From Sphingomonas sp. (lineage in GTDB: Bacteria; Pseudomonadota; Alphaproteobacteria; Sphingomonadales; Sphingomonadaceae), in assembly GCA_025980335.1 (NCBI GenBank), contig JAICXO010000005.1, positions 1 through 42,933 on the forward strand: a stretch of DNA of 42,933 nt, read 5' to 3'. The notes beneath the pieces are model-generated. The model was given only the letters and a program-made list of their open reading frames with translations, was not told the DNA's origin and did no database searches. A program made the translations under genes and the position numbers. Numbering within the stretch: position 1 is the stretch's first letter; every line of letters starts with the position of its first letter. Below, piece by piece: positions 1 to 42,933 of this stretch.

Positions 1-2874
1 AATGTGAACGTCATGGCGACCAACCTCACCAACCAGGTGCGCGGCATCGCCGAGGTCGTGACCGCGGTCGCGCAGGGCAATCTGAAGCGCAAGCTGACCG
101 TCGACGCGAAGGGCGAGATCGCCGCGCTCGCCGACACGATCAACTTCATGATCGATACGCTGTCGACCTTCGGCGACCAGGTGACAAACATGGCCCGCGA
201 GGTCGGCATCGAGGGCAAGCTCGGCGGCCAGGCCCGCGTGCCCGGCGCCGCCGGCCTGTGGCGCGACCTCACCGACAACGTGAACCAGCTCGCTGCGAAC
301 CTCACGAACCAGGTGCGCTCGATCGCCGAGGTGGCGATCGCGGTGACCAAGGGTGACCTCACGCGATCGATCGCGGTCGAGGCGTCGGGCGAGATCGCCG
401 CGCTGAAGGACACGATCAACGAGATGATCTCGAACCTGAAGGAGCAGACGCTGAAGAATGCCGAGCAGGATTGGCTCAAGACCAACCTCGCGCGGTTCAG
501 CCGGATGCTCCAGGGCGAACGCGATCTCGCGACGGTCTCGAACCTCATCATGTCCGAGCTCGCGCCGCTGGTGAATGCGCAATATGGCGTGTTCTACGTC
601 AGCAAGCGCGAGGAAGACGAAACCAAGCTCGAGCTCGTCGCCAGCTACGGCGCCGAAACCGCCGAGCAGCTCAAGCAGGAATTCCACCTCCGCGAAGGGC
701 TGATCGGGCAAGCCGCGGCCGACCGCAGGCCGATCCTGCTCAAGGACGTTCCGCCCGATTTCATCCGCATCGGCTCGGGGCTCGGCCACGCGACGCCGGC
801 CAACGTCAACATCCTCCCGGCGCTGTTCGAGGATGAAGTGAAGGCGGTGATCGAACTCGCTTCGTTCAACGAGTTCAACGAAACCCACCAGAGCTTCCTC
901 GATCAGCTGATGGAGTCGGTCGGGATCGTGCTCAACACGATCGCCGCGACCATGCGCACCGAAGGCCTGCTGAAGCAGTCGCAGCTACTGACTCAGGAGC
1001 TGCAGGCGCGCCAGACCGAGCTCACGACCAAGCAGGAGGAACTGCACAGCACCAACGAGGAGCTTCAGGACAAGGCCGAAGCGCTCGAAAACGAGAAGAA
1101 GCAGGTCGAAGCCAAAAACCTCGAAATCGAAATGGCGCGGCGTGCGCTCGAGGAGAAAGCCGAGCAGCTCGCGCTGACCTCAAAATACAAATCCGAGTTC
1201 CTGGCGAACATGAGCCACGAGCTGAGAACGCCGCTCAACTCGCTGCTCATCCTGTCCAAGCTGCTGAGCGACAACACGCACGGCAATCTCAACGAGAAGC
1301 AGGTCGAATTCGCGCGCACCATCAACTCGGCGGGATCCGACCTCCTCAACCTCATCAACGACATCCTCGACCTTTCGAAGATCGAATCGGGCACGGTGTC
1401 GATCGAAGTCGGCGAGATGCCGATGCAGCATTTGAAGCAGCACATGGAGCGGACCTTCCGCCAGCTCGCTTCGGACAAGGGGCTGGACTTCAACGTCAAT
1501 TTCGATCCGAAGCTTCCGCAAACCATCCGCACCGACGAAAAGCGCTTGCAGCAGGTGGTCCTCAACCTGCTTTCGAACGCCTTCAAATTCACCTCGAAGG
1601 GAAGCGTCACGCTATCGGTGCGTTCTGCCGGGAGCGGCTGGAGCAAGACCCACCCGGTTCTTCACAATGCCAGCCGCGCGATTGAAATCGCGGTCACCGA
1701 TACGGGCATCGGAATTCCGCAGGAGAAGCAGAAGCTGATCTTCGAGGCATTCCAGCAGGCTGACGGCACGACCAGCCGCAAATTCGGCGGGACGGGCCTT
1801 GGGCTGTCGATCAGCCGCGAGATCGCGCGCCTGCTCGGCGGCGAGCTTCAAGTCCGCTCCAAGCCCGGCGAAGGCTCGACGTTCAGCCTGTACGTGCCGA
1901 TGCAAGCCATTGCCGAAGGCGCCGCAGCGCTTCCCGGCACCACGGCGCGCTACGACAACAGCGGCGCTGTCGTTCCTTCTGCCTTGCCCACCGGCTTCGA
2001 CGTGAACGACGACCGCGACGAGCTCGGGAAGGACCCGTTCGTGCTGATTGTGGAGGACGATCCGACGTTCGCGTCGATCCTGCTCGACGCCGCGCACGAG
2101 GCCGGCCTCAAAGGCGTCGTCTCGGTCGCGGGGGCCGGCACGCTGGCGATGGCGCGTAAACTCCAGCCCACGGCGATCACGCTCGACCTCGGGCTCGCGG
2201 ACATCGACGGCTTCGTCCTGCTCGACCTGCTGAAGCACGATCCGCAGACCAGCCATGTACCGATTCATGTGGTGTCGGGGGCTGATCGCAGTCAGGCGGC
2301 GATTGGGCTCGGTGCGTTCGGAATCACGGAAAAGCCGGCCGAACGCGACGACTTGGTTCGCATGTTCACTGCGCTCCTCGAGCATACGAAAAGCGACAAG
2401 CCGCGGCGGAAGGCCAAAGCAGTCGCGCCTCGCCCGATGGCCGAGCTCGCAGGTTCGAAGGTGCTGATCGTCGATGACGACATTCGCAACATCTTCTCGC
2501 TTACGAGCGTTCTCGAGAGCCACGACGTGGAAGTCCTCCACGCCGAGCGGGGAAGGGACGGGATTCTGATTCTTGAGCAGACACCCGACGTCGATGTCGC
2601 GCTGATCGACATCATGATGCCGGAAATGGACGGCTACGAGACCATGCGGCAGATCCGGAAGAGTTCCGAGCTTGCCGACCTGCCGCTGATCGCCGTGACC
2701 GCCAAGGCGATGAAGGGAGACCGCCAGAAGTGCCTCGATGCCGGCGCTTCCGACTATATCGCCAAACCGGTCGATATCGAGCTGCTGCTCGCGCTGGTGC
2801 GGGTATGGGTCGCGCGGTCTCGCGATGCCGCAGCTGCCGTACCGCCGCCTCCGGCGATGGAGGCTGCGGAGTAG
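1..2874 (+). CDS. Poly-HAMP hybrid sensor histidine kinase (5' partial)
   Basis: The frame is open from the first base, so the N-terminus lies outside the window; the GTG at 4 is not taken as the start. Visible domains in order are two or more HAMP repeats (about residues 1-150), a GAF domain (about 170-315), a long coiled coil (about 320-395), HisKA with phospho-acceptor His in SHELRTPLN (codon 1216-1218), HATPase_c with DTGIGIP and GGTGLGLSIS, and two receiver domains (REC1 with LDLGLADIDG, REC2 with LIDIMMPEMDG). Tandem HAMP units plus a hybrid kinase recall fungal group III (Nik1) and bacterial poly-HAMP kinases, which often sense osmotic or envelope state. No membrane segment is visible. 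The next kinase gene starts 3 bases after the stop. The signal sensed is unknown. Confidence 0.93.
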   Translation, partial: NVNVMATNLTNQVRGIAEVVTAVAQGNLKRKLTVDAKGEIAALADTINFMIDTLSTFGDQVTNMAREVGIEGKLGGQARVPGAAGLWRDLTDNVNQLAANLTNQVRSIAEVAIAVTKGDLTRSIAVEASGEIAALKDTINEMISNLKEQTLKNAEQDWLKTNLARFSRMLQGERDLATVSNLIMSELAPLVNAQYGVFYVSKREEDETKLELVASYGAETAEQLKQEFHLREGLIGQAAADRRPILLKDVPPDFIRIGSGLGHATPANVNILPALFEDEVKAVIELASFNEFNETHQSFLDQLMESVGIVLNTIAATMRTEGLLKQSQLLTQELQARQTELTTKQEELHSTNEELQDKAEALENEKKQVEAKNLEIEMARRALEEKAEQLALTSKYKSEFLANMSHELRTPLNSLLILSKLLSDNTHGNLNEKQVEFARTINSAGSDLLNLINDILDLSKIESGTVSIEVGEMPMQHLKQHMERTFRQLASDKGLDFNVNFDPKLPQTIRTDEKRLQQVVLNLLSNAFKFTSKGSVTLSVRSAGSGWSKTHPVLHNASRAIEIAVTDTGIGIPQEKQKLIFEAFQQADGTTSRKFGGTGLGLSISREIARLLGGELQVRSKPGEGSTFSLYVPMQAIAEGAAALPGTTARYDNSGAVVPSALPTGFDVNDDRDELGKDPFVLIVEDDPTFASILLDAAHEAGLKGVVSVAGAGTLAMARKLQPTAITLDLGLADIDGFVLLDLLKHDPQTSHVPIHVVSGADRSQAAIGLGAFGITEKPAERDDLVRMFTALLEHTKSDKPRRKAKAVAPRPMAELAGSKVLIVDDDIRNIFSLTSVLESHDVEVLHAERGRDGILILEQTPDVDVALIDIMMPEMDGYETMRQIRKSSELADLPLIAVTAKAMKGDRQKCLDAGASDYIAKPVDIELLLALVRVWVARSRDAAAAVPPPPAMEAAE

Positions 2875-2877
2875 GCG

Positions 2878-4941
2878 ATGAACGTCTCCGCTGGAGAAAT
2901 TGCGGCGCGCGCGCGAGGCGAGGCGGAAGTGATTGCCGAGGCGCAGCCCGAACAGCCCCGGGTCCTGCTGGTCGACGACGACGACCGCAACTTGCTCGCG
3001 GTCTCGAACACGCTCGATGATCTCGGCGAGGTGGTGACGGCCCGTTCGGGCGAGGAGGCCCTCCGCCACCTGCTGAAGGGCGAGTTCGCCGTCATTCTCC
3101 TCGACGTCTACATGCCCGGGATGGACGGCTACGAGACCGCCCAGATCATCCGCAGCCGCGACCAGACCAAGGGCATTCCGATCGTCTTCCTTTCCGCGGT
3201 CAACAAGGAGACCGAGCACCTGCTGCGCGGGTACGCGATGGGCGCCGTCGATTACGTGTTCAAGCCGGTCGACCCGGTCATCCTTCGATCCAAGGTGGCG
3301 GTGTTCGTCGACTTGTTCGCCAAGTCGAAGGAGGTCGAGCGCAAGGCGCGATACGAACAGGCGCTTCTGGATGCGACGCTTCGCGCGAATTCGGAACGCT
3401 TGCGTGCCGAGCAGGAGCTGCGCCGCGCCGAGCAGCGGCAGGCCGCGATCATCCAGTCGCTCCCGATGCTGCTCTACCTGGAGCCATACGACCGCTCGCC
3501 GCGGCGGCCCGATTATGTCAGCGGCGACATCAAGGCGATCACCGGGTTCACCTTCGAACAGGTTACCAAGCGTCCGGAAATCTGGGTCGAGCGGCTCCAT
3601 CCCGAAGACCGCGACCGGGTTCTGGCGAGCCTTGCGATCCGTCAGGAGAAAGGCCGCTTCTCGGTCGAGTATCGCTGGCAAATTGCCGACGGGAGCTACA
3701 GGCACTTCCTCGATCAAGCGGTCCTGCTCAAGGATTCGGACGGCCGCGCGGTCGAGTTCGCCGGCACGCTCACGGACGTAACGGATCAGCGCTCGTTGGA
3801 GAGCCAGCTGATCCAGGCGCAGAAGATGGACGCGATCGGCAAGCTGACCGGCGGCATCGCGCACGATTTCAACAATCTCCTTGCAGCCGTGATCGGCGGC
3901 CTCGGCCTACTCGACAAGCGCGTCGACTTCGAAGAGGAGCACCGGCGAATCCTCGCGATGACCAAGCGCGCTGCGGAGCAGGGCAGCGAGCTGGTCCGTC
4001 GTCTCCTCGCCTTTGCGCGCCGCCAGACGCTCGAGCCGCACGCGATCGACCTTGCGAAGTTGCGCGACGCAGTGTGGGATCTCCTGACTCATACCCTTGG
4101 CGGTCTGGTCAATATCGAGTGGCGTGCGAGCGAGGACATGTGGCCCGCCTTCGCCGACCAGGCGCAGCTCGAGCTCGCGCTCGTCAATCTCATCATCAAC
4201 GCTCGCGATGCCATGCCGGCGGGAGGGACCGTCGCACTCCTGATGGAGAATCGCGAATTGCCCGCCGACAATTGGGCCGGAGTCCCGGCTGGAGATTATG
4301 TGCTGATCACCGTCGCCGACACCGGCACCGGAATCGCGACCGACGAGCTCGAGAAGGTGATGGAGCCGTTCTTCACGACCAAGGAGCCGGGCAAGGGAAG
4401 CGGTCTCGGGCTCAGCATGGTCTATGGCTTCGCCAAGCAGTCGAACGGCGCGTTTCGGCTGAGCAGCGAGCTCGGCGTCGGCACGACTGCGGAACTGTGG
4501 CTCCCGCGCGCGCCCGAAGGAGCCTCGGTCGAAGACAAGGTGCCATTGCGGCAGACGCAGCATCGAAGTGCGCCGAGAACCTTGCGCATATTGCTGGTCG
4601 ACGATCATGAGGGCGTCCGCAGCACCACGGCTGCCGTGCTCGCCGATCTGGGGCATGAGGTCATCGAGGCGGCCAGCGGCACCGACGCGCTCTCGACTCT
4701 GAAATCCGGCGATTGCGCTTTCGATCTGATGATCAGCGACTATGCGATGCCGCAGCTTTCGGGCACCGATTTCCTGCGCCATGCACGCGAAATCTGCCCT
4801 GATGTCGCCGCGTTGATCATCACCGGCTATGCCGAGGCGGAGGCGATCAACGATCGCCCCGAGGGTGTCGAGGTGCTTCAGAAGCCGTTTACGCCGTCCG
4901 ACCTCGAGTGCGCGGTGTCGCGGGTCTGCGGGAGCACTTAG
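2878..4941 (+). CDS. Hybrid histidine kinase: REC-PAS-HisKA-HATPase-REC
   Basis: A 687-residue cytoplasmic kinase with no membrane segment. It has an N-terminal receiver (about 20-150, [14 protein letters not shown]), a PAS_3-type domain (about 190-300, ending TDVTDQR), HisKA with His329 in AHDFNNLL, HATPase_c with [20 protein letters not shown] and [10 protein letters not shown], and a C-terminal receiver ([11 protein letters not shown]; conserved Lys in LQKPF). The HDFNNLL H-box is typical of kinases with PAS input and a C-terminal receiver. The N-terminal receiver may accept phosphate from the preceding kinase: the genes are 3 bases apart and surely co-transcribed. No DNA-binding output is encoded nearby, so output is probably through another protein (inference). 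Confidence 0.93.
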
Positions 4942-4997
4942 TGCGCGGCACCAGCGCTGCGCCAATGCGTTGAAATCATCGCCAAGCTTGTTCGAGA

Positions 4998-5192
4998 GTG
5001 ATCGTGCCTGAAAAGAAGCTGCCGTCCGAGCCGGAGTTGGACAAGATCAACGAGCGTTTGACAGCGGCCCTTGCAACCTGCCGCTCTATGGTGACGAATT
5101 ACAAGTCGCTGCTCGCCAATGACGAGGAGCCGCTCGGCGGCAGTGCCGCAGAGGCGGAATCGGCCGCGGGCGACGAAGAGAACGGAGAGTAG
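4998..5192 (+). CDS. Small hypothetical protein (64 aa)
   Basis: An open frame starting GTG at 4998, 56 bases after the hybrid kinase stop on the same strand. The product is acidic and probably helical (LDKINERLTAALATCRS), with an Ala/Glu-rich tail and no signal peptide or membrane segment. The upstream sequence has only a weak purine-rich ribosome site (GAGAG). It is not a recognised family. The same-strand position behind two kinases suggests the tail of that operon, but it could be a chance frame in GC-rich DNA. Confidence 0.5.
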   Translation: MIVPEKKLPSEPELDKINERLTAALATCRSMVTNYKSLLANDEEPLGGSAAEAESAAGDEENGE

Positions 5193-5217
5193 CGGGCGGT
5201 TGCGCGAAGGGTTCGCG

Positions 5218-5294
5218 GTCACCGCGGGCGTCCAAGCAGCGAAGCGCCCGCGGTGACTAGCTTGCGCCGGGCGAAGGGGACTCGACCCGGCGCA
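5218..5294. repeat. Two inverted repeats between convergent genes
   Basis: The first is a perfect 13-base inverted repeat: GTCACCGCGGGCG at 5218-5230 and its complement at 5245-5257, with a 14-base loop. The second is a perfect 9-base pair of arms, TGCGCCGGG at 5263-5271 and its complement at 5286-5294. They fill the gap between the small gene ending at 5192 and the permease ending at 5308. No T-run follows either hairpin on either strand, so they are not canonical intrinsic terminators. They may end or protect converging transcripts (inference). Confidence 0.6.
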
Positions 5295-5307
5295 GTCTGC
5301 TTTTCCC

Positions 5308-7803
5308 CTATTCGTACCTCAGCGCGTGAATCGGGTTCGCCCGCGCGACCTTGATCGCGTGACCGACCACAGTAGCGATCGCGATCCCGAGCGCGATCGC
5401 GCCCGCGATGACGAACGGGACCGGGGTAAGCGCGATCCGCTGGTCGAACGTGTTGAGCCAGCTGCGCATCATCCACCAGGCGACCGGCCAGGCGATCACG
5501 TTGGCGATGATCACCGGTCGGCTGAACTGCCACACCAGGAGTTGCACGATGTCGCGGGTGCGCGCGCCGAGCACCTTGCGGATGCCGATCTCCTTGGTCC
5601 GGCGCTGGGCGGTGAAGGCGGCTAAGCCGAACAGCCCGAGGCAGCCGATGATCACCGCGAGCAGCGAGAATGCGGCGAACGTCTGCGCCCGCGCATCCTC
5701 CTTTTTGTATAGCTCCCCGACAATCTCCTCGCTGAACTTGGCATTGAACGGAACTTCGTTGGTGACCTGCTTCCACTGATGCTCGGCAGCAGCCCGGATG
5801 GTCGCCGGATCACCGCGGTAGCGGATGACCATGAATTCCGGTCCAGCGGTTACCTTTCGGAACATGATCGGATCGATCGGCGTCCGGACGGAGCGGAAGC
5901 GGGAATCGCCAACCACACCGATGATGTTGATGTTCACCATGCCGTCTTCGGGTTCGAAGAGCTCGCTCCTGACGGTCTTGCCGACAGCGTCCTGCGGCGA
6001 TTTGAAGCCGAGCTTCTTCACCGCATATTCGTTGAGCACAACGTTTACGCCGCGCTGCGCAAGTGTCTTTTCGTAGTTCTCGTCGCGCGGATAGGGGACG
6101 GTGGCATCGTCGAGGGGGCGGTTTGGATCGAACCACCGGCCTGCCTTCAATCTCAGGCCCATCGCATCGAGAAAGCCGTCTCCGACATTGTACTGACCGA
6201 TTGTGACCTGCTTGTCGCTGCCGGGAGGAATGATCCCGGTGTTGCTGTTATTGTCCGTAGCGACGCCAATATCAGTCAGACCGACAGCCTGTACGCCCGG
6301 AATGCGCTTCATCTGGTCGACGATCATTTGCGCCTTCGGCCACAACTGCGCGCGGCTCATCTCTTCGACCTGAAGGATGTGGTCGCGCTTGTAACCGGGA
6401 TCGACATGCCGGGCGTAGACAGTCTGGCCGTAGATCACGGCCGTGCAGATGATGAGGCCGATCGACACGGCGAACTGGAACACCACCAGCACCGAGCGGA
6501 TGCGCCCGGAGCCGGGCGTCTCCGCGGCGGACCGGTTGGCCTTGAGCACCTGCGCCGGCTGAAAGCGGGACAGGAAGAGAGCGGGATAAAGGCCGCTGAC
6601 GATTCCCACCAGCAGCGTCAGTGCGATCGCCGGCAGCAGAATCCCGCCGTGGCCGAGATAATTGAGCGTCAGGTCGGCATCGAGGAAGGCGGCGAAGGGC
6701 CTGACCAGCAACTCAATCAGGGCGAGCGCGAGCACCATCGAGATTGCCGAAATAAGGATCGATTCACTGACGAACTGCACGACCAGCTGCCTGCGCGTTG
6801 CGCCGAGCACCTTGCGAAGTGCGACCTCGCGCGCACGCTGGCTCGCGCGCGCCGTGGCGAGGTTCGTGAAATTCACAACGGCCATTCCAAGGATCAACAG
6901 AGCAATGATCGCGAATGTCGCAATGGATTTCGGGTCATTGCCCGGCGTCATCGAAGCGTCCTGAGCTTTGCCGAGGTGAACGTCCTTCAGATTGACGAAG
7001 TGCCAATCTTGATCGTCGCCCGCATTGTAGCGGATGTTTCCATTCGGCTCGTCCGGGATGTTGCGCTTCTCCCAAGCGGGCTCTTCAGCTTGCATCGCCT
7101 TGACGTCCGCTCCGGGCCGAAGCTTCAGATAGACGTAGCCGGACTGACAGCCCCAGCATTTCGTGAGGAAGTCCGGGTTGTCCACGTAGAGAGCGTTGAA
7201 GTCCATGCGAAGGATCGCATTGACCTTCATGCTTGAATTCCTGGGAAGGTTCTTGAGGATGCCAACGATCCTCAGATCGTGCCTTTGCCCCCTCGTGATG
7301 ATGGTCAGCGTCTGGCCGACGACCTGATCCGTTCCGTAGCGCTTGATCGCCTCATCCTGCGTCAGCACCGCAGTTCCGGGCGCGGTCAGCGTGCCGCCGG
7401 CGAGCAGGGGCAGATTGACGACCTTGAGGAAATCGTCGTCGGCGTAGAGCCAGTCCTTGGTGGACTGCGCCTGACCGTTCCTGAAGAACACCGGCGCGCC
7501 ATCCTGAACGTAGACGCCACGTTCAACCTGCGGATAGTCTTTGAGGGCCGCGCCTTTGGACACATAGGCCGACATTTGGAGCAAGGTCGGCGGCTGATCC
7601 TTCGGATGCGGATACCAGGCCTGGAGCTGATACGTGTTCTCGACGTCGGGAACCCAGCTGTCGTAGCTCTCCTCGTAATTGATGTAGAGCAGGATCATGA
7701 TGCACGCGGCCATGCCGATGGCGAGGCCGGCGATGTTGATGATCGAGTAGGTCCTGTTCTTGGCGAGCGCCCGAACCGCCACCGTCCAGTAATTCCGCCA
7801 CAT
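5308..7803 (-). CDS. MacB-like ABC transporter permease (two FtsX/MacB_PCD units)
   Basis: An 831-residue inner-membrane protein. It has an N-terminal membrane helix (about 20-40, INIAGLAIGMAACIMILLY), a periplasmic MacB_PCD-type domain, a block of three membrane helices starting around residue 290 with the FtsX signature ARASQRAREVALRKVLGATR, then a second helix, a second periplasmic domain and a final helix block with QRRTKEIGIRKVLGAR. This duplicated layout is typical of large MacB/YknZ-like permeases that do mechanotransmission in tripartite efflux or envelope-stress systems, rather than forming a classical channel. The start ATG has an AAGGA-type ribosome site. It lies 37 bases downstream of its ATPase. 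No TolC-type outer-membrane factor is present here. The substrate is unknown. Confidence 0.93.
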   Translation of the reverse strand: MWRNYWTVAVRALAKNRTYSIINIAGLAIGMAACIMILLYINYEESYDSWVPDVENTYQLQAWYPHPKDQPPTLLQMSAYVSKGAALKDYPQVERGVYVQDGAPVFFRNGQAQSTKDWLYADDDFLKVVNLPLLAGGTLTAPGTAVLTQDEAIKRYGTDQVVGQTLTIITRGQRHDLRIVGILKNLPRNSSMKVNAILRMDFNALYVDNPDFLTKCWGCQSGYVYLKLRPGADVKAMQAEEPAWEKRNIPDEPNGNIRYNAGDDQDWHFVNLKDVHLGKAQDASMTPGNDPKSIATFAIIALLILGMAVVNFTNLATARASQRAREVALRKVLGATRRQLVVQFVSESILISAISMVLALALIELLVRPFAAFLDADLTLNYLGHGGILLPAIALTLLVGIVSGLYPALFLSRFQPAQVLKANRSAAETPGSGRIRSVLVVFQFAVSIGLIICTAVIYGQTVYARHVDPGYKRDHILQVEEMSRAQLWPKAQMIVDQMKRIPGVQAVGLTDIGVATDNNSNTGIIPPGSDKQVTIGQYNVGDGFLDAMGLRLKAGRWFDPNRPLDDATVPYPRDENYEKTLAQRGVNVVLNEYAVKKLGFKSPQDAVGKTVRSELFEPEDGMVNINIIGVVGDSRFRSVRTPIDPIMFRKVTAGPEFMVIRYRGDPATIRAAAEHQWKQVTNEVPFNAKFSEEIVGELYKKEDARAQTFAAFSLLAVIIGCLGLFGLAAFTAQRRTKEIGIRKVLGARTRDIVQLLVWQFSRPVIIANVIAWPVAWWMMRSWLNTFDQRIALTPVPFVIAGAIALGIAIATVVGHAIKVARANPIHALRYE

Positions 7804-7840
7804 TTTGACCGTCCTTCGAAAGAGTGGACCTTCAGCGGGT

Positions 7841-8521
7841 TCAGGCCGCGCGCCGCCGTTCCTGGAGGATCTTGCCGTCGAGCATGTTGACCACGCGGCT
7901 CGCGAAATCGGCGTGGGACGGCGAGTGCGTGACCATCACGATGGTCGAGCCTTCCTGATTGAGCTGCCGGAGCATGCGCATGACCTCCTCGCCGTGCGCG
8001 GTGTCGAGGTTGCCGGTCGGCTCGTCGGCGAGGATCAGCTTGGGCTCGCCGACCAGCGCACGGGCAACCGCGACGCGCTGCTGCTGGCCGCCGGAAAGCT
8101 GCGTCGGCCTGTGCTTGGCGCGGTGCGCGATCCCGACCTTGTCGAGCACCCGGTCGACCCGCGTCCTGCGCTCGCTCGCCGGGAAGCTATGATAGAGCAG
8201 CGCCAGCTCGACATTCTCGCGGACGGTGAGCTCGTCGACCAGGTTGAAGCTCTGGAAGATGAAGCCGATGTTGCTCTTGCGGGTGTCGGCGAGCTGGGCT
8301 TCGGAAAGCCCCGCGACTTCCTGCCCATTGAAGACGTATGAGCCGCCGGTCGGGCTATCGAGCATCCCCATCACGTTGAGCAAGGTCGATTTGCCGCAGC
8401 CTGACGGGCCCATGATGGCGACGAACTCGCCGTCGGCGATGTCGAGGTCGACGTCGTCGAGCGCGGTCGTTTCGACCGTGTCGGTGCGGTAGGTCTTGGT
8501 GAGGCCGGTCATGGTGAGCAC
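7841..8521 (-). CDS. ABC transporter ATP-binding protein (MacB/LolD type)
   Basis: The nucleotide-binding subunit of the exporter: Walker [11 protein letters not shown]-loop FIFQSFN, signature [15 protein letters not shown], Walker [14 protein letters not shown]-loop VTHS. The family powers MacB, LolCDE and FtsEX type permeases. The open frame reaches a TTG at 8539 that overlaps the adaptor stop. I prefer GTG at 8521 because AAAGGA lies about 7 bases upstream and the product then begins [13 protein letters not shown] as in relatives; ATG at 8512 is also possible. It sits between adaptor and permease in one operon. Confidence 0.93.
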
Positions 8522-8535
8522 GGTCAGGTCCTTTC

Positions 8536-9852
8536 TCAATCGTCGCTCGAGCTGAAGGTCAGGTGGTCCTTGTCGGTAAGGCCGCTGTACGAAGAGGTGA
8601 TCACGCGATCGCCGGGCTTGAGCCCGCCCAGCACCTCGATGAAGTCGCTGTTGCGCCGGCCGAGCTGAATGGCGCGCTTGGTCGCGCTGTTGCCGTCGCG
8701 GTCGACGACGAACAGCCAGGTGCCCCCCGTGTCGTTGAAGAAGGCGCCGTTCGGGATCAGCAAGGCCTTTGACGAGTCGCCGACCGTCAGCTTGGCCTGG
8801 ATGGTCTGGCCGCGCTGCATCGACGTGGGCTCGGCGCCATCGAACAGAAGGTCGATCTGGAACTCGCCGTTGCGGACCTGGGGATAGACCTTGGCGACCT
8901 TCAGCCGGTAGGTTTTGCCGTCGATGTCCGCGGTCGCGGTCTGCCCCACCGCGACGCGGCCGAGATAATATTCGTCGACATCGGCCTGGAGCTTGTCGCC
9001 GCCGGCGCTGTCGATCTGGCCGATCCGCTCGCCCTGCTGGAGCGACTGGCCGAGCTGGATATCGAAACCGCTGAGCTGGCCGGTCACCGGCGCATGGATG
9101 TTCAGCTGACCGAGGCTTTCGCGCGCGACCCCCATGCTGCTGTTGAGCGACGCCGCCGCCGCGCGGAGCTGGCCGAGCTGGCTGGTCTGCAGCGCCTCGT
9201 TCTGCTGGATGCTTTGCTTCAGGATCTGAAGACGGTGCACCTGGTAGTCGAAGTCGTCCTTGGCATCCTTGAAAATCTTCGTCGCGACGAAGCCCCTGTC
9301 GGCGAGCGGCTTGTAGAGGTCGTATTGCCGCTTGGCCTTGGCGAGGTCGGTTTCGGCCTGGTTGAGGTCGCGCAGATTGTCGTTGTGGGTATTGACGAGC
9401 GCGAGCTCCTGGCTGCGCATGTTGTTGAGCTGCTGCTCGACTTCGGCCTGCTTCTCGAGCGTCGACAGCTGAAGCTCGGCGTTGGACAGGACCGCGAGAA
9501 GCTGCCCCTGGGTGACCTGCGTGCCGTCTTCGACCAGCTTCTTGTCGACCTGCCCGCCTTCGACAGCGTCGAGATAGACGGTGACGAGCGGAGTCACCCG
9601 CGCGCGCACCGGCAGGAAATCGTCGAACGTGCCGGACTGCGCCTCGGAAATCGTCAGTCGGTCGCGCGCAATCGACATCGAGTCCGCGCGTGGAGCGAAC
9701 AACCAGAAGAGGAGAACGAGCAGAACGACTGCCGCCGCTCCGCCCCCAATGAGGATCCGACGGTCGATCCGCTTGCGCTCGACCACCTTGTCCATCGCGC
9801 CGCCGCTGACGGGCTCGGCGCGCTCGCCACGGCGCAGTTCGACAAGGCTCAT
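8536..9852 (-). CDS. HlyD/RND-type periplasmic adaptor subunit
   Basis: A 438-residue membrane fusion protein. It has a cytoplasmic N-terminus, one membrane anchor (IGGGAAAVVLLVLLFWLF), a split biotinyl-lipoyl domain around a long coiled-coil hairpin (Gln/Leu/Glu-rich, roughly residues 100-250), then beta-barrel and membrane-proximal domains. The adaptor links the MacB-like permease to an outer-membrane channel or forms the periplasmic part of the pump. The ATG at 9852 was chosen over upstream in-frame starts because GGAGG lies 6 bases before it and the membrane anchor follows. It is the first gene of the exporter operon, divergent from its predicted regulator, with a sigma-54 promoter upstream. 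Confidence 0.92.
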   Translation of the reverse strand: MSLVELRRGERAEPVSGGAMDKVVERKRIDRRILIGGGAAAVVLLVLLFWLFAPRADSMSIARDRLTISEAQSGTFDDFLPVRARVTPLVTVYLDAVEGGQVDKKLVEDGTQVTQGQLLAVLSNAELQLSTLEKQAEVEQQLNNMRSQELALVNTHNDNLRDLNQAETDLAKAKRQYDLYKPLADRGFVATKIFKDAKDDFDYQVHRLQILKQSIQQNEALQTSQLGQLRAAAASLNSSMGVARESLGQLNIHAPVTGQLSGFDIQLGQSLQQGERIGQIDSAGGDKLQADVDEYYLGRVAVGQTATADIDGKTYRLKVAKVYPQVRNGEFQIDLLFDGAEPTSMQRGQTIQAKLTVGDSSKALLIPNGAFFNDTGGTWLFVVDRDGNSATKRAIQLGRRNSDFIEVLGGLKPGDRVITSSYSGLTDKDHLTFSSSDD

Positions 9853-9868
9853 TGTCCGCCTCCGAACA
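9853..9868. promoter_or_regulatory. Putative operator O1 (TGTCCG-N4-CGAACA)
   Basis: An imperfect copy of the palindrome TGTCCG-N4-CGGACA immediately before the adaptor start codon. On the minus strand it covers the ribosome-binding GGAGG. Its centre is 21 bases from O2, about two helical turns, so a regulator could bind both on one DNA face. The predicted binder is the Fis-type HTH of the divergent NtrC-family regulator (inference). Confidence 0.55.
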
Positions 9869-9873
9869 GTGAT

Positions 9874-9889
9874 TGTCCGGAAACGGACG
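9874..9889. promoter_or_regulatory. Putative operator O2 (TGTCCG-GAAA-CGGACG)
   Basis: The best copy of the palindrome: GTCCG and CGGAC are perfect arms around GAAA, one outer base off the full TGTCCG-N4-CGGACA. It lies between the predicted sigma-54 start site and the adaptor start codon. NtrC-family enhancers act at a distance and may sit downstream of the promoter, so this position fits activation as well as repression. Confidence 0.6.
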
Positions 9890-9960
9890 CCGCTTCCTGG
9901 CGCTTCGCCTCGGCGTTGTCTTCGATACTCACTCGTGAACCCCGCATCATGAGCATTAGT

Positions 9961-9978
9961 GCTGCAAAGCTCGTGCCA
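9961..9978 (-). promoter_or_regulatory. Sigma-54 (RpoN) promoter of the exporter operon
   Basis: The minus strand reads TGGCACG-AGCT-TTGCA. This matches the sigma-54 consensus TGGCACG-N4-TTGCW, with GG and GC exactly 10 bases apart. Transcription should start near 9952 and give a leader of about 100 bases to the adaptor ATG at 9852. The divergent gene encodes an NtrC-family activator with the GAFTGA loop needed to contact sigma-54, which strongly supports the assignment. Confidence 0.8.
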
Positions 9979-10008
9979 ATCGCGTCCGCCGATTGCACGA
10001 GGAACCAC

Positions 10009-10024
10009 TGTTCGTTTCCGGACA
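10009..10024. promoter_or_regulatory. Putative operator O3 (TGTTCG-TTTC-CGGACA)
   Basis: A third copy of the palindrome with one arm mismatch. It is about 64 bases upstream of the predicted sigma-54 start site of the exporter and about 20 bases upstream of the regulator's GTG start. It can serve as an upstream enhancer for the exporter and as an autoregulatory site for the regulator (inference). Confidence 0.55.
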
Positions 10025-10043
10025 GCTGCGCTACAGACGTAGC

Positions 10044-11417
10044 GTGGCAGAGACATTCAATCTAGCCGTGGTCGTCGACGACGATCCGGACATCGCGCTC
10101 GCGGCTCGGCTCGCATTGCGGGACATGTTCGAGCGTGTGGAGACTCTGAGCTCGCCGGGCGAGCTCCTGCCGCTGCTGAAGCGCGAAAGCCCCGATGCGA
10201 TCCTGCTCGACCTCAACTTCGAGCGCGCGCGCACTGACGGCCGCGAAGGGCTCGGCTGCCTCGGCAAGATCATGGAGATCGATCCCGATGCCGCGGTCGT
10301 GATCATCACCGCGCATGGTGCCGTCTCGATTGCGGTCGAGGCGTTGAAAGCGGGCGCGAGCGACTTCGTCGCCAAGCCGTGGAGCAACGAGCGGCTGGAG
10401 GCGACGGTCCGCAGCGCCGCTGCGCTTCGCAAAAGCCGGGTCGATGCGCGAATCGAGCGCGGCCGCTCGACGGAGCTCGCGTCGGGCCCGGAAACGCCGC
10501 TGCTCGGCAACTCGCCGGCGATGCAGCGGGTGCGGATGCTGATCGAGCGCGCGGCACCGACCGACGCCAATGTGCTGATCCTCGGCGAGAACGGCACCGG
10601 CAAGGAGATTGTCGCGCGGGAGATCCATCGGCTCTCGCGCCGGTCCGATCAGCCGATGGTCGCGATCGATCTCGGCGCCACCAGCGAGAGCTTGTTCGAA
10701 TCCGAGCTGTTCGGGCATGTGAAGGGCGCCTTCACCGGAGCCGCCGGCGAACGGATTGGCAGGCTCAAGGCCGCGGACAGGAGCACGCTCTTCCTCGATG
10801 AGATCGGCAACCTGCCGCTGCATCTCCAGCCGAAGCTGCTGACTGCGCTCGAGCAGCGCCAGGTGCTCCCGGTCGGCGCGAACAAGCCGATCCCGATCGA
10901 CGTCCGGGTGATCGCCGCGACCAACGTGTCCGCGGATCGGCTCGGCGACGAAACGCGCTTCCGGCAGGACTTGTTGTTCCGCCTCAACACCATCGAAATC
11001 GAGCTTCCGCCGCTTCGTCAGCGAAGGGACGACGTCCCGCTCCTGCTCGACCATTACCTGCGGCTCTATGAGCGCAAATATGAAAAGGCCGAGCGCCAGC
11101 TGCCGCCGGCGGTGCTCGAAGCCCTGGTGGAGAACGACTGGCCGGGGAACGTCCGCGCGCTTCGCCACGCGGCCGAGCGCGCGGTGATCATGGCCGAGGG
11201 CGAGCGCTATCGAGCGGACGATTTCCCGCTCGCCTCGCGCGCGCATGGCGGCCCGGCCGTCCCGAGCGCGGGCGAAACGCTGAACCTGGACCAGCTCGAA
11301 AAGCAGATGATCGAACGGGCGCTGAGGATGCATCATTTCAACATCTCGCTCGCCGCCGCCGAGCTCGGACTCAGCCGCGGCGCGCTTTACCGGCGCATGG
11401 AGAAGCATGGACTTTAG
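10044..11417 (+). CDS. NtrC-family sigma-54-dependent response regulator
   Basis: A 457-residue activator. The receiver domain spans about 1-125 (VVVDDDPDIA; phospho-acceptor Asp in ILLDLNF; Lys in VAKPW). The AAA+ domain spans about 145-380 with Walker A GENGTGKE, the GAFTGA sigma-54 contact loop and Walker B LFLDEIGN. A C-terminal Fis-type HTH carries SLAAAELGLSRGALYRRM. GTG at 10044 is preferred because the product then begins MAETFNLAVVVDDD, the usual receiver start; the frame is open back to 9993 but that extension is unconserved-looking. It is divergent from the exporter and overlaps the kinase start by 11 bases, so it is probably phosphorylated by that kinase. Confidence 0.94.
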   Translation: MAETFNLAVVVDDDPDIALAARLALRDMFERVETLSSPGELLPLLKRESPDAILLDLNFERARTDGREGLGCLGKIMEIDPDAAVVIITAHGAVSIAVEALKAGASDFVAKPWSNERLEATVRSAAALRKSRVDARIERGRSTELASGPETPLLGNSPAMQRVRMLIERAAPTDANVLILGENGTGKEIVAREIHRLSRRSDQPMVAIDLGATSESLFESELFGHVKGAFTGAAGERIGRLKAADRSTLFLDEIGNLPLHLQPKLLTALEQRQVLPVGANKPIPIDVRVIAATNVSADRLGDETRFRQDLLFRLNTIEIELPPLRQRRDDVPLLLDHYLRLYERKYEKAERQLPPAVLEALVENDWPGNVRALRHAAERAVIMAEGERYRADDFPLASRAHGGPAVPSAGETLNLDQLEKQMIERALRMHHFNISLAAAELGLSRGALYRRMEKHGL

Positions 11418-12735
11418 GCGCAAGTTCGAGTTCGGACTCGCGTGGCGCACGATCCTCCTCGTCGCGGCGATCCTGCTCGTGGCCAAGGCAGTGTCTGTGC
11501 CGAGCGTGCGCGCCGGCCTGATCGTTGCGGTCCTGATCGCGCTGGCGGCGCTCGCGAGCCTGTGGAACTTCATCAGGCGAACGAACTTCCTCGTTTCGCG
11601 GTTCGTCGAATCGGTTCGTTTCGACGATTATTCGCAGCGCTTCTCCGATCCGAGCGGCGGCGGCTTCGACGTGCTCGGGCAGACGCTCGACGAGGCGCTC
11701 AAGGGCTTGCAGAGGCGCCATGCGGAGGAGACTGCGGAGGTGCGCTATCTCTCCGCGGTCGTCGACGATGCACCGAGCGCGCTTCTGTCGGTGGAGAGCG
11801 ACGGCCGGGTGCACGTGCTGAACAAGGCGGCGCGTCAGCTGTTCGCGCGCCAGCCTCTCAACCGGGCCTCCGACCTCGAGACGCTCGGGCCCGAGCTTGC
11901 AGCCGCGGCGCGCCTGCCGGCGGGGACGCGCAAGATCACCCGGCTGCTGCTCGACGGCGTCCCGCAGAAGGCCATCTTCGCCTCGGCGCAGGTCGCGCGG
12001 CTCGACAGACCGGTCACGATCCTGTCGATCCTTCCGGTGCAGAGCGAGCTCGGGGCGCTCGAGATCGCCGCGCAGGCGGACCTGGTGCGTGTGCTGACCC
12101 ACGAAATCATGAACTCGCTGACGCCGGTGACCTCGCTTGCGCGCACCGGCGCCGACCTGGTCGCGACCGCGGCGCGCGGCGACGACCGGTTCTGCGACGC
12201 GAAAAGCGCGACCGAGACGGTCGCACGGCGCGCGGAAGGGATCCTGCGGTTCGTCGAAAGCTATCGTGAGTTCGCTCAGGCGCCGGAAGTGCATCGCCGC
12301 CCCTTCAAGGCGAAGGCGTGGGCCGACGAGATCATGCGCCTCGCGCTTGCGAACGCCGGCGGCCGCGACATCGACGCGCGGGTCGAGGTGGTGCCCGAGA
12401 CGCTGAGCGTCGACGGCGACGCCGAGCTCCTGTCGCAGGCGGTCCTGAACCTGCTGCGCAACGCAATCCGCGCGACCGCCGACGCGAACGCACCGGTGCT
12501 CGCGCTGGCGCTATCGCGGGAGCCGACCGGCCATTGCCGGATCGAGGTGCGCGACAGCGGCGCCGGCATCCCGGAGGATCGCCGCGAGGACATTTTCCTT
12601 CCCTTCTACACCACCCACAAGGGCGGAAGCGGCGTGGGCCTGAGCTTCTCGAAGCAGGTCGCCCTCGCGCACGGCGGATCGATCTGCGCGCTGACCGCAC
12701 CCGAAGGCGGCGCCAACATCCGGATGGTGATCTGA
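11407..12735 (+). CDS. NtrY-like membrane histidine kinase with minimal periplasmic loop
   Basis: A 442-residue sensor. Two membrane helices (about 14-31 and 36-57) are separated by only about six residues (SVPSVR), so there is no periplasmic sensor domain. A HAMP-like linker and PAS region (about 110-200) follow. The phospho-acceptor is His232 in THEIMNSLTPV. HATPase_c has NLLRNAIRATAD, DSGAGIPE and GGSGVGLSFSKQ. The ATG at 11407 lies inside the end of the regulator gene, so the two are translationally coupled. The short loop matches the architecture of intramembrane-sensing kinases such as BceS, which read the state of a partner ABC transporter. Here the partner would be the divergent MacB-like exporter (inference). 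Confidence 0.92.
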   Translation: MDFRRKFEFGLAWRTILLVAAILLVAKAVSVPSVRAGLIVAVLIALAALASLWNFIRRTNFLVSRFVESVRFDDYSQRFSDPSGGGFDVLGQTLDEALKGLQRRHAEETAEVRYLSAVVDDAPSALLSVESDGRVHVLNKAARQLFARQPLNRASDLETLGPELAAAARLPAGTRKITRLLLDGVPQKAIFASAQVARLDRPVTILSILPVQSELGALEIAAQADLVRVLTHEIMNSLTPVTSLARTGADLVATAARGDDRFCDAKSATETVARRAEGILRFVESYREFAQAPEVHRRPFKAKAWADEIMRLALANAGGRDIDARVEVVPETLSVDGDAELLSQAVLNLLRNAIRATADANAPVLALALSREPTGHCRIEVRDSGAGIPEDRREDIFLPFYTTHKGGSGVGLSFSKQVALAHGGSICALTAPEGGANIRMVI

Positions 12736-12738
12736 TCC

Positions 12739-14466
12739 TCAGCCGAAGGTGAAGGAGAAAGCCTCTGCTCCGGGGTCGAGGAAGGCGATCGTGAAGGTGC
12801 GGTCGCGCACCGACCCCTTCTGGCGGATCAGCTGATAGAGCCGCTGTCCGGTGACCACGCCGGAGCCATCCGGCTTCACGTCCACGCCGGCGTCAGCGCC
12901 AGGAGCGCTGCCGTCGAGCGTGACGCGGAAGCGTACCGGCTTCCCCGTCGACGAGCCGAGCACGAGGTGCAGGTCGCGGGCATGGAAGCGGAACGAAATG
13001 CTCGCGCCGGGCGCGAGCGAGCGCGCGCTCTGCCGCCGATCGATCCATTTCCCACCGAGCGACCATTGATTGAGCGCGAGCGGCGCGGTTGCGTAGTCCT
13101 TCGGCTGGTCTTGCAAGAGGCCGCCCGGGGACGCGAAGCGCTCCGACCGGTAATAGCCGATATAGGTCTCGGGCGAGCCGATTTCGCTAAAGTCCGCCGA
13201 TGCTTCGGCACCGGTCGCTTTCGCGTTCGCCATTCCGCTCGCCGGCGCGTGCCCGGCTTCTGCGAGAAGTTGCCGGATCACCCGCTCCGACATTTCATAT
13301 TCGCCTTCGCCATGGTGGAAGTAGCGGATGCGCCCTTGGGCATCGACGAAGTAATGCGCCGGCCAATACTGGTTGTGGAGCGCGTTCCACAGCACGTATT
13401 TGTTGTCGAGCGCGACGGGGTAGCGGATGCCGAGGTCCTGCACCGCTTTGGCGACGTTCGCCGGATCGCGCTCGAACGCGAACTCGGGTGCGTGGACGCC
13501 GATGATCACCAGCCCATCCTTGCGGTACTTCGCGTCCCATGCCTTGAGGTACGGCAGCGTGCGAAGGCAGTTGATGCAGCTGTAGGTCCAGAAATCGATC
13601 AGCACGACCTTGCCCTTGAGCTGGGCATTGGTGAGCGGCGGGCTGTTAAACCACGGGCCGAGGGCGGCGAGCGACGGAAGCTTGCCGAGCACCGGAAGAA
13701 CGAGCTCGCCCGCGGCATTGGTCCGGGCCGCGCTCTGGTCCATGCCGTGGCTGGCGCCGAGCCGTCGCGCGAGACCGGACTCGAGGCTCGCGGTCTGCGC
13801 GCTCGAGATTTTCGACAGCACCCGCGTGTCGAGGCCGAGCGCGATCGCCGCGACGCCGACGAGGACGAGCACGCCGAGCACCTGACGGATGCGTTCGCTC
13901 GCGCCGAGCGACTTCTTCATCCGCGCGAACAGTTTGCCGCCGATCAGCAGCGCCAGCGCCAGCGATGTCGCTGCGCCCAGCGCATAGGCGAGAAGAAGGA
14001 GGGTCGTGTCGAAGCTCGCCCCCTGGAGCGCGGCGGCGGTGAAAATGATGCCTAGGATCGGACCCGCACAGGGCGCCCACAACAGGCCCGTCGCGACGCC
14101 CAGCACGACGGACGACCAGATGCTGTCCTGCTGGCCTTCCTTCTCGGTCAGCCGCGCGCCGAGTGCCACCAGCGGACGCGTCAGACGATCGGATATGCTC
14201 GGGAACACCAGCGCGATTCCGAACAGCGCCAGGAGGATGAGCGCGGCCCATCGTCCGACTGCATTCGCCCGCACGGCCCAGCCGCCGCCGACTGCCGCGA
14301 GCGTCGCAACGATCGCGAACGTCGCTGCCATCCCGGCGAGCATCGGCAGTGTCGAGCGAACGAACGGCCGGTCTGCGCGGGCGAAGACGAATGGCAGCAC
14401 CGGCAGGATGCATGGGCTGAGGATGGTCAGGATTCCGCCGAGATAGGCGAGGAGCATCAGGAGCAT
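12739..14466 (-). CDS. dipZ: DipZ-like thiol:disulfide protein (CcdA + thioredoxin + C-terminal module)
   Basis: A 575-residue fusion. The N-terminal CcdA/DsbD-type membrane domain (about 1-250) has Cys19 in LSPCILP and Cys133 in WAPCAGP, which carry electrons across the inner membrane. A TlpA-like thioredoxin domain follows with Cys297 and Cys300 (CINC). A C-terminal beta-rich module from about residue 430 is typical of DipZ. It should pass cytoplasmic reducing power to periplasmic disulfides. ATG at 14466 starts the first membrane helix; an in-frame GTG at 14511 would add 15 polar residues. It is convergent with the NtrY-like kinase (3-base gap) and divergent from the fasciclin gene. A matching ECF promoter at 14524-14552 links it to the sigma locus. 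Confidence 0.9.
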   Translation of the reverse strand: MLLMLLAYLGGILTILSPCILPVLPFVFARADRPFVRSTLPMLAGMAATFAIVATLAAVGGGWAVRANAVGRWAALILLALFGIALVFPSISDRLTRPLVALGARLTEKEGQQDSIWSSVVLGVATGLLWAPCAGPILGIIFTAAALQGASFDTTLLLLAYALGAATSLALALLIGGKLFARMKKSLGASERIRQVLGVLVLVGVAAIALGLDTRVLSKISSAQTASLESGLARRLGASHGMDQSAARTNAAGELVLPVLGKLPSLAALGPWFNSPPLTNAQLKGKVVLIDFWTYSCINCLRTLPYLKAWDAKYRKDGLVIIGVHAPEFAFERDPANVAKAVQDLGIRYPVALDNKYVLWNALHNQYWPAHYFVDAQGRIRYFHHGEGEYEMSERVIRQLLAEAGHAPASGMANAKATGAEASADFSEIGSPETYIGYYRSERFASPGGLLQDQPKDYATAPLALNQWSLGGKWIDRRQSARSLAPGASISFRFHARDLHLVLGSSTGKPVRFRVTLDGSAPGADAGVDVKPDGSGVVTGQRLYQLIRQKGSVRDRTFTIAFLDPGAEAFSFTFG

Positions 14467-14523
14467 GTTAGTCCGTTCTGTTCGTCGGCCGGCACCCCCG
14501 CCGGCCTTCACCCCGTCGCCGCA

Positions 14524-14552
14524 GATACGTTTGCGGCCTGCTTATGGACGCA
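14524..14552 (-). promoter_or_regulatory. ECF-type promoter P1 (dipZ side)
   Basis: The minus strand reads TGCGTCCA-N15-CGTATC, with the -35 box at 14545-14552 and the -10 box at 14524-14529. Spacing and both boxes match P2 and P3. The leader to dipZ is about 50 bases and contains a GC hairpin (GGCCGGC arms at 14487-14493 and 14500-14506). Assignment to the locally encoded ECF sigma factor is inference from the three-way match. Confidence 0.6.
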
Positions 14553-14564
14553 GCGGCGACCAAG

Positions 14565-14593
14565 TGCATCCGCTCATCGCATCGCTCCGTATC
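14565..14593 (+). promoter_or_regulatory. ECF-type promoter P2 (fasciclin-sigma-anti-sigma operon)
   Basis: TGCATCCG (14565-14572), a 15-base spacer, then CGTATC (14588-14593), placed 45 bases before the fasciclin start. The -35 octamer is identical to P3 and the -10 to P1. It sits back to back with P1, 12 bases apart, forming a divergent promoter. No similar motif precedes the sigma gene itself, so sigma and anti-sigma are probably read from P2. Confidence 0.65.
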
Positions 14594-14637
14594 TCGTCCC
14601 GCAGCGCATTGAGGCTGCTCACCAAGGAGGAATGATG

Positions 14638-15186
14638 ATGTTGAGTTCTCGAATTGCGCTGGCGCTCGCGGGCGCTGCTTCGCTGTCTGTTGCAAGCATT
14701 GCCATTGCGAACCCGATGGTCGGCGGCGCGGCCATGTATTCGACCCGCAACATCGTCCAGAACGCGGTCAACTCGAAGGACCACACGACGCTGGTCGCGG
14801 CGGTGAAAGCGGCCGGGCTCGTCGACACTTTGTCGGGCAAGGGACCGTTTACCGTGTTCGCGCCAACCAACGAAGCCTTTGCCAAGCTGCCCGCGGGCAC
14901 GGTCGAGAATCTCCTGAAGCCGGAGAACAAGCCGACGCTCGTCAAGATTCTGACCTATCATGTGGTCCCCGGGCGCATCACCGCGCAGCAGATCGCGGCA
15001 ATGGCGGCGAAGCACGGCGGCACTGCAACGCTGAAGACGGTCGAAGGCGAACCGCTGATGCTCCGCAAGGCCGGTGGCAGCTGGTGGGTGATCGACGCGA
15101 AGGGCGACAAGGCGCGGATCACGATCCCGAATGTCATGCAGTCGAACGGCGTCATCCACGTGATCGACACCGTGCTGATGCCCTGA
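14638..15186 (+). CDS. Secreted fasciclin (FAS1) domain protein
   Basis: A 182-residue exported protein with signal peptide MLSSRIALALAGAASLSVASIAIA and one FAS1 domain (about 35-180). Hallmarks are TTLVAAVKAAGLVDTL, the H1-like GPFTVFAPTNEAFAKLP, LLTYHVVPG-like ILTYHVVPGRI, and the C-terminal NGVIHVIDTVLMP. Three consecutive ATGs start at 14632; AAGGAGG at 14624-14630 is 7 bases from the third, so 14638 is preferred. FAS1 proteins act in adhesion or as envelope proteins; MPT70 and MPT83 of Mycobacterium tuberculosis are relatives under SigK control. It is the first gene after promoter P2, followed 71 bases later by the sigma factor. Confidence 0.93.
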   Translation: MLSSRIALALAGAASLSVASIAIANPMVGGAAMYSTRNIVQNAVNSKDHTTLVAAVKAAGLVDTLSGKGPFTVFAPTNEAFAKLPAGTVENLLKPENKPTLVKILTYHVVPGRITAQQIAAMAAKHGGTATLKTVEGEPLMLRKAGGSWWVIDAKGDKARITIPNVMQSNGVIHVIDTVLMP

Positions 15187-15257
15187 CCGGCGGAAGCCCG
15201 GTGACCGCGGCCTGCTTGCTCCCTGTTGGCGGGCCGCCCGGCGGAAGGAGTGCGACG

Positions 15258-15905
15258 ATGGGCAACCTCGCTCGTCGCCTCTCTTCCGCCGGTCCCGCTC
15301 TTTCCTCCTTCGCCTGGAGCAGGCATGAAGCGGAGATGGACCGCAGGGCGGAGTTCGACGCGAGCAGCGGCAGCGGCGAGCTGGTCACGCTGCTCCACGC
15401 GGTCTCGCGCGGCGACCGCGACGCCTTCTTCACGCTCTACCAGCGGACCTCGGCCAAGCTCTACGGCATTTGCCTGCGCCTGCTGCGGAGCGAGGCCGAA
15501 GCGCAGGAGGCGCTTCAGGACGCCTATGTGCTGGTATGGCAGAAGGCTGCGCAGTTCGACGGCGCCAAGGCAAGCGCCATCACCTGGCTTTCGACCGTTG
15601 CACGCAACAAGTCGATCGACCGCCTCCGCCGCCGCACTCCCGTATCCGACGCTATCGAAAGCGCCGCGGACGTTGAGGACGACAGCCCTTCTGCGTTCGA
15701 GGTCGTCGCAAGCGCGCAAGATGCGGCGAGGCTCGGCCATTGTCTCGAGGAGCTCGACGAGCGTGCACGCGCGATGATCCGCGCCGCCTTCCTCGACGGC
15801 GCGACCTATCCCGACCTGGCCGAGCGCGAGCAGGTACCGCTCGGCACGATGAAGAGCTGGATCCGCCGCGGGCTGCAGCGGCTCCGCGGGTGCCTGGAAC
15901 GATGA
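15258..15905 (+). CDS. ECF RNA polymerase sigma factor (SigK/RpoE-like)
   Basis: A 215-residue group IV sigma factor. Sigma region 2 (about 45-110) contains DAFFTLYQRTSAKLYGICLR, EAQEALQDAYVLVWQKA and ITWLSTVARNKSIDRLRR. Sigma region 4 (about 150-210) contains LDERARAMIRAAFLDGATYPDLAE and LGTMKSWIRRGLQRLR. ATG at 15258 is chosen because GGAAGGAG lies 7 bases upstream; the core domain would also allow ATG at 15336. The stop overlaps the anti-sigma start (ATGA), so the pair is translationally coupled. It probably drives promoters P1, P2 and P3, giving positive autoregulation through P2 (inference). Confidence 0.93.
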   Translation: MGNLARRLSSAGPALSSFAWSRHEAEMDRRAEFDASSGSGELVTLLHAVSRGDRDAFFTLYQRTSAKLYGICLRLLRSEAEAQEALQDAYVLVWQKAAQFDGAKASAITWLSTVARNKSIDRLRRRTPVSDAIESAADVEDDSPSAFEVVASAQDAARLGHCLEELDERARAMIRAAFLDGATYPDLAEREQVPLGTMKSWIRRGLQRLRGCLER

Positions 15906-16642
15906 CCGACGAACGCGACATCGCCGACGAGCCCGGCGATCTGGCTGCCGAATATGCGCTCGGCGTGCTGACCGGCGAAGAGCTGCGACGCGCGCGGGCG
16001 CTGGAGCGCACCGATGTCCAATTCCGTGCCGACGTCGCGCGCTGGTCGGGCCGACTCGCGCCGATGCTCGACGATGTGGCGCCGGCCCCGCCGCCGTCGA
16101 GTGCGTGGGCGGGGATCCAAGAGCGGCTCGGCATGCCGGACGGCGGCAATGTCGTTCAGCTCCAACGCCGGGTGAATCGCTGGCGCGGCATGACCGCGGC
16201 GATGAGCGCTTTGGCCGCGTGCCTTGCCATCTTCATCGTCGTGCGCCCTCCCGCTCCGCCGCAACCTGCGCAGAGCCCCGCGCCTGCCGCTCGGCCGGCA
16301 GCCGAGCCGCTGCTCGCGATGCTCGGCAACGACGGGCAGGGCACCAAGGTGGTTGCGGCATGGGATCCCGCCGCTCAGCGGCTGGTGCTCGCGGTCACCG
16401 GCAACATGCGCTCCGACCCGAACCATTCGCACGAGCTGTGGGTGATTCCGCCGGGAGGGAAGCCGCGCTCGCTTGGCACCATGGGCTCGCAAAAGCAGAT
16501 GCATATGCAGCTCGCCGACGCGCTCGCGCAGCTGCTTCAGCAAGGCGCGACGATCGCGATCTCGGTCGAGCCCCCCGGCGGGTCGCCGACCGGAGCGCCG
16601 ACGGGGCCCGTCGTCGCCTCGGGAGCGCTGACGAAAGCCTAA
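15902..16642 (+). CDS. Anti-sigma factor, RskA/anti-sigma-K family
   Basis: A 246-residue inner-membrane protein. The cytoplasmic sigma-binding region (about 1-90) contains LAAEYALGVLTGEELRRA, a single membrane helix spans about 96-115 (MTAAMSALAACLAIFIVV), and a periplasmic RskA C-terminal domain carries HELWVIPPGGKPRSLG and IAISVEPPGGSPTGAPTGPVVASG, the family signature. It should hold the ECF factor inactive until an envelope signal triggers release. ATG at 15902 overlaps the sigma stop by four bases. The family, the fasciclin neighbour and dipZ together match the SigK-RskA setting of mycobacteria. The stop lies 7 bases before promoter P3. Confidence 0.93.
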   Translation: MTDERDIADEPGDLAAEYALGVLTGEELRRARALERTDVQFRADVARWSGRLAPMLDDVAPAPPPSSAWAGIQERLGMPDGGNVVQLQRRVNRWRGMTAAMSALAACLAIFIVVRPPAPPQPAQSPAPAARPAAEPLLAMLGNDGQGTKVVAAWDPAAQRLVLAVTGNMRSDPNHSHELWVIPPGGKPRSLGTMGSQKQMHMQLADALAQLLQQGATIAISVEPPGGSPTGAPTGPVVASGALTKA

Positions 16643-16648
16643 GCCGCA

Positions 16649-16677
16649 TGCATCCGCGAGGGCCGCTCCCTCGTATA
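16649..16677 (+). promoter_or_regulatory. ECF-type promoter P3 (msrB)
   Basis: TGCATCCG (16649-16656), exactly 15 bases, then CGTATA (16672-16677). It lies between the anti-sigma stop and msrB. The predicted leader is only about 15 bases and begins at the GAAGGAG ribosome site. The -35 octamer is identical to P2. Confidence 0.62.
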
Positions 16678-16698
16678 TGCGGGTGAAGGAGCGTGACA

Positions 16699-17193
16699 AT
16701 GAGCAGTGAAGCCGTTTCCCGCCGGTCGTTCATCGGCCTTGCCGGAGTCGCGAGCGCCGGATTGCTGCTTTTCGGCCGTTCGCAGGGCTCGGCAGCCCCG
16801 ATGCATTTCGCGGTCGTCCGAAGCCCGGCCGACTGGAAGCACGAGCTTGGGCCGCAACGCTACGCGGTCCTGCGCGAAGCGGCGACCGAGCCGCCCTTTT
16901 CGAGCCCGCTGCTGAAGGAGCACCGCAAGGGAACGTTCGTATGCGCCGGGTGCGCGAACGCCTTGTTCAGCTCGGCGACGAAGTTCGAAAGCGGCACCGG
17001 CTGGCCGAGCTTCTGGAAGCCGCTCCCGCGGGCGGTCGTCACGCGGCCCGACCACAGCCTCGTGTTCGAGCGCACCGAAGTGCTGTGCGCTCGCTGTGGC
17101 GGCCATCTCGGGCACGTGTTCGACGACGGGCCGAAGCCCACCGGTCTGCGCTACTGCATGAACGGTTTGTCGCTGAGCTTCAAACCGGCGTGA
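16699..17193 (+). CDS. msrB: Tat-exported peptide-methionine (R)-S-oxide reductase
   Basis: A 164-residue protein with a twin-arginine signal (SRRSFIGLAG, residues 7-16) and an MsrB domain (about 45-160). Zinc is held by Cys82/Cys85 and Cys130/Cys133; the catalytic Cys is Cys153 in RYCMNG. GTGWPSF and HLGHVFDDGP are family signatures. It reduces methionine-R-sulfoxide in exported proteins. ATG at 16699 is chosen over an in-frame GTG at 16693 because GAAGGAG at 16685-16691 is 7 bases away. The resolving electrons may come from the DipZ-like protein, which shares the predicted promoter type (inference). Confidence 0.94.
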   Translation: MSSEAVSRRSFIGLAGVASAGLLLFGRSQGSAAPMHFAVVRSPADWKHELGPQRYAVLREAATEPPFSSPLLKEHRKGTFVCAGCANALFSSATKFESGTGWPSFWKPLPRAVVTRPDHSLVFERTEVLCARCGGHLGHVFDDGPKPTGLRYCMNGLSLSFKPA

Positions 17194-17197
17194 ACAG

Positions 17198-17521
17198 TTA
17201 GGCGACGATCCTCAGCGTCCCGCGCTTGCCGGGCGCGGCGTAGCAGACGACCCCGAGCTCTGCCTGGAGCCGCTCGAGCTCGCGCTGCTTGGCTTCCTTC
17301 GAAGCCTCGGCATAGCGCTTCTCGACCTCCGCCTCCTCGTCGGTCTGATCGCGGAAATAGGAGACGGTGATCCGGTGCCCGAACACTTCGTCGCCGCGAA
17401 GCCTCAGCTCGGCTTCGGCGTCTTGCGGAAGGCTGTCGCGTACCTCAGCCAGTTTCTCGATGAGTTCGTCGATGGACACCTGGTCCGGAATATCGACGAA
17501 GTCCTTGACGCGTCGTTTCAT
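17198..17521 (-). CDS. Conserved-looking hypothetical protein (107 aa)
   Basis: A cytoplasmic 107-residue protein. The N-terminus is charged (MKRRVKDFVDIPDQVSIDEL), the middle holds EAELRLRGDEVFGHRITVSYFRD, then a coiled-coil stretch of Glu/Lys/Arg and a short basic end. A strong GGGGAGGG ribosome site precedes the ATG. It is convergent with msrB, 4 bases apart, and divergent from the epimerase. I do not recognise the family; the REL/ITVSYFR pattern could be a small beta-strand regulator-like fold, but nothing supports a function. Confidence 0.75.
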   Translation of the reverse strand: MKRRVKDFVDIPDQVSIDELIEKLAEVRDSLPQDAEAELRLRGDEVFGHRITVSYFRDQTDEEAEVEKRYAEASKEAKQRELERLQAELGVVCYAAPGKRGTLRIVA

Positions 17522-17633
17522 CAGTGACCCTCCCCGGCCCCCGGGGCGTTAAATACAATTGGCGCGAATCCACGCGCAACGCATATTCGAGCTTTATCCC
17601 CAGCGAAGTTGCCAGCCTGTGAACAGTTTTGAA

Positions 17634-18527
17634 ATGAAACCTTCAGAAGCCGGCTCGCCGACGCTTTCGGCGGGACGCTTGCGGTTGACGCTAAGTCCTT
17701 CAATCGGCGGGTCTATTTCCGCCTTCGAGTGGATCGACCGGGACAGCCCGCGAGCGATATTGCGCAAATGCCACAGTCCCTTGGAAAAGGTGCTCGACGC
17801 GAGCTGCTTCCCGCTGGTGCCATACGTGAACCGCATTCGCGGAGGGGAATTCACCTTCCGCGGACGTCAGGTGCGGCTGAAGCCCAACATGGCGGGCGAC
17901 CCGAGTCCGCTTCACGGGCAGGGTTGGCTCAACCGCTGGAACGTCGAGCGGCAGGACGGAACGAGCGTGCTGCTCAGCTACCGTCACGCGCCCGGCGAAT
18001 GGCCGTGGGCGTATGAGGCGACACAGGAGTTCACGCTCGACGAGCGCGGTTTCTCGGTCCGGCTGACCTGCCGAAATGTAGGCGACGAACCGATGCCGTG
18101 TGGGCTCGGCGAGCATCCCTATTTCGACTGCGGTCCCGAGACCCGGATCGACACGCATGTCGACTGCGCCTGGACGATCGACGAGCACGTGCTTCCGGTC
18201 GCCAAGGTGCCGGCCGAGGGCCGCTACGATTTGCGGAACCGCCTCGCCTGCGGGCAGGGGCTCGACAACGGCTTCGGCGGCTGGGGCGGCGAGGCGCGGA
18301 TGAGCGACCGGGACTGGCCGTACGAGCTGCGCCTGTCCTCGCCCGAAGCGAAATTCTTCCAGCTCTATTCACCGCCGCAGGGGGGCATCTTCGTCGCCGA
18401 GCCCGTCACCCATGCCAACGCCGCGCTCAACCATCCCGAAAGCGAATGGCCGGAGCTCGGCATGCGGGTGCTCGATCCCGGCGAGCAAATGCACCTCGAT
18501 ATGCGCCTGGAGGTCATTCCGAAGTAG
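17634..18527 (+). CDS. Aldose 1-epimerase family protein
   Basis: A 297-residue galactose mutarotase-like beta-sandwich protein without signal peptide. It shows the family order: RLTLSPSIGGSISAFEW near the start, FPLVPYVNRIRGG (Asn-Arg motif), SPLHGQGWLNRW (first catalytic-site His), GLGEHPYFDCG (second His) and a C-terminal EPVTHANAAL region. It interconverts sugar anomers. ATG at 17634 fits the family start, although no good ribosome site is visible; the frame stays open to 17559. It stands alone between a hypothetical gene and the tRNA, so the substrate is not indicated. Confidence 0.88.
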   Translation: MKPSEAGSPTLSAGRLRLTLSPSIGGSISAFEWIDRDSPRAILRKCHSPLEKVLDASCFPLVPYVNRIRGGEFTFRGRQVRLKPNMAGDPSPLHGQGWLNRWNVERQDGTSVLLSYRHAPGEWPWAYEATQEFTLDERGFSVRLTCRNVGDEPMPCGLGEHPYFDCGPETRIDTHVDCAWTIDEHVLPVAKVPAEGRYDLRNRLACGQGLDNGFGGWGGEARMSDRDWPYELRLSSPEAKFFQLYSPPQGGIFVAEPVTHANAALNHPESEWPELGMRVLDPGEQMHLDMRLEVIPK

Positions 18528-18601
18528 CGCGTCGGCTTGCGGTTGAAGCTTGGGAATTGCGCTTATATAGCCCGCTCTCCCCGCGAGGGGGCGCCGCAGC
18601 C

Positions 18602-18694
18602 GGAGACGTGGGTGAGTGGCTGAAACCAGCGGTTTGCTAAACCGCCGTACGGGGTATTCCCGTACCGAGGGTTCGAATCCCTCCGTCTCCGCCA
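18602..18694 (+). tRNA. tRNA-Ser(GCU)
   Basis: A full cloverleaf with encoded CCA. The acceptor stem is GGAGACG/CGTCTCC (18602-18608 and 18684-18690), with discriminator G at 18691 and CCA at 18692-18694. The anticodon arm is GCGGT-TTGCTAA-ACCGC with anticodon GCT at 18636-18638. A long class II variable arm (GTACGGGGTATTCCCGTAC) and GTTCGAATC in the T loop confirm tRNA-Ser. It reads AGC/AGU codons. No integrase or direct repeat is seen beside it. Confidence 0.97.
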
Positions 18695-18762
18695 GCTTCA
18701 GCTGAAATTCTGACGAACTGCCGACTGCGCCAGGCAGCCGCTGCTCGCTCCTTCCAACGGAT

Positions 18763-18794
18763 AAAAAAGGCCGGGAGCCCGGAGGCTCCCGGCC
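18763..18794 (-). terminator. Intrinsic terminator of the TonB-dependent receptor gene
   Basis: A perfect 11-base stem, GGCCGGGAGCC at 18769-18779 and GGCTCCCGGCC at 18784-18794, with a CGGA loop. A6 at 18763-18768 reads as a U-run on the minus strand. It begins 13 bases after the receptor stop and separates it from the tRNA. Confidence 0.9.
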
Positions 18795-18806
18795 GGTGTT
18801 CGCGGA

Positions 18807-21383
18807 TCAGAACGCGAAGTTGAGCGTGCCGGTGATCGACCTCGGCGCGCCGACGTAGACGAACTGGCTGCGGAATGCGCTGTTGTTGATCGTCCCGTTG
18901 AAGCCCGACACGTAGAACTTGTCGAACAGGTTGTGGACGTTGAACTGGAAGTAGCTCTCGTGCGGCAGGCCGATGACGTCGAGCGACAGCCGCGCATCGA
19001 GATCGACGACGGTGTAGGCCGGCGTCTTCGCGGGGAAGACTTCCGTATTCGGAAGCGGCGGCGCCGGCGGCTTCGGCGGTGCCGGGAAGGCGAAGATGCC
19101 CGTGTTCTGGTCATTCACGTACCTCGGGCCGGTGAGCTTGGCCTGAACGCCAACCTCGAGCGGGCCGAAGTTGCCCTGCGCTCGGCCGCCCAGTGTATAG
19201 GTCGGCGAGCCGGACTCCTGCTTGCCTGCGGTCTGAAAGACGATCGGCTGGCCAACCGTCGTGCACACGGTCAGCCCGCCTGCCGGATTGCCGAAGCGGA
19301 CGTCGCTGCTGCTGCACGCGCCGCCGACGACGTCGTCAAGGATGTTCGAGTGCATCAACGAGCCGAAAGCATAGAGCGACAGCTGGCGGACGGGGGCATA
19401 GGCGAAGCTGGCGTCGATGCCATATTTGTGGACGTCGCCCAGGTTGGTGAACACGCTGATGAACTGGCCCGGGTTCTGCGGGTCGGCGATCAGCGAATCC
19501 TCGATCCGGTTGCTGAACGCGGTGTACCAGCCCGATAGCTGCGCCTTCACCTTGCGCGAATTGTACCGGACGCCGCCCTCGAAGTTCTTGCTCAGCTCCG
19601 GCTTCGGAGTGGCATCCGGCGCGCCCTTGGGAAACGCGAATGCGTCGTACAGCGCGTCGGTGCTCGGCACCTGCAAGCCTTCCGAGAAGTTGGCGAAGAG
19701 CTGGGTCGCGGGAGCGACGAGGTACGTGAGGCCCGCGCTCGGAAGGACCCGGCTGTACTTGAGGTTACGCGCCTGCGGCAGCTGGTCGGTCGGATGCGCC
19801 GCCATGAACGCCGCCTGCGACGCCGGATCGTTGAAGCAATCGACGAAGCCGCTCCCGCCCGATTCCGCCACGCAGAAGTTGTTCAGCTTGCGCGAGAAGA
19901 AGGGAGCGCGCACGCCGGCGTCGATCACCAGCCGCTCGTCCAGGAACTTGCCGCGATATTCGCCCGAGACCTGGTTGAGGATCGAATAGGAGAGGCGGTT
20001 GCGCTTCTCCATCGGGTCTCCGGTCGCGTCGAGGATCGGATCGTCGCTCGGGAAATACTCCAGCGGTCGGCCGTTGGGTCCGAGGAGACCGACTTCGCCC
20101 GTCTGGCGAAGCTTGGCATGATCGAGCGTGTAATTGACGCGGAACTCCTGCGTCGGACTCCAGCGGTAGATCAGGTTGGCGATGATCCCGTAGCGGTGCG
20201 TAACGGTGTTGGAAGGCGCGTCGACCGTCACCGTGTCCAGCGTGTCGCCGTCGCCGTTGAGGTCGACTCCGCCGAAATAGGGCTTCCCGGCGATGTAGCC
20301 GAAGATCGGAGTCGTCGTGCTCCCGTTGCGTAGGTTGAAGAAGCCTTCGGTCGCGACCACCGCGCTGCCGCCGTTCGCTTCGGTGTACTCGTAGTTCGGC
20401 TCGAGCGTCAGGATCAGCCCGGGCGCCAGCGTGAACCGCGAATTCACGTGCAGCCGGAAGATATTCGACGGGTTGAAGCCGTAACCGAAATAGCCATTCG
20501 CCGCGAGGCCGCATCCGTTCGCCTTGTCGGCGGCGCCGGGCACCGGAACGGTGGTCGTGCAGGCCGGCGGCTTCAGCGAGCTGTGGGTGGAGGATGTCGG
20601 GAAAGTCGCGAGCGTGACGTCGTTGAACTTCTGCCCGCGATTGCGGACGTAGAAGCCGTTCAGCGAAATGAAATCGTCGCCGGCGAGCGGCTGATAGATT
20701 TTCGCGTTCAGCTGCGTCTTGTTGATCTTCGAACTCGGATCGTACGGATTGTGATCCTTCTGGTTGCTCGCCGCGACGAACGCGCGCGTGCCCCACTTGG
20801 TGAAGCTGCCGGTGTCGAACACGCCGAAGAAGCGGCGGAAGCCGAACGAGCCGAGCGATCCCTCGACGCGCGCGTGCATCTGCTCGGTCGGGTCGCGCAG
20901 TACGTAATTGACGGTGCCGCCGGTCGCCGACGCGGTCGGGCTGTCGAGGTCGGTCGAGCCGACGCTGACGTTGACCTCACTGATCAGCTCGGGGTCGAGC
21001 TGCTCCTGCGAATAAAGCGCATAATTGCCCGAGTCGTTCATCGGGACGCCGTCGAACGTCTGCGAAATGCGGCTCGCGTCGAACCCGTGGATCGTGAGCG
21101 TGCCGCCGGCATCGCCGTACGGGCCATTGCTCTGGAAGCTTACGCCCGGGAGGTAATTGATGATGTCGTCGATCGACTGACCGGGCTGTTGCCGCGCGAT
21201 GAACTCCTGCGTGAGGACGCTCTTGGCCTTGGTCGTGTCGGTGACCTTGACCCCATCGATAGCCTTGTCGCGATTGCCGGTCACGACGATCGTCTGATTT
21301 TCAAAGGTGGTGGTGCCCGTCGACTGGGCATAGACCGCCGACGGCAGAAGCGCCGCCGTGCAAAACAGCACGTATTTCTTCAC
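18807..21383 (-). CDS. TonB-dependent outer-membrane receptor
   Basis: An 858-residue receptor with signal peptide MKKYVLFCTAALLPSAVYA, a TonB-box-like TIVVTG (about 30), a plug domain (about 45-165, INYLPGVSFQSNGPYGDAGGTLTIHGF), then a 22-strand barrel ending in the aromatic TGTLNFAF. The start is GTG at 21383 with a G-rich ribosome site (GGGGGGA) 5-6 bases upstream. It imports an unknown ligand using TonB energy. No FecIR-type regulator or binding-protein gene is adjacent. The same-strand gene upstream is a YhhQ-like transporter, 136 bases away. Confidence 0.95.
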   Translation of the reverse strand: MKKYVLFCTAALLPSAVYAQSTGTTTFENQTIVVTGNRDKAIDGVKVTDTTKAKSVLTQEFIARQQPGQSIDDIINYLPGVSFQSNGPYGDAGGTLTIHGFDASRISQTFDGVPMNDSGNYALYSQEQLDPELISEVNVSVGSTDLDSPTASATGGTVNYVLRDPTEQMHARVEGSLGSFGFRRFFGVFDTGSFTKWGTRAFVAASNQKDHNPYDPSSKINKTQLNAKIYQPLAGDDFISLNGFYVRNRGQKFNDVTLATFPTSSTHSSLKPPACTTTVPVPGAADKANGCGLAANGYFGYGFNPSNIFRLHVNSRFTLAPGLILTLEPNYEYTEANGGSAVVATEGFFNLRNGSTTTPIFGYIAGKPYFGGVDLNGDGDTLDTVTVDAPSNTVTHRYGIIANLIYRWSPTQEFRVNYTLDHAKLRQTGEVGLLGPNGRPLEYFPSDDPILDATGDPMEKRNRLSYSILNQVSGEYRGKFLDERLVIDAGVRAPFFSRKLNNFCVAESGGSGFVDCFNDPASQAAFMAAHPTDQLPQARNLKYSRVLPSAGLTYLVAPATQLFANFSEGLQVPSTDALYDAFAFPKGAPDATPKPELSKNFEGGVRYNSRKVKAQLSGWYTAFSNRIEDSLIADPQNPGQFISVFTNLGDVHKYGIDASFAYAPVRQLSLYAFGSLMHSNILDDVVGGACSSSDVRFGNPAGGLTVCTTVGQPIVFQTAGKQESGSPTYTLGGRAQGNFGPLEVGVQAKLTGPRYVNDQNTGIFAFPAPPKPPAPPLPNTEVFPAKTPAYTVVDLDARLSLDVIGLPHESYFQFNVHNLFDKFYVSGFNGTINNSAFRSQFVYVGAPRSITGTLNFAF

Positions 21384-21519
21384 GGAAATTCCCCCCGGGA
21401 ACGCTTACGGAAATTTGTGGACGGAGACTCGGCTAGCGGGCGTTCACCCCGGAGTCATCACATAGCAATGTTCTCATGGTTGTTTCTGCCCGCCGTTGCA
21501 GAAATGACACTGTCGGAGG

Positions 21520-22164
21520 TTAAATTCCGGGCTGGTCCAGCCGGCGGCCGAGCGCCACGAACAGATAGACCAGCGGCGGCACCAGCACCGCCGAAAGCAC
21601 AACTTTGGCAAGCATCTGGCCGAGCAGAAGCTCGCCGATCGGGAACACGCCGTAGAAGGCGACGGTGATGAAGATGCAGGTGTCGACGATCTGGCTGAGC
21701 ACGCTCGCGACCGCCGATCGGAACCACAGCAAATGCACGCCCTCGCTGCTCTTGAGGCGGCTGAATATGGTGACGTTGAGGAAGGTCGAAATGCCGTAGG
21801 CGAGGATTCCGCCGATCCAGATTCGCGGCGTGCCGCCCATCACCGTTTCGAAAGCCGAAAGCCGCGCGGGGTCCATCTGCGGCGACGCAGGGAGTGCAAG
21901 CACGAACAGGCTCAGGAACAGCGACACGAGCAGCGGAACGAACCCGATCAGGACCAGGCGATTGGCGTTCCGGCGCCCGTGAAGCTCGGCGACTGCGCTC
22001 GACGTGACGACGAGCAGGAGGAAGGCGAAAATGCCCGATTCGACCGCGAGCGGACCGAGCGCGACCTGCTTGTTGCCGAGCACGCCGGCGATGCAGACCA
22101 TGCCGCCGTAGAAAATGGCGAACGCGAAGAGGGAAAGCGGAATGGTGCGGGTTCGATCGGTCAT
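21520..22164 (-). CDS. YhhQ/VUT-family queuosine precursor transporter
   Basis: A 214-residue protein with about six membrane helices. Family features include FYGGMVCIAGVLGNKQVALGPL near the N-terminus, AVAELHGRRNANRLVLIG, and SQIVDTCIFITVAFYGVFP, the acidic-residue helix typical of YhhQ. YhhQ carries 7-deazaguanine queuosine precursors into the cell. ATG at 22164 is chosen because the upstream open frame runs through a palindromic repeat. No strong ribosome site is visible. It may share a transcript with the TonB receptor downstream. Confidence 0.9.
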   Translation of the reverse strand: MTDRTRTIPLSLFAFAIFYGGMVCIAGVLGNKQVALGPLAVESGIFAFLLLVVTSSAVAELHGRRNANRLVLIGFVPLLVSLFLSLFVLALPASPQMDPARLSAFETVMGGTPRIWIGGILAYGISTFLNVTIFSRLKSSEGVHLLWFRSAVASVLSQIVDTCIFITVAFYGVFPIGELLLGQMLAKVVLSAVLVPPLVYLFVALGRRLDQPGI

Positions 22165-22195
22165 GAGCGGAGGCGTAACGGCTTTGCTCCCACTC

Positions 22196-22277
22196 GTCAT
22201 CCCGGGCTTGACCCGGGATCCGCCTTTCTTCGGACCTTCGAAAAGGAAGACGGATCCCGGCTCAAGGCCGGGATGAC
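22196..22277. repeat. Dispersed palindromic repeat (TCATCCCGG type)
   Basis: Two 27-base arms (22196-22222 and 22251-22277) pair with two mismatches around a 28-base loop. The outer sequence is GTCATCCCGG and the inner is GGGATCCG. It fills most of the gap between the divergent YhhQ-like and kinase genes. Such elements are common in sphingomonad genomes as dispersed intergenic repeats (knowledge). No protein is encoded. Confidence 0.75.
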
Positions 22278-22325
22278 GGACGTACATTGACCCCGCGCGA
22301 TCCGCGCGGCTAGCGCTCGCGCGCA

Positions 22326-23312
22326 ATGAGTACCGGTTCCCTGGACATCGTCGCGATCGGCGACGCGATCGTCGACGTGATCGCGACCTGCGACGATTCG
22401 TTCATCGAGGAACGGGGCCTTCCGAAGGGCGGGATGCAGTTGCTGACTGCGGCGGAGGCCGACGCGCTTTACGCCGCCATGGGCACCGCGCGCGAGATCA
22501 GCGGCGGCTCGGCGGCGAACAGCATGGCGGGCGCGGCGGCGCTCGGGCTCGATGCAGGGTTCGTCGGGCAGGTCGCCGACGACCAGCTCGGCGCAATCTT
22601 CGCGCACGACATGCTCGCGCTCGGCGTGCGGTTCGAAACCCCGCCGCTGCGGGCGCCGCCGCCGACCGGCCGCTGCCTGATCCTCGTCACCCCCGACGGC
22701 CAGCGGACGATGAACACCTGTCCGGCCGCCAGCCACGAGCTGACTCCAGCGGCGCTGGACGCGGACCTGATCCGCTCGGCGTCCGTGACCTTCCTCGAAG
22801 GCTATCTGTGGGGGCCGGAGCGGCCACGCGCCGCGATGCTCGAAGCGGCACGGATCGCGCATTCGGCGGGACGGACGGTTGCCTTCACCTTGTCCGAGAG
22901 CCTGTGCATCGGCGACCGCCGCAAAGGCGTGCTCGGCATGGTCGAGGCCGGCCTCGTCGATATCCTGTTCGGCAACGAGCACGAAGTTCGGCACCTGACC
23001 GGCTGCGGCAGCTTGGCCGATTGCATGGAGACGCTGTCGAAAAATGTCGCGGCTGTGGTGATCACGCGCGGCGCCGAGGGCGCGCTGGCTGACGAAGCCG
23101 GCGTCTGCTGCGAAGTCGCCGCGGCGACGGTCGCGCAGGTGGTCGATACGACCGGCGCCGGCGACCTGTTCGCCGCGGGGTTCCTGGCGGCGCGGCTGCG
23201 CGGGCGCGGCACTCGCCAGTGCCTCGAAGCCGGGACTGCGGCGGCGGCGGAAATCATCTCTCATTTTGGCGCGCGGCCGGAGGCGGACCTCAGGCAAGTG
23301 GTGAAGCTGTGA
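22326..23312 (+). CDS. PfkB-family kinase, probable adenosine kinase
   Basis: A 328-residue ribokinase-fold enzyme. It has an N-terminal GDAIVDVIA, the substrate-lid GGSAANSMAGAAALG, NEHEVRHLTG, and the ATP/catalytic signature DTTGAGDLFAAGFL with the catalytic Asp. The family member in alphaproteobacteria usually phosphorylates adenosine to AMP (nucleoside salvage). Its stop overlaps the LOG gene start, and a nucleoside transporter follows, which supports the nucleoside assignment over a sugar substrate. Confidence 0.9.
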   Translation: MSTGSLDIVAIGDAIVDVIATCDDSFIEERGLPKGGMQLLTAAEADALYAAMGTAREISGGSAANSMAGAAALGLDAGFVGQVADDQLGAIFAHDMLALGVRFETPPLRAPPPTGRCLILVTPDGQRTMNTCPAASHELTPAALDADLIRSASVTFLEGYLWGPERPRAAMLEAARIAHSAGRTVAFTLSESLCIGDRRKGVLGMVEAGLVDILFGNEHEVRHLTGCGSLADCMETLSKNVAAVVITRGAEGALADEAGVCCEVAAATVAQVVDTTGAGDLFAAGFLAARLRGRGTRQCLEAGTAAAAEIISHFGARPEADLRQVVKL

Positions 23313-23887
23313 AGAACCTCGATCAGCTCGCCGTCTATTGCGGCTCGGCGCCCGGCTCCGACCCGCTGTTCGCCGAAGCGGCGAAGGCCACCGCCGCGGC
23401 CATGGTCCGGGAGAAAGTCCAGCTCGTCTATGGCGGCGGTCGGCTCGGACTCATGGGACTGATCGCCGACAGCGTGCTCGAGCTCGGCGGGTTCGTCTAT
23501 GGAGTGATCCCGCAGGCGTTGGTCGACATCGAGGTCGCGCACCCGAGCGTCACCGAGCTTCACGTTGTCGAGACGATGCACGAGCGCAAGGCGAAGATGA
23601 CCGATCTCGCCGATGCGTTTCTAGCGCTTCCCGGCGGCATCGGCACGCTCGACGAATTCTTCGAAGCGTGGAGCTGGAACGCGCTCGGTTATCACAAGAA
23701 GCCCTTTTGTCTGTTGAACGTGAACGGCTATTGGGACGGCCTGATCGCTTTCATCGACCACGCGACGGCGAGCGGCTTCATGTCCGAGCGGCGCCGCAAT
23801 CAGCTCCTCGTCGCCGCGACGCCGGAGGAAGCGCTGGAACTGCTGGACGAAGCCGTCACAGCCGCTACGCAGGGCATGGTCTGGTAG
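23309..23887 (+). CDS. LOG-family nucleotide 5'-monophosphate phosphoribohydrolase
   Basis: A 192-residue Rossmann-fold protein of the TIGR00730/LOG family, with YCGSAPGSDP, VYGGGRLGLMG and the signature PGGIGTLDEFFE. These enzymes cleave the N-glycosidic bond of nucleoside monophosphates (AMP or cytokinin nucleotides) to base plus ribose 5-phosphate. GTG at 23309 overlaps the kinase stop (GTGA), fixing the start and showing translational coupling. It is followed 32 bases later by the CNT transporter. Confidence 0.92.
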   Translation: MKNLDQLAVYCGSAPGSDPLFAEAAKATAAAMVREKVQLVYGGGRLGLMGLIADSVLELGGFVYGVIPQALVDIEVAHPSVTELHVVETMHERKAKMTDLADAFLALPGGIGTLDEFFEAWSWNALGYHKKPFCLLNVNGYWDGLIAFIDHATASGFMSERRRNQLLVAATPEEALELLDEAVTAATQGMVW

Positions 23888-23919
23888 AGAATCCTTTGCG
23901 CCTCGGGGGAGGGGCTTTC

Positions 23920-25167
23920 ATGAATAGCAAGCTGCTCGGCGTGGCCGGGATCGCCGTCATTCTCGGCATCGCCGTCCTGCTGTCGACCAACCGGCGCGCG
24001 ATCCGGCTGCGGATCGTGGGCGCGGCGTTCGCGCTCCAGGCGGCGATCGCCCTGTTCGTGTTCAAGACGACCATCGGGGTGGCGACGATCAAGGGCATGT
24101 CCTTCGCGGTCGCCAACCTGCTCGGTTATGCCAATCAGGGCACCGAGTTTCTGTTCGGCCCCGCCGACAAGAACCCGCTCGCCAACACGTTCGCCATCGC
24201 CGCGCTTCCGGTGATCATCTTCTTCGCGAGCCTCGTCGCGATCCTCTATTATCTCGGCATCATGCAGCGCGTGGTGCGCTGGGTCGGCGGCGCGATCGGC
24301 TGGGTGACCGGCATCAGCCGCGTCGAATCGCTCTCGGCCGCAGCCAACATCTTCGTCGGCCAGTCGGAATCGCCGCTGGTCGTCAGGCCGTATCTCGCGG
24401 CGCTTCCGCCATCGCGGCTGTTCACCGTCATGTGCGTCGGCATGGCGGGGGTCGCGGGCACCATCCTCGCCGCCTACGCGAGCCTGCTCGGCGCGCAGTA
24501 TCTTCCATACCTGCTCGCCGCCGCGTTCATGTCGGCGCCGGGCGGCATCCTGATGGCCAAGATCATCGTTCCCGACGACCCGGCCGACACGGATTCGGTC
24601 GAGGATTCGAAGGTCGAGGTGGCCGAGACCTTCGAGGAGGGCGAAAGGCCCGCCAACATCATCATGGCCGCCGCCCAGGGCGCGCAAACCGGCGTCAAGC
24701 TCGCGGTCGCGGTGGGCGCCATGGTACTGGCGTTCGTCGCTCTGGTCGCGCTGGCGAACGGGCTTCTTGGAGGCATCGGTCACTGGTTCGGGATTGCCGA
24801 CCTCAGCTTTCAGCGGCTGGTCGGCTATTTCTTCGCACCGGTCATGTATCTGATCGGCGTGCCCTGGGACCAGGCCGGGACCGCCGGCGGCCTGTTCGGG
24901 ACCAAGCTCGTGCTCAACGAGTTCGTCGCCTTTCTCGACCTCGGGCAGATGAACGCGGCGATGCTCGACGCGCGCAGCCGCGCGATCGTGATCTTCGCAT
25001 TGTGCGGCTTTTCGAACTTCAGCTCGATCGCGATCCAGATGGCGGTGACCGGCGGCCTCGCGCCCAACCAGCGGCCGGTGATCGCGAAGCTCGGAATCCG
25101 CGCGTTGCTCGCCGGAAGTCTAGCCAACCTGATGAGCGCCGCGCTCGCGTCGCTGATGCTTCCCTAA
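23920..25167 (+). CDS. Concentrative nucleoside transporter (CNT/NupC family)
   Basis: A 415-residue inner-membrane symporter. The N-terminal helices include NLLGYANQGTEFLFGP, then GWVTGISRVESLSAAANIFVGQSESPLVVRPY, the CNT core with the conserved Gln-Ser/Glu nucleoside site, a central SAPGGILMAKI, and a C-terminal GTKLVLNEFVAF and ALCGFSNFSSIAIQ. It takes up nucleosides with protons or sodium. ATG at 23920 has a GGGGGAGGGG ribosome site. It is the third gene of the kinase-LOG-transporter operon. Confidence 0.95.
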   Translation: MNSKLLGVAGIAVILGIAVLLSTNRRAIRLRIVGAAFALQAAIALFVFKTTIGVATIKGMSFAVANLLGYANQGTEFLFGPADKNPLANTFAIAALPVIIFFASLVAILYYLGIMQRVVRWVGGAIGWVTGISRVESLSAAANIFVGQSESPLVVRPYLAALPPSRLFTVMCVGMAGVAGTILAAYASLLGAQYLPYLLAAAFMSAPGGILMAKIIVPDDPADTDSVEDSKVEVAETFEEGERPANIIMAAAQGAQTGVKLAVAVGAMVLAFVALVALANGLLGGIGHWFGIADLSFQRLVGYFFAPVMYLIGVPWDQAGTAGGLFGTKLVLNEFVAFLDLGQMNAAMLDARSRAIVIFALCGFSNFSSIAIQMAVTGGLAPNQRPVIAKLGIRALLAGSLANLMSAALASLMLP

Positions 25168-25168
25168 T

Positions 25169-25232
25169 GTCATTGCGAGGAGCGAAGCGACGCGGCAATC
25201 CAGCTGGATTGCTTCGCTACGCTCGCAATGAC
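25169..25232. repeat. Dispersed palindromic repeat (TCATTGCGAGGAGC type)
   Basis: A 64-base near-palindrome starting 1 base after the transporter stop. The outer arms are GTCATTGCGAG and CTCGCAATGAC; the centre is CAATCCAG-CTGGATTG. A half-copy lies inside the hydroxylase gene at 39505-39541. The element could also form a stem that ends or stabilises the transporter mRNA. Confidence 0.8.
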
Positions 25233-25247
25233 GAGTAAAGAGAGAAC

Positions 25248-26198
25248 ATGGCCACCGTTACCCATGACGACCATATCGCATCCGTTTCGCTGAAGGACGC
25301 CGACCGTGACCCGCAGGCGTTCGCCCAAAAGCTCGGGCGCAGCTTCGAGGAATATGGCTTTGCGATTATTGCCGACCACGGCATTCCGGACGCGCTGATC
25401 GAGCGTGCGGAGGAGAAGGCGAAGGCCTTCTTCGCCCTGCCCGAAGAGGTGAAGCGCAAGTATCTGATCGCCGGCGGCGGCGGCGCGCGCGGCTACACGC
25501 CATTCGGGATCGAGACCGCCAAGGGCCTGAAGGCGCACGACCTGAAGGAGTTCTGGCACGTCGGCCGCGACCTGCCCGCCAGACACCCGTTCCGCGACCA
25601 CATGCCCGACAACCTCTGGCCGGCTGAGGTGCCGAACTTCAAGAACACGTTCCAGGAGCTGTTCGCGACCTTCGACCGCACCGGCGTCAAAATTCTGAGG
25701 GCGGTCGCGCGTTATCTCGGAATCGACGAGGATTATTTCGAGGATGCGGTGCGCGACGGCAATTCGGTGCTCCGCGCGCTCCACTATCCGCCGCAGACCG
25801 AGCCGACCGGCGAGCACATCCGCGCCGGGGCGCACGAGGACATCAACGCGATCACCTTGCTGCTCGGCGCCGAGGAAGCGGGACTGGAGCTGCAGACCCG
25901 CGATAAGCGCTGGATCCCGGTATCACCCCGCCCCGGCGAGCTGGTGATCAACATCGGCGACATGCTTCAGCGGCTGACCAACGGGAAGCTGCGCTCGACC
26001 TCGCACCGGGTCGTGAACCCGACGCCCGACCGCGCCGCCCATGCGCGCTATTCGATGCCCTTCTTCCTCCACTTTCGCTCGGATTTCCTGATCGACGCGC
26101 TGCCCGAGACAGTGCCCGCGGGCGAGCAGCCGAAGTGGCCGCCGATCACCGCCAACGACTACCTCCAGGAGCGGCTGCGCGAGATCAAGCTGGTCTAG
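25248..26198 (+). CDS. Isopenicillin N synthase-like 2-oxoglutarate/Fe(II) oxygenase
   Basis: A 316-residue enzyme of the IPNS/DIOX fold. The N-terminal DIOX_N region contains FEEYGFAIIADHGIP and FFALPEEVKRKY. The Fe(II) ligands are His and Asp in AHEDINAITLL and His in STSHRVVNP; the 2-oxoglutarate Arg is in ARYSMPFF. The family hydroxylates or desaturates small molecules; the substrate here is not evident. It follows a palindromic repeat and is convergent with an unknown gene, sharing the CTAG at 26195-26198 as stop codon on both strands. Confidence 0.92.
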   Translation: MATVTHDDHIASVSLKDADRDPQAFAQKLGRSFEEYGFAIIADHGIPDALIERAEEKAKAFFALPEEVKRKYLIAGGGGARGYTPFGIETAKGLKAHDLKEFWHVGRDLPARHPFRDHMPDNLWPAEVPNFKNTFQELFATFDRTGVKILRAVARYLGIDEDYFEDAVRDGNSVLRALHYPPQTEPTGEHIRAGAHEDINAITLLLGAEEAGLELQTRDKRWIPVSPRPGELVINIGDMLQRLTNGKLRSTSHRVVNPTPDRAAHARYSMPFFLHFRSDFLIDALPETVPAGEQPKWPPITANDYLQERLREIKLV

Positions 26199-26767
26199 GA
26201 AGCTTCCGCTTCGGCTCGCGAGCCGCTGATCCGAAGTTCGCTGGCGCCTGCATCGCCCAGAACATGAAGCAATTCCCAGAACGCATCAGCATCGGCCGTG
26301 CCGAAATCTATGCGGATCGTCTTTCCACGCGCGCCGAGCGAGTGAATGACGTTGCCGAGCTCCGCTCCTTCTACATAACGCCGGTCATCGGGGTCGAACC
26401 ACTTCTCGAACCACGGTGTCAGCGCATCATCCAGATCGCTCTCCAAATCGTGATAGATGACGACGTCGTCCCATTCGAGACGCTCAATCACCCATTCGGC
26501 CTTCCCTGTCGTGCCGGTGATTGGGTTAAAGGTCAGAATGCGGTCCGGCCGCAACTCGATCAGATCGACTTCGCCGTCGTTCCGAACGAAGTCGATACAA
26601 TACATCTGACGGAAGAGATCACATTCCTCCCCGAGATCGAATTTTACCTCGGCGGCACCTTGGGCGCATAATTGCGTCTGGGTTCGAACAAATGCTCGGA
26701 ATTGATCAAGATAATGTTCGCGAATTTCCGGGATGAACTCAGTTGGAGACACTGAAATATCCATCAT
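26195..26767 (-). CDS. Hypothetical protein (190 aa), coupled to upstream gene
   Basis: A 190-residue cytoplasmic protein, acidic, with MYCIDFVRNDGEVDLIELRP and ALTPWFEKWFDPDD as distinctive stretches. No signal, membrane helix or known motif is seen. ATG at 26767 overlaps the previous gene's stop (ATGA). Its 3' end shares CTAG with the convergent oxygenase. Base composition looks lower in GC than the neighbours. Function unknown; third gene in a run starting with cytidine deaminase. Confidence 0.75.
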   Translation of the reverse strand: MMDISVSPTEFIPEIREHYLDQFRAFVRTQTQLCAQGAAEVKFDLGEECDLFRQMYCIDFVRNDGEVDLIELRPDRILTFNPITGTTGKAEWVIERLEWDDVVIYHDLESDLDDALTPWFEKWFDPDDRRYVEGAELGNVIHSLGARGKTIRIDFGTADADAFWELLHVLGDAGASELRISGSRAEAEAS

Positions 26768-27081
26768 TCGTCGACCGAGTACGTGTGAAAATCGCGGAAT
26801 TGTATCGGCCATTCAGAGTTGAGATGCGCGGCGCAATGTTTGACATTCTCTGAATCGTCTTCGTGCGGAACGTATGGCACGACCTGTTCGAGTTCCGCAA
26901 TGAAGAAGCCCAATGAGTCCATTTGAGCAGTAAGTATCTTCCGCAAATCAATTTCATCTGTCGCAAGCGCGAGAACATTCGCAAATGCGCCGCGTCCGCC
27001 CTCTAGTCCGCCGTCTCGCCCCAGTTGCGGTCGCACGTGTACCAACGCACACCAGGCAGTTCGGACATCTGGTTGATTCAT
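26764..27081 (-). CDS. Hypothetical protein (105 aa), coupled to cytidine deaminase
   Basis: A 105-residue protein starting at ATG 27081, which overlaps the cytidine deaminase stop by four bases. The frame stays open further upstream, but only as a shadow of that gene. The C-terminus (HCAAHLNSEWPIQFRDFHTYSVDE) is aromatic and acidic. No recognised family. The overlap at both ends shows that cdd, this gene and the next are translated as a unit. Lower GC than its surroundings suggests later acquisition (inference). Confidence 0.7.
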   Translation of the reverse strand: MNQPDVRTAWCALVHVRPQLGRDGGLEGGRGAFANVLALATDEIDLRKILTAQMDSLGFFIAELEQVVPYVPHEDDSENVKHCAAHLNSEWPIQFRDFHTYSVDE

Positions 27082-27497
27082 CCGGCGATCAAATTCGCCG
27101 GGCCGAACCCGAACGGGATCAACTCGCCGATCCTGTGCCGCTCGACAGAAGCTCCGTTGCCGCTGGCGCAGACGATCTCCAGATCGCGGCCGCTGAGCTG
27201 GGCGGCTTCGAGGATCGCCTGGCGGCAGCCGCCGCAGGGGGTGCAGACGGTCGCGTCCGTGCCGCCGGCCACCGCGATCCGCGCGACCTTGGCGAGGCCG
27301 AACTTGTGCTGGGCGGCGGTGAGCGCGCTTTGCTCGGCACACAGGCCGAGCCGATAGCAGGCGTTCTCCATGTTTCCGCCGGTGACCACGTCGCCGTCGA
27401 CCGACTCGATCGCGCAGCCGACGCGGAAGTTCGAATAAGGCGCATAGGCTTTCGCGGCGGCCTCACGCGCGAGGCTGAGCAATTGTTCGTCCGTCAT
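27078..27497 (-). CDS. cdd: Cytidine deaminase
   Basis: A 139-residue homotetrameric-type cytidine deaminase. Zinc ligands are Cys53, Cys88 and Cys91 (GLCAEQ and PCGGC), with catalytic Glu55. FRVGCAIES and GGNMENACY form the substrate pocket. It converts cytidine and deoxycytidine to the uridine forms for salvage. ATG at 27497 matches the normal family start and length, with AGGA upstream. The frame continues far upstream only as antisense to the nuclease gene. It is divergent from the S1/P1 nuclease. Confidence 0.95.
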   Translation of the reverse strand: MTDEQLLSLAREAAAKAYAPYSNFRVGCAIESVDGDVVTGGNMENACYRLGLCAEQSALTAAQHKFGLAKVARIAVAGGTDATVCTPCGGCRQAILEAAQLSGRDLEIVCASGNGASVERHRIGELIPFGFGPANLIAG

Positions 27498-27563
27498 GCT
27501 CTTGTCCTTAAGCGGCTCCGCAGGGCATGCGAAGCCATGCCGAGAACAACAGCGCCGATTCGC

Positions 27564-28427
27564 ATGCGTATTCCAGCTTTTGCGATTGCCGCGGCAGCCG
27601 CCGCGCTCATCCCCACGCCCGCGCTCGCCTGGGGGAAGACCGGCCACCGCGTCGTCGCCGCGATTGCCGACACGCAGCTCAGCGGGCTCGCGCGTGCTCA
27701 CGTCGAGCAGATCCTCGGCTATGGCGAAAGCCTCGCCGATGCCGCCAACTGGCCCGACGAGATGCGCTCGGCTCCGGGCGTGTTCTGGCAGAAGACGGCG
27801 ACTCCGTGGCACTATGTGACGCTGAACGGAATCGTCTACGATCATGCGCCGCCGGAAGGCGACGCGCTCGAGGCGCTCGACCATTTCACGGCGGTCCTCA
27901 AGGATCCGAAGGCGAGCCTCACCGACAAGCAGACGGCGCTGCGCTTCATCATTCACCTCGTCGGCGACCTCCACCAGCCGCTCCACGTCGGCAAGTGCTG
28001 CGACCGCGGCGGCAACGACGTGAAGGTCACCTGGTTCGGCAAGCCGACCAACCTCCATGCCGTGTGGGATTCGCAGCTCGTCGACGACGAGCAGCTTTCG
28101 TACACCGAGCTCGCGGCCAAGCTCGAGCGCCACATGACTCCGCAGGACGTGGTCAAATGGTGGGACATCAACCCGCGCGACTGGATCAGCGAGAGCGGTG
28201 AACTCCGCGACACGCTCTACCCGACCGCCGCCGACATGCCGAAGCCGTCGAAGGACAAGAAGGCGAAGAAGGGCGAGCCGGTGCTTCCCGACCTGTCCTA
28301 TTCCTACGTCTATCGCTTCACGCCGCTGATGGAGAAGCGGCTGTCGCAGGGCGGCGTGCGGCTTGCCGCCTATCTGAACGCGATCTTCTCCGAGCCGCAG
28401 CCGTTGCCGGAGACTCCCGCGCGATGA
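27564..28427 (+). CDS. Secreted S1/P1-type nuclease
   Basis: A 287-residue exported enzyme. After signal peptide MRIPAFAIAAAAAALIPTPALA the mature protein begins WGKTGHR; in this family the N-terminal Trp and His help bind the zinc cluster. Other ligands are in DAANWPDE, TPWHYV, IHLVGDLHQPLHVG and GGNDV with NLHAVWDSQL. S1/P1 enzymes cut single-stranded DNA and RNA and remove 3' phosphates. ATG at 27537 would lengthen the signal peptide by 9 residues. The stop overlaps the 5'-nucleotidase start (ATGA). Confidence 0.94.
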   Translation: MRIPAFAIAAAAAALIPTPALAWGKTGHRVVAAIADTQLSGLARAHVEQILGYGESLADAANWPDEMRSAPGVFWQKTATPWHYVTLNGIVYDHAPPEGDALEALDHFTAVLKDPKASLTDKQTALRFIIHLVGDLHQPLHVGKCCDRGGNDVKVTWFGKPTNLHAVWDSQLVDDEQLSYTELAAKLERHMTPQDVVKWWDINPRDWISESGELRDTLYPTAADMPKPSKDKKAKKGEPVLPDLSYSYVYRFTPLMEKRLSQGGVRLAAYLNAIFSEPQPLPETPAR

Positions 28428-30118
28428 TCCGCAAGGTTGCGGCCGCGCTTGCGGCGTTCTTCGTTTCCGCATGCGCGGCGCAGGTGCCACCGCAGCTCGC
28501 GCGCGCGCCCGCGGCGCCGATCGACGTCCAGATCCTCGCGATCAACGATTTCCATGGCAACATCGAAACGCCGCCGGAAGCGGCGTCGATCACGAAGCCG
28601 GATGGAACGGTGCTGAAGGCGCGGGTCGGCGGCGCGGCGCAACTGGCCGGTGCGCTCGAACATGCGCGCGATGGGCATCCCAACACGATCACCGTCGCTG
28701 CGGGCGACCTCATCGGCGCATCGCCGCTCGCCTCGGCTTACTTTCTCGACGAGCCGACGATCGATTCGATGAACCTGCTCGGGCTCAGCCTCGCATCGGT
28801 CGGCAACCATGAGTTCGACAAGGGTTCGGCCGAGCTCCTGCGGATGCAGAACGGCGGCTGCGGCAAGAACACGAGCCGGGTGCCGTGCCGTCTCGAGCCG
28901 TTCCGCGGCGCGCACTTCCAATATCTCGCCGCCAATGTTCAGCGGACAGACGGAAGCACCCTGTTCCCGGCGACCGGCATCCGCCAGGTCGGGCCGATCA
29001 AAATCGGCTTCATCGGCGAGACTCTGCAGGGCACCGGAACGATCGTAAGCCCGGCCGGCGTCGCGGGCCTGAAGTTCACCGACGAGGCCGCGACGGCGAA
29101 CGCACTCGTGCCGAGGCTCAAAGCCCAAGGCGCCGATGCGATCGTTCTCCTCATCCACCAGGGCGGCAAGGTGCCCGACAATTTCGAGGAGGAGGGCTGC
29201 AACGGCCTCACCGGCGACATCCTGCCGATCCTCGACAAGCTCGATCCCGCGATCACGACGGTGATCTCGGGCCATACGCACCAGGCCTATGCCTGCACGC
29301 TGCAGCTCGGCGGCGCGCCGCGGCTGCTGACCAGCGCGGGAAGGTACGGCATACTCTACACGGACGTGGAGCTGAGCTTCGACCCTGCGACGCATCGGCT
29401 GATCGGCGAGCGGGCGATCAACGTGCCCGTGACCGGCGCTGCCGGCGCCGACCCGCGCGTCGCCTCGCTTGTCGAGCGATATGTGACCGCATCGAAGCCG
29501 GAAGCGGAGCGCGTCGTCGGCCATCTCGCCGGGCCGGCGCCGAAGACGCAAGAGAATGGCGAGTCCGCCGTCGCCGACCTGATTGCGGATGCGCAGCTTG
29601 CCGCGACCAACGCCCCCAACCGCGGCAACGCGCAAATCTCGTTCATCAACACCGGCGGCGTGCGCACCGACCTCGTTCCGCGCGCGGACGGCAGCGTCAC
29701 CTATGGCCAGATTTTCGCGCTCGAGCCGTTCGGCAATTCGCTCGTCGTCAAGACCCTGACGGGCGCGCAGCTGAAGGAGACGCTCGAGCACCAATTCGAG
29801 GACAGAGATGGCAGAGCGCAGATGCGGGCCTCGAGCCTCGTGCCATCGGCCAATTTTCACTTCGCCTTCGACCTGTCGAGGCCGCAAGGCGACCACATCG
29901 TCGCAATGACACTCGACGGCAAGCCGATCGACCCGAACGGCCGCTATCGCGTCGTCGTCAACAACTTCCTCGCGAGCGGCGGCGACGGCTACACGGTGCT
30001 TGCGGAAGGCACCGACACGTTCGACGCCGGCCTCGACCTCGACGCGCTCGAAGCGTGGCTGGCGACTAACCCCGCGGTGCCGCAGCTGGGGCGGATCAGC
30101 GACGTGACGCGGCGCTAG
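28424..30118 (+). CDS. Lipoprotein 5'-nucleotidase / UDP-sugar hydrolase (UshA-like)
   Basis: A 564-residue protein with lipoprotein signal MIRKVAAALAAFFVSAC (lipobox VSAC, Cys17). The metallophosphatase domain (about 35-330) carries DFHGN, AGDLIGASP, GNHEFDKG and SGHTHQAY, and a 5_nucleotid_C domain (about 360-540) carries NTGGVRTDL. It should dephosphorylate nucleotides outside the inner membrane to nucleosides. Translational overlap with the nuclease suggests sequential breakdown of external nucleic acid. The nearby CNT transporter could import the products. Confidence 0.94.
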   Translation: MIRKVAAALAAFFVSACAAQVPPQLARAPAAPIDVQILAINDFHGNIETPPEAASITKPDGTVLKARVGGAAQLAGALEHARDGHPNTITVAAGDLIGASPLASAYFLDEPTIDSMNLLGLSLASVGNHEFDKGSAELLRMQNGGCGKNTSRVPCRLEPFRGAHFQYLAANVQRTDGSTLFPATGIRQVGPIKIGFIGETLQGTGTIVSPAGVAGLKFTDEAATANALVPRLKAQGADAIVLLIHQGGKVPDNFEEEGCNGLTGDILPILDKLDPAITTVISGHTHQAYACTLQLGGAPRLLTSAGRYGILYTDVELSFDPATHRLIGERAINVPVTGAAGADPRVASLVERYVTASKPEAERVVGHLAGPAPKTQENGESAVADLIADAQLAATNAPNRGNAQISFINTGGVRTDLVPRADGSVTYGQIFALEPFGNSLVVKTLTGAQLKETLEHQFEDRDGRAQMRASSLVPSANFHFAFDLSRPQGDHIVAMTLDGKPIDPNGRYRVVVNNFLASGGDGYTVLAEGTDTFDAGLDLDALEAWLATNPAVPQLGRISDVTRR

Positions 30119-30187
30119 CTTGCAAGCGGCGCACGGCCGCGCCATGGTCGTGCCGCTCGGGAAGCGATTTCAGCTGGAGTCTGCCCG

Positions 30188-30607
30188 ATGCGCGTTGCCG
30201 CCGTTCTTGCCTGCCTCACCCTCGCATTTCCTGCTGCCGCCGCGCAGCGCCATCAGCTGCCGACGCTCGCGCCGGCGCAGGCGATCGCCTCGGCAGCGAA
30301 AGCCTCGCCCAAGCCCGTCCGCGCGGTCGTCCAGTTTCGTGTCGCGAACGCCGCGAAGTCGCGCGACGGTTTTTACCTCGATAGCGAGAAGAACTTCCGG
30401 TCGCCCTCGAATCTCGGGATAGCGGTTCGCGCGTCGGCAATGCCCGCATTGACGAAAAAGTACGGCGCGGACCTAAAGGCCGCGTTCGTCGGCAAGACGG
30501 TCAAGGTGATCGGCGAGGTCCGCCGGCTGTCGGTCGGCAAGCAGCATAGCGCCACCGCAACCCAGATCGAGGTCACGCACGCCGGCCAGATTCTCTCCGC
30601 AAGCTAG
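30188..30607 (+). CDS. Small secreted OB-fold-like protein
   Basis: A 139-residue protein with signal peptide MRVAAVLACLTLAFPAAAA. The mature part contains a five-strand pattern ending FVGKTVKVIGEVRRL and ATQIEVTHAGQI, which resembles periplasmic OB-fold (tRNA_anti-like) domains. FYLDSEKNFRSPSNLGIAV is a typical OB strand pair. GGAG lies 8 bases before the ATG. It follows the 5'-nucleotidase by 69 bases and could bind nucleic acid for the nuclease, but this is inference from context. Confidence 0.72.
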   Translation: MRVAAVLACLTLAFPAAAAQRHQLPTLAPAQAIASAAKASPKPVRAVVQFRVANAAKSRDGFYLDSEKNFRSPSNLGIAVRASAMPALTKKYGADLKAAFVGKTVKVIGEVRRLSVGKQHSATATQIEVTHAGQILSAS

Positions 30608-32049
30608 CGGAGCGGCGGCTCGTCGAAGCTGCGCAGCTTGCGGCTGTGGAGGCCCTCGCCTTCGAGCTGGAGAAGACCGAGCGCTTCGATCCCGATCCTC
30701 AAGTGCTGGCTGATCGCGCGCTCGTAGAATGCGTTCGCCTGCCCCGGCAGCTTCAGCTCGCCGTGAAGCGGCTTGTCGGACACGCACAGCAGGGTGCCGT
30801 ACGGAACGCGGAAGCGATACCCCTGCGCGGCGACGGTCGCGGATTCCATGTCGATTGCGACGGCGCGGCTCTGATTGAAGCGCAGCGCCGAAGCAGCGTA
30901 GCGCAGCTCCCAATTGCGGTCGTCCGTGGTCACGACGGTGCCCGTGCGCAGGCGCAGCTTGACGCTGTCCTCGTCCTCTCCGGTGACGGTCAGCGCCGCT
31001 TCGAACAGCGCCTGCTGGACCTCGGCGATCGCCGGCAACGGAATTTCCGGCGGAAGCATCTGATCAAGCACGTGGTCGTCGCGCAGATAGGCGTGGGCGA
31101 GCACATAATCGCCGATGGTCTGGCTGAACCGAAGGCCGCCGCAATGGCCGATCATCAGCCATGCCTCGGGTCGAAGCACTGCGACATGATCGCAGATCGT
31201 CTTGGCGTTCGACGGACCGACGCCGATGTTGACCAGGGTGATTCCGGACCGCCCCTCGGCCATCAGATGATAGGCAGGCATCTGGTGCCGCCGCCACAGA
31301 CCCGCGGCGATCTGCGCCTCGGCATCGGCCAGGTCGCCGCGCTCGTACACCGCGCCCGGAACCGACAATGCGGTGAAGCGCGAGTCCGGGCGGCGGACCT
31401 CGTCGATTGCGACACGGACGAACTCGTCGACGTAGCGCACGTAGTTTGTGAACAGGACGAAATTCTGGAAATGCTCGGCGGGAGTGCCGGTGTAATGCCT
31501 GAGGCGCGCGAGGCTAAAATCGGTGCGCGCGGCATCGAACAGGGCCAGCGGACGAACCTCGCTCGACACCCAGGTCCCGTCCGCGACTTCGTCGCCGATG
31601 TGCACCAGCTCGTTCGAGGGGAAGAAGCGCGACAGCTCGGCGGTGCCGATGTCGCCGACCGTGATGCCGCTGTCCTCGATGACGTAGGCGTAGGGGATCT
31701 CGCTCGCCGAGCGCCCGACTGAAATTGAGGCGCCATAGTCGCGGCGGAGATGTTCGAGCTGCTCGATCAGGTAATCGCGGAACAGCCGGGGACGCGCGAT
31801 GCTGCTTGCATAGGTTCCGGGCTGGGTCAGGCGGGCGAAGGCGCGGCCGACGGGGGACGCGGGCATCTTGCCGGCATATTCGACGCGGAGCTCCGGATAG
31901 GCGAAGGCGCCGCGGGCGCGCTCGGCTGGGTCGGGCGGAGTCCGGTCGCGGACGTAGGCGGCGAGGGCGCGCCGAAGGTTCTCGACGGAATCGTCGTAGA
32001 TGGCCGTCAGCTCGTCGACGATTGCCGGAACAGATTGGGACTTACTCAT
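30604..32049 (-). CDS. amn: AMP nucleosidase
   Basis: A 481-residue enzyme with N-terminal AMP nucleosidase domain (about 1-180) and C-terminal phosphorylase-fold domain (about 240-470). Signatures are NIGVGPSNAKTICDHVAVLRP, MIGHCGGLR, and DMESATVAAQGYRFRVPYG with SDKPLHGE. It splits AMP into adenine and ribose 5-phosphate and helps control the AMP pool. ATG at 32049 matches the family start; the much longer open frame upstream is antisense to the next gene. It is convergent with the OB-fold protein. Confidence 0.95.
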   Translation of the reverse strand: MSKSQSVPAIVDELTAIYDDSVENLRRALAAYVRDRTPPDPAERARGAFAYPELRVEYAGKMPASPVGRAFARLTQPGTYASSIARPRLFRDYLIEQLEHLRRDYGASISVGRSASEIPYAYVIEDSGITVGDIGTAELSRFFPSNELVHIGDEVADGTWVSSEVRPLALFDAARTDFSLARLRHYTGTPAEHFQNFVLFTNYVRYVDEFVRVAIDEVRRPDSRFTALSVPGAVYERGDLADAEAQIAAGLWRRHQMPAYHLMAEGRSGITLVNIGVGPSNAKTICDHVAVLRPEAWLMIGHCGGLRFSQTIGDYVLAHAYLRDDHVLDQMLPPEIPLPAIAEVQQALFEAALTVTGEDEDSVKLRLRTGTVVTTDDRNWELRYAASALRFNQSRAVAIDMESATVAAQGYRFRVPYGTLLCVSDKPLHGELKLPGQANAFYERAISQHLRIGIEALGLLQLEGEGLHSRKLRSFDEPPLR

Positions 32050-32090
32050 CTGCAGCGAGTGCAACGATGGGCGCGCGCTTGCAAGCCGGG

Positions 32091-32894
32091 TCAGCCCGGC
32101 GTCTGCACCAGCGGCACGTGATAGGCGACGAGCAGCTTGTGGATTTCGCCGCTTCGACGCGCGAGCAGCTGGTCGATTTCCTTGAGCAGCTTCTGGTCGT
32201 CCTTCTGCACCCCGACCGAGATATCGAACTGCATCGGCCACTGCATGTCGGCCATCCACGGAGTGACCGGCTCGAGTCGAAGCGGCACCGGCGACTGCGC
32301 GGCGAAATAGCCGGCGAGCGGCCCCCAGACGAGCGCCACGTCGACGTCGCCGCGCTCGACGGCGCGAACGATCTCCGCCGGCGGATTCGGCTTCGCATAA
32401 TCGCCGTACAGCATGTAGCCGCGCACGTTCGAGATGATGCCGCGGCTCGAGAGCGCATGCGCGGGCGGCGTGTTGCTCGCATCGTCGCCGACCAGCTCGA
32501 CGCCGATCTTCAGCTTCTTCAGCCGCGCATCGTCGAGCGTGAGTCCGTTGAGGTTCTCGCTCGCGCGGCTGACGAACACATAGGTCGAGCGGTAATAGGG
32601 TCGGGTGGTCGCGAGCATTTCGACATTGCTCGCGATGCCCGGCCAGAAGTCGCATTTGCGCTCGTTCAAGGTGTTGCGGACGTAGCCGCGGCGCTGCGCC
32701 CACCAGACATAGTCGAGCTTGGCGTGGAGGTCGGACGCGATCATCTGCGCCAGCTTGTTCTCGAAGCCTTGTTCCGCCTTGTTCGAGAACGGCAGGTTGT
32801 TCGGGTCGGCGCAGGCAGTGAGCGTCCGCTCCGGGATCAGATTGCACGAGCCGAGCAGGACGGCCGCGACGGCGAGAACCAGAGGCTTTCTCAC
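32091..32894 (-). CDS. PQQ-dehydrogenase-associated substrate-binding lipoprotein (XoxJ/MoxJ-like)
   Basis: A 267-residue periplasmic binding protein fold of the TIGR03871 type (quinoprotein dehydrogenase-associated). Lipobox LGSC follows the signal helix. Signatures are ACADPNNLPFSNKAEQGFENKLA, YVWWAQRRGYVRNTL and ALVWGPLAGYFA. GTG at 32894 overlaps the upstream gene's stop (GTGA), which fixes the start and couples the two. In methylotrophs the homologue (XoxJ/MoxJ) helps activate a methanol dehydrogenase. No such dehydrogenase is in this window. Confidence 0.9.
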   Translation of the reverse strand: MRKPLVLAVAAVLLGSCNLIPERTLTACADPNNLPFSNKAEQGFENKLAQMIASDLHAKLDYVWWAQRRGYVRNTLNERKCDFWPGIASNVEMLATTRPYYRSTYVFVSRASENLNGLTLDDARLKKLKIGVELVGDDASNTPPAHALSSRGIISNVRGYMLYGDYAKPNPPAEIVRAVERGDVDVALVWGPLAGYFAAQSPVPLRLEPVTPWMADMQWPMQFDISVGVQKDDQKLLKEIDQLLARRSGEIHKLLVAYHVPLVQTPG

Positions 32895-33868
32895 TTGGGA
32901 GCCGCCAGCGCGCCCCATGGCCTGCCGCCGAGCTTCACCGTCCGCAGCACCTTGTTGGCGCGCAGGTCGATGATCGTCAGCGTACCGGAGAGCCCGCTCG
33001 CCGCATAGAGCCGCGACTCGTCCGGGGACAGGCCGATTCCCCAGGTGCGCTCGCCAGTCGGAAATGAGCGGACGACCGCGTCGGTCGCCGGATCGATTTC
33101 GGCGACCCGGTTCGAGCGGCCCATCGCCACGAACACGCGCTTTTCGTCGTGCGTGGCGCGCATTTCGATCGCCTGCACCGGCTCGGGAATGTCGAAGCTC
33201 TTGGTGAGGTCGATGGTCTTGACGATGCGGTGCGTGGCGGCGTCGAAGACGCTGATGGTGCCGCGCTGCTCGGACGAGACCCAGACGGTCTTTCCGTCAT
33301 CGAGGAAGAGAACGAAACGCGGACGGCTGCCGACCGGCACGCTGTCGAGGAGCCTGGCCGTCCTCGCGTCGATGAAATGCGCGAGGTTCGCGACTTCGGA
33401 CGTGGCCACGATTAGATTGCCGTCGGGGCTTACCGCAACGCCCTCCGGCTCGGGCCCCACCCTCACTTCATGCGTGATCTTGCCGGTCTTCAGATCGGTG
33501 AAGGTGATGGCGCTATGATCCTCGCTCGCGATGTAGAAGGTCGATCCGTCGGGACTAACGGCGAACCGCTCTGGATCCGAGCCGGCGTCGTATAACGCCA
33601 ACCGGTCGTGCGAATGCACGTCCCAGGCTTCGATCCGGCCGGCGTCGCTTGCTGCGACATAGAGGGTCTTGTCGTCGGGCGAGAAGGCCATGCCGCGGGG
33701 TCTTGCACCGGTGGCGAGACGCCCTTCGATCTTGCCTGTAGCGCCGTCGACGAGCGTCACATAACCGGCCTCGTTCGACACGAACACGGTGTCGTTCGAC
33801 GCCTGCGGACGTCCGCAACAGTTCAGTGCCGCGAGCAGGGCAACGGCCATCGCGATGCGCTTCAGCAA
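32891..33868 (-). CDS. PQQ-associated YVTN beta-propeller protein
   Basis: A 325-residue exported seven-blade propeller of the TIGR03866 type (PQQ-dependent catabolism-associated). Repeats carry FSPDDKTLYVAAS, VSPDGSTFYIAS, VSPDGNLIVATS and LSPDESRLYAAS. TTG at 33868 is preferred: GGGAGG at 33880-33875 lies 6 bases upstream and the product begins MLKRIAMAVALLAALN, a good signal peptide. ATG at 33850 is the alternative. It is co-translated with the binding protein downstream. Its dehydrogenase partner is missing locally. Confidence 0.9.
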   Translation of the reverse strand: MLKRIAMAVALLAALNCCGRPQASNDTVFVSNEAGYVTLVDGATGKIEGRLATGARPRGMAFSPDDKTLYVAASDAGRIEAWDVHSHDRLALYDAGSDPERFAVSPDGSTFYIASEDHSAITFTDLKTGKITHEVRVGPEPEGVAVSPDGNLIVATSEVANLAHFIDARTARLLDSVPVGSRPRFVLFLDDGKTVWVSSEQRGTISVFDAATHRIVKTIDLTKSFDIPEPVQAIEMRATHDEKRVFVAMGRSNRVAEIDPATDAVVRSFPTGERTWGIGLSPDESRLYAASGLSGTLTIIDLRANKVLRTVKLGGRPWGALAAPK

Positions 33869-34028
33869 TGCCGGCCTCCCGGCCAAGCTGATAGCGGCCG
33901 CGCGCAAAGGGGCAACTTAACTCTGTTCACCGGCAGTTAGCGCCGAGTTGTTCCGCGCTCGCGGCAGGCGCGGCTTCCTGGGACGAGCGAAAGGAATATC
34001 CTTCTCGCCTTTGGGAGGAGGGCGGTTG

Positions 34029-34301
34029 ATGGCGTGGCACATTGGACGGACGGAGGCGCTGTCGGACCCGCTGTCCGCGCGGCGGAAGGCACTTGCGAAG
34101 CTGCGAACGCTGGCGGAGCTCGATGATCCCGAGAGCCTCGTCGTACCCGTGCTGATCGATGCGATCCTGATGGCGGAAAGCTACCGCGGCGCGCGCCACG
34201 AAATCACCTTTCTGCCCGAGCTGACGCGCAGCGTCGACGCGCTGATCCGTGAGCTCAATGCGGCGGAGAAGGCGAGCGAATGGGCCGAGGCGCTCGGCTG
34301 A
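34029..34301 (+). CDS. Small hypothetical protein (90 aa)
   Basis: A 90-residue, mainly helical cytoplasmic protein (LSARRKALAKLRTLAEL; TRSVDALIRELNAAEKASEWAE). A very strong ribosome site GGGAGGAGGG at 34013-34022 lies 6 bases before ATG 34029, which supports a real gene. It is not a recognised family. It is divergent from the propeller operon and 127 bases before a microprotein gene. Confidence 0.72.
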   Translation: MAWHIGRTEALSDPLSARRKALAKLRTLAELDDPESLVVPVLIDAILMAESYRGARHEITFLPELTRSVDALIRELNAAEKASEWAEALG

Positions 34302-34428
34302 ATCGCTGCAAAACAGGACGTTACCCGACGAACCGACGCTGATCGGCGGCGAAAGCGCGTCCCTTGCGGCGATCCGAGCGTTTTTGCTTCGTCGCCCCCT
34401 CCCGGGCAGTTGAGTGAAAGGAAAGACG

Positions 34429-34557
34429 ATGCAGAAGGACAAGGACCGCAAGAGCAGCAGCCACGACCGAAGCCACGGAAGCACCCATGGCGGCGACCGC
34501 AGCAGCAGCTCGGCCAATCGCAGCAGCTCGCGCAGCAGCAGCCGCGACCGCAAGTAA
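34429..34557 (+). CDS. Ser/Arg-rich microprotein (42 aa)
   Basis: A 42-residue open frame from ATG 34429 to TAA 34555-34557. The product is almost only Ser, Arg, Lys, Asp, His and Gly (MQKDKDRKSSSHDRS at the start, RSSSRSSSRDRK at the end), so it is very basic and disordered. AAAGGAAAG lies about 6 bases before the start and an intrinsic terminator follows 22 bases after the stop, so it looks like a complete monocistronic unit. I do not recognise a family. Nucleic-acid or polyphosphate binding would suit the composition (inference). Confidence 0.6.
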   Translation: MQKDKDRKSSSHDRSHGSTHGGDRSSSSANRSSSRSSSRDRK

Positions 34558-34579
34558 CTTTTCACCTCCCAACGATCAG

Positions 34580-34607
34580 GGCGGCTCCTTTCGGGGGCCG
34601 CCTTTTT
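34580..34607 (+). terminator. Intrinsic terminator of the microprotein gene
   Basis: The 9-base stem GGCGGCTCC (34580-34588) pairs with GGGCCGCC-type arm 34594-34602 with one T-G pair, and a T5 run at 34603-34607 follows. It ends at the last base of the converging LigD-like gene. Confidence 0.85.
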
Positions 34608-35464
34608 CATACGAGCCGCGGCAGGCGCTGCGCACCCGATCCCCATGCCTTCAGAGGCCGCGAGCGCGCTCGCTTCAGCAAGGTCTTGACGTCCGCGATC
34701 GTGAACGCGTCCGAGCGGTCGATGCCGTCGAGCTCGTCCCAGGTGACCGGCGCTGCGACCGGCATTCCGGGGCGGGCGCGCGCCGACCACGGCATCACCG
34801 CCGTCGCCGTGCGGTGATTGCGCAGGAAATCGAGGAAGATCCGGCCGCGCCGCTGCGGCTTGGGCAGCGCGACCGTGAACCGTTCGGGCGCAGCTTCGGC
34901 GAGCGCGGTGCAGAGGCTCTTCGCGAATGCATCGACCTCGTCCCATCGGGCGACGGGTTCGAGCGGCACGACAACGTGAATGCCCTTGCCGCCCGTGAGC
35001 AAAGCAAAGCTCTCGAGGTCGAGCGCCTCGAATGAGCGGCGCAGCTGGAATGCGGCCTGGCTGACCTTGTCGAAGCCCAGCTTCGGGTCGGGATCGAGGT
35101 CGATGACCAGCCTGTCGGGCGTTTCCACCTCCCCGGCGCGGCTGCCCCAGCCGTGGAATTCCACGGTCTGCACCTTCGCACAGGCGACGATCTCCTCTGC
35201 GCTTTCCACGTACAAATATTGCTCCGTCCGGCCGTTCTTCTGAACGACGGGTTCGAAGTGGACGAGGCGGTCGAATTCCTTGCCGGTGGGCGGGTGCTCG
35301 CGGTTGCGCTGGAAGAAGCATTTGCCTTCGCGGCAGCGGAACAGGTTGAGCAGGCGACGATCGAGGAACGGCAGCATGACCGGCGCGACGATCTCGTAAT
35401 AGAGCGTGGTCGCGCGGACGCTGATCTCGGGCTTTTCATACGTCGGCTCGGGCGTCCAGACCAT
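34607..35464 (-). CDS. Stand-alone LigD-type polymerase/primase domain protein
   Basis: A 285-residue archaeo-eukaryotic primase-fold protein equal to the polymerase domain of DNA ligase D. Motifs are YYEIVAPVMLPFLDRRLLNLFRC-type start (split here), GKCFFQRN, the catalytic Asp pair in VIDLDPD, the nucleotide-binding TGGKGIHVVVPL, and the third Asp in IFLDFLRNHRTATAV with PWSARARPG. All catalytic residues appear present. No ligase or nuclease domain is fused, and Ku is not nearby. ATG at 35464 is the likely start, though no ribosome site is clear. It would add nucleotides during end joining with a separate LigD (inference). Confidence 0.9.
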   Translation of the reverse strand: MVWTPEPTYEKPEISVRATTLYYEIVAPVMLPFLDRRLLNLFRCREGKCFFQRNREHPPTGKEFDRLVHFEPVVQKNGRTEQYLYVESAEEIVACAKVQTVEFHGWGSRAGEVETPDRLVIDLDPDPKLGFDKVSQAAFQLRRSFEALDLESFALLTGGKGIHVVVPLEPVARWDEVDAFAKSLCTALAEAAPERFTVALPKPQRRGRIFLDFLRNHRTATAVMPWSARARPGMPVAAPVTWDELDGIDRSDAFTIADVKTLLKRARSRPLKAWGSGAQRLPRLV

Positions 35465-35649
35465 GAATGGTAAATTGGCCGGCAACCGCGATTGTTCAGC
35501 GCGCGGTGAATTAATGCGCGCCAATATGCTGCGCAGTGGGACCGGATGTGGCGGAGTGGACGCTGCCACATCACAGACAATGCGAAGAGAACGCTGCACG
35601 CAGCAGCGCGCCCTCCATGCGCCTTGTCGTGAAGGAGTGGACGGGCGAC

Positions 35650-35928
35650 ATGAAGTTCGAAGGGCAGCTTGAAGGGCGCGAGCTGGTTCCGCGCGCGCCG
35701 CGTACGGACACCGGCTTTGTCGTCGTCCTGCGTTGCGCGGCAGGTGAGTTCCCGGCGCGCGTTACCAACCTGTCGGCCAGCGGATTCCGGCTGAGCTCCG
35801 CGCAGCCGCTCCAGGCTGGATGGGAAGTCTCGCTCGAAGTGTTGAAACGAACGCCCGTCAAATGCGTGATCCGGTGGGCCGCCGGCTATGACGCCGGCGG
35901 CGTCTTCCTGGAGTCGGTCGCATTGTAA
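35650..35928 (+). CDS. PilZ domain protein
   Basis: A 92-residue single-domain protein. The c-di-GMP motifs are an Arg-rich start (ELVPRAPR) and NLSASG, the [D/N]xSxxG signature, in RVTNLSASGFRLSS. The remaining beta strands read WEVSLEVLKRTPVKCVIRWAAG. ATG at 35650 lies 11 bases after GAAGGAG; ATG at 35617 is also in frame. It may sense cyclic di-GMP; the target is unknown and no diguanylate cyclase is nearby. Confidence 0.85.
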   Translation: MKFEGQLEGRELVPRAPRTDTGFVVVLRCAAGEFPARVTNLSASGFRLSSAQPLQAGWEVSLEVLKRTPVKCVIRWAAGYDAGGVFLESVAL

Positions 35929-35966
35929 GTCGAGCAGCTGCTTGCCCGCACGCGTTTCGCATCTCA

Positions 35967-35980
35967 TGATAGCGCTAACG
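35967..35980. promoter_or_regulatory. LacI-family operator
   Basis: TGATAGCGCTAACG matches the LacI-family pattern TGnnAnCGnTnnCA in every fixed position but the last. The central TAGCGCTA is a perfect palindrome. It lies 14 bases before the start of the glycoside-hydrolase-like gene and just upstream of its GGAAGGGGA ribosome site. A sugar-responsive repressor encoded elsewhere is implied. Confidence 0.5.
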
Positions 35981-35993
35981 CGGAAGGGGAAGC

Positions 35994-37811
35994 ATGCGTT
36001 TTCATCGCCTGATCGGATTCATTGCCGCTCTGCTGTTCATCGGCGCGGCGAGCGCCGGCGAGGCCTCGGCCTACAAGAACTTCCGCGCCGCCATCTACAT
36101 TACCGTGGGCGACACGAAGAAGCTCGCCGACCCTGCCGAATTCGCGCGCGAATTCGCCCGGGTTCATTCCCAGCTCGCGTTCGACAAGGTCTATATCGAG
36201 GCATACCGCAACCACGAGTTCGCGACCGATGCCGAGCTCGACACGGTCAAGCGCGAGTTCCAGGCGAAAGGGATCGAGACCTCTGGCGGGGTGACGCTCG
36301 CCGCGGGCGGCTCGGGCGGACAGTTCGGAACCTTCGATTACCAGAACCCCGCCGATCGCGCCGAGTGCGAGCGCGCGGTGCGGCTGATCGCGCGGCACTT
36401 CGACGAAGTGATCCTCGACGATTTCTTCTTCACCACCTCCAAGTCGGACGCCGACATCGCCGCCAAGGGCGCGCGGAGCTGGACCGACTACCGGCTCGCG
36501 ACGATGAACGAGGCGGCCCGCGACCTGGTGCTCGCTCCGGCGAAGCAGGAAAATCCGCGAGTCCGGGTCATCATCAAATATCCCAACTGGTACGAGCATT
36601 TTCACGGGCTCGGATATGATCTGACCGACGAGGCGCACGCGTTCGACGGCATCTACACCGGCACCGAAACGCGTGATCCGGTGATCACCGATCAGCTGCT
36701 CCAGCAGTACGAGAGCTACGAAATCTTCCGTTATCTCTCGAACGTCCGTCCCGGCGCGAACCTCGGCGCGTGGGTGGACACCTATTCGATCCGCGCGATC
36801 GACCGTTACGCCGAGCAGCTTTGGGACGGCCTGTTCGCCAGGGCGCCCGAGCAGATGCTGTTCAACTGGAGCGCGATGGCCGATCCGAAGCCGGCGACTG
36901 CCGGGACGCGGCCGTGGGCTCGCCAAGCGACGAGCTTCCGCTGGCCGGTCGCAAACGGCAATGGCTGGGCCGTCGCGGCAAACGAGGCGCTGCACATCGC
37001 CGACCGCGTGCTTGGACAACTCGGCAATCCAGTGGGAGTCGCAAGCTACCGCCCGCCGCATGCCACGGGCGAGGACTTCCTCCATAATTACATCGGCAAC
37101 CTCGGCGTGCCGATCGAGCTCTATCCGGACTATCCGGCTCAGGCGCACACGATCCTGCTGACCGAGGCGGCAGCGGCGGACCCGGACATCATCGCCAAGA
37201 TCCAGAAGAGCCTGGAGGGTGGCGCGAACGTGATCGTCACCTCGGGCTTCCTCACCGCTACCCAGGACCGCGGCTTCGGCCAGCTCGCCGAGTGGAATAC
37301 GACCGGGCACATCGTCTCCATCAATCAGTATTTCGACGGCTTCGGCGCCGGCAACGGCACCGAGCTCAAGCAGCCCGGCAAGACGGCGCCGGTGCTGTTC
37401 CCGCAGGTGCACTTCTTCACCAACGACAGCTGGGGAATCATCCGCGGAGTCGCCGCGAAGAAGGGTTTCCCGATCGTCCTGATGAACCATTATTGCAAAG
37501 GCACGCTCTATCTCTGGACCATGCCGGAGAATTTTGGCGACCTGTACAATCTCCCCCAGCCGATGATTACGCGGATCAAGCAGTACCTGTTCGCCGATCT
37601 CCCGGTGCAGATCGACGCACCGGATCATGTCGCGCTCTTCACCTACGACAATGGCGCGTTCGTGGTGGAGAATTACCGCGACGATGCGGCGAAGGTGCGC
37701 GTATCGATTACGCCGGGCCCGGAGGTCACTGACGTGGTCGGCGGCCCGAAAGAAAAGCTCAACATCCTGATCCCGCCGCACAGCTTCCGGGTGATTCGTT
37801 CAGCGCCGTAA
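35994..37811 (+). CDS. Secreted glycoside-hydrolase-like protein (605 aa)
   Basis: A 605-residue exported protein with signal peptide MRFHRLIGFIAALLFIGAASA. The N-terminal half looks like a TIM barrel: AAIYITVGDT, FDKVYIEAYRNHEFA, GIETSGGVTLAAGG, VILDDFFFTTSKSD (likely catalytic acidic cluster), VRVIIKYPNWYEHFHGLGYD and GIYTGTETRDP. The C-terminal half has a Rossmann-like GGANVIVTSGFLTA region and a terminal beta domain, a layout seen in families with a trimerisation or amidotransferase-like module. I cannot name the GH family. A LacI-type operator lies upstream. It is convergent with a small membrane protein, overlapping by 12 bases. Confidence 0.82.
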   Translation: MRFHRLIGFIAALLFIGAASAGEASAYKNFRAAIYITVGDTKKLADPAEFAREFARVHSQLAFDKVYIEAYRNHEFATDAELDTVKREFQAKGIETSGGVTLAAGGSGGQFGTFDYQNPADRAECERAVRLIARHFDEVILDDFFFTTSKSDADIAAKGARSWTDYRLATMNEAARDLVLAPAKQENPRVRVIIKYPNWYEHFHGLGYDLTDEAHAFDGIYTGTETRDPVITDQLLQQYESYEIFRYLSNVRPGANLGAWVDTYSIRAIDRYAEQLWDGLFARAPEQMLFNWSAMADPKPATAGTRPWARQATSFRWPVANGNGWAVAANEALHIADRVLGQLGNPVGVASYRPPHATGEDFLHNYIGNLGVPIELYPDYPAQAHTILLTEAAAADPDIIAKIQKSLEGGANVIVTSGFLTATQDRGFGQLAEWNTTGHIVSINQYFDGFGAGNGTELKQPGKTAPVLFPQVHFFTNDSWGIIRGVAAKKGFPIVLMNHYCKGTLYLWTMPENFGDLYNLPQPMITRIKQYLFADLPVQIDAPDHVALFTYDNGAFVVENYRDDAAKVRVSITPGPEVTDVVGGPKEKLNILIPPHSFRVIRSAP

Positions 37812-38012
37812 AGCAGTCACTTGGAAGATCGTGCTTGCGAGGCTCAGGAGCACGATCAAGAAGCAGCCCCCGATAGCTAACCAATACTTCCTTGGCGTGT
37901 CGCGCCGAGTGATCGTCTTCGAAAGCGGGAAGATGCCGGTTCTCAACCCCATCGTTCCAGTCGCACCCGTCGTGGCGACGAACAGAATGTTGACCCAATT
38001 GATGGGAGGCAT
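37800..38012 (-). CDS. Small membrane protein (70 aa)
   Basis: A 70-residue protein with two likely membrane helices (INWVNILFVATTGATGTMGL and YWLAIGGCFLIVLLSLASTI) joined by a short basic loop (TITRRDTPRKY). GGAG lies 8 bases before the ATG, and the gene starts 13 bases after the hydroxylase stop on the same strand, so the two are probably co-transcribed. Its 3' end overlaps the convergent glycoside-hydrolase-like gene. Function unknown. Confidence 0.7.
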   Translation of the reverse strand: MPPINWVNILFVATTGATGTMGLRTGIFPLSKTITRRDTPRKYWLAIGGCFLIVLLSLASTIFQVTALRR

Positions 38013-38025
38013 CGGTTACTCCAAC

Positions 38026-40455
38026 TCACACGTTGAGAGCCGCCGCCGCTTCCGCCTCGCGCTTGAGGTTCCTTGCGAGCTGGCTGAGGCCGTTGAGATA
38101 TTGCGGCGGGCAGTGGACGTCGCGGTAGTCCAGCGCTGCGGCCGCGCGCAGAGTCCAGAAGGGGTCGATCAGGTGCGGCCTTGCGAGCGCAACGAGGTCG
38201 GCGCGGCCGGCGGCGAGGATCGAGTTGGCGTGGTCGGGCTCGTAGATATTGCCGACCGCCATCGTCGCGAGCTTGCCCTCGTTGCGGATGCGGTCGCTGA
38301 AAGGCGTCTGGAACATTCGACCGTAGACCGGCTGCTGCCCCGCCCAGGTCTGGCCCGCGGAGACATCGATCAGGTCGGCGCCCTCGCGCGCGAAGGCTTC
38401 GCCGATCTCGACTGCGTCCTGGGGCGTGATTCCCTCGTCGCCGGCCCAGTCGGTCGCCGAGATGCGCACCGACATCGGCCGGTCGCTCGGCCACGCGGCG
38501 CGCATCGCCGCGAAGACTTGGAGCGGGTAGCGCAGGCGGTTCTCGAGCGACCCGCCATATTCGTCGGTGCGCTTGTTCTGCAGCGGGCTGATGAAGCCGG
38601 CGAGCAAGTAGCCGTGGGCGGCGTGCAGCTCGACCATGTCGAAGCCGCATTCGACGCCCATGCGGACCGCGGCGACGAACTGGTCGCGGACCATGTCCAT
38701 GTTGACGCGGCTCATCGGCGTCGGCACCTGGTTGGCGGGCGACCAGCGGACGTCGCTGGCGGCCATCACCGGCCAGTTGCCGTCGTCGAGCGGGACGTCG
38801 TTCCCTTCCCAGCCGAGTCTGGTCGAACCCTTGCCGCCCGAATGACCGAGCTGGAGGCAGATTTTGGCCTTGCTGTTGGCGTGGACGAAGTCGACGATCC
38901 GCTTCCACGCGGCGACGTGATCCGCGTTCCACATGCCGGTGCAGCCGGGGCTGATCCGTCCTTCGGGCGAGACGCAGGTCATCTCGGTGAACACCAGCCC
39001 CGCGCCGCCGAGCGCGCGTTCGCCGTAGTGGACCAGATGGAAATCGTTCGGGACGCCGTCGACCGCCGAATACATCGCCATCGGGGAGACCACGATGCGG
39101 TTCTCGACGCTCATTTCGCGAATCTTGAACGGCGCAAACATCGGCGGCGCGGTCTTGTTCGACTTGCCGGCCGTCGCGCGCTTCCAGAACCAGCGCTCGA
39201 CCGTCTCGAGCCATTCGCGGTCGCGCACGCGGAGGTTCTCGTGGCTGATGCGCTGCGAGCGGGTGAGCAGCGAATATGCGAACTGCAGCGGCTCGAAGTG
39301 CGTGTAGCGCTCCAGAGTCTCGAACCACTCGGTCGAGTTGCGTGCGCTGTTCTGCAGCTTGAGCACCTCGAGGTTCCGCTCTGCCTGATATTCGTCGAGC
39401 GCGGCTTCGAGGGACAAATATTTGGCCGCGCAGAGACGCAGAGACGCAGAGGCGTCGGAGCTTTCACCAGCCTCTCTGCGCCTCTGCGTCTCTGCGCGAG
39501 ATTGCTGGATTGCCGCGTCGCCTTCGGCTCCTCGCAATGACGGAGAGGTGCGGTTCAGCACGTCGGCGAGCTTGATCGCGTCTTCGAGCGCGAGCTTGGT
39601 GCCGCTGCCGATCGAGAAATGCGCGGTGTGCGCGGCGTCGCCGAGCAGGATCACGTTGCCGCTGGTCCAGCGCTCGCACTTGATCCGGCGGAAGTTCAGC
39701 CAGGCGGCGCTTCCGACAAGGTGGGTTGCGTTCGACTGAAGCTTGTGGCCGTCGAGGTACTTGGCGAACAGCCGCTCGCAGGTCGCGATGCTTTCGCCCT
39801 GGCTCATCCGGTCGAACCCGAACTTCAGCCAGGTGTCTTCAGAACATTCGACGATGAAGGTCGAGCAGTCCGGCGCGAAGCGGTAGGCGTGTGCCCAGAT
39901 CCAGCCGTGCCCAGTATCCTCGAACGCGAAGGTGAAGGCGTCGAAGACCTTCGACGTGCCGAGCCACACGAACTTGTTGGCGCGGACATCGATGTCGACT
40001 CCGAACGCCTGGCTGTCGGCGTCGCGGAAGCGCGAGTTGGCGCCGTCCGCCGCGATCACGAGATCGTAGCCGCGCCACTTCGGATCGGCCGGATCGCATT
40101 CGGCGTTGAAATGCAGCACGACGCCGAGCTCGTGGGCGCGGTCCTGAAGAATCTCGAGCAGGCGCTTGCGGCCGATGCCGATGAATCCGTGACCGCCCGA
40201 GGTGATCGTTTGCCCACGGAAGTGGACGTCGATGTCGTCCCAGTGCGCGAACTCGCCGTTGATGATCTCGGCTGACACCGGGTCGTTCTTCGTGATGTTC
40301 TCGACCGTGAGATCGGAGAAGACCACGCCCCAGCCGAAGGTCACGCCCGGAGCATTGCGCTCGAAGATTTCGATCTCGTGGCCCGGATCGCGCAGCTTCA
40401 TCGAGATGGCGAAATAGAGCCCTGCGGGGCCCGCTCCGATGCACGCGATCCTCAT
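38026..40455 (-). CDS. Bifunctional salicylyl-CoA 5-hydroxylase / OYE-type oxidoreductase, with repeat insert
   Basis: An 809-residue fusion. The N-terminal FAD aromatic hydroxylase (about 1-400) has the dinucleotide motif [13 protein letters not shown], the DG motif [12 protein letters not shown] and the FAD motif [18 protein letters not shown]. The C-terminal old yellow enzyme domain (about 430-800) has [29 protein letters not shown], and [19 protein letters not shown] with active-site His pair. The family hydroxylates salicylyl-CoA to gentisyl-CoA in aromatic degradation. Residues about 303-347, between ADVLN and [12 protein letters not shown], are translated from palindromic repeats and look extra to the family. 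The frame is kept. No other aromatic-CoA genes are adjacent. Confidence 0.9.
39427..39498. repeat. Palindromic CGCAGAGACGCAGAG repeat inside the hydroxylase gene
   Basis: Two 28-base arms (39427-39454 and 39471-39498) pair with two mismatches around a 16-base loop. The arms are built of tandem ACGCAGAG units. It is translated in frame on the minus strand as an Arg/Glu/Ser-rich stretch. Dispersed repeats of this kind occur in non-coding DNA of many bacteria (knowledge). Confidence 0.85.
39505..39541. repeat. Half-copy of the TCATTGCGAGGAGC repeat inside the hydroxylase gene
   Basis: On the minus strand this reads TCATTGCGAGGAGC followed by a GAAGGCGACGCGGCAATCCAG-like part, matching one half of the element at 25169-25232 apart from two inserted bases. 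It abuts the CGCAGAG palindrome, giving a composite insert of about 115 bases. It encodes [12 protein letters not shown] in the protein. Confidence 0.85.
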
Positions 40456-40687
40456 GCGGCGGACCCGCGAAACGCAGCAATTGCAGCAAGCCTACGCGTG
40501 CGCGCGGGCGCTCCGGGCTTCAGCCGCACGGGGGCGAGAGTATGCTCGTGGCCGCGGAACTGCATTGCCGCAGCATGGCACAGCAGCGCGCCCGTAGGAC
40601 AGAGGCTTCGAATCATGCGGGCCGCGTCTGTGGTGGCGACTCGGGGGATCGTCGTGCTCCGTGCGGGTGCTTCCGCACCGAGATTGG
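40456..40687. other. Gene-free stretch upstream of the hydroxylase
   Basis: About 230 bases with no frame I can defend on either strand; open frames here have no ribosome site and run into the repeat that follows. It must hold the promoter of the hydroxylase gene (minus strand), but I see no clear -35/-10 pair or operator. Confidence 0.4.
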
Positions 40688-40774
40688 CACACGAAGGCAC
40701 GAAGAAGGAATGAAAGGCACGAAGGAGCAGAGTCCACTCTTCCTAGCTTCCTTCTTCTGCGGTGCCTTCGTGTG
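40688..40774. repeat. Palindromic CACGAAGGCACGAAG repeat
   Basis: Arm CACACGAAGGCAC-GAAGAAGGAA (40688-40710) pairs with 40748-40774, which carries four extra bases. The internal sequence repeats AAGGCACGAAGG. It is intergenic and directly followed by another small inverted repeat. Confidence 0.7.
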
Positions 40775-40779
40775 AAATT

Positions 40780-40805
40780 TCATCCTGAAAACAAGTTCAG
40801 GATGA
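40780..40805. repeat. Inverted repeat TCATCCTGAA-N6-TTCAGGATGA
   Basis: A perfect 10-base inverted repeat with a 6-base loop, 5 bases after the previous repeat and 31 bases before the 2Fe-2S gene. It resembles dispersed TCATCCTGAA elements of sphingomonads. No T-run follows, so it is not a terminator. Confidence 0.75.
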
Positions 40806-40836
40806 CGGGCCGGAGGACGCGCGCTAGCCTCACGTG

Positions 40837-41307
40837 ATGGCGCGGATGACGGTGAACGGCGAGGCGGTGCTGTACAGGCTCGATCCGGCGACGCCGCTGC
40901 TCTGGGCGCTTCGGGACGCGTCGAACCTCACGGGCACGAAATATGGCTGCGACAGCCGCGATTGCGGCGCGTGCGCGGTGATCATCGACGGCCGCGCGGT
41001 GACCAGCTGCAGCGTCACGCTCGGCGAGCTCGACGGCGCTCAGGTGACGACGATCGAAGGCCTGTCGCCCGGCCGCTCGCACCCGGTGCAAGAGGCGTGG
41101 CTGGCCGAGCAGGCGACGATGTGCGGCTATTGCGAGCCGGGGTTCATCATGGCGATTGCTGCGCTTCTCCAGGCCAGTCCGTCGCCGAGCGATGACGAGG
41201 TCGCGGCGCTTCCGAACATCTGCCGCTGCGGCGCTTACCCGCGGATCCGGAAGGCCATCGCGCGTGCCGCGAACGCAACGGGCACTCCACGGGATTTACA
41301 AACCTGA
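40837..41307 (+). CDS. (2Fe-2S)-binding subunit of a xanthine-oxidase-family dehydrogenase
   Basis: A 156-residue small subunit with the plant-type cluster motif CDSRDCGACAV plus the later Cys in SCSVT, and the second cluster motif CGYCEPGFIM with ICRCGAYPRI. Such proteins (IorA, CoxS type) pass electrons from a molybdopterin large subunit. ATG at 40837 follows an in-frame GTG; ribosome site is weak. No large subunit lies next to it: the next gene downstream is an unrelated RcnB-like protein. It may pair with a subunit encoded elsewhere. Confidence 0.92.
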   Translation: MARMTVNGEAVLYRLDPATPLLWALRDASNLTGTKYGCDSRDCGACAVIIDGRAVTSCSVTLGELDGAQVTTIEGLSPGRSHPVQEAWLAEQATMCGYCEPGFIMAIAALLQASPSPSDDEVAALPNICRCGAYPRIRKAIARAANATGTPRDLQT

Positions 41308-41387
41308 ATATACGCCTCCGAAACGGTTAAGCGACGGCTCACGTCGACGAGCGCATAAGCATGTCAAGATACTGAAAGGTCACGGTC

Positions 41388-42269
41388 ATGCGTAAACTCC
41401 TGATTTCTCTGTTGCTTGCCGGGGCAGCGGCGACGCCCGCGCTCGCGGCTCCCCACAACCGGTCCGATAGCCAACAGGCGCAGCAGGACCGGCAATCGGC
41501 CCGCGCCGACGCCCGCGCCGAGCGGCAGGCCGATCGCCAGTCCGCACGGGAAGATCGCGTGCAGGTTCGCGAGGAATCCCGCGGCGGCGGCGCGAACTTC
41601 AACCGCCCCTCGTTCAATCAGCCTGCACCGCAGGCCGAGGTTCGCCAGCAGATGTTCAACGGCGGCGGCGAACGCTTCAATGGACGTCCGGACCGCGGCA
41701 ATTTTGCCGGTCGTCCCGACGTCAATCGCGACTATGTCGCTCCCGGACCGCGGATGGTCACGGCTCCGGGCGAGACGGCGCGTGAACGGCTCGGCGACAT
41801 GCGCGACGAGCGCGTGCAGCAACGCGATCAGCGAATCCAGCAGCGCGACGTGCGGCAATCGCAGCGCATGGTGCGCGAGGCCGACCCGCGGATGGTGAGC
41901 AACGTGCCGCGGCCGGGCACCCAGCCGCCGCTTCGCACTGACAATTACCGCCGCGGCGGCGACGTCCACTGGAATCGCAACTGGCAGCACGACGGCCATC
42001 ACGATTGGCGGCGTTATCGCGATCATCACCGGTCGCTGTTCCACCTCGGCTTCTACATCGATCCGTTCGGCTGGGGTTATCAGCCCTTCTCGATCGGATG
42101 GCGGATGTGGCCGGCCTATTACGGCAACCAGTACTGGATCGATCCCGGCATGTACGGCCTGCCCTATCCGCCGGTCGGCGCTGTCTGGGTGCGCTACTTC
42201 AACGACGCGCTTCTGATCGACACCTACACCGGCACCGTGATCGACTCGATCCCGGGCTTCTTCTGGTAG
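41388..42269 (+). CDS. Secreted RcnB-family protein
   Basis: A 293-residue exported protein with signal peptide MRKLLISLLLAGAAATPALA, a long disordered Gln/Arg/Asp-rich region (about 25-180), a His/Trp/Arg-rich stretch (HWNRNWQHDGHHDWRRYRDHH) and the RcnB C-terminal domain (VGAVWVRYFNDALLIDTYTGTVIDSIPGFFW, split here as VRYFNDALLID and TGTVIDSIPGFFW). E. coli RcnB is a periplasmic protein in nickel/cobalt homeostasis; the sphingomonad relatives are much longer and their role is unknown. A terminator follows. Confidence 0.88.
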   Translation: MRKLLISLLLAGAAATPALAAPHNRSDSQQAQQDRQSARADARAERQADRQSAREDRVQVREESRGGGANFNRPSFNQPAPQAEVRQQMFNGGGERFNGRPDRGNFAGRPDVNRDYVAPGPRMVTAPGETARERLGDMRDERVQQRDQRIQQRDVRQSQRMVREADPRMVSNVPRPGTQPPLRTDNYRRGGDVHWNRNWQHDGHHDWRRYRDHHRSLFHLGFYIDPFGWGYQPFSIGWRMWPAYYGNQYWIDPGMYGLPYPPVGAVWVRYFNDALLIDTYTGTVIDSIPGFFW

Positions 42270-42292
42270 AGCATTAAATCCAGTCCATCGAA

Positions 42293-42324
42293 GGGGCGTT
42301 GCGGATTGCCGCAGCGCCCCTTTT
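42293..42324 (+). terminator. Intrinsic terminator of the RcnB-like gene
   Basis: The 12-base stem GGGGCGTTGCGG (42293-42304) pairs with CCGCAGCGCCCC (42309-42320), with one wobble pair and an ATTG loop, then TTTT at 42321-42324. It is 24 bases after the stop codon. Confidence 0.88.
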
Positions 42325-42376
42325 CGCATTAGCGGACCAATCGAGCTTCGCAGACTCGCCGGGAGGGACCTTTTTG

Positions 42377-42933
42377 ATGACATCTGCCGTCCGCCTGATT
42401 CTGTCCGCAGCGCTGATCGCGCTTTCGCCCGGCGCGTCTCTCGCCGCGCAGGCGCCTGCTTCCTCCGCCGAGACGCAGGCGAGCGCTCATGACCGGCTGT
42501 TCCAGCTGTTCAAGGACAGCGACGAGGCGAGCCTCAGGCGCAATCCCCTCTCGGCGCTGTTCCGCGGGGATTCGCGCTATTCCGACCGGCTCGGCGACCT
42601 GTTCAGCGACGCGCATTACCAGGCCGAGAAGGCCGCCGACGAGCACGATCTGGCGGCGCTCCACACCATCCCGCGCGACCAGCTGAACCCGACCGACCAG
42701 ATCGCCTACGACGTATTCCAATATCAGACCGAGGACGCGCTCCGCGGGCTGCAGCCGGACATTCTCGAGATCACCGAAGCGCTGCCGATGAACCACTTCT
42801 TCGGGCTGCACACCGAATATCCGACGATCGCGGGCGGGCAGGGCGCTGCGCCGTTCCGCAACGTCCAGGATTACGAGAACAATTTGAAGCGCAATCGCGA
42901 CTTCGCAGCGAACATCGACGAAGCGATCGGCCA
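42377..42933 (+). CDS. DUF885-family secreted protein (3' partial)
   Basis: An open frame from ATG 42377 to the window end (185 codons), with no stop. Signal peptide MTSAVRLILSAALIALSPGASLAA is followed by FQLFKDSDEASLRRNPLSALFRG, SRYSDRLGDLFSD and LNPTDQIAYDVFQYQ, which match the N-terminus of DUF885 proteins. These are metal-dependent, probably peptidase-like (HExxH in the missing part). GGGAGG lies about 10 bases upstream. A terminator separates it from the RcnB-like gene. Confidence 0.85.
   Translation, partial: MTSAVRLILSAALIALSPGASLAAQAPASSAETQASAHDRLFQLFKDSDEASLRRNPLSALFRGDSRYSDRLGDLFSDAHYQAEKAADEHDLAALHTIPRDQLNPTDQIAYDVFQYQTEDALRGLQPDILEITEALPMNHFFGLHTEYPTIAGGQGAAPFRNVQDYENNLKRNRDFAANIDEAIG

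What the first reader, a model, noticed from the sequence alone, without database searches (positions are those of the whole stretch)
12739..17193. SigK/RskA-like redox regulon with three matched ECF promoters
Seen: TGCRTCCR-N15-CGTAT occurs three times with identical 15-base spacing: before dipZ (14524-14552, minus), before the fasciclin-sigma-anti-sigma operon (14565-14593) and before msrB (16649-16677). P1 and P2 lie back to back. Known: in Mycobacterium tuberculosis SigK, held by RskA, controls the fasciclin proteins MPT70/MPT83 and dipZ. Inference: the same module exists in this proteobacterium with a Tat-exported MsrB added, forming an extracytoplasmic thiol and methionine repair response in which DipZ may supply electrons to MsrB.
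Basis: partly seen in the sequence, partly recalled or inferred. Interest (0 to 1): 0.74.

Follow-up and report, generated by a model that had tools for sequence, protein, structure and literature searches.

The report
Sigma-controlled envelope methionine repair regulon
A sigma factor with a membrane brake appears to switch on a set of exported proteins that repair oxidised methionine outside the cytoplasm, together with the membrane protein that probably powers them, and parts of this circuit recur in related bacteria.

Summary
The three sites are exact; a motif model trained only on relatives ranks them first to third in the window, far above the rest. The held genome (83% complete) has four exact sites; the fourth precedes an exported MsrA on another contig. 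Each exact site precedes dipZ, fasciclin-sigma-RskA, Tat-type MsrB or MsrA.

The core is TGCATCC-N16-CGTA. It precedes fasciclin in 52 of 56 related loci. Before exported msrB this core is seen in 8 of 65 genomes with RskA and 0 of 45 without; a TGA variant in 14 and 1; a TGT variant, perhaps another sigma's, in 6 and 5. Elsewhere dipZ often lies in msrB-dipZ-msrA clusters (34 of 80), which supports DipZ as electron source.

Best reading: a SigK/RskA-like switch for envelope methionine-sulfoxide repair. The design is known with other ECF types (EcfF-OsrA, RpoE2-HrsE); with SigK/RskA my searches found no report. New variant of a known kind; no expression data.

The parts
12739..14466 (-). dipZ: CcdA/DsbD-like membrane domain, TlpA/thioredoxin-like domain with CXXC (YSCINC), C-terminal domain (start 14466, or upstream GTG 14511)
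   Evidence: 2hyx Protein dipZ, E 7.9e-60; both membrane-domain Cys (SPC, APC) and the CXXC invariant in 7 aligned DipZ
14525..14552 (-). P1, ECF-type promoter before dipZ: TGCGTCC-N16-CGTA
   Evidence: matrix score 21.4, third in the window
14565..14594 (+). P2, ECF-type promoter before fasciclin-sigma-rskA: TGCATCC-N16-CGTATCT, back to back with P1
   Evidence: 30.2, first in the window; trailing CT as in the relatives' fasciclin promoters
14632..15186 (+). fasciclin-domain protein with a signal-peptide-like N terminus (by eye)
   Evidence: PF02469 E 3.5e-37
15258..15905 (+). SigK-like ECF sigma factor (start codon uncertain); Cys162 and Cys212 align with M. tuberculosis SigK Cys133 and Cys183
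15902..16642 (+). RskA-type anti-sigma factor, overlapping the sigma gene by 4 bases
   Evidence: PF10099 E 1e-25; NF052375 102 bits, cut-off 100
16649..16676 (+). P3, ECF-type promoter before msrB: TGCATCC-N16-CGTA
   Evidence: 22.5, second in the window
16693..17193 (+). msrB: methionine-R-sulfoxide reductase with twin-arginine N terminus (SRRSFIG, by eye); ATG at 16699 is the likelier start
   Evidence: PF01641 E 1.1e-47, TIGR00357 above cut-off; an RR pair near the N terminus in 99 of 110 msrB copies by a crude pattern

Best explanation
It is an extracytoplasmic oxidative-damage response. The SigK-like sigma is held at the membrane by the RskA-type anti-sigma factor. An oxidant signal in the envelope, and possibly oxidation of the two conserved sigma cysteines, frees it. 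Through TGCATCC-N16-CGTA promoters it transcribes its own operon with a fasciclin protein (positive feedback), Tat-exported MsrB, exported MsrA encoded elsewhere, and DipZ. DipZ passes electrons from cytoplasmic thioredoxin through its membrane cysteines and its periplasmic CXXC to MsrB and MsrA, which reduce methionine sulfoxide in envelope proteins. Shown by sequence: the genes, the promoter-like sites, their restriction to these four units in the held genome, and conservation of the site before fasciclin. Inferred: recognition by this sigma, the signal, the electron route, the role of the fasciclin protein.
For: Four exact sites in the held genome, one just before each unit; the fourth gene is PF01625 MsrA. 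A matrix trained without the window finds the three window sites first to third and scores the msrA site 20.8. Motif before fasciclin in 52 of 56 loci, against about 2.6 of 56 in shuffled sequence and 2 of 80 before sigK. Exported msrB: TGC-type core in 8 of 65 RskA genomes and 0 of 45 others (own genome left out: Fisher 0.04); TGA-type 14 and 1; matrix score 11 or more 27 of 65 (26 of 64 without the own genome) and 0 of 45 (Fisher 8.6e-8), 19 of 42 and 0 of 33 genera. TGMAWCC-N16-CGTANCT in 199 genomes: 137 hits in 97 with RskA, 13 in 102 without, backward control 12 in all; 53 within 2.5 kb of rskA, 13 before msrB, 12 before msrA. msrB-dipZ-msrA in 34 of 80 GTDB dipZ loci. In one of these 80, a Sphingomonas MAG (L250), the motif (25.0) precedes msrB-dipZ and the genome has RskA. 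Both redox cysteines of SigK are kept (PMC8103513 passages).
Against: No expression data. None of the 9 other dipZ loci of the family has a promoter-placed site. Of the 27 msrB sites found by the matrix many have TGA or TGT in place of TGC; the TGT type (6 of 65 with RskA, 5 of 45 without) resembles the ECF16 promoter TGTAACC-N16-CGAA quoted in PMC3420878, so part of the msrB signal may belong to another sigma. At looser matrix cut-offs RskA-negative genomes also score (3 at 8, 1 at 9 and 10). 38 of 65 RskA genomes show no matrix site before the msrB examined. A Rhodanobacter MAG (L239) has a strong site (25.6) 90 bases before dipZ but no RskA was found in it; G286, also without detected RskA, has one before msrA. 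72 of 150 extended hits lie elsewhere. RpoE-ChrR-like sigmas use TGATCC-N16-CGTA. Kinship only partly controlled; genome 83% complete.
Confidence: 0.8

Rival explanations
1. The promoters are read mainly by another ECF sigma, for example a ChrR-controlled RpoE (TGATCC-N16-CGTA) or an ECF16 sigma of the EcfF type; the SigK-like pair is only one more target.
For: Motif similarity (PMC5507510 passages; PMC3420878 passages); R. sphaeroides RpoE is nearly as good a match to the sigma as SigK (100.7 against 103.6 bits); TGTAACC-type sites before msrB are not tied to RskA (6 of 65 and 5 of 45); site without RskA in L239.
Against: All four own-genome sites are of the TGC type, which before msrB was seen only with RskA (8 of 65, 0 of 45); 53 of 150 extended hits lie by rskA itself and 137 of 150 in RskA genomes; the anti-sigma matches only RskA_C in Pfam.
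Confidence: 0.13
2. A true regulon, but DipZ serves other envelope thiol clients and does not feed MsrB or MsrA.
For: In mycobacteria dipZ is co-regulated with fasciclins, and no msr gene is in the regulon list seen (PMC10540498 passages); 33 of 80 GTDB dipZ loci have neither msrB nor msrA within the stretch held.
Against: msrB-dipZ-msrA in 34 of 80 loci; msrB directly before dipZ in G092 (twice) and G085.
Confidence: 0.25
3. Chance: a loose motif in a G+C-rich genome picked out by eye.
For: With 2 mismatches the window count (7) is not unusual against 3.7 expected.
Against: Independent matrix ranking, zero backward-control hits for the exact pattern in the own genome, conservation before fasciclin.
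Confidence: 0.01

Closest known systems
SigK-RskA regulon of Mycobacterium tuberculosis / M. bovis
   Same: RskA_C anti-sigma, SigK as closest solved sigma, two redox cysteines, fasciclin proteins and dipZ among the targets (PMC10540498, PMC7509140 and PMC8103513, passages)
   Different: MsrB and MsrA carry the promoter here and are not in the mycobacterial list seen in PMC10540498; sigma below the curated SigK cut-off; different gene order
EcfF-OsrA of Bradyrhizobium japonicum (ECF16)
   Same: ECF/anti-sigma pair controlling three predicted methionine sulfoxide reductases with a periplasmic thioredoxin and a DsbD-like protein; the authors speculate that these feed periplasmic Blr7043 (PMC3420878, passages)
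   Different: OsrA is a six-helix DUF1109 protein; promoter GTAAC-N14-15-CG; the word fasciclin does not occur in its main text
RpoE2-HrsE of Haemophilus influenzae
   Same: ECF sigma controls periplasmic MsrAB under hypochlorite stress (PMC7907618, abstract and passages)
   Different: 67-aa cytoplasmic anti-sigma; the words DsbD and CcdA do not occur in its main text
RpoE-ChrR of Rhodobacter sphaeroides and PSPTO_1043
   Same: similar promoter TGATCC-N16-CGTA (PMC5507510 passages); a fasciclin gene (RSP_1409) in the R. sphaeroides RpoE regulon table (PMC7074977 passages)
   Different: ChrR-type anti-sigma; here RskA_C only. The R. capsulatus rpoE-chrR locus is described as SigK-RskA-like and may be the nearest studied relative

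Membership tests
SigK/RskA (ECF18/19-type) system | sigma closest to SigK among sigmas of known structure | tested here: met
   4nqw SigK best, 103.6 bits; RpoE 2q1z close behind at 100.7
SigK/RskA (ECF18/19-type) system | curated SigK subfamily cut-off (NF007228) | tested here: not met
   147.4 bits against 226; two other sigma models score higher, also below cut-off; hence 'SigK-like', not SigK
SigK/RskA (ECF18/19-type) system | two conserved sigma cysteines (Cys133, Cys183) | tested here: met
   aligned at Cys162 and Cys212, each in 71 of 81 aligned sigmas
SigK/RskA (ECF18/19-type) system | adjacent anti-sigma with RskA_C domain | tested here: met
   PF10099 91 bits, cut-off 29.4
SigK/RskA (ECF18/19-type) system | RskA spans the membrane and modulates the sigma | not tested
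   one hydrophobic stretch near residues 97-115 seen by eye; no topology program or interaction test
SigK/RskA (ECF18/19-type) system | fasciclin and dipZ transcribed by the sigma | tested here: inconclusive
   promoter-like site before both; transcription not testable here
SigK/RskA (ECF18/19-type) system | formal ECF group assignment | not tested
   no ECF group models at hand
RpoE-ChrR (ECF11) | ChrR-type (zinc, cupin) anti-sigma (definition recalled) | tested here: not met
   only RskA_C found by Pfam
RpoE-ChrR (ECF11) | promoter TGATCC-N16-CGTA | tested here: inconclusive
   here TGCATCC-N16-CGTA: same -10 and same distance from CC, one base more in the -35
EcfF-OsrA (ECF16) | DUF1109 anti-sigma and GTAAC -35 | tested here: not met
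   only RskA_C in the anti-sigma; own-genome sites are TGC[AG]TCC
MsrB | SelR domain and equivalog-domain model | tested here: met
   PF01641 and TIGR00357 above cut-off
MsrA (fourth site, outside the window) | PMSR domain | tested here: met
   PF01625 174.6 bits, cut-off 23.7
DipZ | CcdA/DsbD membrane part, TlpA-like domain, C-terminal domain | tested here: met
   PF02683, PF00578, PF17991 above cut-off; 2hyx match

The most novel reading that the evidence does not exclude
SigK/RskA-type switches are, at root, envelope methionine-sulfoxide repair responses. The fasciclin proteins they control (the MPT70/MPT83 kind) are clients or sacrificial methionine carriers of that repair, and the mycobacterial SigK regulon with its fasciclins and DipZ is a trimmed form of this response. 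The MVGGAxM segment near the start of the mature fasciclin (25 of 56 relatives) would be a candidate oxidation site.
Probability: 0.2. Interest if true: 0.8.

Novelty: new variant of a known kind. Interest (0 to 1): 0.6.

Why it matters
What fasciclin proteins and DipZ do under SigK/RskA control is, as far as I recall, unsettled. Here the same cast sits with methionine-sulfoxide reductases under one promoter type, and msrB-dipZ-msrA clusters in other Proteobacteria point to DipZ as the electron donor of unfused periplasmic MsrA and MsrB. That gives a direct, testable function to a widespread sigma/anti-sigma family.

Tried and rejected
Methionine cluster in the periplasmic part of RskA as oxidation sensor: not conserved in 81 sequences, dropped. 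A first reading that the dipZ promoter exists only in the window was withdrawn: none of the 9 other family dipZ loci has it in promoter position (best 8.1, inside coding sequence), but 5 of 80 GTDB dipZ loci have a matrix score of 11 or more within 1 kb before dipZ (controls: reversed 0, opposite strand 1): L239 (25.6) and L250 (25.0) strongly, L256, L262 and L295 weakly with GTAACC-type -35. RskA was found in 6 of 16 such genomes tried, including that of L250 but not those of L239, L256, L262, L295. sigK autoregulation as a family rule: motif before sigK in only 2 of 80. Motif matches inside dipZ coding sequence (exact in L237, L280, L289; 2 mismatches at 14385-14412 here) follow the conserved CILPVLPFV codons and were not counted. 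A weaker own-genome site (C103:7780, GGTA, score 16.3) was not accepted; within the own genome the matrix was run on the window and loci L004-L009 only, not on the whole genome. A search with the recalled mycobacterial -35 string found no paper holding it in its list, so no comparison with that promoter is claimed. Searches for dipZ with methionine sulfoxide (1 paper, unrelated by title) and RskA with methionine sulfoxide (21 papers, 15 listed, by title only PMC7074977 bears on this) gave no earlier report of this regulon in the held library; others (3 papers; 144 papers, 25 listed; 7 papers) neither, judged from the listings.
Full report
OBSERVATION. The window holds three exact copies of TGCRTCCR-N15-CGTAT: 14525-14552 (minus) before dipZ, 14565-14592 before a fasciclin gene followed by a sigma and an anti-sigma gene, and 16649-16676 before msrB. 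P1 and P2 are back to back with 12 bases between them. The held genome (2,369,772 bases, 151 contigs, 83% complete) has exactly four exact sites and none for the pattern read backwards. The fourth, contig C132 11915-11942, begins 52 bases before the start of a gene whose product has a signal-peptide-like N terminus (by eye) and a PMSR (MsrA) domain. TGCRTCC-N16-CGTA still gives only these four.

GENES. DipZ has a DsbD-type membrane part, a TlpA-like domain with CXXC and the C-terminal domain found in M. tuberculosis DipZ. Fasciclin, sigma, RskA_C and MsrB are from Pfam and NCBIfam. The sigma's best solved relative is SigK of M. tuberculosis, closely followed by RpoE of R. sphaeroides; it lies below the curated SigK cut-off. 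Cys162 and Cys212 align with SigK Cys133 and Cys183 and are each kept in 71 of 81 aligned sigmas. PMC7509140 (passages) gives these cysteines as 94% conserved in ECF18, 56% in ECF19 and under 2% in other families; PMC8103513 (passages) says that they form an oxidant-dependent disulfide controlling SigK.

PROMOTER BEFORE FASCICLIN. RskA was found in 97 of 199 genomes of the family. I fetched 80 match rows from 77 genomes. All 80 have a sigma relative next to rskA and 56 have a fasciclin relative, 53 of them on the strand of rskA and after it, unlike the window, where the fasciclin comes first. The motif scores at least 10 of 12 before the fasciclin in 52 of 56 (gap 16 in 48), against about 2.6 of 56 in shuffled sequence, and in 2 of 80 before sigK. 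The refined consensus is TGCATCC-N16-CGTA-N-CT. A matrix from 52 of these promoters, window excluded, ranks the window sites first (30.2, P2), second (22.5, P3) and third (21.4, P1), next 7.5; the msrA site scores 20.8. P3 and the msrA site lack the trailing CT.

MSRB AND MSRA IN RELATIVES. In 110 genomes (best msrB copy each) the matrix finds a site (11 or more) in 27 of 65 with RskA and 0 of 45 without; at 10, 28 and 1; at 8, 31 and 3; reversed control 1. Leaving out the own genome, Fisher at 11 is 8.6e-8. The 27 fall in 19 genera, about 34-95 bases before the gene; by genus 19 of 42 and 0 of 33; of 13 genera with both kinds, 5 (the own genus among them) show the site only with RskA and none the reverse. 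Split by -35 type the picture is less uniform: the fasciclin-type core ([CT]GC[AG][AT]CC) 8 of 65 and 0 of 45 (Fisher 0.04 without the own genome); TGA-type 14 and 1; TGT-type 6 and 5. TGC and TGA versions occur at what looks like the same promoter in close relatives (G219 and G268; G171 and G225) and before the acyltransferase gene (L426 against L416, L419, L421, L428), so they are probably one class. The TGT type resembles the ECF16 promoter and is not tied to RskA. TGMAWCC-N16-CGTANCT gave 150 hits in 199 genomes: 137 in the 97 with RskA, 13 in the 102 without (4 of these 13 TGCATCC, my count), backward control 12 (my count); 53 lie within 2.5 kb of rskA, 13 before msrB, 12 before msrA (162-418 bases before the matched part), 72 elsewhere. 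Other downstream genes include further fasciclins, PF01553 acyltransferases (five genomes by eye, two tested), LysR regulators, a protease with trypsin-like and PDZ domains, a SOUL protein and a DUF2147 protein.

DIPZ. In the family, 9 of 199 genomes have DipZ at E 1e-60. In G092 (twice) and G085 msrB lies directly before dipZ. Of 80 GTDB dipZ loci (the best 80 of 507 relatives, itself a capped list), 42 have msrB, 41 msrA, 36 both, 33 neither; 34 have msrB within 300 bases before and msrA within 400 bases after dipZ; 69 have more than 5 kb on both sides. None shows a fasciclin, sigma or RskA relative at E 1e-8 with the window proteins. Two carry a strong site: L250, a Sphingomonas MAG, before msrB-dipZ, with RskA in its genome; and L239, a Rhodanobacter MAG, 90 bases before dipZ, without detected RskA. 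So in the window lineage genes that elsewhere form an operon are separate units sharing a promoter type. Whether the resemblance to the mycobacterial mpb83-dipZ-mpb70 locus (PMC10540498, passages) is descent or independent assembly is open.

MECHANISM. Release of the sigma from RskA by envelope oxidants, transcription of fasciclin-sigma-rskA, msrB, msrA and dipZ, and electron flow thioredoxin to DipZ to MsrB and MsrA are the most economical reading. The signal and the electron flow are inferred. The nearest studied parallels are EcfF-OsrA, with three MetSO reductases and a proposed DsbD-like electron route (PMC3420878, passages), and RpoE2-HrsE with MsrAB (PMC7907618, abstract and passages). 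R. capsulatus has a SigK-RskA-like locus named rpoE-chrR, and singlet oxygen raises its transcripts together with MsrA1, MsrA2, MsrB1 and MsrB2 (PMC7074977, passages); direct control was not seen in those passages.

LIMITS. No expression data; genome incomplete; RskA presence judged at E 1e-8; kinship only partly controlled; the matrix cut-off of 11 was chosen after seeing the scores; taxon names are not given for the G genomes, so the Sphingomonadales assignment was not checked. My confidence went from 0.82 to 0.80.

Noticed in passing
G000 contig C103:7780-7807 (L008:1501): A weaker promoter-like site (TGCATCC-N16-GGTA, matrix score 16.3) before what looks by eye like a small lipoprotein; possible fifth target in the genome.
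   Followed up: partly
L416, L419, L421, L426, L428: In five RskA-positive genomes the extended motif lies 38-58 bases before an acyltransferase-like gene (PF01553 in the two tested), hinting at membrane lipid repair in the same regulon.
   Followed up: partly
L223-L302 (for example L224, L226, L275, L299): msrB-dipZ-msrA clusters in 34 of 80 dipZ loci, pointing to DipZ as electron donor of unfused periplasmic Msr enzymes.
   Followed up: partly
msrB upstream regions, for example L187, L330, L333, L336, L377: A TGTAACC-N16-CGTA version before exported msrB occurs with and without RskA (6 of 65, 5 of 45); perhaps an ECF16-type promoter, so msrB may have changed hands between sigma factors.
   Followed up: partly
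L239:5911-5940 (Rhodanobacter MAG): A strong site 90 bases before dipZ in a genome where no RskA was found; another sigma may read it, or RskA is missing from the assembly.
   Followed up: partly
window 14632-15186 and 56 relatives: Fasciclins of this group often carry MVGGAxM near the start of the mature protein (25 of 56).
   Followed up: partly
window 9993-12735: Next to dipZ lie an AAA+ response-regulator-like ORF (by eye) and a histidine kinase-like ORF (HATPase_c) in tandem; not linked to the motif.
   Followed up: no
window 14385-14412; L237, L280 and L289 at 6055: Codons of the conserved DipZ segment CILPVLPFV mimic the promoter motif, a trap for pattern scans.
   Followed up: yes
G286 C1:1103680-1103709: A genome with no RskA at the cut-off still has the motif before msrA; RskA may be diverged or missing from the assembly.
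   Followed up: no
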